Below, piece by piece: positions 1-55,122 of a stretch of 55,122 nt of DNA; position 1 is the first letter of the stretch, and every line of letters begins with the position of its first letter. The DNA is from an uncultured Synergistales bacterium. GTDB taxonomy: Bacteria; Synergistota; Synergistia; Synergistales; Aminobacteriaceae. The stretch covers positions 1-55,122 of the forward strand of contig CAJOEM010000013.1 of assembly GCA_905233725.1 (NCBI GenBank), written 5' to 3'. A program made the translations under genes and the position numbers. The notes beneath the pieces are model-generated. The model saw only the letters and a list, made by a program, of their open reading frames with translations. It was not told where the DNA came from and ran no database searches.

Positions 1-15
1 GATCTTCAAAACAAA

Positions 16-1176
16 TTACCAACTTTCACCGAGCAATTTGAGTGCTTCCTGAGCGTCTGCGTCTCCCTGTTCAGCAGCTTTCCTGTACCATTTCACTGCT
101 TCTGATTTGTTCTGGGCAACTCCGTCTCCATTATAATAACGATTTCCGAGACTGAATTGAGCGTCTGCATCTCCTTGTTCAGCAGCTTTCCTGTACCATT
201 TCACAGCTTCTGATTTATCTTGTGCAACTCCCTCGCCGTTGGAATACATCACACCGAGATTGAATTGAGCTGGCGCGTTCCCTTGGTCAGCAGCTTCCCT
301 GTACCATTTCACAGCCTCAGATTTATCTTGCGCAACTCCGTATCCCTTCTCGAACATAACGCCGAGATTGCATTGAGCTGGCGCGTATCCTTGGTCAGCA
401 GCTTCCCTGTACCATTTCACAGCTTCAGCGTAATCCTGCGCAACTCCGTATCCCTTCTCGAACATAAAACCAAGATAGCATTGAGCTGGCGCGTATCCTT
501 GGTCAGCAGCTTCCCTGAACCATTTCACAGCTTCAGATTTATCCTGCGCAACTCCGTCTCCATTATAATAACGATTTCCGAGATTGAATTGAGCTTCTGC
601 AAGTCCTTGTTCAGTGGCTTTCCTGTACCATTTCACAGCCTCAGATTTATCCTGCGCAACTCCGTCTCCATTATAATAACGATTTCCGAGATTGAATTGA
701 GCTTCTGCAAGTCCTTGTTCAGCGGCTTTCCTGTACCATTTCACAGCCTCAGATTTGTCTTGCGCAACTCCGTATCCATTGTCGAACATTACGCCGAGAT
801 TGTTTTGAGCTGGCGCGTATCCTTGGTCAGCAGCTTTCCTGTACCACTTGAGCGCATTGTCATAATCCCCACTGAAGTAATACGAGTTTGCCAAATTGTA
901 TTGAGCTTCTGGATCGTTGTTTGCAATTTTGGCTTCGACCTGCTGAACCGTATTTTTCGCGAGATATTCCCGTGTGTCATCTCGTGCCTTTGCCATTTTC
1001 TCATCGACGGGTTTTGTGAGTGCGTCCAACGCCCGTTCCAAAATTTTGTCAAGTGGTTCTCCGACTGTCTTATCAAGTGTCTTGTGAACAACTTTCTTCA
1101 CAAACCAACCGCCCGCAGCTCCGAAAACTAGTAACAAAAATCCCCAAAACACCCTCTTCTTAAACGACTTTCTCAT
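16..1176 (-). CDS. Sel1-repeat (SLR) membrane-anchored protein
   Basis: A 386-residue protein made almost entirely of Sel1-like (TPR-related) repeats. Residues 1-30 hold a basic start followed by one hydrophobic segment (FWGFLLLVFGAAGGWFV), so it is probably anchored in the inner membrane or exported with an uncleaved signal. A short helical linker leads into one 32-residue repeat, seven full 36-residue units with the pattern AQxxLGxxYxxGxGVAQDxxEAVKWYRKAAEQG, and a partial last unit. Such repeats form a superhelical scaffold for protein-protein contacts, and the partner is unknown. I chose the ATG at 1176 because GGGAGGCG lies just upstream; a longer reading frame from 1296 has no such support. 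The DNA repeats every 108 bases with very little divergence between some units. Its stop lies 16 bases from the window edge. Confidence 0.88.
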   Translation of the reverse strand: MRKSFKKRVFWGFLLLVFGAAGGWFVKKVVHKTLDKTVGEPLDKILERALDALTKPVDEKMAKARDDTREYLAKNTVQQVEAKIANNDPEAQYNLANSYYFSGDYDNALKWYRKAADQGYAPAQNNLGVMFDNGYGVAQDKSEAVKWYRKAAEQGLAEAQFNLGNRYYNGDGVAQDKSEAVKWYRKATEQGLAEAQFNLGNRYYNGDGVAQDKSEAVKWFREAADQGYAPAQCYLGFMFEKGYGVAQDYAEAVKWYREAADQGYAPAQCNLGVMFEKGYGVAQDKSEAVKWYREAADQGNAPAQFNLGVMYSNGEGVAQDKSEAVKWYRKAAEQGDADAQFSLGNRYYNGDGVAQNKSEAVKWYRKAAEQGDADAQEALKLLGESW

Positions 1177-1292
1177 AAAAATTTCGCCTCCCAAAAATTT
1201 TTCAATCAAATTATACACAATACACACTCTCTCTCGCAAAAAAATCGTCCCCGAATAACTTAACAATAACTTACTCAGAGACGATTCGAAAA

Positions 1293-2795
1293 TCATATTC
1301 CTTTGTGACCTGCCTTCTCGCGCAAAACTCGCCGCAAAACTTTGCCGGTTCCGGATAACGGAATGTCATCAACAAATTCTATTGACCTCGGAACTTTGAA
1401 ATGTGCCATGCGTTCTTTCGCAAATTTTATAATCTCGCGATCCGTTACGTTCAAGAAGCCTTCTCGACGCTGGATGAATGCTTTCGGAACTTCGCCGTTG
1501 ATTGCGTGCGGAACTCCGACGACGATCGCGTTCTGAACCGCCGGATGCTCTGACAAAATCTTCTCAACTTCCTGAGGATAAACGTTGAAGCCTCCGACAA
1601 TTATTATATCCGTAACTCGATCCATTATCTTGATATATCCGTCAGAATCAATTTCTACATAATCGCCGGTGTTGAAAAAGCCATCTGAATCGAATCTCTC
1701 AGCCGTAATCTCTGGCGCGTGAAAATACCCGGGTGTAATGCTTGCTCCCTTAAGCCACAATACTCCCTCGTGAGAATCTTTTCCCAAATCTTGACCATCG
1801 CGTGTTTTAAGCTTGTATTCGTAGCCGGGCAATAAAATTCCTGCTGTTCCGAGTTTATATCTATCGTGGCTGGGGGTCATGCAAACAACCGGCGAAGTCT
1901 CTGTCAATCCGTAGCCATCTACTATCTCTTTGCCGAGCAATTCCCACGCCTGATCCTGAACGTTCGGGTTCAATCTGTCGCCACCCGTGCAAATATATAC
2001 TTGACGCTTCAACTCTTCTGCTGGAAATTTCCCTTTCTCGACTGACATTAACAAATACGCTATTATCGCTGGAACTACGTACATCACATCTACTTTCGCT
2101 TCGACAATCGCTCTCATCGTCAGCTGCGGCGGCAAAAATGACGGCACAATCGCTATTTTACGATTCATGCTGAACGGCAATAGCATCGTGCATGTAAAGC
2201 CAAACGAGTGAAAATTCGGCAACACATTCAAGAACACATGACCCTTTTGCAAATCCGTAACAACTTCGCGGGTATCTGCGCAATTACTCAGGAAATTTTC
2301 GTGCGTTAATGGAACTGCTTTTGGATTGCCAGACGTTCCAGATGTCGAGAATATTACGGCGAAATCTTCGTTATCAGGCTCTTGCAGCTTACCAGTAAAT
2401 TCCGGCAAATCTTTCGCGTCCAAATCACACGTAATACATACCCAGGATTCTTTCAAAACAGCAAGCTCTTTAATCTCGTTCTGCAAAATCACGGCAAACG
2501 GCTTCAGCAGCTCCAGCGTACCCTTCAACGATGATAGACCGGCTTTCTCATTCAACGGGCAAAATATTCCACGCAATTTCCAAACTGCCAACGATAACGC
2601 AGGGATTAACGGCGAATTTTTCAGCATCACGACCAATCGCTGACCACGCTCAAAACCCGCACGCCTCAGAGCATTCTCACAATTATCGACCAGATTCAGC
2701 AAATCTCCGCACGTGTACCAATTACCGTTCCACCAGTAGCAATCAGCTTCTCTATCTTTACTCAAATTTTCAAGCAACAACTCTTCAAGACGCAT
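1293..2795 (-). CDS. AMP-binding acyl-CoA/acyl-ACP synthetase-like protein (copy 1)
   Basis: A 500-residue member of the ANL adenylating superfamily, which activates a carboxylic acid with ATP and passes it to CoA or an acyl carrier protein. The core motifs are intact: the phosphate loop FSTSGTSGNPKAVPLTH near residue 150, VDGYGLTETSP near 285, the hinge region NTGDYVEIDSDGYIKIMDRV near 375, and the C-terminal catalytic lysine segment SGTGKVLRRVLR near 485. The sequence NVLPNFHSFGFT recalls long-chain acyl-ACP/acyl-CoA ligases such as the ligase half of Aas. Its start overlaps the stop of the paralogous upstream gene by one base (TAATG), implying translational coupling. It lies at the 3' end of a KDO/LPS-type operon, so an envelope-lipid role is plausible but is inference. 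The substrate cannot be read from sequence. Confidence 0.85.
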   Translation of the reverse strand: MRLEELLLENLSKDREADCYWWNGNWYTCGDLLNLVDNCENALRRAGFERGQRLVVMLKNSPLIPALSLAVWKLRGIFCPLNEKAGLSSLKGTLELLKPFAVILQNEIKELAVLKESWVCITCDLDAKDLPEFTGKLQEPDNEDFAVIFSTSGTSGNPKAVPLTHENFLSNCADTREVVTDLQKGHVFLNVLPNFHSFGFTCTMLLPFSMNRKIAIVPSFLPPQLTMRAIVEAKVDVMYVVPAIIAYLLMSVEKGKFPAEELKRQVYICTGGDRLNPNVQDQAWELLGKEIVDGYGLTETSPVVCMTPSHDRYKLGTAGILLPGYEYKLKTRDGQDLGKDSHEGVLWLKGASITPGYFHAPEITAERFDSDGFFNTGDYVEIDSDGYIKIMDRVTDIIIVGGFNVYPQEVEKILSEHPAVQNAIVVGVPHAINGEVPKAFIQRREGFLNVTDREIIKFAKERMAHFKVPRSIEFVDDIPLSGTGKVLRRVLREKAGHKGI

Positions 2796-4291
2796 TACTT
2801 TTTCTCTCGCTCCTTCTGACGCAAAACTCTGCGCAAAATTTTCCCTGTAGCTGAAATTGGCAATGATTCTACAAATTCTATAGCTCTCGGGACTTTATAA
2901 TGTGACAATCTTTCTTTGCAAAACTTCACAAGATCATTCTCGCTGACTTCTGCGCCGGAATTTTTCACGACGAAAGCTTTCGGAACTTCTCCGCTCATAT
3001 CATTCGGCATTCCGACGACTACAGCATTTTGAACAGCAGGATTCTCGCACAAAATAGCTTCTACTTCTTGTGGATACACATTGAAGCCTCCGACGATAAT
3101 AATATCCGTGACACGATCAAGAATCTTTATGTAGCCTTCTGAATCGATTCTCACATAATCGCCTGTGTTGAAAAATCCGTCTTTGAATCTCTCGTGATTG
3201 ATCTCATCTGCGTGATAATAACCACGAGTTACGCTTGCACCCTTCACCCACAATACGCCCTCGCTGGCATTTTCCAAGATTTCATCACTTTCATTTCGCA
3301 ACTGAATCTCGAAACCCTTCAGTGCTTTACCGACTGTACCGAGTTTGCGATGTTCTGCGTCCTGACTTACCGACAAAACAGGCGAACATTCCGTGATACC
3401 ATAGCCCTCGTTCACAGGCACTCCGAAAATTTTCCTGACGCGCTCGTCCATCTCAGGATTATATCTATCGCCACCTGAGATCAGTATCTTTATATTTTTT
3501 AATTGCTTAGCTTGTTTTTCCAGCATCGACGTTACGAAGCCTATCATCGTCGGGACTAATAGCAGCGTATCTGTTCCGCTTTGGATCAATGCTTCAATCG
3601 TTTTCGACGGCGGCATGAAATTCGCTATCAAAACCTGCCTTGCTCCCAGGATAAACGGCAATATCGTACAAACCGTAAAACCAAAAGCGTGAAATCCGGG
3701 CAAAACGTTCAAGAAAATATTCTCCGTCGTCAAGCAAATCAATCTATCCAGACATATATAGCAATTATCCAGAATATTCGCGTGAGTCAGCGGCACTGCT
3801 TTGGGATTGCCAGTTGTTCCTGATGTTGAGAATATTACGGCTAGATCTTCATCTTCTGGTGTAACAGGCTGAGTTTTCCCTGTGAATTTTCCGAGCGCAG
3901 AATCCAAGCCAGATCTCACGCACAGCCAACCAGCATTTGCAAGCGCGTCAACAAGATTTTGCTTCACACTCTCACTCACAACAACTGCGAATGGCTTTAA
4001 TAAATCGAGAGTTCTCAGCAGCGAAATTTCCCCGGATTTCTCGTTCAATGGACAGAAAATTCCGCCCAATCTCCAAACCGACAGCATCAACGCAAGATTA
4101 GACGGCGAATTAGGCATCAATACGACCAAGCGCTGTCCCTTTGAAAATCCCGAAGCGCGCAAAATTTCCGTTACATTATCCGCAAGTTTTGCAATCTCCG
4201 AACGTTTGTGCCATTTTCCCTCGAACCAGCAACAATCCGTCTCAGGTTTCGCAGCCAAGTAACTGTCCATATACTCATTCAGATATTTCAT
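2795..4291 (-). CDS. AMP-binding acyl-CoA/acyl-ACP synthetase-like protein (copy 2)
   Basis: A 498-residue ANL-family adenylate-forming ligase, clearly paralogous to the next gene downstream. Blocks such as DRVTDIIIVGGFNVYPQEVE are identical in the two proteins. Motifs seen: FSTSGTTGNPKAVPLTH (nucleotide binding), NEGYGITECSP, NTGDYVRIDSEGYIKILDRV (hinge) and ISATGKILRRVLR with the catalytic lysine. AGGAGA precedes the ATG at 4291. The two copies have diverged mainly in the N-terminal two thirds that form the acyl pocket, so they may accept different acyl chains. This is a tandem duplication, and both copies keep all catalytic residues. Confidence 0.85.
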   Translation of the reverse strand: MKYLNEYMDSYLAAKPETDCCWFEGKWHKRSEIAKLADNVTEILRASGFSKGQRLVVLMPNSPSNLALMLSVWRLGGIFCPLNEKSGEISLLRTLDLLKPFAVVVSESVKQNLVDALANAGWLCVRSGLDSALGKFTGKTQPVTPEDEDLAVIFSTSGTTGNPKAVPLTHANILDNCYICLDRLICLTTENIFLNVLPGFHAFGFTVCTILPFILGARQVLIANFMPPSKTIEALIQSGTDTLLLVPTMIGFVTSMLEKQAKQLKNIKILISGGDRYNPEMDERVRKIFGVPVNEGYGITECSPVLSVSQDAEHRKLGTVGKALKGFEIQLRNESDEILENASEGVLWVKGASVTRGYYHADEINHERFKDGFFNTGDYVRIDSEGYIKILDRVTDIIIVGGFNVYPQEVEAILCENPAVQNAVVVGMPNDMSGEVPKAFVVKNSGAEVSENDLVKFCKERLSHYKVPRAIEFVESLPISATGKILRRVLRQKEREKK

Positions 4292-4316
4292 ATTACAAAT
4301 CTCCTATTCATTCCTG

Positions 4317-5348
4317 TCATTCCAAAATCCATTTTGCCGCACGCATTGCCTCGTTGAAATCCGAATCATGTTTCTGTGAAGCTGCACTCAAGAATTTCCC
4401 GAAATCAGGCTCTTCTCCCAAATCTTCGAGCAAATTCATCTCAGAAAATTTCGCGAATAACTCGTCGAATCTTTTCGCACCGAATCCGAGCGCGTTCTTT
4501 AAAAATCCGGTTTTTCTCTCAACGCGAATCAATCCGACTTTGAAGCCAGCCGTTATAGACTCCGAGACCATCGAGACAGAATCTTCCGTGACTAACACAT
4601 GACTGGCAGCTCCCAACATCGCAGGAACAGGATTCTCATCGGGCTTTTCTGACGCTAAGAGCATGTACGCAACGTTATCGCAATTTCCAAAAATATTTTT
4701 CACAGACTTATCCGTAGCTTCACCAGTTCGTCTCGAAGTCGTTATCAGAAATTCGCAATCCCGAAATTCCCGCAGCTTCGTAAAAATTTTCGCGGCAAAT
4801 TCAGGTGATATTCCATAATTCGCATCATTGCCACCGATTAAAAGCGCGACAACTTTACGATTACGCTTAATATTCCCGAACTTCACAACAGCCTGTTCAT
4901 GTAAATCTTGAATATCTATATGATTCGGCGCACCCAGTGTCACGAAAATATTTCTCGCTTTAGAATCATGCTTATCATGCTCAGGAACTATCGCGAAATC
5001 AAACGGTTCTGTTCCCAAAATCGACGGTGTCATAACGACTGCGCAAGAATTTCCGGTAGTTCTTGCCAACGCAAGATTATACGGAGCTGCTGAACTTCCA
5101 GTTGATATAAACAGCGTATTCTTGAAATCACGTACTCTCGCGAAAATCTCGTCATCAAGATTCAGGCTGTTTTTTTTCGCAGCAAGTTTCACAAAAAATC
5201 GCTTTATACTCGACAATTTCGGAATAATAATTTCGTCTTCGAGTTTTGCACCGGAAATTTTGCAGACACAGCGCGCTATACCTAACGACTGGTGAAAGTG
5301 CCCGCGTATTCCGTCACTCAAAATCACTACATGATCAAATTTTCGCAT
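4317..5348 (-). CDS. ELM1/DUF1022-family putative glycosyltransferase
   Basis: A 343-residue protein of the family annotated as mitochondrial fission ELM1 / DUF1022. In bacteria this family usually lies among LPS genes and has a GT-B-like fold. Diagnostic segments are ILSDGIRGHFHQSLGIA at the N-terminus, LLIGGNDANYG in the middle and VLVTEDSVSMVSESITAG in the C-terminal half. The start overlaps the end of kdsB by 14 bases, so it belongs to the same operon as the KDO genes. Its position right after the CMP-KDO synthetase gene suggests action on KDO or inner-core LPS. That is inference from context; no activity can be assigned from sequence alone. Confidence 0.8.
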   Translation of the reverse strand: MRKFDHVVILSDGIRGHFHQSLGIARCVCKISGAKLEDEIIIPKLSSIKRFFVKLAAKKNSLNLDDEIFARVRDFKNTLFISTGSSAAPYNLALARTTGNSCAVVMTPSILGTEPFDFAIVPEHDKHDSKARNIFVTLGAPNHIDIQDLHEQAVVKFGNIKRNRKVVALLIGGNDANYGISPEFAAKIFTKLREFRDCEFLITTSRRTGEATDKSVKNIFGNCDNVAYMLLASEKPDENPVPAMLGAASHVLVTEDSVSMVSESITAGFKVGLIRVERKTGFLKNALGFGAKRFDELFAKFSEMNLLEDLGEEPDFGKFLSAASQKHDSDFNEAMRAAKWILE

Positions 5349-6066
5349 CTTCCTGAATTATTCGCTTCACAAGTTCCAGATCTTCGGGTGTATCTACACC
5401 AATGCTTTTGTCTTTACAATCCGTAACTTTCACACGAATCTTGTAGGCATGTTCGAGAACTTTCAACTGCTCCAAACTTTCGGCTTCAGATAACGGTGTA
5501 GCTTCAAGTTCTACATACTTTCTCAAAAAATCTATGCTATAGCCGTAAATGCCAATATGTTGGAAAATCGGCTGTTCTGTCAAATTTCTCTTGTACGGAA
5601 TGAGCGAGCGTGAAAAATATAGCGCATTGCCATTCGAATCAAAAACTACTTTCACGATATTCGGGTTTTCGAAATCATTCTGCAATTCGCTGCACAGCGT
5701 CACACAATAATTTTCGCTCAACAATTCCGCAACTTCATCAATCATTCTTGGGTTTAATAACGGCTCGTCACCCTGAATATTTATCACTGCGTCTACAGCT
5801 TCACCATAAATTCTCGTTGCAAATTCTGCGCGTGCTGTGCCGTTTGGAAGTTCTGAAGGCGTAATGATTGCGCGTCCTCCGAAACTCTCAACACACTGCG
5901 AAATTCTCTCATCATCAGTCGCAACGATCACGTCAAATAACAAACTCGATTTTTTTGCACGTTCATACACTCGCTGAATCATACTTTTCCCGCAAATATC
6001 AGCAAGTGGTTTTCCCGGGAATCTTGACGAACTCCAACGTGCAGGAATCACTCCTAAAATTTTCAT
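5335..6066 (-). CDS. kdsB: CMP-KDO synthetase (3-deoxy-manno-octulosonate cytidylyltransferase)
   Basis: A 243-residue enzyme that couples KDO to CTP to give CMP-KDO, the donor for the inner core of LPS. The N-terminal nucleotide-binding signature IPARWSSSRFPGKPL (residues 6-20) and the VINIQGDEPLL motif near residue 97 are intact, and the length is normal for KdsB. It lies between kdsD, with a 6-base gap, and the ELM1-type gene, with a 14-base overlap, in a compact operon. The C-terminal segment VDTPEDLELVKRII is typical of the family. Confidence 0.95.
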   Translation of the reverse strand: MKILGVIPARWSSSRFPGKPLADICGKSMIQRVYERAKKSSLLFDVIVATDDERISQCVESFGGRAIITPSELPNGTARAEFATRIYGEAVDAVINIQGDEPLLNPRMIDEVAELLSENYCVTLCSELQNDFENPNIVKVVFDSNGNALYFSRSLIPYKRNLTEQPIFQHIGIYGYSIDFLRKYVELEATPLSEAESLEQLKVLEHAYKIRVKVTDCKDKSIGVDTPEDLELVKRIIQEDAKI

Positions 6067-6072
6067 GTCTGA

Positions 6073-7083
6073 TTACGCTATACCTGCTTTTAACAAATCG
6101 TGTATGTGAATTATTCCGATTGGATGCTTCTGCTTCACGTTATCTACAACTACTAACACACTGATTTCATTTTGCTCAATAATTCTGACTGCCTCGGCTG
6201 CGAGCGAATCTGGATTTATGATTTTGGGATTTCGTGTCATTGCGTCATTGATCTTCACAGCGAACGAATCCGTGCCGAATTTTTCCATCAATCTGCGCAA
6301 ATCTCCGTCCGTGAAAATTCCCGTCAAAAATCCCTCACTATTCACTATACATGTCGCACCGAATCCCTTGCTGGTTATCTCGAACAGAGCATCCTTCACC
6401 AGAACATTCTCCTGAACAAGCGGCAACTGATCGCCACTCGCCATCAAATCGCAAACTCTGGTCAATAACTTTCTGCCCAAAGCTCCACCCGGGTGAAATA
6501 ACGCGAAATCCTCACGCTTCAAATTCCTAAGAATCGTAATAATCGCTGCCAACGCATCGCCAATCACAAGCTGCAACGTTGTACTGCTCATCGGAGCTAA
6601 TTGTAACGGGTCGCCTTCAGTCTGAACGTGCGAGTTTAGAACTATATCCGAATATTTTGCCAACGGAGAATCAAGTCCGCCAGTAATCGCGATCATTTTC
6701 GCGCCCAATCTCTGGAAATGCGGCAACAACGCAACAATCTCAGAACTTGAGCCGCTGTTGCTCACGAATAATCCGACATCTTCACGCCGAACCATTCCTA
6801 AATCTCCGTGTGAAGCTTCAGCCGCGTGCAGGAAAAATGACGGTGTGCCAAGTGACGCTAACGTTGCAGAAATTTTCCGCCCGACATGACCAGATTTTCC
6901 TAAACCTACGACAACAACACGGCCTTTGCACTTGAAAATCATTCTCGCAGCCTTCACGATTGAATCATCAAGATTATCCGCAGCCCGCAAAATCTCGCTA
7001 GCTTCCGTGTGCATTAATACGCGCGCCGAGTTAAGCAAATCTGCATCAGTGTGTTCGATTTTAATCAAGTATTCATTTGACAT
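6073..7083 (-). CDS. kdsD: arabinose-5-phosphate isomerase, KpsF/GutQ family (KDO pathway)
   Basis: A 336-residue protein that interconverts ribulose-5-phosphate and arabinose-5-phosphate, the first committed input of the KDO pathway. A sugar-isomerase (SIS) domain spans about residues 35-180, with GLGKSGHVGRKISATLASLG and the EASHGDLGMV segment. Two CBS domains follow at about 205-330. The arrangement and length match KdsD/KpsF. Its start overlaps kdsA by 11 bases. No separate KdsC phosphatase is seen in the cluster. Confidence 0.94.
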   Translation of the reverse strand: MSNEYLIKIEHTDADLLNSARVLMHTEASEILRAADNLDDSIVKAARMIFKCKGRVVVVGLGKSGHVGRKISATLASLGTPSFFLHAAEASHGDLGMVRREDVGLFVSNSGSSSEIVALLPHFQRLGAKMIAITGGLDSPLAKYSDIVLNSHVQTEGDPLQLAPMSSTTLQLVIGDALAAIITILRNLKREDFALFHPGGALGRKLLTRVCDLMASGDQLPLVQENVLVKDALFEITSKGFGATCIVNSEGFLTGIFTDGDLRRLMEKFGTDSFAVKINDAMTRNPKIINPDSLAAEAVRIIEQNEISVLVVVDNVKQKHPIGIIHIHDLLKAGIA

Positions 7084-7921
7084 TTTTGCAAATCTCTCGA
7101 TATGTGTTATGAATCGCCAACACTTCGTCCAAAAATCTTCCCATCTGGTCTAACGGGATCATATTCGGACCGTCACTCAGGGCATCTTTCGGGCTAGGAT
7201 GAGTTTCTGCGAATATCGCGTCAATTCCAACGGCAGCAGCAGCCCTCGCTAACGGAAATGCTAACTTGTAATCTCCGCCGCTCATGCCACCAAGTCCGCC
7301 GGGTTTCTGAACGCTGTGAGTTGCGTCGAACATAATCGGGTAGCCAAATTCACGCATCGTAACTAATCCGGTCATATCGACTACCAGCCTGTGATAGCCC
7401 ATAATCGTTCCACGTTCGCACAAAATCACGTTATCATTGCCAGCCTCACGACATTTTGCAGCAGCGTAGATCATGTCGTCCGGAGCGAGAAATTGCGCCT
7501 TCTTGATATTAATCACTCGACCAGTTTTCGCAGCAGCTACGAGTAAATCCGTCTGTCTGCACAGGAACGCTGGAATCTGGATTATGTCAACAACCTGACC
7601 AGTCGGGGCAGCCTGCCAACTTTCGTGAATATCCGTCAGAACTGGAACACTTAATAATTGCTTGATCTCGGCTAATTGTTCGAGACCTTTCTCAAGCCCT
7701 GGTCCTCGCCACGCATGAACAGATGTACGATTCGCTTTGTCAAACGAGGCTTTGAAAATGTACAGCAAGCCGCGTTCTTCGCAAAAATGTTTCATAGCAC
7801 GCGCGACTCGCAGAGCAATTTCCGGCGATTCAAGGGAACATGGCCCCGCCACTACAGCGAGGCTCCCGTCACCTATGAATTTGTCGTTAAGATAATATTT
7901 CTTTCTGGGAATATCAGGCAT
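7073..7921 (-). CDS. kdsA: KDO-8-phosphate synthase
   Basis: A 282-residue enzyme that condenses phosphoenolpyruvate with arabinose-5-phosphate to KDO-8-phosphate in the cytoplasm. Seen are AVVAGPCSLES (Cys28), FKASFDKANRTS, CERG and FDATHSVQKPGG. In this family a Cys in the AGPC position, with a downstream His/Glu/Asp set, marks the metal-dependent class, whereas E. coli KdsA has Asn there. This enzyme is therefore predicted to be metal-dependent. It is third in the order fba-kdsA-kdsD-kdsB, with only 3 bases between it and the aldolase gene upstream. Confidence 0.95.
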   Translation of the reverse strand: MPDIPRKKYYLNDKFIGDGSLAVVAGPCSLESPEIALRVARAMKHFCEERGLLYIFKASFDKANRTSVHAWRGPGLEKGLEQLAEIKQLLSVPVLTDIHESWQAAPTGQVVDIIQIPAFLCRQTDLLVAAAKTGRVINIKKAQFLAPDDMIYAAAKCREAGNDNVILCERGTIMGYHRLVVDMTGLVTMREFGYPIMFDATHSVQKPGGLGGMSGGDYKLAFPLARAAAAVGIDAIFAETHPSPKDALSDGPNMIPLDQMGRFLDEVLAIHNTYREICKNVK

Positions 7922-7924
7922 TAT

Positions 7925-8788
7925 TTACGCTTTACCGTCCGAACCGAATAACTTGATTTTCTGTCTGACAGTTTCCTTGATTGCTTCAACACCGGGCGCT
8001 AACAATTTTCTCGGATCGAAGCCTTTGCCCTCGAGATCCTTGCCTGCTTCGATGTATTTGCGTGTTGCTTCCGCGAATGAAAGCTGGCACTCAGTATTAA
8101 CGTTGATTTTCGAAACGCCGAGTGTGATTGCTTTGCGGATCATGTCCTCAGGAATACCAGAGCCACCGTGAAGAACTAACGGCATCTCACCGGTTTTCGC
8201 CTGAACTGCTGCTAACGTCTCGAACGAAAGTCCCTTCCAATTCGCCGGATATTTTCCGTGAATGTTTCCGATTCCAGCAGCTAACATATCAACGCCTAAA
8301 TCCGCGATTTTCTTGCACTCGTCCGGATCAGCACACTCGCCCATTCCGATAACGCCGTCTTCCTCGCCGCCGATTGCGCCAACTTCAGCCTCGATTGACA
8401 TACCGAGATTGTGCGCAACGTGAGTTAATTCTTTCGTCTTCCAGATGTTCTCCTCGATTGGATAATGCGAACCGTCGAACATGATTGACGTGAAGCCAGC
8501 CTTAACGCACTTGTATGCGCCTTCGTAAGTTCCGTGGTCAAGATGCGTACAAACCGGAACAGAAATCTTCAATTCCTTGTCCATCGCTGCGACCATTGCC
8601 GCGACCGTTGCAAAACCGCCCATATATTTGCCAGCGCCTTCAGAAACTCCAAGAATTACCGGAGCTTTAAGTTCCTCAGCGACCTGCAAAATTGCCTTGG
8701 TCCATTCGAGGTTATTGATGTTGAACTGACCGACTGCGTAATGACCGGCCTTTGCTTTTTTTAACATTTCGATACCGTTTGCTAACAT
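7925..8788 (-). CDS. fba: class II fructose-1,6-bisphosphate aldolase
   Basis: A 287-residue zinc-dependent aldolase of glycolysis and gluconeogenesis. Zinc ligands lie in CTHLDHG (about residues 80-86), in the His-containing region around IGNIHGKYP, and in VLHGGSGIP. The phosphate-binding segment KINVNTEC is also present. GAGAGGGG precedes the start, and the gene heads the minus-strand operon that continues into kdsA. A related tagatose-bisphosphate aldolase cannot be fully excluded, but the sequence fits the fructose-bisphosphate form well. Confidence 0.92.
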   Translation of the reverse strand: MLANGIEMLKKAKAGHYAVGQFNINNLEWTKAILQVAEELKAPVILGVSEGAGKYMGGFATVAAMVAAMDKELKISVPVCTHLDHGTYEGAYKCVKAGFTSIMFDGSHYPIEENIWKTKELTHVAHNLGMSIEAEVGAIGGEEDGVIGMGECADPDECKKIADLGVDMLAAGIGNIHGKYPANWKGLSFETLAAVQAKTGEMPLVLHGGSGIPEDMIRKAITLGVSKINVNTECQLSFAEATRKYIEAGKDLEGKGFDPRKLLAPGVEAIKETVRQKIKLFGSDGKA

Positions 8789-9015
8789 GGTGTAAAAACC
8801 CCTCTCGTTAGAAAAATTTATTTACGGAAATAATATCACATTTCAATCCACGCAAAGCGGTAAACGGACTCTCCACTTATGCGACAAAATAAAATTACCG
8901 GGAAAAATAACGACCGTTCGGTAAAATTGTTTTTTATACTTATATCAGACTTCGTTTTTGATTTCAAGCCATTTTAATTATAAAAACGAACGCAGAATTT
9001 TCGCGAAAAATATAT

Positions 9016-9048
9016 TTGTAAAGTTTGTGTGAATATTTTACTTGACAA
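9016..9048. promoter_or_regulatory. putative BirA operator upstream of bioY
   Basis: An inverted repeat, TTGTAAAGT (9016-9024), 15-base spacer, ACTTGACAA (9040-9048), with eight of nine positions symmetric. The half-site and spacing match the known BirA operator architecture (TTGTAAACC, about 15 bases, and its complement). The right arm covers the -35 hexamer of the bioY promoter, so bound BirA would block RNA polymerase. A BirA with an N-terminal HTH is encoded at 38161-39159. Confidence 0.65.
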
Positions 9049-9070
9049 TATAGATTTTCACGCATACAAT
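9042..9070 (+). promoter_or_regulatory. sigma-70-type promoter of the biotin operon
   Basis: TTGACA at 9042-9047, a 17-base spacer and TACAAT at 9065-9070. The -35 hexamer is a perfect match and the -10 matches five of six positions. It lies about 47 bases before the bioY start and overlaps the putative BirA operator. Confidence 0.75.
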
Positions 9071-9116
9071 ACGCAAAAAATAACACAAAATAACCAAGGG
9101 AGCGAATCTTAACAAG

Positions 9117-9665
9117 TTGCACATACGCACACATTCACGAATCAGAAATATGATCCTCTGCGCAATGTTTTCGGCGTTAATCTCAATCGGAGCGTTTTTG
9201 AAAATTCCGGTGCCAATAGTTCCGTTCACGCTACAATTTTTTTTCACAACAATGGCGGGATTATTACTCGGTGCAAAATTGGGATTCATTTCTGTCATGA
9301 TTTACGTAATTTTAGGATTAGCAGGTGTTCCGGTTTTTGCGAGCGGCGGCGGAATCGAGTACGTTTTGCAGCCAAGTTTCGGGTATTTAATCGGCTTTGC
9401 GCTGGGAAGCTTCGTCACGGGAAAATTATCTGAGAGACATTCACTTTTGCTCGCGAATTTTGCGGGATTATTCGTCGTGTATTTGCTGGGAATGATTTAC
9501 TACGCGTTGATTTGCAATTTTTATCTCAACACACCGATTGGATTTGTTACGTTGTTCGTGTATTGCTTCGTGTTAGCTGTCCCGGGAGATATTGCGCTGT
9601 GTTTTGCTGCCGCGTCTCTGGGAAAAATTCTGCTCCCGTTAATACAAGAAGGTGTCAAAAATTGA
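9117..9665 (+). CDS. bioY: biotin transporter substrate-binding subunit BioY
   Basis: A 182-residue integral membrane protein, the S component of an ECF-type biotin importer. It has about six hydrophobic segments and the family motif FASGGGIEYVLQPSFGYLIGF near residues 80-100. The TTG at 9117 is the likely start, with AGGGAG about 14 bases upstream; this spacing is long, so the start is slightly uncertain. The stop overlaps the TTG start of bioB (ATTGA). The energising EcfA/EcfT subunits are not in the window, so BioY must share them or act alone. Confidence 0.93.
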   Translation: MHIRTHSRIRNMILCAMFSALISIGAFLKIPVPIVPFTLQFFFTTMAGLLLGAKLGFISVMIYVILGLAGVPVFASGGGIEYVLQPSFGYLIGFALGSFVTGKLSERHSLLLANFAGLFVVYLLGMIYYALICNFYLNTPIGFVTLFVYCFVLAVPGDIALCFAAASLGKILLPLIQEGVKN

Positions 9666-10627
9666 GTTACGTTTCTGAATTAGCTGCGAAAGTTTTGTCC
9701 GGCGAAAGCATCACGAAATCCGAAGCTCTCGAATTATACAAGCAACCGTTAGAAGAATTATGCTCGAAAGCTAACGAGATTCGCGAAAAATTCTGCGCCG
9801 AAAAATTCGACATGTGCACGATTATAAATGCCAAGAGTGGACGCTGCTCTGAAAACTGCAAATTCTGCGCTCAATCCGCTCATTACAAAACCGGCGTTGA
9901 AGAATATTCGCTATTATCAAGCATGGAAATTATTGCGAAGGCGAAACACGATTACGAAGAAGGCGCTGTTCATTACGGGATCGTCACGTCCGGAAGAAGC
10001 CTTAACGATGAAGAAGTCGATAGCTTGTGCGAAACGATTCGCGAACTCAAAGCAAAAACCGGGATCGCAGTCTGTGCGTCATTGGGACTTTTGAACGAAG
10101 CGCAATACAGGAAACTCAAAGCTGCCGGTTTATCACGAATTCACAACAATCTCGAAACTTCACGCGAACATTTCCCCGAAATTTGCACGACTCACAAATT
10201 CGATGAAAAAATCACAGCTATCAAAGCAGCTCAATCAGCCGGACTTGAAGTTTGCAGCGGCGGAATTATGGGAGTTGGCGAAAGCTTCGAAGATAGAATT
10301 AACATGGCGTTCGAACTGCGAGATTTGGGAATCAAGAGCGTTCCGGTGAACATGCTCAATCCAGTTCCAGGGACACCGTTCGAAAATAACGAGAAATTAA
10401 CTCCCGAAGATTTGCGCAGAATCATCGCTGTATATCGATTCATAATTCCAGATGCGTACGTGAGACTTGCTGGTGGTCGCGGACTTTTGCAGGATAAGGG
10501 ACTGAGTTGCTTTGAGTCGGGAGCAAACGCTTCGATTTCGGGCGACATGTTGACGACTGCGGGAATTAGCATAAAAACGGATATTGAAATGCTGAACAAA
10601 TTGGGCTTCGAGGTAACATGCGAGTGA
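9662..10627 (+). CDS. bioB: biotin synthase
   Basis: A 321-residue radical SAM enzyme that inserts sulfur into dethiobiotin. The [4Fe-4S] motif is in GRCSENCKFCAQS (CxxxCxxC). The second-cluster ligands and catalytic segments such as VCASLG, HNNLETS and NMLNPVPGTP are present, and GGR occurs near residue 280. I place the start at TTG 9662, where AAGAAGGTG lies upstream and the codon overlaps the bioY stop. The longer upstream frame runs antisense to family expectations. The 3' end overlaps bioD by 10 bases. Confidence 0.95.
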   Translation: MSYVSELAAKVLSGESITKSEALELYKQPLEELCSKANEIREKFCAEKFDMCTIINAKSGRCSENCKFCAQSAHYKTGVEEYSLLSSMEIIAKAKHDYEEGAVHYGIVTSGRSLNDEEVDSLCETIRELKAKTGIAVCASLGLLNEAQYRKLKAAGLSRIHNNLETSREHFPEICTTHKFDEKITAIKAAQSAGLEVCSGGIMGVGESFEDRINMAFELRDLGIKSVPVNMLNPVPGTPFENNEKLTPEDLRRIIAVYRFIIPDAYVRLAGGRGLLQDKGLSCFESGANASISGDMLTTAGISIKTDIEMLNKLGFEVTCE

Positions 10628-11289
10628 GAAATATTTTCGTGATTGGAACTGGAACTGATGTCGGAAAAACTTTTGTGTCGGCGTTAATCGTGAAAGATCT
10701 CCTGCAATCCGGCGTAAACGTTGCGTATTACAAAGCTGCTATGAGCGGAAATATTCGCGATGAAAATAATAACTTGATTCCGGGCGATGCGCTGCACGTT
10801 AAGAAAATTTCGGGAACTAGTCAAGATTTAGCTTCGATGTGTCCGTATGTTTACGAGAGAGCATATTCTCCGCACTTGGCTGCACGAATCGAGGGCAATC
10901 CAGTTGACATGAACGTGATCGTGAAAAAATTTCTTGAATTACAGCGAATTTACGATTGCGTCTTAGTCGAGGGTTCTGGTGGAATTTTGTGCCCACTGCG
11001 AATTGACGAGACTTGCGAAATTTGGCTCGAAGATGTCGTGAAAGCTCTGGGATTGACTTGCGTTCTTGTAGCTGATGCTGGACTTGGCACGATTAACGCT
11101 GTCGGCTTGACGCTGGAATATCTGCGCGCGAAAAATATCAGGCTCGACGGAATAATATTCAATCGATTCGAATCCGGGAATATTCTGCACGAGGATAATT
11201 TGCGAATGTGCGAGAAAATTACCGGTGCGAAAATTCTTGCGTGTGTAGGAAATGATGACTCAGAAATTACTTGGAGGCTGCGATTATGA
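10618..11289 (+). CDS. bioD: dethiobiotin synthetase
   Basis: A 223-residue ATP-dependent carboxylase that closes the ureido ring of dethiobiotin from 7,8-diaminopelargonate. The P-loop is GTGTDVGKTFVS at residues 8-19, and VEGSGGILCPL is the second conserved motif. It overlaps bioB by 10 bases, and its stop overlaps the bioA start (ATGA), so translation of the operon is coupled throughout. Confidence 0.94.
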   Translation: MRVRNIFVIGTGTDVGKTFVSALIVKDLLQSGVNVAYYKAAMSGNIRDENNNLIPGDALHVKKISGTSQDLASMCPYVYERAYSPHLAARIEGNPVDMNVIVKKFLELQRIYDCVLVEGSGGILCPLRIDETCEIWLEDVVKALGLTCVLVADAGLGTINAVGLTLEYLRAKNIRLDGIIFNRFESGNILHEDNLRMCEKITGAKILACVGNDDSEITWRLRL

Positions 11290-12494
11290 TTTGGTATCCG
11301 TACACTCAGATGAAACACATGAAAGCTCCGTACAAAATCGTCGATGCTGAGGGAGTATATTTGCACACGGACGATGGCAGAAAGTTAATAGATTCGGTCT
11401 CGTCGTGGTGGAGTGTGATTCACGGCTACAAGAATCCGGAACTTAACGCTGCGATTATCTCACAAGTTCAGAAATTTTCGCACGTGATGTTGGGAGGCTT
11501 GACACATGAACCCGTCGAGAAATTGTCACAGAAATTACGCGAATATTTGCCCGGTGAGCTGGATTACTGTTTTTTCTCGGATTCAGGCAGTGTAGCTGTA
11601 GAAGTTGCGCTGAAAATGTCGTTGCAGTATTTCGTGAATCGCGGGGAAAATCGCCGGACGAAAATTCTCGCGCTGGAAAATGCCTATCACGGTGACACGT
11701 TCAAAGCTATGGAAGCCGGAGACGATGAAGATTATCATTTTATACTGAAGGCTCTGGAGAATTCTACGCAAAATACGATTCATATTCCGACGAAAATTCC
11801 CGAACTTGAGCGCGCGTTTGAAAATTATCATGACGAGTTGAATTGCTTAATCGTTGAACCGTTGCTGCAATGTGCCGGAGGATTTCGCATTTACGATCTG
11901 GAATTTCTGAAGCGTGCGCGTGAATTGTGCGACGAGTATGGAGTGTTGTTGATATTCGATGAAGTTGCGACAGGTTTTGGGCGAACTGGGAATAGATTTG
12001 TTGCGGATTTAGTTTTGCCGGATATTCTGATTTTGGGAAAAGCCCTGACTGGCGGATATATTGGACACGCCGTTACTGTTGCTAATCAGAAAGTTTTCGA
12101 TGGATTTTATGATGACAATTCAGAACATGCGTTAATGCACGGACCGACTTTTATGGGAAATGCGCTGGCGTGTAGTGTTGCGTTGAAGTCAATCGAGATT
12201 TTTGAGCGCGAAAATTATCTGGCTAAGATCCGTAATATCGAGAGAATTGCTAAACGTGAATTTGCGAATTTTGACTCAGAATTTGTGAAAGAGATTCGGA
12301 TTTTGGGAGGCTGCGTGTGTATTGAGTGCGTAAATTCCGAGATTATTCGGGGTTTTCAGGAATTTGCGTTCGAGCGTGGCGTGTTCAATCGTCCGTTCCT
12401 GAAATATATTTACACGATGCCACCGTATATTATCTCGGAATCTGAGCTGGTGAAAATCTTCGGCGTAATGAAAGATTATTTGCGTGCGATATAA
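11286..12494 (+). CDS. bioA: adenosylmethionine-8-amino-7-oxononanoate aminotransferase
   Basis: A 402-residue PLP enzyme that converts KAPA to diaminopelargonate. Seen are WYPYTQMKHM at the start, SWWSVIHGY, the cofactor region FSDSGSVAVEVALKM, the DEVATGFGRTG motif and the Schiff-base lysine in LGKALTGGYIGH. The ATG at 11286 is chosen because GGAGG ends 8 bases upstream; a TTG at 11271 lies before that site. The last roughly 150 bases of the gene recur twice, degenerate, directly downstream. No bioF or bioC is present in the operon. Confidence 0.94.
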   Translation: MIWYPYTQMKHMKAPYKIVDAEGVYLHTDDGRKLIDSVSSWWSVIHGYKNPELNAAIISQVQKFSHVMLGGLTHEPVEKLSQKLREYLPGELDYCFFSDSGSVAVEVALKMSLQYFVNRGENRRTKILALENAYHGDTFKAMEAGDDEDYHFILKALENSTQNTIHIPTKIPELERAFENYHDELNCLIVEPLLQCAGGFRIYDLEFLKRARELCDEYGVLLIFDEVATGFGRTGNRFVADLVLPDILILGKALTGGYIGHAVTVANQKVFDGFYDDNSEHALMHGPTFMGNALACSVALKSIEIFERENYLAKIRNIERIAKREFANFDSEFVKEIRILGGCVCIECVNSEIIRGFQEFAFERGVFNRPFLKYIYTMPPYIISESELVKIFGVMKDYLRAI

Positions 12495-12745
12495 TTCGGG
12501 GTTTTCAGGAATTTGCGTTCGAGCGTGAATTGTTCAGATGCCGCCGTATATTATCTCGGAATCTGAGATGGTGAAAATCTTCGGCGTAATGCAAAAATAT
12601 TTGCGTGCGATATGAGATATAATTCGAGGCTTTCAGGATTTTGCGTTTGAGCGTGAATTGTTCAGATGTCGCCGTGTACTATCTCGGAAGCTGAGCTGGT
12701 GAAAATCTTCGGCGTAATGTAATAATATCTGAGTGTTGTGTTGTA
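12494..12745 (+). repeat. two degenerate tandem copies of the bioA 3' end
   Basis: The final stretch of bioA, from about 12345, is repeated at about 12494-12619 and again at about 12620-12745. Both copies begin with a TTCGGGGTTTTCAGG-like sequence, then GAGCGTG, TATCTCGGAA and GTGAAAATCTTCGGCGTAATG. They share the same loss of about 28 bases, corresponding to the segment between GTGTTCA and GATGCC in bioA. The second copy is more diverged than the first. The loss breaks the frame, so neither copy encodes protein. This accounts for the 301-base gap between bioA and alr. Confidence 0.88.
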
Positions 12746-12795
12746 AAATTATCTGAACTGAATTTTCGGAAAAAATTTTTTAGGAGCAGAATATT

Positions 12796-13965
12796 ATGTC
12801 AGAAATTTCTAAGATTGCTATGTCACGAACTTGGGCGGAAATTGACTTGGACGCTCTCGAACATAACGTGAAAATTCTCAGAGGCTTGTTGCGAAACGGT
12901 GCGAAATTTTTGGGAGTGTGCAAGGCGAACGCTTACGGTCATGGAATGTTGGCTGTTGCGCGAAAGTTGCAGGAATGCGGCGCGGATATGTTAGCTGTAG
13001 CGAGTGTTGCTGAAGGGATCGAGTTAAGGGAGAATGGCGTAACGATTCCGATTTTGTGTCTTGGGCAATCTGATCCTGAACTTGCTGAGTTGATTTGCAA
13101 ATACGGAATCACTCAGGCTGTCGAGGATTTTGAGAACGCGAAATTATTGTCACAGCGAGCCATCGAGATTAATCGCAAAGTCAAGATTCACGTCAAGATT
13201 GATACGGGAATGGGGCGAATCGGCTTTTTCTGGGACAAGCATGATCACAAAGCCGCAACGGAAATCGCTGAATTATGCAAATTACCCGGACTTGACGCAG
13301 AGGGAATTTTCACACATTTCGCCGACGCAGATGAGCCGCATTACACGGAATCGCAGATCGAGAAATTCAACGACGCTCTGGAAACTTTGTCGAAACTCGG
13401 CGTGACGTTCAGAATTTCTCACGCAGCAGCAAGTGTCGGTGTGCTGAAATATCCTCACGCGCATTTTAATATGGGAAGATTCGGTCTGGTTCTCTACGGT
13501 TACGAATCAACTGAGAATGGCAACGAGGGCAGCAATTTGGGATTACGTCCGGTCATGACAGTCAAGAGCAGAATCTCAGCCGTGCGAAAATTGCCAGCAA
13601 ATTACACGGTGAGTTACGGCAGAACTTGCAAATTATCGCGCGATTCGTTGATAGCAGTTTTGCCGATTGGTTACGCTGACGGTTTCCCGAGAATTTTGAG
13701 CAACAAAGCTAACGTGAAAATTCATGGCAAGATTTGTCCGATTGTAGGGCGAGTTTGCATGGACATGATGATGGCTGATGTCACGGATATTGCTAATTCT
13801 GGCGAAAGTGTCAAAGCCGGAGACATTGCCGTGATTTTCGACGAGGAACTTGTTAAGGATGACGCACGCAAAGCAAATAGCATAATTCACGAGATTCTCA
13901 GCCAAGTTTTGCCCAGAGTTACGCGCGTTTACGTTGAGAACACGAACTTGAGATTCAAAGCTTGA
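12796..13965 (+). CDS. alr: alanine racemase
   Basis: A 389-residue PLP enzyme that makes D-alanine for peptidoglycan. The PLP lysine is Lys43 in VCKANAYGHG. The second catalytic residue is the Tyr in TVSYGRTCKL, and the C-terminal substrate region GRVCMDMMMADVT is intact. TAGGAGCAG precedes the ATG. The 3' end overlaps the opposing nagA gene by 37 bases, so the last dozen codons of both proteins are encoded on both strands. Confidence 0.95.
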   Translation: MSEISKIAMSRTWAEIDLDALEHNVKILRGLLRNGAKFLGVCKANAYGHGMLAVARKLQECGADMLAVASVAEGIELRENGVTIPILCLGQSDPELAELICKYGITQAVEDFENAKLLSQRAIEINRKVKIHVKIDTGMGRIGFFWDKHDHKAATEIAELCKLPGLDAEGIFTHFADADEPHYTESQIEKFNDALETLSKLGVTFRISHAAASVGVLKYPHAHFNMGRFGLVLYGYESTENGNEGSNLGLRPVMTVKSRISAVRKLPANYTVSYGRTCKLSRDSLIAVLPIGYADGFPRILSNKANVKIHGKICPIVGRVCMDMMMADVTDIANSGESVKAGDIAVIFDEELVKDDARKANSIIHEILSQVLPRVTRVYVENTNLRFKA

Positions 13966-15050
13966 TCCAGAGCAACAAGATTCGCAATTTTCCCGGGTTC
14001 GATGCTGCCGAGAAATTTTTCCAGACCGATTGATTTCGCAGGATTGATTGTCGCGCATTTGATAGCGGATTCTAGTTTTACGCCCATGTTTTTCACGGCT
14101 ATACGAACGCAATCAGCAAGATTTGTAGCACTTCCTGCGAGGATCTTTTCGTGAGAATTTGCCAGATAAATCGCGTTGGCTTTCTTCACGATTGGACTTT
14201 CACCGAGTGTGTATTTTCCATCGGGCATTCCGGTTGCGCTGGTTGAGTCGCTGATCATGATTACTCGATCGTCACCGAAAATTCTGAACGTGTTTCGAAC
14301 GATTGCAGGGTGAACGTGTATTCCGTCGCAGATTAACTCGACCATTACGTTTGGATTCTCAAGAGCTGCGATGATTGCTCCTGGCTCCCTGTGATTGATC
14401 GGCTTCATTGCGTTGTACAGGTGCGTGACGTGATTGATCCCAAGTTCGTCGAAGAATTTTTTCGCTGTGTCATAATCCGAATTGCTGTGAGCGAATGATA
14501 TTTTTGCCAGCTCTCGTGCTTGCGTAACAAAATCGAAAGCCCCGGGAATTTCTGGAGCAATGTCTACGAGTTTGATCAGATTTCCCGAGGTTTGCTGTAA
14601 ATTCCTGAGCAAGTTAATATCAGGTGGAATTATGAAGCGCGTGTCCTGTGAGCCGGGTTTTTCGCGTGAGATGAACGGACCTTCAAGATTTATGCCGACG
14701 AAATTATGATTGCGTTCGTGAAATTCTCGTGCGGATTTCATGATTGCGAGTAATTTTTCCGGAGCGAGTGTCATTGTTGCAGGACAGATTGACGTTACGC
14801 CGATGCTTTGTTCGTAATTCGCGATTGCAGCGAGTGATTCTTGTGTAGCGTCGCAGAAATCATGCCCCATGCAGCCGTGAAAATGTATGTCGCATAAACC
14901 CGGAATCAAGTAAAGATTCTCGCAATTTACGCTTTCGTCAGCTTGAGAAAAATCGTTCGTGAAGAATCCGTTTTGAATCGCAATATCGCCGCTGTGAAAA
15001 TTATTATCCGGTCTGAATATCCTCGCGTTCGTGAAGAGTGTTTTGCGCAT
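13929..15050 (-). CDS. nagA: N-acetylglucosamine-6-phosphate deacetylase
   Basis: A 373-residue amidohydrolase that removes acetate from GlcNAc-6-phosphate, feeding amino-sugar catabolism or wall recycling. Metal and catalytic residues are visible in CDIHFHGCMGHDF, GINLEGPF, FAHSNSDY, VTHLYNAM and MISDSTSATG. Its start overlaps the stop of the ROK kinase gene by one base (TAATG). Together they suggest a kinase-deacetylase pair for amino sugars. No glucosamine-6-phosphate deaminase is seen nearby. Confidence 0.93.
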   Translation of the reverse strand: MRKTLFTNARIFRPDNNFHSGDIAIQNGFFTNDFSQADESVNCENLYLIPGLCDIHFHGCMGHDFCDATQESLAAIANYEQSIGVTSICPATMTLAPEKLLAIMKSAREFHERNHNFVGINLEGPFISREKPGSQDTRFIIPPDINLLRNLQQTSGNLIKLVDIAPEIPGAFDFVTQARELAKISFAHSNSDYDTAKKFFDELGINHVTHLYNAMKPINHREPGAIIAALENPNVMVELICDGIHVHPAIVRNTFRIFGDDRVIMISDSTSATGMPDGKYTLGESPIVKKANAIYLANSHEKILAGSATNLADCVRIAVKNMGVKLESAIKCATINPAKSIGLEKFLGSIEPGKIANLVALDQALNLKFVFST

Positions 15051-15991
15051 TATTTCGCAGCCATCGCCGCACCGATTACGCCAGCTTTGTAGCCGAGTGT
15101 GCAGCTCACGATTTTGGTTTTGTTGACTTTCTTGCCGGGTTCGCCGAAAACTTCGAGAGCAATTTTCTCGCGCAATGGAGCTAATAATTTCTCGCCCTGT
15201 TTCGCAATTCCGCCGCCTAAACTTATAACTTCAGGGTGAAGTCCGTCGATTAAGTTCACAAGTCCGCAAGCTAAATACGAGATGTATTCGTCGATAACTT
15301 GTTTGGCAACCGGATCGCCATCATCAGCAGCATCAAAAGCAGTTTGTCCGTTCACAGAGCCGTTGTTTCGCGCAATTTCGGATAATAAGCTCTCGGGATT
15401 ATTCTTGATAGCGTCCGTCGTGATATTAATCAAGCCCGTAGCACTTGCATAAGCTTCGAGACAGCCGCGTTTTCCGCACGTGCATAATCTTCCGCCGCGT
15501 TGAATCGTCATGTGTCCGAACTCACTGCCAGCCCAAATTTTCTGGTTAGCGACGATCCCAACGCCGACACCAGTTCCGAGAGTAATTATTATCGCACTTG
15601 ACGCGCCTCTCGCACTTCCAGCTACAACTTCACCAAAAGCTGCTGCGTCCGCGTCATTCTCGATGTGAGCAGGAATTTTCAGAGCCTCGCGAGTTAACGC
15701 AACAATCGGGAAATTCCGCCAGTTCAGATTCGCGTTGAAAATCACGATCCCGTTATTAACGTCAACAAGTCCGGGTGAACCCATGCCTACAGCCGAAATT
15801 TCGGAAATTTTCAGACCTGCGCGTTCAGTCACGTCACGTGTGAGTTTTATAATATCCTGAAGCACGATTTCTTGTGGACGAGTTGCTCCGGTGGGAATGC
15901 TTGCTTCGGAAATTATCTGCATTGAGTTATCGTCAACTACTCCAGCTTTGATATTAGTCCCGCCAACATCAATTCCGACGTAATATGCCAT
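15050..15991 (-). CDS. ROK-family sugar kinase (glucokinase or GlcNAc kinase)
   Basis: A 313-residue ROK kinase. It has the ATP-binding motif GIDVGGTNIKAG at the N-terminus, ENDADAAAFGE with the catalytic Asp, and the ROK zinc motif CTCGKRGCLEAYAS near residue 165. The substrate is glucose or N-acetylglucosamine. Coupling to nagA favours an amino-sugar role, but ROK specificity cannot be fixed from sequence. A GGAGGA motif precedes the start. The gene is divergent from cysS across about 100 bases. Confidence 0.9.
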   Translation of the reverse strand: MAYYVGIDVGGTNIKAGVVDDNSMQIISEASIPTGATRPQEIVLQDIIKLTRDVTERAGLKISEISAVGMGSPGLVDVNNGIVIFNANLNWRNFPIVALTREALKIPAHIENDADAAAFGEVVAGSARGASSAIIITLGTGVGVGIVANQKIWAGSEFGHMTIQRGGRLCTCGKRGCLEAYASATGLINITTDAIKNNPESLLSEIARNNGSVNGQTAFDAADDGDPVAKQVIDEYISYLACGLVNLIDGLHPEVISLGGGIAKQGEKLLAPLREKIALEVFGEPGKKVNKTKIVSCTLGYKAGVIGAAMAAK

Positions 15992-16009
15992 TTTTGAAAA
16001 TCCTCCAGT

Positions 16010-16031
16010 TTTAGTTTAGATTTAGTTTAGA
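16010..16031. repeat. 11-bp tandem direct repeat in the ROK kinase-cysS divergent region
   Basis: TTTAGTTTAGA occurs twice, head to tail, at 16010-16020 and 16021-16031. The period is about one helical turn, just upstream of a TATAAT at 16049-16054 that fits a cysS -10 element. It could be a pair of protein-binding half sites or a simple slippage product. Confidence 0.6.
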
Positions 16032-16090
16032 TTTGCAATTATTGCGATTATAATTATAGCGAAATATTTATTCGGAAGGGTGAAATAATT

Positions 16091-17524
16091 TTGAGTCTAG
16101 AACTTTTTAACGACCTGACACGCAAAAAAGAGAAATTTGTGCCGCTGAAACCCGGGGAAGTTTCGTTTTACAGCTGCGGACCGACGGTTTATGATTACTT
16201 TCACGTTGGCAATGCGAGACCGTTTATCGTGTTCGACGTTTTGAGACGCTATCTTGAACATCTGGGCTATAAAGTAACGTTTGTGCAGAATTTCACGGAT
16301 ATTGACGACAAGATGATTCACAGAGCACACAAAGAAAAAATCACAGTCCCAGAACTTGCTGAGAGATTCATAGCTGAATATAACAAAGATGCCGATGCTT
16401 TGGGAATTAGACGCCCGACTTTTGCACCACGCGCGACTGAGCATATTCCGGAAATTATTCACACGATTGAGAGAATTATCGCGAATGGACATGCTTATGT
16501 CTCGAATGGTGACGTGTATTTTGACGTTCGCAGCTGGGAAAATTACGGTAGTTTGTGCAAGCAGAATATCGAAGATCTGGAAGCCGGTGCGAGAGTCGAA
16601 CCTGGTGAGAAAAAGCGTGACCCGTTGGATTTTGTTTTATGGAAAGCTGAGAAACCTGGTGAGCCGTCGTGGGAAAGTCCCTGGGGCAAAGGTCGTCCTG
16701 GTTGGCATATCGAATGCAGCGCGATGTCTTCGAAATATTTGGGTGATAATATCGACATTCATTCGGGCGGTGTTGACTTGATGTTCCCGCACCACGAGAA
16801 CGAGGCCGCTCAGAGTGAAGCTGCGTCTGGTTCGGGAAAACCGTTTGTGAATTTCTGGCTGCATAACGGCTTCTTGCTGATTGATAACGAGAAGATGGCG
16901 AAATCCTTGGGAAATTTTGTCACGGCACGAGCTGCGATTGAGAAATTCCCACCAATAGCGATTAGATTTTTCATGCTTAGTGCGCATTATCGAAGCCCGT
17001 TGAATTTCACGACTGAAGCTCTGGAACAATCTGCCAGTGGTGTTTCGAGATTGCGAAATTGCCGCAGTGATTTGGAATTTGCGTTTAAGACACGTACAGG
17101 AGAGAACGCGAATTTTGACATGAACGCTTACAAGAATAATCTCGCCGAACTTGACACGAAATTTCACGCTGCAATGGACGATGATTTCAACACGGCTGCT
17201 GCGTTGGGAGTCTTGTTTGAGCTTGTGCATTTGATCAACACGAGTTTGAAAGAGAACGCGATTTTGCCGGCGGAATTTTTCGAGAGTTCGCTTAATGCGC
17301 TGAGAGTTTACGATGATATTTTGGGCGTAATTGGCTGCGAAGATTCTGAAACCGAGACTGATGCTGAGACACTTGAGATCGAAAATTTGATTCAGGAACG
17401 CACACAGGCACGCAAGAACAAGAATTTTGCACGCTCGGACGAGATACGCAACGAGTTAAAATCTCGCGGAATAATTCTCGAGGACACGCCACAGGGCACA
17501 AAATGGAAACGTGAGCTGCAATAA
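16091..17524 (+). CDS. cysS: cysteinyl-tRNA synthetase
   Basis: A 477-residue class I aminoacyl-tRNA synthetase. The HIGH-type motif is HVGNARPF preceded by CGPTVYDYF, and the zinc-binding region includes GWHIECSAMSSKYLG and HHENE. KMAKSLGNF is the KMSKS motif. The TTG at 16091 is the likely start, since GGAAGGGTG lies 9 bases upstream and the protein then begins like other CysRS proteins. A rho-independent terminator follows immediately. Confidence 0.96.
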   Translation: MSLELFNDLTRKKEKFVPLKPGEVSFYSCGPTVYDYFHVGNARPFIVFDVLRRYLEHLGYKVTFVQNFTDIDDKMIHRAHKEKITVPELAERFIAEYNKDADALGIRRPTFAPRATEHIPEIIHTIERIIANGHAYVSNGDVYFDVRSWENYGSLCKQNIEDLEAGARVEPGEKKRDPLDFVLWKAEKPGEPSWESPWGKGRPGWHIECSAMSSKYLGDNIDIHSGGVDLMFPHHENEAAQSEAASGSGKPFVNFWLHNGFLLIDNEKMAKSLGNFVTARAAIEKFPPIAIRFFMLSAHYRSPLNFTTEALEQSASGVSRLRNCRSDLEFAFKTRTGENANFDMNAYKNNLAELDTKFHAAMDDDFNTAAALGVLFELVHLINTSLKENAILPAEFFESSLNALRVYDDILGVIGCEDSETETDAETLEIENLIQERTQARKNKNFARSDEIRNELKSRGIILEDTPQGTKWKRELQ

Positions 17525-17533
17525 CAAATAACA

Positions 17534-17577
17534 AAAATCCCCCGTCTGGGAAATTTCTCTCGGACAGGGGATTTTTT
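17534..17577 (+). terminator. rho-independent terminator after cysS
   Basis: AAAATCCCC and GGGGATTTT form the base of a long imperfect stem, with a run of seven T residues on the plus strand. It lies just after the cysS stop. The complementary A run means it could also work for the gene on the minus strand. Confidence 0.85.
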
Positions 17578-17585
17578 TCGCGATA

Positions 17586-18442
17586 TTATTTCGGAACTGA
17601 TGCGTATAATTTCTTGCGTTTCTGAACTACGTTGTAATTCGGGTTAGCTTGCTTGATCAAATTCTCCAGAACTTGCGGATCGTCCGGCAAATGATACGTA
17701 CACAGCGCAAGTTTCGGGGCAAATTTCCGCAACGTCTCCTGAGCACCTTGCAGCATGTGTCGCTCAAATCCCTCGATGTCAGCCTTGATAAAATCCACAC
17801 GCTCAAGATTATTTTCACGAACGAACGAATCAAGCGTAACAGTTTCTGCCGTTGTAATTTCTTTTGAAGCGTCCGTATTTGTTATGAAGCTGCTACCCGT
17901 ATCACTGAGCATGAATTTTGCGCTGGTATTTGTATCAGACAGACCTTTTTTTACAGGTATGATATTCTCGTTGAGTTTTGCAGTTTCGAGCAGTAATTTG
18001 TAAGCTTTTTCCATTGGTTCGAACGCGTAGACAGCCTGTACCCCCCCCAAATTTTTACACCGGGCAGAAGCATACGCTGCAAAATCTCCTTATCATTCAC
18101 AAGACCATAGCAACCTTCCTGAGTGAGCAAATCGAACAAATCTACCATTTCGTCAGTATACACGTCATCAAAATATACGTACGATGTAAACGTATCTGAG
18201 AATACGCCTGCGAAAAATCCAACTTCGTCTTCACCGTCGAGTAATGGCAAACGCGCGTCTTTGATCTGGTAGCAATCTTTGGTTCTGTATTTTTTGCTCA
18301 GCCTGGATGCTGCTGCACGTACAGACAACCATTTGCATTTACCAAACGCCGACAAACACGCTTTATCAATCGCAGCCAAGGCAAATTCACCCGGCGTATC
18401 GAGTCCGTATTTAACACGTCTAATTCTCTTCGCTAAATCCAT
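17586..18442 (-). pseudogene. FkbM-type methyltransferase, interrupted at an 8-G tract
   Basis: Two frames form one gene. The N-terminal part is 18442 to about 18045, beginning MDLAKRIRRVKYGLD. The C-terminal part contains VYAFEPMEKAYKLL, TLDSFVRENN, VDFIKADIEGFERHML and LALCTYHLPDD, which are hallmarks of FkbM-type SAM methyltransferases. The frames switch exactly at a run of eight G in the gene sense (18041-18048). Adding one G would join them as WGGVQAVYAFEP. The usual Gly-rich SAM motif (DxGAxxG) expected just before VYAFEP is not visible, so a deletion may have accompanied the shift. It is therefore either a phase-variable gene in the off state or a true pseudogene. Targets of this family are often sugars or lipids. 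Confidence 0.72.
18041..18048 (-). repeat. homopolymer G8 tract inside the methyltransferase gene
   Basis: Eight C on the plus strand, G in gene sense, lie at the exact point where the reading frame is lost. Tracts of this length slip readily during replication and are common sites of on/off switching or of sequencing error. Confidence 0.85.
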
Positions 18443-18478
18443 AGTTTACGCACCTCCGAAAAATTCTTGTATATATAA

Positions 18479-20293
18479 CTAAACATTCCAAACTCTAAAG
18501 CCCTCGTCCAAACGCCGCCCGAAAAGATTCATAGTACGCTCGAACGGTTCTGAACTCGTCAAATCAACTCCCGCACGCTTGAGAATATTCAGCGAGTAAT
18601 CACTGCCGCCGCTCTTGAGAAAATTCAGGTAATGTTCGACAGCTTCGGCTTCATGATTCAGAATCGCAGACGCAAACGCATTCGCAACTGTGAAACCAGT
18701 CGAGTATTTGTAAACGTAGAACGCCGTGTAAAAATGCGGGATCCTCGCCCATTCCGCGCACAATTCAGGATCGATCTTGAAATCTGGGCCGTAACATTGA
18801 GCATTCAAATTCTCCCATAATTTGCACAGATAATCCGGTGTCAAAATTCCGCCAGATTCAGCGTATGCGTGAGTTTGTTTCTCAAAATCCGCGAACATTG
18901 CCTGCCTGAAAAACGTCGTACGAACCATATCGTAATAATAATTCAGCAGCCATTTCTTGCGTTCGAGATTTTCACCAGCTTCGTTCAGCAAATACTCGAG
19001 TAATAACGCTTCGTTCGTAGTCGAGGCAATTTCTGCGAGTAAAATCGTGTATTCAGCGTAAACTTGTGGCTGATTCGCGTGCGAGTAAAAACTGTGCAAG
19101 CTGTGTCCCATCTCGTGAACCAGCGTGAAAACATCGTGCAGCGTCCCGTCGTAATTCAGCAACACATACGGATGCGTCCCGTACGAGCCCCACGAATACG
19201 CACCTTTACGCTTGCCTTTGTTCTCGTAAACGTCCAGCCAATGCTCAGACAATCCTCGCTTGAAATCCCGAATGTAATCTTCACCCAGCGGCGCGAGTGC
19301 CTTCAACGCAATCTCACACGCTGTCTCGAAATCAATCTCTTCGTCGGGAGCATTCGAAATCGGCGCGTTCAAGTCATAAAAGTGAAACTCGTCCAGTCCA
19401 AGAACTTTTTTCCTGAGTGAGATCAACCTGTGCATGAGTTTGGGCGAGAAATTTTTTCCGGTTTCAACGACGTTATCATAAACTGAAGCCGGAACATTCT
19501 CCCCGAATAACGCCATATCCAGAGAATTTGCGTATTTGCGAGTTCGTGCGTAGAAAATATCGCTCTTGACCGAGCCAGAATACAACGCTGCAATCGAGTT
19601 CTTGAATTTCTCGTATGTTCCGTAAATTCCGGTGAATGCGTTTTTGCGAACGTCACGATTTGCACTTCTGCTGAGTTTGTACCAGCGTTCTTCGGATAAT
19701 TCGACTTTCTTGCCCGTAGCGTCATCAATCACCGGAAATTTGAAGTCCGCGTCCGTTAATAACGTGAAAGCATTTTCCGGAACCGCCGTCAATTCGCCAA
19801 CCTGAGCCAACAAGACTTCCTGCTCTTTTGACAAGACATGCTCACGCGCACGCAGCAGCTTTTTGAAAAAGAACTTGTACAAGCTCAAATCCGGCTGAGT
19901 TTTCAAACATTCGTTTATATATTCCTCGGGTAACGCAAGAAATTCCGGTTCGAAAAAAGCTACGGCTGACGAATACTTCACCATCAGATTTTCGGATAAT
20001 CCGGCTAATTCCATAGGCTTCGTTTCGCGCAAATCCTCGTGACTTTTCATGTTCGCGTACGAGTACAACTTGCCAAGTTCGAGTGAGACTGCTTCATCGT
20101 CTTTGATAAATCGCAGCAAATTCTCGGAACTTTCGCCCAATTTCCCGGAATATTTCGCTAAATCTTCGATACGTTTGCTAACTTCGTCAAAAGATTTCTG
20201 CCAAGCTTCGAACGATTCGTAAATTGCCTCGAGATTCCATTTGTACTTATCCGGAATAGAATTTCTCTCTGGAACTTCGACTACTTCACTCAT
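18479..20293 (-). CDS. pepF: oligoendopeptidase F (M3 family)
   Basis: A 604-residue zinc metallopeptidase that cuts oligopeptides of roughly 7-17 residues in the cytoplasm. The catalytic HExxH is in LVHEMGHSLHSFYSH, and the third zinc ligand region is the following EIASTTNEALL. The N-terminal region RNSIPDKYKWNLEAIYES is typical of PepF, and the length is normal. Its start overlaps the end of the subtilase gene by 8 bases, so the two are probably co-transcribed. Confidence 0.94.
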   Translation of the reverse strand: MSEVVEVPERNSIPDKYKWNLEAIYESFEAWQKSFDEVSKRIEDLAKYSGKLGESSENLLRFIKDDEAVSLELGKLYSYANMKSHEDLRETKPMELAGLSENLMVKYSSAVAFFEPEFLALPEEYINECLKTQPDLSLYKFFFKKLLRAREHVLSKEQEVLLAQVGELTAVPENAFTLLTDADFKFPVIDDATGKKVELSEERWYKLSRSANRDVRKNAFTGIYGTYEKFKNSIAALYSGSVKSDIFYARTRKYANSLDMALFGENVPASVYDNVVETGKNFSPKLMHRLISLRKKVLGLDEFHFYDLNAPISNAPDEEIDFETACEIALKALAPLGEDYIRDFKRGLSEHWLDVYENKGKRKGAYSWGSYGTHPYVLLNYDGTLHDVFTLVHEMGHSLHSFYSHANQPQVYAEYTILLAEIASTTNEALLLEYLLNEAGENLERKKWLLNYYYDMVRTTFFRQAMFADFEKQTHAYAESGGILTPDYLCKLWENLNAQCYGPDFKIDPELCAEWARIPHFYTAFYVYKYSTGFTVANAFASAILNHEAEAVEHYLNFLKSGGSDYSLNILKRAGVDLTSSEPFERTMNLFGRRLDEGFRVWNV

Positions 20294-21986
20294 GAATTTT
20301 CACCTTCCTGATAATAAATATCGCGCCTGATAATAACGCTCCCAAAATTCCGAAGCCAATTTCACAACCGCCACCGCCGCCGCTCGAACGTGTGTATGTT
20401 GTCCCGGGTGTCTCAGGTGTTTCAGGATAATCGCTCGCAATTTTTTCGCCGAGAATCGTCATGGATTTCGCAACGTCCACAAGACCGTACTTCGAGACTT
20501 TCGCAGTTCCGTAACCTTCGATTGACGAATATTTCGAATACAATTTCACGTATTGTTCGAGCGTCCAGTAGTATTGCAAAAAATTCGTTTCATCATGATT
20601 TTCTTCCCACTCTTCTATAGCTGTCTGATCGTTACTGATCTTGTCAAGTTCTGAAAATACTGACTCTAATGCGTCCAAATACTGTTCGAACGGACGTACA
20701 ACAGGATTGATTGCGGAATTTGCGCCTTCGAGAATCGCAGCTTTGATTTGTGAAGGTGTAGCGTCGGGATATTTTGAAGCCAACAACCCAACCATTCCCG
20801 TTACGTGTGGTGCAGCCATTGATGTCCCGTCTAGCTCGCAATAATATTTTCCGGTTTCGCCGTAATTATCTTCCTGATAGGGCACGTACGTACTGAGAAT
20901 CGCAACGCCCGGTGCAGCAACGTGTACAGCCTCACCCCAGCTTGTGAAATCTCCAGCCTTGTCCTCCGAATCCGTAGCTCCAACAACGATCATGTTATTC
21001 AGACCTGTGTACGAAGCAGGATAGGTATACTGACCAGCTTTGATTTCTAATTCGTCGATATTGAACGGAACAGCTTTTCCGACTTCAAAACCATCATTGC
21101 CAGCAGATATGATCATTAACGTAGAATTAAGCTTGTCGAGAGTTCTGTACGCGCGATAATTTGTGTTTCTGTCAGCGAGTCTCTGAATTTCTGACGGACT
21201 TAGATTTTCAGCGCCACCGTATGACATGTTCACAGCGTAAATTTTCACGCCCTGTTGAACGAGCTGTGCTATATAATCTATAGCTGAGTTGATTGCAGAA
21301 TCAGGTACGTCTCCGTTATCATTTCCAGCTCTGAGCGGAATGATTTTGATATTCCAGTTCACACCAACAACACCGATTCCGTTATTACCAACTGCGCCGA
21401 TTGTTCCAGCAACATGTATGCCGTGTCCTGCTGGATCATGATCCCAATCGCCATCGTTGACAAAACTTTTCGCGTATTCAGTTGCAATATTCGCCATTAA
21501 ATCCGAGTGCCGATCGAAGCCTGAATCAATCACTGCAACGTAGACATTTTCGCTGCCAGTTGTCTCGTCCCATGCTGCTGGAGCGTTGATTTTCTCAAGT
21601 CCCCATAACTGATCAAAACTCACGTCATTGGGTTCAGTTCGCAAAACGTGTTTGATGCCGTTCGGTGAGACTGCTAAAACATCGTCGCGCTTCTCAAATT
21701 CTGCGAGCAATTCCTGAGTAGTTTTCGTTTCGGATTTCACGTGCGCAAAAATTGAGTTGTCAAGTTCGGATAAAGTCCCGTAAATTTTCTGAACTGACGC
21801 GCCCATAGCTCGAACTTTCGAATCAACAGCCGTTCGTAATCCGCCGAGATTTGACGCTTTGACCTGTAAATCTTCCGGAGCTTTGAACACGACGATTACT
21901 TCACCTTCGACGTAATCCTCAGCGAACGCGCTGACACACGCTGCGAGAATTAACAACGCAACTGCTAATACTCTTGAAATTCTCAT
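20286..21986 (-). CDS. secreted subtilisin-like serine protease (S8) with C-terminal sorting tail
   Basis: A 566-residue exported protease. Residues 1-22 are a signal peptide ending SAFA-ED, and about 23-110 resemble an inhibitor-like propeptide. The catalytic triad is visible as VAVIDSGFD (Asp), GHGIHVAGTIGAV (His) and DGTSMAAPHVTGMVGLL (Ser). The C-terminus has a Thr/Ser/Gly-rich linker, then GGGGGCEIGFGILG, a hydrophobic helix and the basic end RKVKIHE. This tripartite tail matches the idea of the Synergist-CTERM/GlyGly-CTERM sorting signals: a Cys or Gly motif, one membrane helix and a basic end. It would be cleaved and probably lipid-linked at the surface. The protein is the best taxonomic pointer in the window. 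Confidence 0.92.
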   Translation of the reverse strand: MRISRVLAVALLILAACVSAFAEDYVEGEVIVVFKAPEDLQVKASNLGGLRTAVDSKVRAMGASVQKIYGTLSELDNSIFAHVKSETKTTQELLAEFEKRDDVLAVSPNGIKHVLRTEPNDVSFDQLWGLEKINAPAAWDETTGSENVYVAVIDSGFDRHSDLMANIATEYAKSFVNDGDWDHDPAGHGIHVAGTIGAVGNNGIGVVGVNWNIKIIPLRAGNDNGDVPDSAINSAIDYIAQLVQQGVKIYAVNMSYGGAENLSPSEIQRLADRNTNYRAYRTLDKLNSTLMIISAGNDGFEVGKAVPFNIDELEIKAGQYTYPASYTGLNNMIVVGATDSEDKAGDFTSWGEAVHVAAPGVAILSTYVPYQEDNYGETGKYYCELDGTSMAAPHVTGMVGLLASKYPDATPSQIKAAILEGANSAINPVVRPFEQYLDALESVFSELDKISNDQTAIEEWEENHDETNFLQYYWTLEQYVKLYSKYSSIEGYGTAKVSKYGLVDVAKSMTILGEKIASDYPETPETPGTTYTRSSGGGGGCEIGFGILGALLSGAIFIIRKVKIHE

Positions 21987-22129
21987 TTATAAAAAATCCT
22001 TTCGTGTTAAACATAAATTTCGATTGCGATCGATTGCAATATTGTACCCTATCTTGAAAATTTGCAAAATCCGAATGATTGTCTGCTATAATGAATGCAG
22101 CTTTACGATTTTCAAAAGGAGGAATTATT

Positions 22130-23350
22130 TTGAAGTCAAGATTTGTTTTGTTCACGATGTTGGTTAGCATGATTTTTGCTAGCTGTGCGTTTGCTGCTGA
22201 GAATGCGCCGTTCCATATCGGTGTCGTAACGGGTACGGTCTCTCAATCAGAGGACGATTTGCGCGGTGCAGAGTTGATGATCAAAATGTACGGTGACTCT
22301 GCCAACGGTGGAATGATCACTCACATAACTTATCCGGATAATTTCCCGTCCGAACAGGAAACTACAATCAGTCAGATCGTCGGACTTGCTGATGACCCGT
22401 TGATGAAAGTTATCGTCGTCAATCAGGCTGTCCCCGGAACTGCTGAAGCTTTCAGACGTGTTCGCGAGAAAAGATCGGACATTCTGTTGCTTGCAGGCGA
22501 ACCTCACGAGGATCCGGGTGTAATTTCCGAGGCTGCTGACATTGCAACACACACGGATCACATCGGACGCGGCTACACTATTCCACTCGGTGCGCAGAAA
22601 ATGGGCGCGAAAACTTTCGTACACATTTCATTCCCGAGACACATGAGCTACGAGACTTTGGGACTTCGCAGAATCATCATGGAAGAAGCCTGCAAAGATC
22701 TTGGAATAAAATTCGTGTTTGAAACCGCACCTGATCCAACGAGTGATGTCGGAATGGCTGGAGCTCAGCAATATATCCTCGAGAATATGCCCGCATGGAT
22801 CGAGAAATACGGCAAGGACGCAGCGTTTTTCTGCACGAACGATGGACACACAGAGCCATTACTCAGACAGATCGCAGCTTTGGGCGGATATTTCGTCGAG
22901 GCAGATTTACCGTCACCGTTGATGGGTTATCCTGGAGCTTTGGGAATCGATCTTTCGAAAGAACAGGGCGATTGGGCTGCAATTCTCAAGAAAGTTGAAG
23001 ATGCTGTTGTTGCTGCCGGTGGCAAAGGACGCATGGGAACCTGGGCGTATTCGTGGGGCTACACGACGACTGCGGCACTCGCTGAATACGGCAAGCGTTA
23101 TGTCGAAGGCACTGCGAAAGGCAAACTCGGCTCAGCTCAGGCTCTTAGAGATATGCTCGACGCTTACGACACATTCTGCCCGGGCGCGCATTGGGGCGGA
23201 GCTTATTTCACGGACGCTGTTACTGGTGTGAAGAACTCGAAATTTGTCTTGCTTCGTCAGGACACGTATGTTTTGGGCGGAGATTATCTGGGACTTGCTG
23301 ATGTTGAGATTCCGGAGAAATATTTCCATATTACTATGACTTCGAAATAA
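22130..23350 (+). CDS. DUF3798-type ABC transporter substrate-binding protein
   Basis: A 406-residue exported protein. The N-terminus KSRFVLFTMLVSMIFASCAFAAEN is a signal peptide, and FASC could act as a weak lipobox. The mature part resembles the DUF3798 family, which is periplasmic-binding-protein-like and travels with sugar/nucleoside-type ABC genes. Typical segments are IGVVTGTVSQSEDDLRGAE and FFCTNDGHTEPLLRQIA. The TTG at 22130 is chosen because AGGAGG lies directly upstream and the signal peptide then starts correctly. A TATAAT at 22087-22092 is the likely -10. It heads the five-gene import operon; the ligand is unknown. Confidence 0.87.
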   Translation: MKSRFVLFTMLVSMIFASCAFAAENAPFHIGVVTGTVSQSEDDLRGAELMIKMYGDSANGGMITHITYPDNFPSEQETTISQIVGLADDPLMKVIVVNQAVPGTAEAFRRVREKRSDILLLAGEPHEDPGVISEAADIATHTDHIGRGYTIPLGAQKMGAKTFVHISFPRHMSYETLGLRRIIMEEACKDLGIKFVFETAPDPTSDVGMAGAQQYILENMPAWIEKYGKDAAFFCTNDGHTEPLLRQIAALGGYFVEADLPSPLMGYPGALGIDLSKEQGDWAAILKKVEDAVVAAGGKGRMGTWAYSWGYTTTAALAEYGKRYVEGTAKGKLGSAQALRDMLDAYDTFCPGAHWGGAYFTDAVTGVKNSKFVLLRQDTYVLGGDYLGLADVEIPEKYFHITMTSK

Positions 23351-23389
23351 TTTTCGGAGCATGGATTAGCATTTACAGGGAAAATCTTG

Positions 23390-23418
23390 AGGGGATTGCG
23401 CTGAACATTCCCCTTTTT
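23390..23418 (+). terminator. attenuator-like hairpin between binding protein and ABC ATPase genes
   Basis: AGGGGA (23390-23395), a 13-base loop, TCCCCT (23409-23414) and a five-T run. The short stem suggests partial termination, a common way to make more binding protein than transporter. Confidence 0.55.
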
Positions 23419-23421
23419 CAT

Positions 23422-23445
23422 ATTATGACATTATGACATTATGAC
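23422..23445 (+). repeat. three tandem ATTATGAC units upstream of the ABC ATPase gene
   Basis: The 8-base unit ATTATGAC is repeated three times, followed by a partial ATTA, ending 21 bases before the TTG start at 23467. The copy number could vary by slippage and alter spacing in the leader. Confidence 0.75.
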
Positions 23446-23466
23446 ATTAACAGAGGTGAAAAATTC

Positions 23467-25170
23467 TTGTCGGATATTAACACAAAAACAACGCCGTTAC
23501 TGAGACTTGAACACGTCGGCAAAGAATATTACGGGAACAGAGTTCTCTCGGATATATCGTTCTCTTTGATGCCGGGTGAAATTCTCGGATTAGTCGGCGA
23601 AAATGGCGCGGGGAAATCTACGCTGCTGAATATATTATTCGGAATGCCGGTTATCAGCAGCACAGGCGGTTACGAGGGCGATATTTACATCGATGGCAAA
23701 GTCGCGAATTTCACGACACCGAATCAGGCTCTCGCAGCAGGCATCGGCATGGTTCATCAGGAATTTTCGTTGATCCCGGGCTTCACTGCAACTGAGAATA
23801 TTTTGCTCAATCGCGAAGTTCTGAACGGTTCTGTATTGAGTTACGTATTCAGTCCGAGAGTTTCGACGCTGAATCGTGACGCAATGAATCAGCGCGCAAT
23901 CCGGGCAATTAACACACTCGGTGTCAGCATAAATCCTGATATGACCGTCAGCGAAATGCCCGTTGGATATAAACAATTCATCGAGATAGCGCGTGAAATC
24001 GACCGCAAAAACACACGCCTGTTATTCCTCGACGAACCTACAGCCGTATTAACTGAGTCTGAAGCCGAAATTTTACTCGCAGCTCTGAAGAAACTTGCGC
24101 GTAAAGGCATCGCAATCGTTTTTATCTCGCATAGATTAAACGAGATCAAAGACCTTTGCGAACGAATCATAATTCTGCGTGACGGGAAATTAATAACAGA
24201 TGTTCAGTCTCAGGATATTTCTACTCGGGAAATTGCGTCATTAATGGTTGGGCGCGGAATCGAGCGTCCGAGAATCTCGCTGGAAAAATCGACTGACAGC
24301 ACAAATCCTGGAGCAAATCCTCAGCAACAAGGCAAACCCAAGAAAATCAAACTTGCATTGCGAATCGAACATTTGTGGGTAGACATGCCCGGCGAAACTG
24401 TGCGTGACGTATCGCTGGATATTCGTAAAGGCGAAATTTTCGGAATCGGCGGACTTGCTGGTCACGGAAAACTCGGAATCCCAAACGGCATCATGGGCTT
24501 GTATCCTGCTGGCGGCAACGTTAGATTGTTCGGCAAAAAACTCAAGCTCAATCGTCCAAGATCTGCGTTAAATCGCAAGATGGCATTCGTATCTGAAGAT
24601 CGTCGCAGTGTAGGATTATTGCTCGACGAAGCTTTATTCTGGAACGTGACATTTACGGCTATGCAAGTTCAGGGAAGATTCTTGTTGGGTATACCGGGAA
24701 TTTTCCAGATCAGGAACGAGTTGGCAATGCGCAAGGAAACACGCAAATTCATCGAGGCTCTTGACATCAAATGCACTGGCACTGGTCAGAAAGCTGGCGA
24801 ATTATCTGGAGGCAATCAGCAGAAATTGTGTCTTGCAAAAGCGTTTGCTCTGAGACCGGAGATTTTGCTTGTGTGCGAGCCAACACGCGGAATCGACATC
24901 GGTGCGAAAACTATCGTACTCAACACTCTGAAAGAATACAATCGAGAACACGGAACTACGATTATAATCACGAGTTCGGAACTTGAAGAGCTGCGTTCGG
25001 TTTGTGATCGAGTCGCAATAGTCGGTGATGGGAAAATTGCTGGAGTTTTGCCGGCAACAAGTCCAGCTGAAGATTTCGGAATGCTCATGATGGGTCAGAA
25101 GTTCCTTGATCCTGAGACTGTGTACGGGGCACTTCCGAGCGAAAATGCAAATGCAAATGCAAATTCTTAG
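23467..25170 (+). CDS. sugar/nucleoside-type ABC transporter ATP-binding protein (double domain)
   Basis: A 567-residue protein with two fused ABC domains, as in RbsA/MglA-like importers. In domain 1 the Walker A is GENGAGKSTLLNILFG, the signature region is VGYKQFIEIAREI and the Walker B is LLFLDEPTAVL. Domain 2, from about residue 300, has a degenerate Walker A (GLAGHGKLGIPNG) without the usual GKS/T, but keeps LSGGNQQKLCLAKA and LLVCEPTRGID. That asymmetry is normal for the class. The start is TTG, with AGAGGTG upstream. The C-terminus ends in a small NANANA tail encoded by a six-base repeat. Confidence 0.92.
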   Translation: MSDINTKTTPLLRLEHVGKEYYGNRVLSDISFSLMPGEILGLVGENGAGKSTLLNILFGMPVISSTGGYEGDIYIDGKVANFTTPNQALAAGIGMVHQEFSLIPGFTATENILLNREVLNGSVLSYVFSPRVSTLNRDAMNQRAIRAINTLGVSINPDMTVSEMPVGYKQFIEIAREIDRKNTRLLFLDEPTAVLTESEAEILLAALKKLARKGIAIVFISHRLNEIKDLCERIIILRDGKLITDVQSQDISTREIASLMVGRGIERPRISLEKSTDSTNPGANPQQQGKPKKIKLALRIEHLWVDMPGETVRDVSLDIRKGEIFGIGGLAGHGKLGIPNGIMGLYPAGGNVRLFGKKLKLNRPRSALNRKMAFVSEDRRSVGLLLDEALFWNVTFTAMQVQGRFLLGIPGIFQIRNELAMRKETRKFIEALDIKCTGTGQKAGELSGGNQQKLCLAKAFALRPEILLVCEPTRGIDIGAKTIVLNTLKEYNREHGTTIIITSSELEELRSVCDRVAIVGDGKIAGVLPATSPAEDFGMLMMGQKFLDPETVYGALPSENANANANS

Positions 25171-25200
25171 TAAGCTTAGCAAGGGGGAAGCAATATCAGC

Positions 25201-26316
25201 ATGATAAAAAATTTCATTGCAAAAGCAGGTTGGCCCAGAATCATAATCGGCTTATTCTTGCTTTCGTTATTCATAGCGGCTCCGTTTGTTGGAGTGCGAG
25301 TTGACACGTCGTTGTCGAATACGCTGGTGAGATTCGGCATGAACGGCGTTATGGTCTTGGCGATGATACCGATGGTGCAAGCTGGCTGCGGATTAAATTT
25401 CGGCTTGCCGTTGGGAATTATTGCGGGACTTTTGGGCGCGACATTATCGATTGAATTCAACGACAAGATTCTCGCGTTAGTTCTTGAATGTGTTGCTAAA
25501 TATAATCTTGCGTTCATGAATGAGCAGTTCGTGATTGCGCATCGTGAGGCGATTGGTTTTGCATCTGCGATGATAATTGCTGTGCCGATTGCTGCGATTC
25601 TTGGCTGGTTCTACGGGAAATTATTGAACCGCGTTAAAGGCGACGAAATGATGATTGCGACGTACGTAGGATTTTCGTCAGTTTCTTTCATGTGCATAGC
25701 GTGGCTGCTGCTTCCGTACAAACACCCGACGATGGTTTGGGGATACGCTGGACAAGGATTGCGAACTACGATTAGCGTTGAGGGATATTGGCTGCATGTT
25801 CTGAGTGATTCACTTGCGATTAACCTGAACGAGCATTTGTATATTCCGACTGGAATGTTAATATTTTTCGCGGTGATGGCGATTCTTGTCTGGATATTCA
25901 TGAAGACGAAAACCGGGACTGCGATCACAGCTGTCGGTTCGAATCCGGATTTTGCGCGCGCGTCAGGCGTGAACGTTGACAAGATGCGTACGATTTCCGT
26001 TGTGTTATCGACTGTACTCGGAGCGATTGGCATTATCGTTTACGAACAGAGTTTCGGATTCATTCAGCTATATATGGGACCGTTCTACATGGCGTTACCA
26101 GCAGTAGCTTCAGTTTTGCTTGGTGGCGCGAGTGTGAATAAAGCTGGAATTGTGAACGTAATAGTCGGCACGTTTTTGTTCCAGGGAATTTTGACGATGA
26201 CGCCTTCAGTTATAAATAGCGTATTACAAACAGATATGTCCGAAGTAATTCGCTTAATCGTCAGCAACGGAATGATTCTCTATGCTTTGACGCGAAGAGT
26301 TCGTAACGGGAGGTAG
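25201..26316 (+). CDS. ABC transporter permease (first)
   Basis: A 371-residue inner-membrane protein with about nine to ten hydrophobic segments, of the BPD_transp_2 (RbsC/LivH-like) permease type. The segments NFGLPLGIIAGLLGA and GSNPDFARASGVNVDKM are characteristic. AAGGGGGAAG precedes the ATG, and the gene follows the ATPase by 30 bases. It most likely pairs with the next permease as a heterodimer. Confidence 0.9.
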   Translation: MIKNFIAKAGWPRIIIGLFLLSLFIAAPFVGVRVDTSLSNTLVRFGMNGVMVLAMIPMVQAGCGLNFGLPLGIIAGLLGATLSIEFNDKILALVLECVAKYNLAFMNEQFVIAHREAIGFASAMIIAVPIAAILGWFYGKLLNRVKGDEMMIATYVGFSSVSFMCIAWLLLPYKHPTMVWGYAGQGLRTTISVEGYWLHVLSDSLAINLNEHLYIPTGMLIFFAVMAILVWIFMKTKTGTAITAVGSNPDFARASGVNVDKMRTISVVLSTVLGAIGIIVYEQSFGFIQLYMGPFYMALPAVASVLLGGASVNKAGIVNVIVGTFLFQGILTMTPSVINSVLQTDMSEVIRLIVSNGMILYALTRRVRNGR

Positions 26317-26318
26317 AT

Positions 26319-27509
26319 TTGATCATGAGAAAGTTATTTGACATTATCGCAGGCAATGCAGTACCGGCAATTTTCATAATCATTTCGGCGTTTGCTATTC
26401 CGTTGAGCGGATATTCGGCGAGCTACTTGATTCAGGAATTGCTCACTCGAATCGGCAGAAATTCGTTCTTGATATTGTCGCTATTGATTCCGATTATGGC
26501 TGGAATGGGTTTGAATTTCGGAATGGTTTTGGGAGCGATGGCTGGTCAGATTGGCTTGTTATTCGTGTCTGATTGGGGAGTTGTTGGCATTCCGGGAATG
26601 GTTCTTGCTATGTTACTCGGAACACCGATCGCAATAATTCTTGGAATATTCTGCGGAAATATTCTGAATCGTGCAAAGGGGCGCGAGATGGTCACGTCGT
26701 ATATTCTGGGATTCTTTATTAACGGCGTGTATCAATTATTCGTGCTGTACCTGATGGGCTGGGTGATTCCTGTAACGAATCCTTCGCTGTTATTGTCGCG
26801 AGGTTACGGTGTGAGAAACGCTGTGAGCCTGTTGGGAATACGCGGCGTGCTTGATAATCTTATTCCGACGATTGTTGCGGGCGCAGATCGTGCGAAGAAT
26901 TTCATAAACATGCAGGGTTCGGGAACGTTCATGGCATTACAGATTCCGTGTTTCGATGGCGAAGTTCGCATTCCGTTAGCGACGTTCCTGTTAATCGCGT
27001 TATTCTGCGTGTTCATAATCTGGTTCAGGAAAACGAAATTGGGTCAAGATATGCGCGCAATCGGTCAGGATCAATCAGTTGCAGATTCAGCCGGAATTGC
27101 AGTTAATCGCACGCGAGTGATCGCAATCGTAATCTCGACGGTTTTAGCTTGCATCGGACAGGTGATTTACTTGCAGAACATGGGAACACTCAACACGTAC
27201 AACAGTCATGACCAGACTGGAATGTTCTCAATCGCAGCGTTATTAATCGGCGGCGCGAGTGTATCGAAGGCAAGTATCACGAACGTATTTGTCGGCGTAA
27301 TATTATTTCACTTGATGTTCATCGTTGCACCGGTTGCGGGGAAAAATCTCATCGGTGACGCGCAAATCGGCGAATATTTCAGAGTGTTCGTGTCGTACGG
27401 AATAATTGCGATCGCGCTGGTTCTTCACGCATGGAAACGCAATCGTGAAGCAGAGGCCTCTCGCAGAAGTCTTCGCGGAAATTCGAACGCTAACAGGGAA
27501 GGAGAATAA
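26319..27509 (+). CDS. ABC transporter permease (second)
   Basis: A 396-residue BPD_transp_2-type permease with about ten hydrophobic segments. It parallels the first permease (GLNFGMVLGAMAGQIG, AIGQDQSVADSAGIAVNRTR, LLIGGASVSKASITNV). GGGAGG at 26308-26313 serves either the TTG at 26319 or the ATG at 26325, and the two possible starts differ by two codons. The C-terminus is basic and Asn/Arg-rich. Confidence 0.9.
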   Translation: MIMRKLFDIIAGNAVPAIFIIISAFAIPLSGYSASYLIQELLTRIGRNSFLILSLLIPIMAGMGLNFGMVLGAMAGQIGLLFVSDWGVVGIPGMVLAMLLGTPIAIILGIFCGNILNRAKGREMVTSYILGFFINGVYQLFVLYLMGWVIPVTNPSLLLSRGYGVRNAVSLLGIRGVLDNLIPTIVAGADRAKNFINMQGSGTFMALQIPCFDGEVRIPLATFLLIALFCVFIIWFRKTKLGQDMRAIGQDQSVADSAGIAVNRTRVIAIVISTVLACIGQVIYLQNMGTLNTYNSHDQTGMFSIAALLIGGASVSKASITNVFVGVILFHLMFIVAPVAGKNLIGDAQIGEYFRVFVSYGIIAIALVLHAWKRNREAEASRRSLRGNSNANREGE

Positions 27510-27512
27510 TTC

Positions 27513-27908
27513 ATGTTTGTGAGATTTGTGAAATTTCTGATTCGCTGGATTGAACGTTTAGTATTATTAGCTGCGTTGATATTGCTGGGAGCTTGGCTGT
27601 TCTACATTGGGCGCGAGCACCAGATTTTCTTGGACAACCGCACTAACGAGGACTTCCGCGCATTATCTCAGGTGAACGTCAGCATCAATGGCGGCGAAGT
27701 TTCGGAATTGACATCGAGAGAGCGTGACGTGAAAAAAATCGTTGGTCCGAAATTCACGATTAAAGCAGAAATTTTTGATGAACGCGGCGAGATTGCGAAA
27801 ACTGTTGAACGTGAGATCAAATTATGTCCGTTGAGCAAAGACATCATGATAAATCTGCCAACGTTAGCAGCTGAGAGTGAGAATTTTATTCTGGCAGCTC
27901 CGAGATAA
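27513..27908 (+). CDS. small membrane protein of the ABC operon (DUF6672-like)
   Basis: A 131-residue protein with one N-terminal transmembrane helix (LVLLAALILLGAWLFYIG) and a soluble remainder rich in beta-strand-like segments. It follows the second permease by 3 bases. I recognise it as the small protein that accompanies DUF3798-type transporters, often listed as DUF6672. Its role is unknown; by position it may be an accessory of the permease complex. Confidence 0.7.
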   Translation: MFVRFVKFLIRWIERLVLLAALILLGAWLFYIGREHQIFLDNRTNEDFRALSQVNVSINGGEVSELTSRERDVKKIVGPKFTIKAEIFDERGEIAKTVEREIKLCPLSKDIMINLPTLAAESENFILAAPR

Positions 27909-27941
27909 ATATAATAGAGAAATAGCTGGCGAAAATTACGG

Positions 27942-27975
27942 CGGGTTCTGGAGAAATTCAGGACTCGTTGTTTTT
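27942..27975 (+). terminator. terminator of the ABC transporter operon
   Basis: CGGGTTCTG (27942-27950), an 8-base loop, CAGGACTCG (27959-27967; nine pairs including two G-U) and then TTGTTTTT. It overlaps the stop codon of the interrupted hxlR gene on the other strand. Confidence 0.7.
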
Positions 27976-28038
27976 ATGCAGCTCCCGATATTTCAAGCCC
28001 CAATCCTGCATCGAGAATAATATCTCACGCATACTCTC
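27958..28038 (-). pseudogene. HxlR-family regulator, C-terminal fragment
   Basis: Read on the minus strand, 28038-27958 gives 26 codons and a stop: ESMREILFSMQDWGLKYREL, ending HKNNES. LxxMxxWG near the end is the typical HxlR C-terminus. It has no start and abuts the right end of the TnpB element. Joined to the N-terminal fragment at 29292-29552 it restores a continuous frame of 113 residues, the usual HxlR size. Confidence 0.85.
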
Positions 28039-28048
28039 TTGACATACT

Positions 28049-28069
28049 CCCCACGCCTAAAGGCGGGGG
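28049..28069 (-). ncRNA. right-end hairpin, predicted 3' part of the TnpB guide (omega) RNA
   Basis: A nine-pair hairpin with a TAAA loop (TTTA in tnpB sense) at the right end of the element, about ten bases after the tnpB stop. In characterised TnpB systems this region is the end of the reRNA/omegaRNA scaffold, and the bases just outside the element act as guide. Only the hairpin is seen here; the RNA itself is inferred. Confidence 0.5.
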
Positions 28070-28078
28070 ATTCTAGTA

Positions 28079-29212
28079 TCAACAACAACTGCCTGCCGAA
28101 ACAGGTCTTACGTCGTCTCCTCTAAAGGTTGATGCCCCAACCCTTAAAATATTTTTTGCCGCGTTTATATCCCTATCGTGTTCTGCAGCACATTCAGGAC
28201 ATTTCCATGAACGAACACGCAAGTCTTTGACTTCTGGATTTTTATAGCCGCATTGGCTGCAAATTTGACTTGAGGGATAATATTTCGGAATTTCAATCAC
28301 TACAACGTTATGTTTAAACGCTTCGTACTTCAAAATTTGCACAAAACTATAAAATCCTAAATCTGAAATTTTTCGTCCCCAAAGTCTTTGCATTCCCTTG
28401 AGATTTAGTGTCTCAAGGCAAATTACTCCATATTCACGGCATAAATTCAATGAGGTCTTGTAATGAAAATCTCGTCTCTGATTATAAATTTTCTTATAAG
28501 CACGCGCTAATTCGATTCTTGCACGTTCGTGATGAGAGTTTGATTTCTTACGCGACAATCTTTTACTGAGTTTCTTAATTTTACTGGAACTTTTTCTGAA
28601 AAATAAAGGGCTTTCTATGTGATCCCCCTCGCTTGATGTTAAAAATGTTTTAAGCCCGAAATCTAAGCCGACGATTTTACCCGATCTGGCTTCGATTATT
28701 TTCGAACTTTCATCACTCACAACATAAACGTATAAATCACCTAGAGAATCTCGTTTTATTGTTAATAATTTTATGCTTCCATTTACTTCACGCGACTTAA
28801 AAAACTTATAATAGTCCCCCGCAATCTTTATTTGATTTCCAATGATTATATTTTTTCCGACCATGTTATAGCTAAAGGATTTATATTTCTTCACTTTTTG
28901 AAAACGCGGCGGTGCTGTTTTTACTTTTCTCTTGAGATTTTCAAAAAATAATTTATAAGCCCTTGAAACTCTTTCAGTTATATCCTGAATTGCGTGAGAT
29001 GGAATCTGGTTCCAGTATGAAAATTTTTCACGATGTTTTAATTTATTTAAGTGTTTTTGAAGCGCAAATTTGTTTAAGGATTTATGAAATAAGCGATAAT
29101 AACGTTTATGCAAAGCCACGCAATGATTATAGATAATTCCTGCGATGTTAATCTTATTTTTCAAATTTTGGTTTTTTTTTGAAGCATATAATTTGAAACA
29201 ATATGTTCTCAC
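28079..29212 (-). CDS. tnpB: TnpB-family RNA-guided endonuclease (IS605 OrfB)
   Basis: A 377-residue TnpB with an N-terminal helical/HTH region and a RuvC-like nuclease. All three acidic catalytic positions are visible: Asp in IVGLDFGLKTFLTS, Glu in VICLETLNLKGM and Asp in EHDRDINAAKNIL. The zinc ribbon CSQCGYKNPEV...WKCPEC sits between the last two. Length and motifs suggest an intact enzyme. An AGGAGG-type site precedes the ATG at 29212. In related elements TnpB uses a guide RNA from the element's right end to cut the empty donor site and promote retention. Confidence 0.93.
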   Translation of the reverse strand: MRTYCFKLYASKKNQNLKNKINIAGIIYNHCVALHKRYYRLFHKSLNKFALQKHLNKLKHREKFSYWNQIPSHAIQDITERVSRAYKLFFENLKRKVKTAPPRFQKVKKYKSFSYNMVGKNIIIGNQIKIAGDYYKFFKSREVNGSIKLLTIKRDSLGDLYVYVVSDESSKIIEARSGKIVGLDFGLKTFLTSSEGDHIESPLFFRKSSSKIKKLSKRLSRKKSNSHHERARIELARAYKKIYNQRRDFHYKTSLNLCREYGVICLETLNLKGMQRLWGRKISDLGFYSFVQILKYEAFKHNVVVIEIPKYYPSSQICSQCGYKNPEVKDLRVRSWKCPECAAEHDRDINAAKNILRVGASTFRGDDVRPVSAGSCC

Positions 29213-29291
29213 TTTTCATAACCTCCTTTCGCAAATTTTTATATATTATAGCAAAAGCGGCTTATACCCATAGCTAAAGCAAGTGGCTTGC

Positions 29292-29552
29292 GCCGAAATT
29301 TTCGGTCAACGAATACTCAACGCCAAGCGGAATCGTTCTGAGTGTCGTGCGCTTAACAAGTCCATCGCTCTCCATTGAGCGCAAACTCGCTGTCAAAACT
29401 TTGTGACTTATCCCGTCGAGATCGCGTTTCAGTTCCTGGAATCTGCATGGCTTATTCAGCAGGTCACGCAGAATTAGCAATTTCCATTTGCTGCCGATCA
29501 AATTCACAGTCGTAGCAACCGGACAATCCGGCAAATCTTTTTTACTGAGCAA
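29292..29552 (-). pseudogene. HxlR-family transcriptional regulator, N-terminal fragment
   Basis: 87 residues of a winged-helix HxlR regulator. The redox-sensor-type Cys10 lies in DLPDCPV, followed by SKWKLLILRDLLNKPCRFQEL, the recognition helix ISHKVLTASLRSMESDGLV and the wing VEYSLTE. The frame then runs into the left end of the TnpB element and stops after a few foreign residues. The missing 26 residues are at 27958-28038. The intact gene would have faced away from the peptide/radical SAM genes and is their most likely local regulator. Confidence 0.88.
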
Positions 29553-29672
29553 TTTTCACATCTCCTTCACGAATATTATACGGGTAACAAAAAAGTGCGT
29601 TATTGTGTAATTGCGAATTTCTGGATTATGATTTCGCCGTTAATATTATTTCTACAGGAGGAAATGTTCGTA

Positions 29673-29807
29673 ATGGCAATTTCAGATTTAGCCGATTGGG
29701 GCAGCAAGTCATCGTCTTGTGGCGGCAGCAAACCGTCATCTTGTGGCAGTAAAGCATCGTCTTGCGGCGGAGAAAAGAAACCGTCATCTTGCGGTGCATC
29801 AAAGTAA
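29673..29807 (+). CDS. Ser/Cys/Gly-repeat peptide, putative RiPP precursor
   Basis: A 44-residue peptide beginning MAISDLADWG, which reads as a short leader. It is followed by four SSCG motifs with Cys at 16, 24, 31 and 40, separated by Lys/Ser/Gly/Pro linkers. AGGAGG at 29656-29661 supports the ATG at 29673; an ATG nine bases earlier is too close to it. A radical SAM/SPASM gene follows directly. The arrangement matches the ACGX-type peptide systems known from family models, in which a Cys-repeat peptide sits beside such an enzyme, but here the repeat is SSCG. A likely promoter is TTGTGT (29603-29608), 18 bases, TATGAT (29627-29632). Product structure and activity are unknown. Confidence 0.75.
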   Translation: MAISDLADWGSKSSSCGGSKPSSCGSKASSCGGEKKPSSCGASK

Positions 29808-29827
29808 TAACTAATAATTTTTGAAAC

Positions 29828-29856
29828 GCCCTGTCTCGTTACGGGGCAATTTTTTT
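29828..29856 (+). terminator. attenuator between precursor peptide and radical SAM gene
   Basis: GCCCTGT (29828-29834), a six-base loop, ACGGGGC (29841-29847) and then AA and seven T. It ends 3 bases before the ATG of the radical SAM gene. Partial read-through would give far more precursor mRNA than enzyme mRNA. Confidence 0.75.
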
Positions 29857-29859
29857 ATC

Positions 29860-30900
29860 ATGCGATATTTCTCGTTTCAGATTCATATCACAGACAACTG
29901 CGACCAACGCTGCAAACATTGCTACATATTCTCTGGCAGCAAAACTCACAAATTGATCAGCATGAGTCCAGAAAATTTTCAGAAAGTCCTGTCAAATTGC
30001 GTTGCGTTCGGTGAAAGATTCCAGCGTCAACCATATTTCTACATTACAGGCGGCGATCCGATTTTGCACCCGAATTTCTGGGAATTTCTCGCGTTATTGA
30101 AAGAACATAATATTCAGTTCTCGATTTTTGGCAACCCGTTTCACATCAACGAGGAAATTTGCACTCGCCTGAAAAATCTTGGCTGCGAAAATTACCAGTT
30201 ATCAATCGACGGCACAAGACAAACTCACGACTGGTTCAGAAGAGCCGGTTCATTCGACTGCACACTCTCGAAAATACGCTGCATAAAAAATTCCGGATTA
30301 TGTTCAGTTATTATGACGACGGTTTCAAGAGCAAATATTCACGAAGTCCCGGAAATTATCGACACAGTTGTTGAATACGGGGTTGACGTTTACTCATTCG
30401 CGAGATATTGTCCGACAGGAAGCGAAACCAGCAACGGAATCTCGCCTTCAGAATATCGCGACTTTCTCAGAATTTGCGACGAAAAATTCAGGTTTTACGA
30501 ATCTCAGAATTGCGCGACGTATTTTGACAGAAAAGATCATCTCTGGACACTCTACGATTATGAGAACGGAAATTTCACAATCCCGAATGATTCAAAACAT
30601 GGCGTGATATATTCGGGCTGTAATTGCGGAAATGCACACCTGACGATTTTGCCGAATTGCGATGTCTACGCTTGTCGCAGAGTTCTGAACAGCAAAGTCG
30701 GAAACGCTCTCGAGAATAATCTGTCGGATTTGTGGCTGAATGAGCTTGAGAAATTTCGTGATTATGATAAATTTGCGAAGTGTTCCAGATGTGAATTGCT
30801 GGGATTTTGCAGAGGTTGTCCAGCAGTTGCGTCTGGAAGTTGTGGCGGAGATTTTTACGCGCCAGATCCTCAATGTTGGAAAATGTTAAAGGAGATTTGA
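29860..30900 (+). CDS. radical SAM/SPASM peptide-modifying enzyme
   Basis: A 346-residue enzyme. The radical SAM cluster motif is NCDQRCKHCYIFSG near residues 14-24 (CxxxCxxC), followed by ITGGDPILHP and QLSIDG. The C-terminal SPASM region carries auxiliary-cluster Cys residues: SGCNCGNAHLTILPNCDVYACRR, then CSRCELLGFCRGCPAVASGSCGG and DPQCW. SPASM enzymes often install thioether or C-C crosslinks in ribosomal peptides. The adjacent Cys-rich peptide is the obvious substrate, by context. The ATG at 29860 is chosen over a TTG at 29821 that lies before the attenuator hairpin. Its translation signal is weak, which also fits low expression relative to the peptide. Confidence 0.9.
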   Translation: MRYFSFQIHITDNCDQRCKHCYIFSGSKTHKLISMSPENFQKVLSNCVAFGERFQRQPYFYITGGDPILHPNFWEFLALLKEHNIQFSIFGNPFHINEEICTRLKNLGCENYQLSIDGTRQTHDWFRRAGSFDCTLSKIRCIKNSGLCSVIMTTVSRANIHEVPEIIDTVVEYGVDVYSFARYCPTGSETSNGISPSEYRDFLRICDEKFRFYESQNCATYFDRKDHLWTLYDYENGNFTIPNDSKHGVIYSGCNCGNAHLTILPNCDVYACRRVLNSKVGNALENNLSDLWLNELEKFRDYDKFAKCSRCELLGFCRGCPAVASGSCGGDFYAPDPQCWKMLKEI

Positions 30901-30908
30901 TTTCAATC

Positions 30909-31487
30909 ATGGATTTACTCGAATTAATACGAACCAGGCACTCAATCAGGAAATATCAGACTAAGCAAATATCACGCGACGATCTTGAGAAAATCATCGA
31001 GGCAGGCTTACGTGCTCCGAATGCTGGAGGTCGTCAGGGCAGCCTAATCGTTGGCATTCACAACGCGCAATTAGCTGAGCAAATCGGCAAACTGAACATC
31101 GCAAAATTTGATCGCAGCGCATTGTTAGGAAATTACGTCTCACACGAACAGCCAAGCATAATCGACGATCCCAAAATCAAGAGCGGATTTTACGGCGCAC
31201 CGAGCGTATGTGTAATTTTCGGAGCGAAAGATTTCTTGTACAGTGTTGCGGACGCGTTCTGCTGTGCTGAGAATATGATCTTGATGGCTCACTCAATCGG
31301 CATCTCGTCGTGCATAATCGCTCGTGGTGAAGAAACGTTTGATAATCCAGATGGACGCGAATTTCTGAAGAATTGGCAAGTTCCGGAAAATTACGTTGCT
31401 CAATGTTTCGTGTTGCTTGGATATATCGACGGCGCAGAACCCTCGCCAAAAGCGTTGCACGAAAACCGCAGCAAAATCATAGAATGA
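30909..31487 (+). CDS. nitroreductase-family FMN protein
   Basis: A 192-residue nitroreductase-like flavoprotein. The N-terminus DLLELIRTRHSIRKYQ and the ISRDDLEKIIEAGLRAPNAGG segment form the FMN-binding start. GISSCIIARGEE and CFVLLGYIDG are typical C-terminal parts. It begins 8 bases after the radical SAM stop, with AAAGGAGA upstream. It could reduce flavin or quinone substrates generally, or take part in maturing the neighbouring peptide, as some nitroreductase-fold enzymes do in RiPP clusters. That role is inferred from position only. Confidence 0.85.
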   Translation: MDLLELIRTRHSIRKYQTKQISRDDLEKIIEAGLRAPNAGGRQGSLIVGIHNAQLAEQIGKLNIAKFDRSALLGNYVSHEQPSIIDDPKIKSGFYGAPSVCVIFGAKDFLYSVADAFCCAENMILMAHSIGISSCIIARGEETFDNPDGREFLKNWQVPENYVAQCFVLLGYIDGAEPSPKALHENRSKIIE

Positions 31488-31550
31488 TTATATATTATCT
31501 CGAGTTTGCTATAATGTGTGAAAATTTATTTTTGGAAAGGCAGTTTTCAC

Positions 31551-31979
31551 ATGAAACGTATAATTTCGGCTTTAGTAGTTTTGTGCGTGTTTGCGATTCC
31601 GGCGTTCGCTCTGAGTGACGCGGAGTATTTGCGTATGAAGAAAAATCGTGACTTCGCTGAAGCAGACAAGGAATTAACCAGGGTTTACAACGAGGCGAAA
31701 GACAAGATGAGTTACTCGGCTTTCACGGAGTTGCGAAAATCTCAGCGTGAATGGGTCAAGACTGGGCGTGATCGTCAGGCCAGAGAATTGATTCGCGATG
31801 GGGAAACCCGGCTCAATGCTTACACAGAAGTTACTCTTCAGCGAGTTACGTTTATAAAAAACGCAATCGGTGATAATTCGTTGGATAATTCAGAGGACAA
31901 TTCGTCGGATGATTCATCAGAGGATAATTATTCAGAAGATAATTCGTCGGACACCGGCAAATTTTACGAGGAAGACTGA
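31551..31979 (+). CDS. small secreted LprI-like protein with acidic Ser/Asp/Asn tail
   Basis: A 142-residue exported protein with the signal peptide MKRIISALVVLCVFAIPAFA. The central part, YLRMKKNRDFAEADKELTRVYNEA followed by LRKSQREWVKTGRDR, resembles the LprI/DUF1311 domain (ADxxLNxxY ... QRxWxxxRD), though the usual Cys pairs are absent. The last 35 residues are low-complexity Asp, Ser, Asn and Glu. The ATG at 31551 is supported by GGAAAGG. TATAAT at 31510-31515 may be its -10. Lysozyme-inhibitor function is known for some relatives but is not shown here. Confidence 0.72.
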   Translation: MKRIISALVVLCVFAIPAFALSDAEYLRMKKNRDFAEADKELTRVYNEAKDKMSYSAFTELRKSQREWVKTGRDRQARELIRDGETRLNAYTEVTLQRVTFIKNAIGDNSLDNSEDNSSDDSSEDNYSEDNSSDTGKFYEED

Positions 31980-32025
31980 AATTTCAGGAAAAATTCATTG
32001 GAATTCATTGGGAGGATAATTTGAC

Positions 32026-33012
32026 ATGAGAAATATTTTCAGAAAAGCTTTATTGCTCGGATTAGTTACAATTTTCGCGTTTAACAGCACACTCGCATTT
32101 GCTGCAACAACACTCAAACTCGGCACAACTGTTAATGAACAGGATTCGTTTCAGGTTGCTGCGGAGAAATTCAAGGCCCTAATCGAAGAACGCACGAACG
32201 GGAATTACAAGATCGAGATTTATCCCAACGGCAGTCTCGGTGGCGAAAGTGACATGCTTGACTCGATGTCAATGGATATGCTCGATATGGGAATCATTAC
32301 GTCTGGACCGTTCGTGAATTTTGCGGCGATGATGGGCGTGTTGGATATGCCGTTCTTGTTCGCGAATAATTCCGAAGCTTATAAAATTCTCGATGGCGCA
32401 ATCGGGCAGGAATTACTGGATACGCTTGAGGCTGCAAATTTGAAGGGACTTGCTTATGCTGAACGAGGCTTCAGGAACGTTACGAACTCAATCAGACCAG
32501 TGAAAAATGCGGAAGATATTAAAGGCTTGAAGCTGCGTGTAATGGAAAATGAAGTTTACACGGCTACGTTCAGAGCGCTGGGAGTGAATGCTACACCGAT
32601 GCAATGGGCGGACGCTTTGACGGCAATGCAGCAGAACACGATTGAGGGCGAAGAGAATCCGATTAACGTAATTTACTCGTACGGGCTTTGGGATTACAAC
32701 CAGAAATTCGTCACGCTTGACCGACACAGTTATTCTACGGCGATAATCACAATGAGTCTGGAAGCTTTCAAGAGACTCGATCCTGACACTCAGAAAATTT
32801 TCAAGCAATCGGCTCAGGAAGCTGCGGAATATGAGCGTCAGTGGGTAGCTGATCAGGAAGCCGGACAACTCGCTGCGATAAAATCTCACGGTGTTGAAGT
32901 TGTAGAAAATCCGGACGTGGATTCGTTCAGGAATGCTGTTCAGACGGTCTACTCGGCATATCCTCAGTACGCTGATTATATCTCGAAGATTCAGTCTGAG
33001 TTAGCGAAATAA
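32026..33012 (+). CDS. dctP: TRAP transporter substrate-binding protein, DctP family
   Basis: A 328-residue periplasmic binding protein with a signal peptide ending LAFAA. Family features are LKLGTTVNEQDSFQVAAEKFK, EIYPNGSLGGESDMLDSM and the carboxylate-binding Arg region KGLKLRVMENEVYTATFRALG with TPMQWADALTAMQQ. It is the first gene of a complete dctPQM unit that imports an organic acid using an ion gradient. The ligand cannot be read from sequence. Confidence 0.94.
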   Translation: MRNIFRKALLLGLVTIFAFNSTLAFAATTLKLGTTVNEQDSFQVAAEKFKALIEERTNGNYKIEIYPNGSLGGESDMLDSMSMDMLDMGIITSGPFVNFAAMMGVLDMPFLFANNSEAYKILDGAIGQELLDTLEAANLKGLAYAERGFRNVTNSIRPVKNAEDIKGLKLRVMENEVYTATFRALGVNATPMQWADALTAMQQNTIEGEENPINVIYSYGLWDYNQKFVTLDRHSYSTAIITMSLEAFKRLDPDTQKIFKQSAQEAAEYERQWVADQEAGQLAAIKSHGVEVVENPDVDSFRNAVQTVYSAYPQYADYISKIQSELAK

Positions 33013-33018
33013 TTTTGC

Positions 33019-33492
33019 ATGAAAATATTGTCTGGCTTGAGCTTGATACTCGACAAGATTTGCGGGGTATTAATAGCTCTGATGTTGTTCTTGATGGTTG
33101 TTTTCACGATTGCGCAGGTTGTGTGCCGAACTTGGTTCACGTCTTTGTCCTGGTCGGAGGAGGCAACCAGATTTTTGTTAATATGGTCAACGTTTTTGGG
33201 AGCTACGTGTGTGTATCGTCATTCGGGAAATATCGCGATAAATATTTTTCAGGACATATTCGCAAATTCCGGCGTGAAAAAATTTCTTGAAATCGTCGTT
33301 CATGTTGTGTGTTTCGTGTTATTCTGCGTGCTGTGCTATTACGGATTCATGTATTGCGCTCGACAGGTCAGAACTGCAGCAGCAATTCCGATTAAGATGA
33401 AGTACGTGTACATGTGTATGCCGCTGAGCATGATAATTCTGGCATTGCATTCAGTCACGATGATTCTTGAAAAGCTTTTCGGGAGTAGATAA
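33019..33492 (+). CDS. dctQ: TRAP transporter small permease subunit DctQ
   Basis: A 157-residue membrane protein with four predicted helices. The segment TSLSWSEEATRFLLIWSTFLGA, conserved in DctQ, lies near residues 40-60. It follows dctP by 6 bases and is 2 bases from dctM, so the three are one operon. Confidence 0.92.
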   Translation: MKILSGLSLILDKICGVLIALMLFLMVVFTIAQVVCRTWFTSLSWSEEATRFLLIWSTFLGATCVYRHSGNIAINIFQDIFANSGVKKFLEIVVHVVCFVLFCVLCYYGFMYCARQVRTAAAIPIKMKYVYMCMPLSMIILALHSVTMILEKLFGSR

Positions 33493-33494
33493 TC

Positions 33495-34763
33495 ATGGCG
33501 ATGATATTATTCTCGGTTTTCATAATTTTGCTGATAATCGGAGTTCCGGTAGCGTTCTCGATTGGTTCTGCAGCAGCGATTACGATAGCGTTTGGACTTG
33601 GCACGAACAGGCTCATGATGGTTGTGCAGAGAATGTTCGAAAGTTGCAATTCGTTCTCGTTGATAGCAGTTCCGTTTTTTATCCTGGCTGGAGATTTGCT
33701 GTCAAAGGGAAAGATTTCGCGATTGCTTGTTGAATTTTGCGAGTCGATTTTGGGAATGATTCGCGGTGGATTATCAGTTGTGTCGGTTTTGGCAGGGATG
33801 TTTTTTGCGGCGATTTCGGGTTCTGGAGCTGCGACGACTGCTGCGGTTGGTGGCGCGTTGATTAACGAGTTCGAAGCTCGCGGCTATGATGTGAGTGATT
33901 CGGCTGCGTTGATAGCTGCTGCCGGCACGATTGGTGTAGTAATTCCGCCGTCAGTTCCGATGGTTTTGTACGCTGTGATTGCGGAAGTTAGTGTGAGCAG
34001 TTTATTCAAAGCAGGATTCATTCCAGGCTTCGTCATGGGCAGCGTGTTGATAATTATCGCGCTATACGAAGCTCGTAAATACAAGTATCCCAAGGGCAGC
34101 AATTTCTCGTTCGTGCGCCTTGTGAAGAGTTTTGTTTTTGCAGTCCCGGGAATTTTGATGCCGCTGATAATTTTGGGCGGGATTTTCTCTGGGATATTCA
34201 CACCGTCGGAAGCTGCTGCGATTGCTGTTGCGTATGCGATTCTGGTTTCGGGATTTGTGTATCGCGATTTAACACTGAAGGGATTATTTGAGATTATGCT
34301 GACTTCAGCCAAGACCAGTGCCGTAATCATGATTATAATAGCTGCTTCGGGACCATTTGGCTGGTGTTTAGCGAACTGGAAAATTCCGGAGACGATTTCG
34401 AGCGCAGTGTTGTCGATTTCGGATAATAAATACGTGATCATGATGCTGATTTCGATAATAATCCTGATAGCCGGAGTTTTCATGGAAACATCATCAGCGA
34501 TAATTTTGCTTACACCGGTATTCTTGCCGCTAATCAAAGCGTTGGGAATCTCTACGATGCACTTCGGCGTGTTATTTGTCGTGGGAATTGCGATCGGAAT
34601 GATAACGCCGCCGGTTGCGATAAATTTGTTCGTAGCGTCAGGCATAACAGGCTTGCCGCTGGAGAACGTTTCGCGCTCAGTTGTGCCGTATCTGCTTGGA
34701 CTGATAATCGTGTTTCTCGCGATAGTATTCGTGCCGATAATTTTTCCGGGCTTGATTATGTGA
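33495..34763 (+). CDS. dctM: TRAP transporter large permease subunit DctM
   Basis: A 422-residue membrane protein with about twelve helices, the transport channel of the TRAP system. Characteristic segments are IAVPFFILAGDLLSKGKISRLLVEF, AAISGSGAATTAAVGG, IPPSVPMVLYAV and GMITPPVAINLFV. The gene ends the operon, and a strong terminator follows. Confidence 0.94.
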   Translation: MAMILFSVFIILLIIGVPVAFSIGSAAAITIAFGLGTNRLMMVVQRMFESCNSFSLIAVPFFILAGDLLSKGKISRLLVEFCESILGMIRGGLSVVSVLAGMFFAAISGSGAATTAAVGGALINEFEARGYDVSDSAALIAAAGTIGVVIPPSVPMVLYAVIAEVSVSSLFKAGFIPGFVMGSVLIIIALYEARKYKYPKGSNFSFVRLVKSFVFAVPGILMPLIILGGIFSGIFTPSEAAAIAVAYAILVSGFVYRDLTLKGLFEIMLTSAKTSAVIMIIIAASGPFGWCLANWKIPETISSAVLSISDNKYVIMMLISIIILIAGVFMETSSAIILLTPVFLPLIKALGISTMHFGVLFVVGIAIGMITPPVAINLFVASGITGLPLENVSRSVVPYLLGLIIVFLAIVFVPIIFPGLIM

Positions 34764-34799
34764 CGAGATTCGCGTAATTAATTACCTGAATTATCCGAG

Positions 34800-34835
34800 A
34801 GCGTTTTCCCAGAATTTTCGGGAGGACGCTTTTTT
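34800..34835 (+). terminator. terminator of the dctPQM operon
   Basis: AGCGTTTTCCC (34800-34810) pairs with GGGAGGACGCT (34820-34830) through eleven pairs including two G-U, followed by TTTTT. Confidence 0.82.
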
Positions 34836-34863
34836 GCTGGGAAAATTTCAGTCAGTCAATTAA

Positions 34864-35076
34864 TCAGTCAGTTACGTCTGTGTGATTTACAGCGTATTCC
34901 AGAATCATGCAGATTAGTTCATTTCTTGAGCGATTGCTTTTTTGCGATAGTTCTTCGAGAGCAAGGGCAGTTTCGTTCTTGATTCGCACGGAAAATATTT
35001 TGTAGCCGTCCTCGCCTCGCAAGTGTTGTCGTTTAGGAATTTTTATAAACGTATCTTTTTGCACATTACTTTGCAT
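34864..35076 (-). CDS. small ribbon-helix-helix-like DNA-binding protein
   Basis: A 70-residue protein. Its C-terminal half, YKIFSVRIKNETALALEELSQKSNRSRNELICMILEYAV, has the strand-helix-helix pattern of Arc/CopG-type regulators: FSVRI as the beta strand and SRNELI as the turn. An AGGTGAAGT site precedes the ATG. No toxin partner lies in the same operon, so it is more likely a small regulator than an antitoxin. Its target is unknown. Confidence 0.65.
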   Translation of the reverse strand: MQSNVQKDTFIKIPKRQHLRGEDGYKIFSVRIKNETALALEELSQKSNRSRNELICMILEYAVNHTDVTD

Positions 35077-35159
35077 ATTACTTCACCTCGCTTGAATTTT
35101 AGATTATGAGCTGGTGTGGTAATATGTTAAAAATCATGCGTAATCAGGAGGCAGTGTTT

Positions 35160-35398
35160 ATGAGTTCCCCGGGTTCGGCGCTTAATAGCTTAGTGTGGTG
35201 TTAAACGCCGTGCAGATACTTGAAAATATCATGAGTAATCACAACAGAAGTGAAGATGACAGAGTGTACCTTGCTAAACCGATTTTGATATGGCTGAGCA
35301 AATTATCAATGCAGGGTGACAGCAACGCAAAATCTGTTCTCGATGACTTTCGCGTGAAATATGCGGACTTTTTGGAGCGTAATAATATTCGTGTGTGA
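35160..35398 (+). CDS. small hypothetical protein with a short upstream reading frame
   Basis: A strong AGGAGG precedes an ATG at 35160 that opens only 14 codons (MSSPGSALNSLVWC) before a stop at 35202-35204. In another frame, GTG codons at 35195 and 35198 open 67 residues rich in charged helices (VLNAVQILENIMSNHNRSED) and ending at 35398. Either the short frame couples translation into the longer one, or a single-base change has split one gene of about 80 codons. I see no known domain. Confidence 0.45.
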
Positions 35399-35420
35399 AG
35401 TGATGTGAAGTGTTTTGTGC

Positions 35421-35449
35421 AAAAAAAATTGCCCCGAAGCTTTGGGGGC
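35421..35449 (-). terminator. terminator for the aminotransferase gene
   Basis: On the minus strand GCCCCC and GGGGC flank a loop containing AAGCTTC, followed by AA and eight T (plus-strand A run at 35421-35428). It lies just beyond the stop of the minus-strand gene ending at 35451. Confidence 0.78.
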
Positions 35450-35450
35450 G

Positions 35451-36647
35451 TTATTTCTTGTATGCGGCTTTTAGTCGTGACAGTGCGTCGTGTATGTAGC
35501 GCGTCGGACATGCCAGATTCCATCGTTCAAAACCCTCGCCAGCTCTCCCGAACATGTAGCCTTCGTCAAAGAATAATTTCGCGTCATAGTGATTAATGCG
35601 TTCAAGTTCGTGATAATCCAAGCCCAATCCCCTGAAGTCCAGCCAGAGCAGAAACGTGCCTTCGAGTGTGTAAATTTTTATCTCGGGAATTTCTCGCCGG
35701 ATAAATTCGCAGATTATATTCCTGTTCGTGTCGATGATTTCAAGAGCGCTATCGAGCCATTTCGCGCCGTGTTTATACGCAGCCTCGCACGCTACGTAGC
35801 CAAGAATGTTGCATTTCGGATTCGGATTATTACGCTTGAGTGACGCCAGAAATTTCCCGCGCAAAGATTCGTTCGGGATAAATATATTCGAAGTTTGCAG
35901 CCCAGCAATGTTAAAGCTCTTACTCGGTGACGTGCAGACTACGCAATTATTCGCGAACTCGTCCGAAATCGAAGCAAAGACCGTGTGCGTATAGCCTGGC
36001 ATAATCAGATCACAGTGAATTTCATCGGAGATTACCAGAATATTATTTCTCAGGCAAATCTCGCCTATTCGCGTCAATTCGTCTCGTGTCCAAACTCTGG
36101 CGCAAGGATTGTGCGGACTGCAAAGTATTAATAATTTTGCGTTTCCCTGTGAAGCTTTGCGTTCAAGATCATCGAAATCAATCTCGTAATGATCGCCCAT
36201 GTCCAGAAGCGCGCTCTCGATCAGCAGCCTGTTGTTGTTTTTCACGGCACTGTACATCGGATAATACACGGGCGTTGTCAAAATCACAGCGTCGCCCTCA
36301 TGCGTATACGTCTTCACACACTCGAAGAATGCGTCAACTACACCGTGAGTCGGCAGAATCCATTCAGGTTTTGCGTCCCAGTTATGGCGAGTCCTGAACC
36401 AGTCACAAACACACTCAAGATACTCGTCCGTAGCGTTCGAATAGCCGAGTATGTTCGTATCAAGTTCGTGTTTCAGAGCCGCGATTATCTCCGGAGGCGT
36501 CACAAATTCAAGATCAGCAACTGAGAACGGAATTATATTCTCGGATTCGTGAACGCCGTATGCCTGAAGCTCGTCCCATTTATGAGAGCCTTTGTTAAAG
36601 CGTTTGTAAACTGTCTCGAAATCGTAAGCCATGATATTATTCGACAA
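35451..36647 (-). CDS. MalY/PatB-type PLP aminotransferase (cystathionine beta-lyase-like)
   Basis: A 398-residue fold-type I PLP enzyme. The N-terminus SHKWDELQAYG with IIPFSVADLEF is diagnostic of the MalY/PatB group. The PLP lysine is in TSPSKSFNIAGLQTSN, and LCSPHNPCARVW and DEIHCDLIMPG are the other cofactor motifs. Relatives cleave cystathionine or cysteine C-S bonds, or act as aminotransferases. GAGGGATC before a TTG at 36647 supports the longer start; an ATG at 36632 is the alternative. It overlaps the gene upstream by 11 bases. Confidence 0.9.
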   Translation of the reverse strand: MSNNIMAYDFETVYKRFNKGSHKWDELQAYGVHESENIIPFSVADLEFVTPPEIIAALKHELDTNILGYSNATDEYLECVCDWFRTRHNWDAKPEWILPTHGVVDAFFECVKTYTHEGDAVILTTPVYYPMYSAVKNNNRLLIESALLDMGDHYEIDFDDLERKASQGNAKLLILCSPHNPCARVWTRDELTRIGEICLRNNILVISDEIHCDLIMPGYTHTVFASISDEFANNCVVCTSPSKSFNIAGLQTSNIFIPNESLRGKFLASLKRNNPNPKCNILGYVACEAAYKHGAKWLDSALEIIDTNRNIICEFIRREIPEIKIYTLEGTFLLWLDFRGLGLDYHELERINHYDAKLFFDEGYMFGRAGEGFERWNLACPTRYIHDALSRLKAAYKK

Positions 36648-37344
36648 GATCCCTCACTGCTGAACGCAATCTGTCAATCTGCCACGCTAACGTCGCAATT
36701 TCTTTCTGAAGCATCGCATTCTCTTTTAATAATTCGCGCTGTCGAGTTTTCTCGATTGTTCTGTCAGTTGAGAACGTGCTAACTATTGAAGCTGAAGGTC
36801 GAAGCTGTGTTTGCTTGTGAATAATCGGCTTGTTGTGTCTGGTTCGTCGAGTAGCTTTGTGCGTGTTGTCTTTATCCGGACGTTTCTTGTATTTCGTCTC
36901 GTAATCGGCAAGTGACATTGTATTTGCTGCACCACCTCGCATTCTGACCGCGACTACAAGCTGCCAGTTCGTGCCAAATTCCACAGCTGTCTGATGAATG
37001 CCAACTTCGTCCGAACGAGCTATGATTCGGCGTTTTTCTTCGTCAGTTAGGTCTTTGTAAGTTTTGCGCTGAGTTTCCTGAGGAGCTTCACTGAGTTTAG
37101 ATTGCGAGATAGCTTCAGGCATTGGAGCTGATTCTGTCTCTGATTTTGTCTCTAAAGCTGAATCCGGATTTGAATTTGAATCTGTCGGATTTACAGGCTC
37201 AACGAAATATGAATTCGCGACCGGTTCTTGCTCTGTAGAAATCGGAGTTTCATGTTCAAATACGTTATAATCAGGTGTCTGGTTATAATAATTTTCTTCA
37301 GCGTTATCGATTGCGCTTATGCTTGTGTTTTCGTTATCCAGCAT
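36637..37344 (-). CDS. hypothetical protein with HTH-like segment and C-terminal coiled coil
   Basis: A 235-residue protein I cannot place in a family. The first 85 residues are low-complexity (Asn, Ser, Pro, Glu). Residues about 95-140 (KDLTDEEKRRIIARSDEVGIHQTAVEFGTNW) look like the helix-turn-helix of transposase-type or homeodomain-like folds. A basic linker rich in Lys/Arg/His follows, and the last 40 residues are a coiled coil (RELLKENAMLQKEIATLAW). AAAGGAAA precedes the ATG at 37344, and a longer frame from 37401 lacks this support. A DNA-binding role is plausible only by inference. It overlaps the aminotransferase gene by 11 bases. Confidence 0.65.
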   Translation of the reverse strand: MLDNENTSISAIDNAEENYYNQTPDYNVFEHETPISTEQEPVANSYFVEPVNPTDSNSNPDSALETKSETESAPMPEAISQSKLSEAPQETQRKTYKDLTDEEKRRIIARSDEVGIHQTAVEFGTNWQLVVAVRMRGGAANTMSLADYETKYKKRPDKDNTHKATRRTRHNKPIIHKQTQLRPSASIVSTFSTDRTIEKTRQRELLKENAMLQKEIATLAWQIDRLRSAVRDLVE

Positions 37345-37516
37345 TTTTAAATTTCCTTTCTGAGTCTTAATTAAGTCTAAGTGTAGATATGTATTGTGCA
37401 CAACCAGTTAGTCACTAGAGCATGAGTTCCCAAGATAGACTACTTAATAAACTATTGTGACATGACTTGCCTATTGTAACACATAACTCACAGGTCGCGC
37501 GATATAAATGCGAAAT

Positions 37517-37990
37517 TTAGGACGATTGTTTTTCCAGTTTTTCCAACTGCTGCAATTTTTTGAAAGAGGCTGGAGCATTCAAGTACAGATTCCAGAATAA
37601 CTTGTAGCCTTCTTCTGTTGCAGGAATCCTGTATAATAAGCCGTTCTGAGTGTCCTCGATTACGAGCATGTTTTCGCCGAGTTCGTCTGCTGAGAGAGCA
37701 TCAAGTTTGACTGCAGGATTCAGAGATTTTGAATCATTTTTGCTGCTTTCGCCTGTGCGCGCGTCAGATTTTCTCTGAGGGATCGCCAACAACGGAGAAT
37801 CTGACAAGAGATCCTCAGGCCTCACGCCCAAAGCTTTTGCTAACTTGACAATTTTCGCAGCATCTGGATAAGTCTCACCGCTTTCCCAGCGCCTAAGAGT
37901 TGCAACTGAAGTTCCTGTTTCCTTTGCGAATTCGATCTGTTTATAGCCGGCTCTTTTCCTGTAGAGCTTCAATTTGCTTCCCAGTCTCAT
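37517..37990 (-). CDS. XRE-family transcriptional regulator
   Basis: A 157-residue protein with an N-terminal Cro/C1-type HTH (LGSKLKLYRKRAGYKQIEFAKETGTSVATLRRWESG, residues 3-37). A linker follows, then a C-terminal region of unknown type (ENMLVIEDTQNGLLYRIPATEEGYKLFWNLY) ending in a Lys/Gln-rich helix. It stands alone on the minus strand, divergent from birA. No operator was identified. Confidence 0.85.
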   Translation of the reverse strand: MRLGSKLKLYRKRAGYKQIEFAKETGTSVATLRRWESGETYPDAAKIVKLAKALGVRPEDLLSDSPLLAIPQRKSDARTGESSKNDSKSLNPAVKLDALSADELGENMLVIEDTQNGLLYRIPATEEGYKLFWNLYLNAPASFKKLQQLEKLEKQSS

Positions 37991-38160
37991 AAAATAAACA
38001 CCCCTTTGTAAAATTTTGTAAAATAGTGAAATAAAACGTCAAAATATTCAAAAAAGAATCATTTACACATAATAATACTCAAAAATAATCGATTTGCAAG
38101 AAAAATTTGCAGAAAATTTGCGAACTTGAATTTCTGATTTCTACCTGTAAAATTTTGCGC

Positions 38161-39159
38161 ATGAATAATAATATCAGCATGAAAACCAAAATCTTGAAAA
38201 TACTTGAGGCATCACGCGAGAAATTTGTCTCGGGTGAGAATATTGCAGAGCAGCTCGGCGTTACAAGGGCGACGGTTTCGCAGTACGTGAAAATCTTGAA
38301 GAGTGAGGGATACATGATAAGTGCTTCGACGAAAATCGGCTATCGTTTGGAAAATTTCTGCGATGTTTTGTCGCGTGAGGGCATAATTTCGAATTTAAGC
38401 GACGAAAATATTCTCGGGAAAATAATTTGCCTTGACGAGATTGACTCGACGAATAATTACGCGAAGAAACTTGCTCTCGATGGCGCACCTGAGGGAACGT
38501 TGATAACTGCGAATCATCAGACTTCAGGGCGTGGCAGGCGCGGTCATTCATTCGTGTCACCGGCTGGAACTGGATTATACATGACGCTGATTTTGCGCCC
38601 AAATGTCGAGACACCGGAATTTCAAATGATAACTGTTGCAGCAGCAGTCGCCGTATGTTTCGCGCTCGAAAAACTGGTCCCGGGAATTAAGCTTGGTATT
38701 AAATGGGTGAATGACATTTTTCTGGGCGGCAAGAAAATCTGCGGAATATTGACCGAAGCCGTAACAAGCATCGAAAGCGGCGAAATTGAAAGCGTAATAA
38801 TCGGCATCGGCGTGAACATTCGCACGGAAAATTTTTCTCCGGAAATTTCTGGTATAGCAGGCTCGATTTTCGACGGGAATTCTGACACGAAAAATATTTT
38901 CTCACGCAACGAACTTGCAGCGCTAATATCCGAACACATTATGCGATTTGCGAAAAAACTCGACGCTCCGGAAATAATTGCGGCTTATCGCGAGCGATCG
39001 ATTCTGACCGGTGAAAATATCCGCTACATGATCGGCGATGAATCCCGAAAGGCGCGTGTTCTCGGGATCGATGACTCTGGCGGGCTTGAAATAATCGGCG
39101 AAGATGGCGTGCGAGAAATTTTGCGCTCAGGTGAAGTCTTCATGATCCGAAAAACATGA
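38161..39159 (+). CDS. birA: bifunctional biotin-protein ligase / biotin operon repressor
   Basis: A 332-residue protein with an N-terminal winged HTH (MKTKILKILEASREKFVSGENIAEQLGVTRATVSQYVKIL, within residues 7-60). The biotin-protein ligase domain shows TSGRGRRGHSFVSPAGTGLYMTLILRP and LGIKWVNDIFLGGKKICGILTE. A C-terminal SH3-like domain ends the chain. The HTH makes it a candidate repressor of the bioYBDA operon 29 kb away, where a matching palindrome overlaps the promoter. The ATG at 38161 is preferred, with 38179 as the alternative; neither has a strong ribosome site. Confidence 0.92.
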   Translation: MNNNISMKTKILKILEASREKFVSGENIAEQLGVTRATVSQYVKILKSEGYMISASTKIGYRLENFCDVLSREGIISNLSDENILGKIICLDEIDSTNNYAKKLALDGAPEGTLITANHQTSGRGRRGHSFVSPAGTGLYMTLILRPNVETPEFQMITVAAAVAVCFALEKLVPGIKLGIKWVNDIFLGGKKICGILTEAVTSIESGEIESVIIGIGVNIRTENFSPEISGIAGSIFDGNSDTKNIFSRNELAALISEHIMRFAKKLDAPEIIAAYRERSILTGENIRYMIGDESRKARVLGIDDSGGLEIIGEDGVREILRSGEVFMIRKT

Positions 39160-39203
39160 TCAAAACATGATCCGAAAAATTCGCGAAACTTGCAAATCTT
39201 GAC

Positions 39204-39231
39204 TTGACAATTTCCTGAACGGGGATATAAT
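39204..39231 (+). promoter_or_regulatory. promoter of the tRNA cluster
   Basis: TTGACA (39204-39209), a 16-base spacer and TATAAT (39226-39231), both perfect hexamers, about 48 bases before tRNA-Pro. Confidence 0.85.
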
Positions 39232-39278
39232 AAACGCTGTTGCAAATGACGTCTTGTGCGTCTGAGTGACGTGAGTTG

Positions 39279-39357
39279 CGGGGCGTAGCGCAGTCTGGTT
39301 TAGCGCACCTGCTTTGGGAGCAGGGGGTCGAAGGTTCGAATCCTTTCGCCCCGACCA
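39279..39357 (+). tRNA. tRNA-Pro (UGG)
   Basis: Acceptor CGGGGCG pairs with CGCCCCG, and the anticodon loop CTTTGGGAG carries TGG. GGTTCGAATCC is the T arm, and an encoded ACCA ends the gene. It is the first of six tRNAs in one transcription unit. Confidence 0.95.
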
Positions 39358-39424
39358 GGTATAACGCAGCAACTCAGCAGATTGAAAGCATAATAACGCG
39401 AGAGAGTGATTTATAGCAGCATTT

Positions 39425-39501
39425 GCGGGAATAGCTCAGTTGGCTAGAGCGATGGCCTTCCAAGCCGTAGGTCGCGGGTTCGAATCCCGTTTCCCGCTCC
39501 A
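39425..39501 (+). tRNA. tRNA-Gly (UCC)
   Basis: Acceptor GCGGGAA pairs with TTCCCGC. Anticodon TCC lies in the loop between GGCCT and AAGCC. GGGTTCGAATCCC is the T arm, and CCA is encoded. Confidence 0.95.
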
Positions 39502-39518
39502 GAAATTCTCAGCAATAC

Positions 39519-39595
39519 GCGCTCTTAGCTCAGCTGGATAGAGCAACGGCCTTCTAAGCCGTAGGCCGCGGGTTCGAATCCTGCAGGGCGCGCCA
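39519..39595 (+). tRNA. tRNA-Arg (UCU)
   Basis: Acceptor GCGCTCT pairs with AGGGCGC. Anticodon TCT is in CCTTCTAAG. The T arm GGGTTCGAATCCT and an encoded CCA are present. Confidence 0.95.
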
Positions 39596-39626
39596 AGTTT
39601 TGCAAGATGCAACATGTTGACAACAT

Positions 39627-39704
39627 GGTGAGTGTAGCGCAATTGGTTAGAGCTTCGGATTGTGGTTCCGGCGGTTGAGGGTTCAAGTCCCTTCACTCAC
39701 CCCA
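39627..39704 (+). tRNA. tRNA-His (GUG)
   Basis: Anticodon GTG is in ATTGTGGTT. An extra G at the 5' end (39627) faces C73, the typical G-1 identity element of tRNA-His. The acceptor GTGAGTG pairs with CACTCAC, and CCA is encoded. Confidence 0.95.
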
Positions 39705-39724
39705 AGCAATACAAGACAGATTTT

Positions 39725-39801
39725 GCGCTCGTAGCTCATTTGGATAGAGCGACAGACTTCGGATCTGTAGGCAGCGGGTTCGAGTCCTGCCGGGCGCGCC
39801 A
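39725..39801 (+). tRNA. tRNA-Arg (UCG)
   Basis: Acceptor GCGCTCG pairs with CGGGCGC. Anticodon TCG is in ACTTCGGAT. The T arm GGGTTCGAGTCCT and CCA are present. It is the second arginine tRNA of the cluster. Confidence 0.94.
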
Positions 39802-39844
39802 GGTATAAATCACAAATTCTCAAGTTCACGCTCAAAACTCAAAA

Positions 39845-39920
<76 letters not shown>

Positions 39921-39958
39921 GAACATAATCAGGTTAAAAAGCCTTCAAAAAATATATC

Positions 39959-39995
39959 AAGACCACTCAATCATAAATCACAGGGTGGTCTTTTT
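39959..39995 (+). terminator. terminator of the tRNA cluster
   Basis: AAGACCACTC (39959-39968) pairs with GGGTGGTCTT (39983-39992) with one G-U, followed by a T run. The 3' arm lies inside the last codons of the opposing gene that ends at 39978. Confidence 0.85.
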
Positions 39996-41222
39996 GATTC
40001 CGGATTTTTCCGAAAAATTCTCTCTCGTGTGATCAATATCAAATTCAAACGTGAAAATTTCATGTTCAATCGAATCCGTGTCCGTGATTTTTACGTCGAT
40101 TTTTATCACACCGCTTTGCTGCTCAGGCTCGATGAATAATATCGGATAACCGAAATCGTTGAAGCCACTCGAAACAAATTCCAGATCCGGACTGATTCGA
40201 TACATGACTTTTGCAACCCTGTTATAATCCTCGGGAATTATCGCGAAATTCAATCTTTTGCCACGTGAAAGCTCCGGTTTAAGCGAAATCTTCAGGTCTT
40301 GCTTCAGCTCGAAAACTGCTCCGGACGGCGTGTAAATCGTTCCGGAAATTAAGCCCGCTCCCCACGAAAAAACAAATAACAACGCCAACGCTCCAGAATC
40401 CGAAATAATATCCAGTCGGGAAATTCTCCGGCGCAGAAATATTGCACAAAGTCCCAGCGCAAAAATCGAAATCACGAAAAAATACGGAACTAACCACGAA
40501 AATTTTCTCGCAATCTCAAACGTGAACGCGAACATAATCGAGAATAATATTCCGGTTTTGACAGTCAGAATTTTTCGCCACATTAACGAAAATATATCGC
40601 CCCAACTCATCGGCGGAACTTCGGGAAATTCCTCACGTTCGTCAAGTTCATCGGATTCGCTTTCGAATTTCAATTTCGCGGCATCCTCAGAATTTTTCAG
40701 GTAGTTCCAGAACCGCATAATCTCAGACATGTCCGGCGCAGAAGCTTTTTCACCGTGTCTCGGATTCGCAAAACGCAGCAAATATTCCTGTTCGTAATGA
40801 TCCAGAATTAACTCGAAAATATCTTCGTGATAAACGTAAATCTTGTTATTATTCGCAGATTTTGCATCTTTCCTCAGAGCCAGCAATTTCGAACACCAGC
40901 CATTCTCGCGTTCCATTGAGGCTAAAGTTCGCGTTATAGTTGACGTGTCGCGCCCAAGAATTATCGCAATGTCCTGAACATGCCAGTAAATTTTCCTGTC
41001 TTCATTCTCAAACAGCAAATGGCTGATTTGTGCAGCACGAGGCCCGTAAATATCTTCCAAAAATTCGCGCCTGTCATCGTCCGAACCTTGAAAATTCTTG
41101 TAATCGTTCACGTATTCCGTCAATAATTCACGAACATATTTGCGTGTCTGCTCGAACTCGTGAAATTTTCGCTCCATACGCCTCATTATATTCCTGCTCA
41201 GATTAAATTTCGGAATCTTCAT
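39978..41222 (-). CDS. membrane protein with N-terminal HTH-like domain, function unknown
   Basis: A 414-residue protein I do not recognise as a named family. Residues 1-60 are charged and helical. About 75-140 resemble a winged-helix (WHVQDIAIILGRDTSTITRTLASMER). An acidic linker is followed by three or four transmembrane segments at about 205-305 (KTGILFSIMFAFTFEIA, WLVPYFFVISIFALGLCAIFL, SGALALLFVFSWGAGLISGTIY). The last 110 residues (LKISLKPELSRGKRLNFAIIPEDYNRV) are beta-rich and would lie outside the membrane. The layout is that of a one-component membrane-bound regulator, cytoplasmic DNA binding plus external sensing, which is inference. The C-terminal codons overlap the tRNA terminator. 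Confidence 0.72.
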   Translation of the reverse strand: MKIPKFNLSRNIMRRMERKFHEFEQTRKYVRELLTEYVNDYKNFQGSDDDRREFLEDIYGPRAAQISHLLFENEDRKIYWHVQDIAIILGRDTSTITRTLASMERENGWCSKLLALRKDAKSANNNKIYVYHEDIFELILDHYEQEYLLRFANPRHGEKASAPDMSEIMRFWNYLKNSEDAAKLKFESESDELDEREEFPEVPPMSWGDIFSLMWRKILTVKTGILFSIMFAFTFEIARKFSWLVPYFFVISIFALGLCAIFLRRRISRLDIISDSGALALLFVFSWGAGLISGTIYTPSGAVFELKQDLKISLKPELSRGKRLNFAIIPEDYNRVAKVMYRISPDLEFVSSGFNDFGYPILFIEPEQQSGVIKIDVKITDTDSIEHEIFTFEFDIDHTRENFSEKSGIKKTTL

Positions 41223-41351
41223 CTTGCTTAACCTTTCTTTAATCTAAAATCTAATCGAAATCAAACGCATTCGATTTTTCGCAAATCCTCCCGTAAAATT
41301 TTCACAACGTTTTCAAACGAATTATATTTTATATGGAAGGAGATGTCATCA

Positions 41352-41513
41352 ATGGCAAGACAAATACGCTATCAGTGCAGAAATTGCCACCAAACAACAA
41401 TTCGCAGCGAATTGCAAGGTCCTCCACCAGAAAATCCCGGCAGCTGCTCAAAGAAAAATGACGACGGTCATGGCTATAAAGCTCATGATTGGATGAGAAT
41501 CGGTTACGTTTAG
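41352..41513 (+). CDS. small CxxC protein (53 residues), function unknown
   Basis: A 53-residue ORF starting MARQIRYQCRNCHQTTIRSE, with GGAAGGAGATG directly upstream. The CRNC pair and a later Cys in GSCSKK, plus several His (GHGYKAHDW), suggest a small zinc-binding fold. It begins 130 bases after the divergent membrane protein gene. Confidence 0.68.
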   Translation: MARQIRYQCRNCHQTTIRSELQGPPPENPGSCSKKNDDGHGYKAHDWMRIGYV

Positions 41514-41550
41514 AAATTGCGTTTTGAGTTTGTGAAGGGAGGTGAATTTA

Positions 41551-41721
41551 ATGGGATTCTTTGGCGATGTAATGTCTCAGAGTATGGGAAATATGGCAAA
41601 CACGTTTCAAAAATATTCGCGGGACTCGCGTATTGATGATGACAAACGCGCGGAATTAGCCGACAAAGCAGAAAATTGGCGCGGATTACAACGAGGCTTT
41701 GACGACTGGAGAAATTCATAA
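41551..41721 (+). CDS. small hydrophilic protein (56 residues), function unknown
   Basis: A 56-residue ORF starting MGFFGDVMSQSMGNMANTFQ, preceded by GGGAGGTG, a very strong ribosome site. The remainder is charged and probably helical (RIDDDKRAELADKAENWRGL). It lies 37 bases after the small CxxC protein and is followed by a terminator, so the two form a small operon. No family is recognised. Confidence 0.65.
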   Translation: MGFFGDVMSQSMGNMANTFQKYSRDSRIDDDKRAELADKAENWRGLQRGFDDWRNS

Positions 41722-41737
41722 TAATTTGCAGCTTATT

Positions 41738-41773
41738 AGATCAGGTGAGAGTATTTTTCACCCGATCTTTTTT
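41738..41773 (+). terminator. terminator after the small-protein pair
   Basis: AGATCAGGTGA (41738-41748) pairs with TCACCCGATCT (41758-41768) with one mismatch, followed by a T run. Confidence 0.85.
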
Positions 41774-41900
41774 CGCGAATCAAAAAGCACTCCCCGGAAT
41801 TTTCCCAAGAAGTGCCTTTGTCATCGAATTATCTATTATGATTATAAACTATGTGTACCTTTTCGACCTGAAATTTCAAAGCTGCGTTCAAATCAAACAT

Positions 41901-41976
<76 letters not shown>

Positions 41977-42074
41977 GAATGCACTTAAAGAGTATAATCC
42001 CTGGTTCAATATTTTGTCAAGTGATTTATAATTTGCTAACGTAATCTTTCACATTTCGCACTGGAGAATTTCTA

Positions 42075-43202
42075 ATGACTGACAAATTAACAACAGAACT
42101 AGACCCAACAACAGGAAAAATCATCTCTGCACTCGTCAAGCCGCTCGCAAAAGATCTCAACGCAGCTATGCAAACCAGCAAAATCCTGGAAGCTTTCGAA
42201 CAATTACAGAACTCGGCAAATTCATCGCAGAAAACTCAATCCGAAATTAACAAGTCACTCGAAAACGTGACCGCAACTCTGGCATCGCAGCCAAATATCG
42301 CAAACACTCTCAAGAATCTCAGAGCGCAAGTCAACTCACTCGAAAAATTCCTGGACAAATCTCAAGCCGAACTCAAGAATAATCACAACTCACTCGCTCA
42401 ATCCACCGAAAATATCCTCGAAGAAATTTCCGGGCTAAGAATCGTTCTCGAAAATATGTCCGCAAGTTTCAAAAATTTTCAGGCGCAGATTTCCAAGCTA
42501 TCGCAAATTTCTCAGAACGCGCAAAAATCACAAACTCCGCAGCAAGTTAAAGAGCCGCAAATTCCAGATAATATTCTAAACGAGCTGGATTTAATCGCAA
42601 AATCTACACCCAAAATAATCGACGAATTACTCGCAAGCCGGCGTTCACTCGATAACTTGTCAGCAAATATCCAGAATCATCTCGACAAAATAATCGCAAG
42701 TCACTCGAAAAATATTTCAGACAAAATCGCAAATTCAAAACCAGATTTTCACGAACTGCACGAGTTTTTACGCTCACAATTCACAAGCATCTCTCAGAAA
42801 ATCGAATCTCAGCAGCAAATCTCAAACGCAAATTCTCAGGCTCAAACACAAATCCCAAATGACAACACAAATATCGGCGAATACATTCACGGAATCGAAG
42901 GCGTTCTCAGAGCTCACAGCATGTCTCAAACACGCGAACTCGAAACTTTCTCAAACGAAATTCACGCCGCGAACGAACAACTCTCAATCTCGGCTGTAAA
43001 CAAGCTGCAAAAATCCCTGAGCGAAAATCTCACCGCAAAATACGATTCTTTGCACGAAAAATTCACAAGCCTGTCCGAAATCTCTCACGCAAATAATTCC
43101 GAAATCGCCGAACTCAGAAAACTCGCAAAAATCATGATAATTATCTCCGGGACTTCAATTTTTTTCGCAATCATAACTTTCATTACGCTGCTGTTCAAAT
43201 AA
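42075..43202 (+). CDS. tail-anchored coiled-coil protein, function unknown
   Basis: A 375-residue protein dominated by heptad-like helices rich in Ser, Gln, Asn and Lys (for example LKNLRAQVNSLEKFLDKSQ and ELLASRRSLDNLSANIQN). The last 25 residues form a single hydrophobic helix (IMIIISGTSIFFAIITFITLLF). It would be anchored by the C-terminus, with the coiled coil in the cytoplasm. GGAG precedes the ATG. It lies just before the flagellin gene but has no recognisable flagellar or chemotaxis motif, such as the MCP signalling hairpin. Function cannot be assigned. Confidence 0.75.
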   Translation: MTDKLTTELDPTTGKIISALVKPLAKDLNAAMQTSKILEAFEQLQNSANSSQKTQSEINKSLENVTATLASQPNIANTLKNLRAQVNSLEKFLDKSQAELKNNHNSLAQSTENILEEISGLRIVLENMSASFKNFQAQISKLSQISQNAQKSQTPQQVKEPQIPDNILNELDLIAKSTPKIIDELLASRRSLDNLSANIQNHLDKIIASHSKNISDKIANSKPDFHELHEFLRSQFTSISQKIESQQQISNANSQAQTQIPNDNTNIGEYIHGIEGVLRAHSMSQTRELETFSNEIHAANEQLSISAVNKLQKSLSENLTAKYDSLHEKFTSLSEISHANNSEIAELRKLAKIMIIISGTSIFFAIITFITLLFK

Positions 43203-43217
43203 ATTTCGCGCGAAAAT

Positions 43218-43245
43218 TAAAGTGTGCAAAATTCCGCTCCGATAA
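43218..43245 (+). promoter_or_regulatory. sigma-28 (FliA)-type promoter of the flagellin gene
   Basis: TAAAGTGT (43218-43225), a 12-base spacer and TCCGATAA (43238-43245). The consensus for flagellar sigma-28 is TAAAGTTT, 11 bases, GCCGATAA, so both elements match closely, with one extra spacer base. It lies 90 bases before the flagellin ATG. Confidence 0.75.
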
Positions 43246-43334
43246 ATATCACGTAAATCAAAATCTTAAATTCAGAAATCATACGGGATTTGAAAATTTT
43301 AGGATAAAAACCCGTTTTGCAGGAGGCTTAAACA

Positions 43335-45896
43335 ATGCGTATATATCATAATATTCCAGCTCTGACGGCGTATAACTCGTTGAATTCCACGAATAACGCC
43401 CTTCAGAAATCAATCGAAACTTTATCAACCGGACTCAGAATTAATTCCGCAGCAGATGACGCAGCAGGTTTCGCAATCAGCGAGAAAATGCGCGCTCAGA
43501 TTTCCGGTCTCGAACAAGCTGCACGTAACGCTCAGGACGCAAACTCAATGCTCCAGGTCGCAGAAGGTGCTCTCGAAGCGACGAACTCAATGCTCCAGAG
43601 AATGCGTGAACTTTCCGTCCAGGCATCAAACGACACTCTCACAGCTCAGGACAGAAGCTACATTCAGCTCGAAGTTGACCAGTTAAGCGACCAGATTAAC
43701 CGAATCGCTAACACAACTCAGTTCAACAAGAAACGCTTGCTTGACGGCTCATCAGCAGGCATCGTTTCCTCAAGCAATCTCGATGTCAAAGCTTACGTCA
43801 ACGGCTCACTCCGCGAGATCGACCAGTTCGGTCAGAAAAAATCCTTCGAGGGCAACTACAAAATCAGAATCACAGTCGATCCTAACCAAACCGGACGCGG
43901 ACAGGTTCAGAAAACCTCGATCATGACAATCAAGCACCCGAACGTTATCACTGACGTTTCCAAAAATTCCGAGAAAGGCATCACAGACGTTACAGTCGAT
44001 AATCTTCCGGCAGCAAATTACAAAGTCCAAGCTGTTCAAGCTACAGGCTCAGGCGCGACTATGACAGGTGTGTACGGCTTCACAGATGTAAACGGCGGAA
44101 ATCCTGACACAGCGCTCAAAGCTGCCCAAGTTGGACAGTATTTCAGCATGAACTCAAGCGCGGAAAATAACGCGAGCATTCTCTTCACCGTTACGTCAAT
44201 GACCGGAGACGAGAGTGACGGCTCAATCACGCTCAAGGCTCAGTCAAATATTCTCAAAGCTGACGGCACTGTTGACAGCAGAACGATGGACAACATCATT
44301 CTCAAAACTGACGGCACTACCGGAGCAACCGTCGATCTTACAAAACTTATCGGCGAGGAAAAATATTGGGATTCAAGTGCAACTCCTCCAGCTTGGGTAA
44401 CTGATGAACAGAGAGGTCAGCTCACACTCGGACTTAACGCGTCTAACGTACAATTCTCTGATTTCTCAGTCGGAGCGAAGTTTACGTACAACATCACTGG
44501 TGCTGGCGTAGACAATTCCCAAGCAACAAGTGGTGACACTTCAAACACAACGCAGAATCTGATCGGCGTTCAGATCTCTGGCGATCTCGATGTAGATTGG
44601 CCGTATTCCTGGGACGACAACGGCAACGGTGAATTTGATACGTCAACTCCTCCGAAAGCATTAGTTTCACAGCCTGTCACGTTCAATATAAGTACTACTA
44701 ACGCTCAAAACAAAGAGCTTCACTTCAGAAACTTCTACATCAACTCTGACAACGGAACAGTCTATGACGGAGACATAATCCTCACTACGGACAAAAACTT
44801 CGATACGACTGCCACTCCTGCTCTTGCTGCTGGTGATGAACTTGCGAGCTTCACAGCTGCTTACATCGGCAAGACAGCAACCGGCGACACGAAACTTCGC
44901 GATCTCAACACGTTCTGGAACACATCCGGCGTATTCATGCTCGAATCACCTCAGACAATAACGATCACTCAGGGCGACGGTCAGCAGGTTGACGTAACTC
45001 TCTACGCAACCGACACGCTCAAAGAACTCGAAGCGAAATTCAATGACGCAATCGCTAACGGTCTCGGTCAGGCTGCTTACATAAACGGTACGAAAGCCAA
45101 CAAATTCTGCACCTTCGTTGAAAAACAGCAGGGCGTTGACATGCCGACTCAGGGACTTGAAACAGTTCCGGGAACTTTCATTTTCCGCTCGTTGCTTGTT
45201 GGTGAAGCTGGTGGACTGACTTTCAGCGGTGATGAGGACTTGATTAACACGCTGGCTATGAACGTCGTTCGTGAAGGTTCTGCGGCTGCGTTCCAGGCTT
45301 CGATCTATGACGCTCACAACGGCACACCAATCGCTACGAACGTCAAAGTTTCGGACAATCACTTGATCGGCGTGTTGCATGACAACGTTGACATCGAGTT
45401 CAACGCAATGGCTGGAATCGAAGCTACTTGGAGCGAAAGTGAGGACAACTTCATTCTTACTCCTAAGACCAGCGCTTACGAGGCCGTAATTCACATCGTC
45501 GACAGCAGCACAGTCTTCCAGATCGGCGCAAACGAAGGCGAAGACATCGCAATCGACATCGGCAATATGTCAGCAGGCGCTCTCGGTGTAGGCAAAGTAA
45601 ACGTCTCAACGCGTGAGGCAGCGTCAAAAGCTCTCGGACAAATCGACGCAGCAATCAACAAAGTCTCAACTCAGCGCGCAAAAATCGGAGCTTACCAGAA
45701 CTCACTCGAGTACACAATCGACAACTTGACGACAACAAGCACAAATTTGAGTGCAGCAGAATCCAGAATCAGAGACGCGGATATGGCTCAAGCAATGATG
45801 GAGTTCGTGAAATTGCAGATTCTCAATCAGTCCGGAACTTCAATGCTTGCTCAGGCGAATCAGCTTCCTCAGTCGATTCTCAGCTTGTTGCAGTAA
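43335..45896 (+). CDS. fliC: flagellin, unusually large (853 residues)
   Basis: The flagellar filament protein. The N-terminal D0/D1 region (NSLNSTNNALQKSIETLSTG, AADDAAGFAISEKMRAQI, ELSVQASNDTLT) and the C-terminal D1/D0 region (AAINKVSTQRAKIGAYQNSL, SRIRDADMAQAMMEF, QILNQSGTSMLAQANQLPQS) are both complete. Between them lies an insert of about 600 residues, rich in Thr, Asp, Gly and Ala, forming the surface-exposed domains. Typical flagellins have 250-500 residues in total. AGGAGG precedes the ATG. No other flagellar gene is in the window. The filament protein is exported without a signal peptide. Confidence 0.94.
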   Translation: MRIYHNIPALTAYNSLNSTNNALQKSIETLSTGLRINSAADDAAGFAISEKMRAQISGLEQAARNAQDANSMLQVAEGALEATNSMLQRMRELSVQASNDTLTAQDRSYIQLEVDQLSDQINRIANTTQFNKKRLLDGSSAGIVSSSNLDVKAYVNGSLREIDQFGQKKSFEGNYKIRITVDPNQTGRGQVQKTSIMTIKHPNVITDVSKNSEKGITDVTVDNLPAANYKVQAVQATGSGATMTGVYGFTDVNGGNPDTALKAAQVGQYFSMNSSAENNASILFTVTSMTGDESDGSITLKAQSNILKADGTVDSRTMDNIILKTDGTTGATVDLTKLIGEEKYWDSSATPPAWVTDEQRGQLTLGLNASNVQFSDFSVGAKFTYNITGAGVDNSQATSGDTSNTTQNLIGVQISGDLDVDWPYSWDDNGNGEFDTSTPPKALVSQPVTFNISTTNAQNKELHFRNFYINSDNGTVYDGDIILTTDKNFDTTATPALAAGDELASFTAAYIGKTATGDTKLRDLNTFWNTSGVFMLESPQTITITQGDGQQVDVTLYATDTLKELEAKFNDAIANGLGQAAYINGTKANKFCTFVEKQQGVDMPTQGLETVPGTFIFRSLLVGEAGGLTFSGDEDLINTLAMNVVREGSAAAFQASIYDAHNGTPIATNVKVSDNHLIGVLHDNVDIEFNAMAGIEATWSESEDNFILTPKTSAYEAVIHIVDSSTVFQIGANEGEDIAIDIGNMSAGALGVGKVNVSTREAASKALGQIDAAINKVSTQRAKIGAYQNSLEYTIDNLTTTSTNLSAAESRIRDADMAQAMMEFVKLQILNQSGTSMLAQANQLPQSILSLLQ

Positions 45897-45951
45897 TCAT
45901 AATTTGCACCCAAAACCTTACTTTTTCCGATTCCTAAAATCCAACCCATTG

Positions 45952-45990
45952 AAAAAGGCTCGAAAGTTTTTGCAACTCTCGGGCTTTTTT
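45952..45990 (+). terminator. terminator of the flagellin gene
   Basis: GAAAAAGGCTCGAAAG pairs imperfectly with CTCTCGGGCTTTTTTC around a short loop, with a run of six T. It lies 55 bases after the flagellin stop. Confidence 0.75.
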
Positions 45991-45991
45991 C

Positions 45992-46021
45992 TTGCATGTT
46001 TACGTTCCATCGTTGTATAAT
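45992..46021 (+). promoter_or_regulatory. probable gapA promoter
   Basis: TTGCAT (45992-45997), an 18-base spacer and a perfect TATAAT (46016-46021), 62 bases before the gapA ATG. Confidence 0.6.
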
Positions 46022-46083
46022 TAGCGTGTACGAAAATAATTTTCGCGAAAATAATTTTTGATCAATCAGGAGGAATTTCAATC

Positions 46084-47097
46084 ATGGCTGTACGTGTAGC
46101 AATTAACGGATTTGGACGCATCGGGAGACTTGCTTTCCGCCAGATGTTCGGAGCAGAGGGTTACGAGGTTGTAGCAATCAACGACCTTATGGAGCCGTCA
46201 ATGCTCGCACATTTGCTCAAGTACGACACAACCCAGGGACGCTATAACCGCAAAGTCGAGTCCAACAATGAGGACAGAACTATCACTGTCGACGGCAAAG
46301 CAATCAAAATCTACGAGGAAAAAGATGCCGCTAACCTTCCTTGGGGCGAATTGAAAGTTGACGTAGTTCTTGAGTGCACCGGCTTCTACACCAAGAAAGA
46401 AAAAGCTGAAGCTCACATCAAAGCTGGCGCGCGCAAAGTCGTCATCTCAGCTCCGGCCGGAAACGACATGCCCACGATCGTCTACAACGTCAATCACAAA
46501 AACCTCAAACCCACCGACACAGTTATTTCAGCAGCTTCCTGCACAACCAACTGCCTCGCTCCTATGGCAAAAGCTCTGAATGATCTTGCACCGATCGTCT
46601 CCGGATTCATGACAACAGTTCACGCTTACACCGGCGACCAGATGCCTCTTGACGGCCCTCATCGTAAAGGCGATTTAAGACGTTCAAGAGCTGCTGCAGA
46701 AAATATCGTTCCCGCTTCTTCAGGCGCAGCAAAGGCAATCGGCTTAGTAATTCCTGAACTCAACGGAAAACTTCACGGCGCTGCTCAGAGAGTCCCAACT
46801 CCTACGGGATCAACTACGATTCTTGACGCAGTTGTCAAAGGCAAAGTCACAAAAGACGACGTAAACGCTCAAATGAAGAAAGAAGCGACTGAATCATTCG
46901 AGTACAACACCGACGAGATCGTTTCTTCCGACATTATCGGCAGCACTGCAGGCTCAATCTTCGACGCAACTCAGACGAAAGTTTTGCCGATGGGCGACGA
47001 TTGCACACTCGTTCAGGTAGTTTCCTGGTACGACAACGAAAATTCTTACACGAGCCAGATGGTTCGCACGATTAAGTATTTCTCAGAGTTGAAGTAG
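46084..47097 (+). CDS. gapA: glyceraldehyde-3-phosphate dehydrogenase, type I
   Basis: A 337-residue glycolytic enzyme. It has NAD-binding [14 protein letters not shown] at the N-terminus, and the catalytic Cys lies in [23 protein letters not shown] and the C-terminal [14 protein letters not shown] are also present. CAGGAGG precedes the ATG. It is a single-gene unit with its own promoter and terminator. Codon use is biased toward a few codons, as expected for a highly expressed gene. Confidence 0.97.
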
Positions 47098-47142
47098 TCA
47101 GTCACCAAACCAAACTCTTTTCACATTACGTTTCTATACTCC

Positions 47143-47177
47143 ACTCCTGCCCTGAAGTTTTGGGGTAGGAGTTTTTT
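47143..47177 (+). terminator. terminator of gapA
   Basis: ACTCCTGCCC (47143-47152) pairs with GGGGTAGGAGT (47162-47171) around a short loop, followed by six T. Confidence 0.85.
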
Positions 47178-47317
47178 ATTGTGAAAATTGCGTTTTTCTT
47201 GCGTTGTCTGATCTTGCAGATTATGATATTTTGTTTGAAAAATTTTGCAGAATATTATTATTTCAATTTCAAATTTCAGATTTCAATGCAATTAAATTAA
47301 ATCGGAGGAAAAATTTT

Positions 47318-50179
47318 TTGATAATAAACTCACTTAAAAAAGCTCTCGGCCTCGACCCTAACGACAGAGCCGTGAAAAAATACTCAGGAATCGCCGAAAT
47401 CATAAATTCTTACGCACAAGATCTCAAAGCTAAAACCGATTCCGAAATCAGATCTCGCGCAAACGAATTGAGAATCATCGCGTCAAATCCTGAAAATCAA
47501 GCGAATATTTCCGAAGTCCTGAACGATATTTTGCCGGAAACTTTCGCAATCGTACGTGAAGTCTCAGAACGCACAATCGGCCTAAGACACTATGACGTGC
47601 AGTTAATTGGCGGCATGGCTCTGAACGATGGCAAAATAGCTGAAATGAAAACCGGTGAGGGCAAAACTCTCGTCGCAACTTTGGCTGTCGTTCTCAACGC
47701 GTTCAGAAATCAGGGCGTTCATCTCGTAACTGTCAACGATTATCTCGCAAAACGTGACGCTGCGTGGATGGCTCCGATTTACAATTTTCTCGGATTATCC
47801 GTCGGCGTAATTTATCCATACATGCCCGATGACGAACGAATTCAGGCTTACAACTCGGACATTACTTACGGAACTAACAGCGAATTTGGCTTTGACTATC
47901 TGCGCGACAACATGGTCATGAATGCTGCTCAAATGGTTCAACGAGGTCACAATTTCTGCATCGTTGACGAAGTTGACTCAATCTTAATCGACGAAGCCAG
48001 AACTCCGCTGATAATTTCCGGTCCATCAGATGATAACGTCGGATTATACACAAAAGCCGATAACGTTGCGCGAATCTTGAAAGAAACTCAGGATTATGAG
48101 AAAGACGAGAAAGAACGCAGCATCTCAATCACAGAATCCGGCATACAAAAATCCGAAGATTATTTAAAAATCCCGGGATTATTCTCAGACGCAGCTCACT
48201 CGGAATTAGCTCACAGAATCATTCAGGCCCTCAAAGCACATGAATTATACAAACGCGATACGGATTACGTCGTGAAAGATGGCGAAATCATAATCGTCGA
48301 CGAATTTACAGGTCGTCTCATGATCGGCCGCAGATATTCTGACGGACTTCATCAGGCAATCGAAGCTAAAGAACGTGTCAAAGTCGGGCGTGAAAGCCAA
48401 ACTCTCGCAACTATTACGCTGCAAAATTATTTCCGAATGTACAGGAAACTCGCCGGAATGACCGGAACTGCCGCAACTGAAGCCGAGGAATTCAAAGAAA
48501 TTTACGGTCTCGAAGTCGTAACGATTCCTACTCACAAAGAAATGATCAGGCTCGATAATCCGGACGTTATTTACGCAACTGAACGCGAAAAATTCAGCGC
48601 AGTAGCCGATGATGTCGAAGAATGTCACAAAAACGGTCAGCCAGTACTCGTCGGCACAACTTCAATCGAAAATTCCGAACGTGTCAGCAAATTGCTCAAA
48701 GCACGAAAAATTCCGCATCAGGTTCTTAACGCGAAACATCACGAACGGGAAGCTTACATCGTCGCACAAGCCGGTCACAAAGGCGCAGTCACAGTCGCTA
48801 CAAACATGGCTGGACGCGGCACGGATATTATGCTCGGCGGCAACCCGGAATTTCTCGCAAAAGAAAAATTACTCGCCAAGCACGAAAAACTCAATCTCGA
48901 AAATCACGCTTTGAATAATTTCGACGAGGCTGATATTTACGACTTCTTCACACGCTACTCAAATTTGCAGGTTCCAGACTTGACGAAAAATTTCCTGCAC
49001 GACAAGCGCATTCAGGCAAATTCCGATCTCGAAAACAATCTCGCGAAAATCTTCACGAAAATCAAGAACTCCTACGAAAATTTACTCGCAGATTTCGCTA
49101 ACGAATGCAAATCCGAACATGACAAAGTTACTCAGCTTGGCGGCCTCGCGATAATCGGCACAGAACGCCACGAGTCACGGCGAATCGACAATCAGCTCCG
49201 AGGACGTTCAGGTCGTCAGGGAGATCCGGGGACTTCAAGATTCTATTTATCACTCGAGGACAATTTGCTCAGATTATTCGGTTCGGAAAAAATCCAGCCG
49301 TTAATGGGCAAACTCGGCATGACTGAAGGTGAAGCTATCGAGTCAAGCATGCTGTCAAAAATCATCGAGTCATCTCAGCGCAAAGTCGAGGAAATGCACT
49401 TTGATATTCGAAAACAATTACTTGCTTACGACAACGTAATGAATCAGCAGCGTGAGGCGATTTACTCAGAACGTCAGGATTTGCTGTCAACTCCGGACGA
49501 CGAAATGCCAGATTACGGCAAAGATATAATCACGGGCGTTGTGAACGAAACTCTCGACAAGTATTTCCCCGAAGACGCTAATTCGCCAATCGATTCAGAA
49601 CGTGCTGCTGCAAAATTACGCTCAACTTTCGGCAACGGTGCTGAGCAAAATATCGCGCAAATCGACAATCGCTCAGATCTTGAAAATATCCGCGAAAATA
49701 TTATTTCTGAGATTCAAACGCGCTTCTCGAACAAGATTCACGAACTCAACACAAGCGATCTAAATAATCCGAACGTTGCTGGCGTGATAATCCGTCATAT
49801 TTTGCTAAACACTCTCGACACGTCATGGCGCGAACACCTGCTCAACATGGAAGAATTACGCCGGGGAATTGGCTTGCGTGCAATCGGTCAGAAAGACCCG
49901 TTAATCGAGTATCAGTTCGAGTCGTTCAACCTGTTTCAGGAAATGATGAGCCGTGTGAAAAACTCATTCGCCGAACAAATTTTCCGCGTGCGAATCCTTA
50001 CCGAACAGGAGCAAAAACGTGAACGTGAGATTAAGCTTGTGAAAAACGATTTCCAACTCAGTCGCGAAAACTCAAATCCTAACGAACCTGTGAAAAAATC
50101 CGTCAAAATCGGTCGTAACGATCCGTGTCCTTGCGGCAGCGGCAAAAAATACAAACATTGTCACGGAAAGGGGCTGTAA
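47318..50179 (+). CDS. secA: preprotein translocase ATPase SecA
   Basis: A 953-residue motor that drives proteins through the SecYEG channel. The Walker A is MKTGEGKTLVATLA, and the DEAD-type Walker B is VDEVDSILIDEARTPLI. The preprotein-binding and scaffold regions follow, with NMAGRGTDIMLGG and RGRSGRQGDPG. The C-terminal SEC-C zinc motif is NDPCPCGSGKKYKHCHG. The TTG at 47318 is the start: CGGAGGAAAAA lies upstream and the protein then begins IINSLKKALGLDPNDR as in other SecAs. A longer frame from 47204 is not supported. It is slightly longer than E. coli SecA, mainly in the region around 540-610. Confidence 0.96.
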   Translation: MIINSLKKALGLDPNDRAVKKYSGIAEIINSYAQDLKAKTDSEIRSRANELRIIASNPENQANISEVLNDILPETFAIVREVSERTIGLRHYDVQLIGGMALNDGKIAEMKTGEGKTLVATLAVVLNAFRNQGVHLVTVNDYLAKRDAAWMAPIYNFLGLSVGVIYPYMPDDERIQAYNSDITYGTNSEFGFDYLRDNMVMNAAQMVQRGHNFCIVDEVDSILIDEARTPLIISGPSDDNVGLYTKADNVARILKETQDYEKDEKERSISITESGIQKSEDYLKIPGLFSDAAHSELAHRIIQALKAHELYKRDTDYVVKDGEIIIVDEFTGRLMIGRRYSDGLHQAIEAKERVKVGRESQTLATITLQNYFRMYRKLAGMTGTAATEAEEFKEIYGLEVVTIPTHKEMIRLDNPDVIYATEREKFSAVADDVEECHKNGQPVLVGTTSIENSERVSKLLKARKIPHQVLNAKHHEREAYIVAQAGHKGAVTVATNMAGRGTDIMLGGNPEFLAKEKLLAKHEKLNLENHALNNFDEADIYDFFTRYSNLQVPDLTKNFLHDKRIQANSDLENNLAKIFTKIKNSYENLLADFANECKSEHDKVTQLGGLAIIGTERHESRRIDNQLRGRSGRQGDPGTSRFYLSLEDNLLRLFGSEKIQPLMGKLGMTEGEAIESSMLSKIIESSQRKVEEMHFDIRKQLLAYDNVMNQQREAIYSERQDLLSTPDDEMPDYGKDIITGVVNETLDKYFPEDANSPIDSERAAAKLRSTFGNGAEQNIAQIDNRSDLENIRENIISEIQTRFSNKIHELNTSDLNNPNVAGVIIRHILLNTLDTSWREHLLNMEELRRGIGLRAIGQKDPLIEYQFESFNLFQEMMSRVKNSFAEQIFRVRILTEQEQKREREIKLVKNDFQLSRENSNPNEPVKKSVKIGRNDPCPCGSGKKYKHCHGKGL

Positions 50180-50181
50180 TT

Positions 50182-52056
50182 ATGCGAAAATTTCTCGCGC
50201 TGATAATTCTCTTACTCTCGATTACAAGCGCAAATGCCGATGATTTAATCGACAGCTCAGTCATGAAAGTTCCGTATCGTCCGGGATTTTCTGAAGGCTC
50301 TGAGCTAAACATGTCCGGCTTACTCTCTCCGCAGGCACGAAGCTTGAACTCAAATCACAGCGTCTCCGGCAACGAATACAATCTCAGCCAAATGCGCGCA
50401 GTTAATCCAGACTTGTCGAGTTTCCCGAATCACAACGGCGTAATCTGGCTAAAACATACGGCAATATCAAAAGCTCATAACGGCGGAATCGAAATCACGC
50501 GCTTATTCGTAATCCTGGGTCGTCGAGGTCTAAGCTCCGAGTGGCTCAACTGGAACGTGCAAATTCCCGAGGACGGCTCTGCGGAAATAATCGAAGCCAG
50601 CGTATATGACAATTCCAGCGGCTACAAAATCAGCGACATTCAGCCCGAACTTGACTCTTCAAACGAGATTTACAAGATCAATTTCATAGGCTTGCCGGAA
50701 AATTTCATACTCGTGTTATCTTGGGTCGAAAATTTGCCCAGTGAAATCTCAATCGAGGGCTTGTTCTGGTTTCAGGAGAATTTGCCTGTCTGGGAATCAA
50801 TCATCGAAGCCAGCTCAAGCGAAGAACTCGCCTACAAAACTTTCCCAGATGAAAACATCGCTCCGGAAATTCAGAATATCGACAGCGAACACGTCTACAC
50901 TTGGCGACGAATCAATCTCGAACCAGCAAATTCTGATTCCGAAATCTTGCGTGTGCCGAAATCCGGCGTTGCATTCGCTTCAAAACGCGGAAATTCCGGG
51001 CTTGCGAACATCATGAAGCGTCTGGACGAATCCGCGAATAATATCACGATGCCATCGAGTGCAAGTTCCGGGATCAAACGCGGGAATCCAAAAGATGCTG
51101 CGAAATTAATAGCTTGGCTGCGTAAACAACCCGAAATTACTTTATGCGAAGGTCTTGCTAGAAAAATTCCGCCTAATGCTCCGTGGACTAAACATGAGAA
51201 AATTATTCTGGCTCACGCTTGGCTGCGTAAACTGGACATAGAATCAAGTTTCAACTGGGAACTGCCTTTTGAACCCGACGAAAATTCCCCGATGTGTCAG
51301 GCGATATTTTGCGAACCGGTTCTTGCGATAGGGGGCGTGAATAATGCGTTCTTTGGGACACGCAACTCAAATTTGCTCGGTGGCACGAAGATATTCGCGT
51401 TATCTAATAAATCCGAAGCTCTAGTCTCACGCAAAATTCCGGAATCAAAAGCTTCTGAGAATCGCCTTTACGCAATCATGAATCTTTCACTCGGCGAGAA
51501 CGGCTTGTTAAACGGCTCAGTACGAATCATGATTAACGGCGCGTGGCAGTCACTTTTACTCGGCAAAGGCACAGACGACGGACAAATTCGCGGCGCACTA
51601 CTCGCACTTTTCCCGACACTCACGAATTACTCAAGCGTGAAATACTCGAACAGAAAAGGCGTTGCAGAAATTTCGTTCAAAATCGATAACAAACCCGGAG
51701 TCGCAGGAACTGGCACCGGATTACTCGCAATCTTGCCGTTGTTCGAGCCTTTAGCATTACGCCCGCTCACAGATTCTGCTCCACCGATGAATCTCAAATT
51801 CCCGTTCGTTCTTGAGCAAAATATCACGCTCGGACTTCCCAAGAGAGCTACACGCGCACTCGTCGATGGCAAAATCGCACGTTCCGCCGACAAAATCAAT
51901 TACAGCGAATCATATCGCAACAAACGTCACAGGTTATTAACGGAATCGCGCCTCGAAGTCAACATGTCAAATATTTCCAGCGGCAATTTCCAGACTTTGC
52001 AGCAATGTTTCGCTCAATGGCACAATTACTCTACAAAACCGATTCCCGTGAGATAA
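50182..52056 (+). CDS. exported protein, DUF3857/transglutaminase-like architecture suspected
   Basis: A 624-residue protein with the signal peptide MRKFLALIILLLSITSANA. The region at about residues 90-230 (GVIWLKHTAISKAHNGGIEIT ... NWNVQIPEDGSAEIIEASVYD) resembles the beta-sandwich DUF3857 domain often found before transglutaminase-like domains. The later segment WTKHEKIILAHAWLRKLDIESSFNW recalls the Cys-protease-like half, but no convincing Cys/His/Asp triad can be picked out. GGAAAGGGG precedes the ATG at 50182. It starts 2 bases after secA and precedes argS, so the three may be co-transcribed. Function is unknown and the domain call is tentative. Confidence 0.7.
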   Translation: MRKFLALIILLLSITSANADDLIDSSVMKVPYRPGFSEGSELNMSGLLSPQARSLNSNHSVSGNEYNLSQMRAVNPDLSSFPNHNGVIWLKHTAISKAHNGGIEITRLFVILGRRGLSSEWLNWNVQIPEDGSAEIIEASVYDNSSGYKISDIQPELDSSNEIYKINFIGLPENFILVLSWVENLPSEISIEGLFWFQENLPVWESIIEASSSEELAYKTFPDENIAPEIQNIDSEHVYTWRRINLEPANSDSEILRVPKSGVAFASKRGNSGLANIMKRLDESANNITMPSSASSGIKRGNPKDAAKLIAWLRKQPEITLCEGLARKIPPNAPWTKHEKIILAHAWLRKLDIESSFNWELPFEPDENSPMCQAIFCEPVLAIGGVNNAFFGTRNSNLLGGTKIFALSNKSEALVSRKIPESKASENRLYAIMNLSLGENGLLNGSVRIMINGAWQSLLLGKGTDDGQIRGALLALFPTLTNYSSVKYSNRKGVAEISFKIDNKPGVAGTGTGLLAILPLFEPLALRPLTDSAPPMNLKFPFVLEQNITLGLPKRATRALVDGKIARSADKINYSESYRNKRHRLLTESRLEVNMSNISSGNFQTLQQCFAQWHNYSTKPIPVR

Positions 52057-52112
52057 TTATATCGAGATAATTATTGCAACATAACATAATCAAATTTCAG
52101 AAGGTGATTAAC

Positions 52113-53813
52113 TTGCACGGTGAAAACTCAGCCGTAACTTTGCTAAACAACGCGCTAAAAAACGCAATCGAAAATCTAACTCAGACACAAATTCAGGCAT
52201 CACAGGCATCATTCGAACGTCCCAAACACTCAGGTCAGGGCGACAGGGCAGCTAATGCAGCGATGAAACTTGCGAAAACACTCAAGTCTCGTCCGGCAGA
52301 AATTGCTCAGAAAATTATCGCGTCACTTGAATCAAATCACGAGATTCAAGAATCCGGGATCATCCAGAAAATCGAATTTGCGAACCCGGGCTTCATAAAC
52401 ATATTTCTGTCCGGGAAATTCTACGCACTCGTAACAAGCGATATTCTGAAACAGGCCAGCAATTACGGGCGAATAAATCTTGGCAATAACAAGCGTGTCC
52501 AGGTTGAATTTGTCAGCGCGAATCCAACAGGTCCATTACACATCGGACACGGACGCGGCGCAGTTGTTGGTGACAGTGTAGCGAGAATTTTGGAATTTAC
52601 GGGCTGGAATGTCGAACGCGAATATTACGTGAATGACCACGGCTTACAAATCGAAAATCTCGGCAAATCTGCACAAGCAAGATATTTCGAACTAGCCGGA
52701 AGAAAAATCGACTTCCCGGAAAACGGCTACAAAGGCAAATACATGTACGATATTGCTCAGGAAATCCTGGACTCAGAAGGCACAAAATTCTTGGATATGC
52801 CGCTGGAATCAAGTCTGGAATTTTTCAAGCAATACACCGCGGAGAAAATATTATCCGGGATCAAGAGCGATCTCGAAAAAATGCGCGTGAATTTCGACAA
52901 GTTCTTCTCCGAAAGCTACCTGCACAAGAACAATCTCGTGAAATCTACGATGCAAAATCTCAAGAATAACGGCTACGCATACGAATCCGATGGCGCACTC
53001 TGGTTCAAGACCGAAGACACAATCGGTGACGACAAAGACCGCGTATTAATCCGCACGAACGGCATTCCGACGTATTTTGCCTCAGACATTGCGTATCACA
53101 GCGACAAATTCCTCACACGAAAATTCGACCGGGTAATCGACGTTTGGGGAGCAGATCATCATGGCTATATCGCTCGAATGAAAGCTGCAGTGAAAGCTAT
53201 GGGCAGAAATCCTGACGACTTCATAGTGTTGCTAATTCAGCTCGTAAATCTTATTCGTGACGGAAAATCCGTGAACATGTCTACACGCTCCGGAGAATTT
53301 ATCGAGTTGCGCGAAGTTTTGGATGAAGCAGGTGTTGACGCTACGAGATTCTTTATACTTACACGACGCAGTGACAGCCAACTGGATTTCGACATAGACC
53401 TCGCCAAGAAACAGGGCAACGAAAATCCTGTGTTCTACATTCAATACGCACACGCACGAATTGCGAGCATACTCCGTGAATTTGAATCACGTGGCGGAAA
53501 TCTGAGCGAAATCAATCCCGACGAAATCCCAGCTGAAATATTCACAAATCCTGACGCGAAAAATCTTGCCGACGCTCTATCATTTTTCCCCAACGAAATC
53601 CGCGACGCTTCAGAAACTCTCAATCCGCAAGTTATTACTGCATACGTGCTAAATCTTGCCGGAATCTTTCACTCATTCTACAACACGAACAGAATCTTGA
53701 ACGAACCTGACGAGAGAATCTCACTTGGACGCATAAATCTGATTCGTGCGACAAAGCTTGTGATAAATTCCTGCCTGGAACTCATTGGCGTAAGTGCGCC
53801 GGAAAAAATGTGA
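52113..53813 (+). CDS. argS: arginyl-tRNA synthetase
   Basis: A 566-residue class I synthetase. An N-terminal additional domain is followed by the HIGH motif in VEFVSANPTGPLHIGHGRG, YYVNDHGLQIENLG, and WGADHHGYIARMKAA. The KMSKS region reads VNMSTRSGEFI, typical of ArgRS enzymes that lack the canonical lysine pair. The C-terminal DALR anticodon domain includes YIQYAHARIASILRE. The TTG at 52113 is chosen because AGAAGGTG ends 6 bases upstream. Confidence 0.95.
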   Translation: MHGENSAVTLLNNALKNAIENLTQTQIQASQASFERPKHSGQGDRAANAAMKLAKTLKSRPAEIAQKIIASLESNHEIQESGIIQKIEFANPGFINIFLSGKFYALVTSDILKQASNYGRINLGNNKRVQVEFVSANPTGPLHIGHGRGAVVGDSVARILEFTGWNVEREYYVNDHGLQIENLGKSAQARYFELAGRKIDFPENGYKGKYMYDIAQEILDSEGTKFLDMPLESSLEFFKQYTAEKILSGIKSDLEKMRVNFDKFFSESYLHKNNLVKSTMQNLKNNGYAYESDGALWFKTEDTIGDDKDRVLIRTNGIPTYFASDIAYHSDKFLTRKFDRVIDVWGADHHGYIARMKAAVKAMGRNPDDFIVLLIQLVNLIRDGKSVNMSTRSGEFIELREVLDEAGVDATRFFILTRRSDSQLDFDIDLAKKQGNENPVFYIQYAHARIASILREFESRGGNLSEINPDEIPAEIFTNPDAKNLADALSFFPNEIRDASETLNPQVITAYVLNLAGIFHSFYNTNRILNEPDERISLGRINLIRATKLVINSCLELIGVSAPEKM

Positions 53814-53814
53814 T

Positions 53815-54102
53815 ATGCCATCGATTAAAAACGTATTATTCTGGGTAGGAGCTATTCTTGTGCTGGCGATAACCATGAGCTATTACTGGTTCGAGTACAA
53901 GAAGATTCTTCAAACTCAGGAGGCAATCGAAAAACGTGAGGCAATCTTGAAAGAGAAACGCGACAATGTTCAGACCTACAAAGAGAAAGTCGAATTTTAC
54001 CAAACTCGTGAAGGCATTGAACATCTTGCGCGTGAACAATACAATCTCGTTACGTCCGGAGAGCGCGTGATAATACTCAAGCAGGACGGCGAGCCACAAT
54101 AA
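53815..54102 (+). CDS. FtsB/DivIC-family septum protein
   Basis: A 95-residue protein with one N-terminal transmembrane helix (VLFWVGAILVLAITMSYYWF), a coiled coil (EAIEKREAILKEKRDNVQTYKE) and the C-terminal motif TREGIEHLAREQYNLVTSGERVIIL. That motif is characteristic of FtsB/DivIC cell-division proteins. The ATG at 53815 lies one base after the argS stop, so the gene is translationally linked to argS. Confidence 0.85.
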   Translation: MPSIKNVLFWVGAILVLAITMSYYWFEYKKILQTQEAIEKREAILKEKRDNVQTYKEKVEFYQTREGIEHLAREQYNLVTSGERVIILKQDGEPQ

Positions 54103-54107
54103 CAGGA

Positions 54108-54138
54108 AACCGTCACTTACGCGAGTGGCGGCTTTTTG
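54108..54138 (+). terminator. terminator after the FtsB/DivIC-like gene
   Basis: CCGTCACT pairs with GAGTGGCGG around TACGC, followed by CTTTTT. Confidence 0.8.
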
Positions 54139-54194
54139 TCTTAAGCATGATGTTATTCACGAGATATAATATGCAAAAAATATCGCTGAATGCT

Positions 54195-54327
54195 ATGGAT
54201 ACTCAAATAACGTTTTCACCAGTGGCTCAAAAGCGAGTTCAAGAGTTTAAAAGGTATTGCCGGAAGGAATCTTAATCTTGACGAAATTCGCTGTGAAGGG
54301 CTCAAATATGAGGATTTATCTCGATAA
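54195..54327 (+). pseudogene. small frameshifted ORF upstream of the PIN toxin gene
   Basis: An ATG at 54195 opens 26 codons (MDTQITFSPVAQKRVQEFKR, then YCRKES) and stops at 54273-54275. Moving to the next frame near 54270 gives LNLDEIRCEGLKYEDLSR and a stop at 54325-54327, which overlaps the PIN start by 20 bases. The two parts read as one short polar protein of about 44 residues split by a one-base change. By position it could be a remnant antitoxin or a regulatory partner. No ribosome site is clear. Confidence 0.45.
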
Positions 54328-54748
54328 CTGCTGCTTCAACAGACCGTACGATGACCAGTCTTTTCTGAGCGTTCATTTTGAAACTCAGGCAAAACTTGCT
54401 GTTCAGCATATGATTAAGCTCGGAGAACTTCAATTAGTTACGTCCTATATTCTCAGGTACGAAAATTCGAGAAGTTCATTCTCTGTACGCCGGACTGCAA
54501 TTGAAAATTTTTTGAGAAATTACAGTGCTTATCATGTAGGACCAGACAAGGCTAAAGTAATCAAGCATATAGCGAATCCTATTATTGCTTCAGGTGTGAA
54601 AATGAAAGATGCTTTTCATGTTGCCTGTGCGTTGGAAGCCGGTTGCAAGTATTTTTTGTCAACAGATGACCGCCTCTTGAAAAAATTCAGGTCAGATGAA
54701 ATGTTATTGTTGAATCCTGTAGATTTTATAATGTTGGAGGGAAAATAA
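54308..54748 (+). CDS. PIN-domain protein, putative toxin ribonuclease
   Basis: A 146-residue protein beginning MRIYLDNCCFNRPYDDQ, where the first PIN acidic residue (Asp6) follows a hydrophobic strand. KMKDAFHVACALEAGCKYFLSTDDRLLKK supplies the later conserved acids: Asp in KDAFH and the TDD pair. PIN-domain proteins of this size are usually RNA-cleaving toxins of type II toxin-antitoxin modules. The stop touches the ATG of the next gene directly. The start is uncertain within a few codons, since an upstream frame extends to 54257. Confidence 0.8.
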   Translation: MRIYLDNCCFNRPYDDQSFLSVHFETQAKLAVQHMIKLGELQLVTSYILRYENSRSSFSVRRTAIENFLRNYSAYHVGPDKAKVIKHIANPIIASGVKMKDAFHVACALEAGCKYFLSTDDRLLKKFRSDEMLLLNPVDFIMLEGK

Positions 54749-54967
54749 ATGATAGCCGGAACAGTTGAGCTTATAGAGCGCGGAATGCAGTGTCTTGTTG
54801 AAAGTCTTGGAGAAATTGAGGCTGAACAGTTTATAGCCGCGATAAACCGTGAGAAGTTTGATTATACGGAATGGCAGAGGGATTTTTTTGACGGCATGAG
54901 CGCAGACGAATTTAATTCAGAAGCTGTGAATTATGAACTCGAAAATCCATTCTGCACAATAAAATAA
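54749..54967 (+). CDS. putative antitoxin partner of the PIN protein
   Basis: A 72-residue acidic protein (MIAGTVELIERGMQCLVESL, then EAEQFIAAINREKFDYTEWQ) that starts at the base after the PIN stop, with TTGGAGGG just upstream. Small acidic proteins coupled to PIN toxins are typical antitoxins. I do not recognise a DNA-binding domain in it. The usual order is antitoxin first; here it is second. Confidence 0.6.
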   Translation: MIAGTVELIERGMQCLVESLGEIEAEQFIAAINREKFDYTEWQRDFFDGMSADEFNSEAVNYELENPFCTIK

Positions 54968-54983
54968 TTATAATGAAAATGCT

Positions 54984-55013
54984 CTTGACAAAATAAAAAT
55001 CATGTGTACACTT
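54984..55013 (+). promoter_or_regulatory. weak promoter-like sequence before the CACAG repeat
   Basis: A perfect TTGACA (about 54985-54990) is followed, after about 17 bases, by ACACTT, a poor -10. The following bases are the CACAG repeat. Any gene it serves lies outside the window. Confidence 0.35.
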
Positions 55014-55015
55014 AG

Positions 55016-55070
55016 CACAGCACAGCACAGCACAGCACAGCACAGCACAGCACAGCACAGCGAAGCGCAG
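55016..55070. repeat. (CACAG)9 microsatellite with two degenerate units
   Basis: Nine perfect tandem copies of CACAG from 55016 to 55060, followed by CGAAG and CGCAG. It sits in non-coding DNA downstream of the PIN locus. A hairpin-like TTACC-N7-GGTAA follows near 55085-55105. No repeat-spacer structure is present. Confidence 0.92.
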
Positions 55071-55122
55071 CACTAACTAATTTTTTACCTTTTTCTGGTA
55101 AGCTCCAAAACTTTTCAGACAA

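Follow-up and report, generated by a model that had tools for sequence, protein, structure and literature searches.

The question raised by this locus is whether a short peptide gene with four SSCG units, standing directly before a radical SAM/SPASM enzyme and a nitroreductase-fold flavoprotein, belongs to a known kind of RiPP system or to a kind of its own, and what the enzyme does to the peptide. The locus lies in a 55,122-nucleotide stretch of DNA from an uncultured Synergistales bacterium, which is referred to here as the window (features in Table 1). A first-pass annotation had described a possible RiPP locus with a divergent HxlR-type regulator and had suggested that the SSCG repeat and the nitroreductase partner may mark a distinct branch. 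Our analysis supports the reading as a RiPP-type locus, in which a SPASM maturase is paired with a Cys-repeat precursor, and the locus is almost certainly an ACGX-type RiPP cassette. The ACGX system is a bioinformatically named kind, to which this locus adds a member with a new anatomy; no mention of the system by name or accession was found in the open-access literature searched.

Table 1. Features of the cassette and of the adjoining regulator and insertion, in window coordinates
Feature	Coordinates	Strand	Basis or remark
Displaced HxlR C-terminal remnant, SMREILFSMQDWGLKYRELHKNNES*, approximate coordinates	27970..28046	-	Translation compared by eye
IS200/IS605-type element, tnpB only (ORF 28079-29212), ends approximate	28038..29309	-	PF07282 and PF01385; other copies
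HxlR/DUF24 repressor gene, N-terminal part (~84 codons), N-terminal Cys (LPDCPVATT)	29297..29552	-	PF01638, 76.7 bits; tblastn
Conserved promoter motif GTAACAAAAAAGTGCGTTATT, candidate HxlR operator	29584..29604		Single site per genome
Precursor peptide gene, 44 aa, four SSCG units, leader MAISDLADW	29673..29807	+	Comparison with relatives
Terminator-like hairpin GCCCTGT-CTCGTT-ACGGGGC, then T-run	29828..29847	+	-11.8 kcal/mol, z -2.8
Radical SAM/SPASM maturase, 346 aa, TIGR04340	29860..30900	+	548 bits, cut-off 400; Cys motifs conserved
Nitroreductase-fold flavoprotein, 192 aa	30909..31487	+	PF00881, 85.2 bits; position kept in relatives

Profile searches recovered the radical SAM (PF04055) and SPASM (PF13186) domains in the enzyme and PF00881 in the nitroreductase, in agreement with the genes read downstream of the peptide from the sequence alone. 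Comparison of the enzyme with the ACGX-system family model, which had been proposed as a check, gave 548.2 bits against NCBIfam TIGR04340 (rSAM_ACGX, cut-off 400) and identifies it as an equivalog; its CxxxCxxC motif and SPASM cysteines are conserved in the comparison with relatives. The enzyme most likely starts, judging from its relatives, at ATG 29860 rather than at TTG 29821, and with the SAM domain beginning at residue 9 there is no room for an N-terminal RRE domain. A grouping with the sulfatase maturases, which would have spoken for a non-peptide substrate, was not found: sulfatase_rSAM (TIGR03942) is absent from the best 25 families of the window enzyme. Matches to TIGR04340 above the cut-off were found in 18 of the 61 genomes searched around the window, all 18 within the window's genus (37 genomes), and a sample of 398 genomes from the phylum to which a Selenomonadaceae locus belongs contained 9 with such a match.

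The peptide (MAISDLADWGSKSSSCGGSKPSSCGSKASSCGGEKKPSSCGASK, 29673-29804) carries, as first described, its four SSCG units with Cys at positions 16, 24, 31 and 40, hence at spacings of 8, 7 and 9 residues, and an AGGAGG ribosome site lies at about 29657, 5' of the gene. Comparison with relatives places its start at ATG 29673. Pairwise comparisons of the peptide gene gave pN/pS values of 0.00 to 0.45, and in two pairs the encoded peptides are the same although the genes differ at 12 and 16 nucleotides. By these sequence comparisons the peptide is a real gene under strong purifying selection; a chance ORF is ruled out by the conservation and the pN/pS values.

The short ORF was also found conserved beside homologous enzymes, as the RiPP reading had predicted. 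Wherever upstream DNA was available within the genus (17/17 loci), the peptide stands directly before the orthologous enzyme. A Cys-Gly repeat peptide also precedes the enzyme in all ten loci outside the genus, which come from a Clostridia MAG, a Selenomonadaceae MAG and further members of the latter's phylum, so that the two are paired in 27/27 cassette loci with upstream DNA, from at least two phyla. The conserved peptides have 36-54 residues, a short leader MALxxLxxW and Cys-Gly repeats; those of the window's genus have the leader MALKDLA-W or one close to it and 3-6 Cys. Within the genus the HxlR gene lies upstream in 16 of 17 loci and the nitroreductase gene downstream in 16/16 loci with downstream DNA, and outside it, within the DNA covered, the nitroreductase is present in 8 of the 10 loci and HxlR in 6. 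As judged from this gene order, peptide, TIGR04340 enzyme, nitroreductase and divergent HxlR are inherited together.

The nitroreductase is thus rejected as the mark of a distinct branch, since the classical ACGX loci (the same 8/10) have it too, and the suggestion of such a branch is further contradicted by the enzyme score; only the repeat sequence sets the window locus apart. Against TIGR04341, the ACGX-repeat peptide model, the peptide scores 12.5 bits, below the cut-off of 28 and with an E-value (0.17) that is insignificant taken alone, in an alignment that runs end to end (residues 1-42 on model positions 1-58 of 65). A Clostridia peptide with a similar leader scores 100 bits and an intermediate peptide of the same genus 23 bits. 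The cut-off shuts out clear relatives, because the Selenomonadaceae peptide, with plain ACGS repeats, also falls under it at 21.8 bits. On sequence grounds the SSCG peptide is a diverged ACGX member that is invisible to the standard model and to routine annotation. Its repeat reads S-[S/A]-C-G-G-x-K where the classical peptides have A-C-G-[A/S]-x-D; the leader type and the repeated Cys-Gly units after a short leader are common to both. Membership is assigned, despite the sub-cut-off peptide, because the enzyme is an equivalog and the cassette is shared, with the same divergent HxlR, the same nitroreductase and a hairpin 3' of the peptide gene.

Across 25 distinct peptides, Gly occupies the +1 position for 117 of 118 Cys, while position +4 differs between the two groups. 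In the window's genus it is Lys for 54/57 Cys and Asp for 0/57, whereas outside the genus it is Asp for 35 and Cys for 23, together 58 of 61. Cys-Gly is, in these alignments, the invariant core, and the Cx3D motif of the Bacillota peptides (35/61 Cys in the non-genus peptides) is missing in the window's genus. The window enzyme is 60-65% identical to the enzymes of nine of the ten non-genus loci and 53% identical to the tenth. Enzymes of about 60% identity therefore meet very different Cys surroundings and share only Cys-Gly, which argues against an acceptor fixed as Asp, the arrangement of PapA-type ranthipeptides. The divergent +4 position beside a constant Cys-Gly speaks for chemistry at the Cys-Gly unit.

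Our preferred reading is that the enzyme would recognise the leader and convert Cys to a thiooxazole at each Cys-Gly, a four-electron oxidation like that catalysed by SbtM, with the nitroreductase (nearest solved structure by sequence, 3ek3) acting as a flavin redox partner that may complete an oxidation or handle electrons. It is likely that the enzyme acts on the Cys of Cys-Gly; that the product is specifically a thiooxazole is a suggestion by analogy, somewhat less than evenly likely. A thiooxazole is preferred because SbtM (TIGR04082) is the second-best family of the enzyme. The SbtM family matches all 26 enzyme members (best 5e-51), has the second-best best E-value over them and is also second-best for two paralogues from Nif11 loci, which are described below. 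According to a review (PMC11002830), SbtM takes four H from Cys or Sec to give a thio(seleno)oxazole, the Cys product being a thiooxazole by NMR. The score of the window enzyme is 137-141 bits against a cut-off of 350, with the heme-b synthase AhbD close behind (122.9 bits against 137.5 for SbtM, from the ATG start), so that the similarity is a weak guide to chemistry. SbtM also has about 190 N-terminal residues without a counterpart in the window enzyme, and there is no sign of selenocysteine in the window system, unlike in the SbtM/SbtA RiPPs. Searching for SbtM homologues at an E-value of 1e-60 gave 0/188 genomes in the window's phylum and 0/299 in Bacillota, in a search whose control also remained without any match.

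The main rival, which we consider rather unlikely, is that thioether crosslinks of ranthipeptide or sactipeptide type are formed between the Cys sulfur and a carbon atom in a nearby residue: the Asp of Cx3D in the Bacillota peptides, as in PapA/freyrasin, and another residue in the window peptide. The nearest solved structures to the enzyme by sequence are those of SkfB (6efn) and CteB (5wgg), both of them thioether formers, the PapB family (NF047865) matches all 26 members (best 1.3e-20), and the frequent Cx3D of the non-genus peptides would supply an acceptor. Ranthipeptides (CteB, PapB) and the sactipeptide SkfB likewise pair a SPASM maturase with a Cys peptide, but the window system differs from them in having neither a conserved acceptor position nor an N-terminal extension of RRE size. 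The exchange of Asp for Lys at +4 between the peptides of such similar enzymes counts against crosslinking, as does the invariant residue, which is the +1 Gly and not an acceptor, and the window enzyme scores only 57 bits against PapB (cut-off 340) compared with 137 for SbtM.

Some other change of Cys-Gly or of the neighbouring Ser or Lys (an oxazolone-thioamide, Cys decarboxylation or epimerisation), with the nitroreductase catalysing a second oxidation step, appears unlikely. It would account for a nitroreductase that is nearly always present, and in other RiPP pathways FMN enzymes of the nitroreductase fold serve as azoline dehydrogenases; the window protein, however, matched general nitroreductase families and no azoline-dehydrogenase family in the profile search, and none of these chemistries is indicated by a particular feature of the sequence. 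Highly improbable, in our judgement, is an unmodified Cys peptide serving as a thiol or metal buffer, with the radical SAM enzyme acting on another substrate such as a tetrapyrrole. AhbD and NirJ families are among the next-best matches of the enzyme, and the HxlR and nitroreductase pairing resembles thiol-stress operons (PMC6943732), but this explanation sits poorly with the constant pairing of peptide and enzyme across phyla and with a subfamily of the enzyme that occurs beside a leader-cleaving exporter in a Nif11 RiPP locus and so links the family to peptides.

The latter loci belong to two genomes of the same genus (G011 and G034), where TIGR04340-like enzymes accompany a precursor that has a Nif11 leader and a GG cleavage site; in G011 the precursor is flanked by two such enzymes and an NHLP-type peptidase exporter comes after. 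That these RiPP loci use the same enzyme family supports peptide modification by TIGR04340-like enzymes. The loci represent a different kind of RiPP locus (L049:7630-12469, L050:2976-5356 and L053:843-3109). Their precursors carry NVAGG and have a core such as DCSCPTCGIEPWDW, and alongside are radical SAM enzymes of the TIGR04340-like type, two of them in L049, and a 296-aa protein without a Pfam or NCBIfam match; the exporter of L049 is an NHLP-type peptidase ABC exporter.

Turning to the control of the cassette, the regulator noted in the first-pass annotation does match PF01638 and is divergent, but it is not intact. The 92-aa HxlR ORF is the N-terminal part, since tblastn homology to an intact relative of 107 residues runs out at residue 84. 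Past a TnpB element, at a distance of about 1.25 kb, the C-terminal part is found as a remnant that matches SLKPVLLEMEKWGNFYK of intact HxlR relatives. The element, whose ends were recognised from other copies in the same genome, sits 3' of TTGAC inside the HxlR gene. The gene is, by this comparison, split by the insertion, and expression of the cassette in the window's genome is therefore probably constitutive, or derepressed; the N-terminal fragment might keep some activity. Sequences with the same element ends occur on contigs C3, C8 and C20, one of about 180 bp with both ends.

An N-terminal CP[VA] motif, with the Cys in an (E/D)CP context, is present in 16/16 HxlR relatives. The sensing Cys is likewise N-terminal in HypR, YodB and CatR, and DUF24 regulators of this type respond to thiol oxidants in B. 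subtilis, where flavin reductases are under their control (PMC6943732). Those operons also place a DUF24 repressor with an N-terminal Cys beside a flavin reductase, and differ in that the regulated unit here is a peptide-modifying cassette. HxlR would, via this Cys, repress the cassette until thiol-redox or electrophile stress. A motif, GTWACAWWWWDGTGCSTYMTT, lies upstream of the peptide gene, and exactly one site with 0-1 mismatches per genome was found in 15/15 genomes, always at the cassette; extra sites have 2 mismatches and occur at about the frequency in the reversed control. A larger HxlR regulon is rejected, the motif search having found no second good site in the 15 genomes. A related motif, AAAAAGTGCGTACTT, precedes most Bacillota peptides. 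A possible weak promoter (TTGTGT, 18 bases, TATGAT) adjoins the motif, as would suit repression, and the motif is the probable HxlR operator. The hairpin between the peptide and enzyme genes recurs in 16/16 aligned same-genus loci and most others. It shows little covariation, with a double change at a single pair, so that the claim rests on position and stem conservation, and Rfam gave no match in 27700-32100. The hairpin may act as a leaky terminator, by which mRNA for the peptide would stay more abundant than mRNA for the enzyme.

The product is proposed to stay in the cell and to bind soft metals such as Cu(I) or to buffer the thiol redox state. An intracellular location is probable because the conserved cassette has no exporter or protease gene; the metal- or redox-buffering role itself is, like the thiooxazole, somewhat less than evenly likely. 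No metal genes were recognised beside the cassette. In bulbicupramide the thiooxazole is at a Cys before Gly, in Lys-Cys-Gly (PMC12538549), the oxazolin precursors have EGKCG motifs (PMC12452194), and such peptides with thiooxazoles bind copper (PMC12538549; PMC12452194). Both have Cys-Gly units in common with the window peptide, and bulbicupramide, as here, has no protease nearby. Thiooxazoles with metal binding, as in the bufferins, oxazolins and bulbicupramide, are proposed likewise for the window peptide; those systems use an iron MNIO enzyme in place of a radical SAM enzyme, and bufferin and oxazolin precursors have signal peptides (PMC12452194), which is a further difference from the window system. 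The explanation as a whole, an ACGX RiPP cassette with thiooxazoles at Cys-Gly, thiol-redox control and an intracellular metal or redox peptide, is tentative, its prospects falling just short of even. More doubtful is the generalisation that ACGX cassettes are the anaerobic radical-SAM counterpart of the iron-enzyme bufferins, with an RRE-less enzyme, metal-binding thiooxazoles at every Cys-Gly, a nitroreductase partner and thiol-redox control.

The conserved determinant, Cys-Gly and not Cx3D, allows a direct test between thiooxazole and thioether chemistry. The ACGX system is extended to peptides missed by the current model, and the locus offers a natural repressor disruption together with a defined candidate operator.

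Several further genes were noted. In the window the nitroreductase is followed (31518-31979) by an LprI-like (PF07007) protein whose acidic tail is rich in Ser, Asp and Asn; its gene is not kept with the cassette in relatives. Seven loci of the same genus (L036, L037, L040, L041, L044, L046 and L047) have a MerR-family regulator that stands close to the nitroreductase and is convergent with it; none was found in the window. On the HxlR side, L036, L037, L040, L041, L044, L045 and L046 have, near the cassette, an aldo/keto reductase whose C-terminus is ferredoxin-like. The ACGX enzyme of G036 (L052:6990-8223) falls into two frames (242 and 174 aa), owing to a frameshift or an error of assembly.
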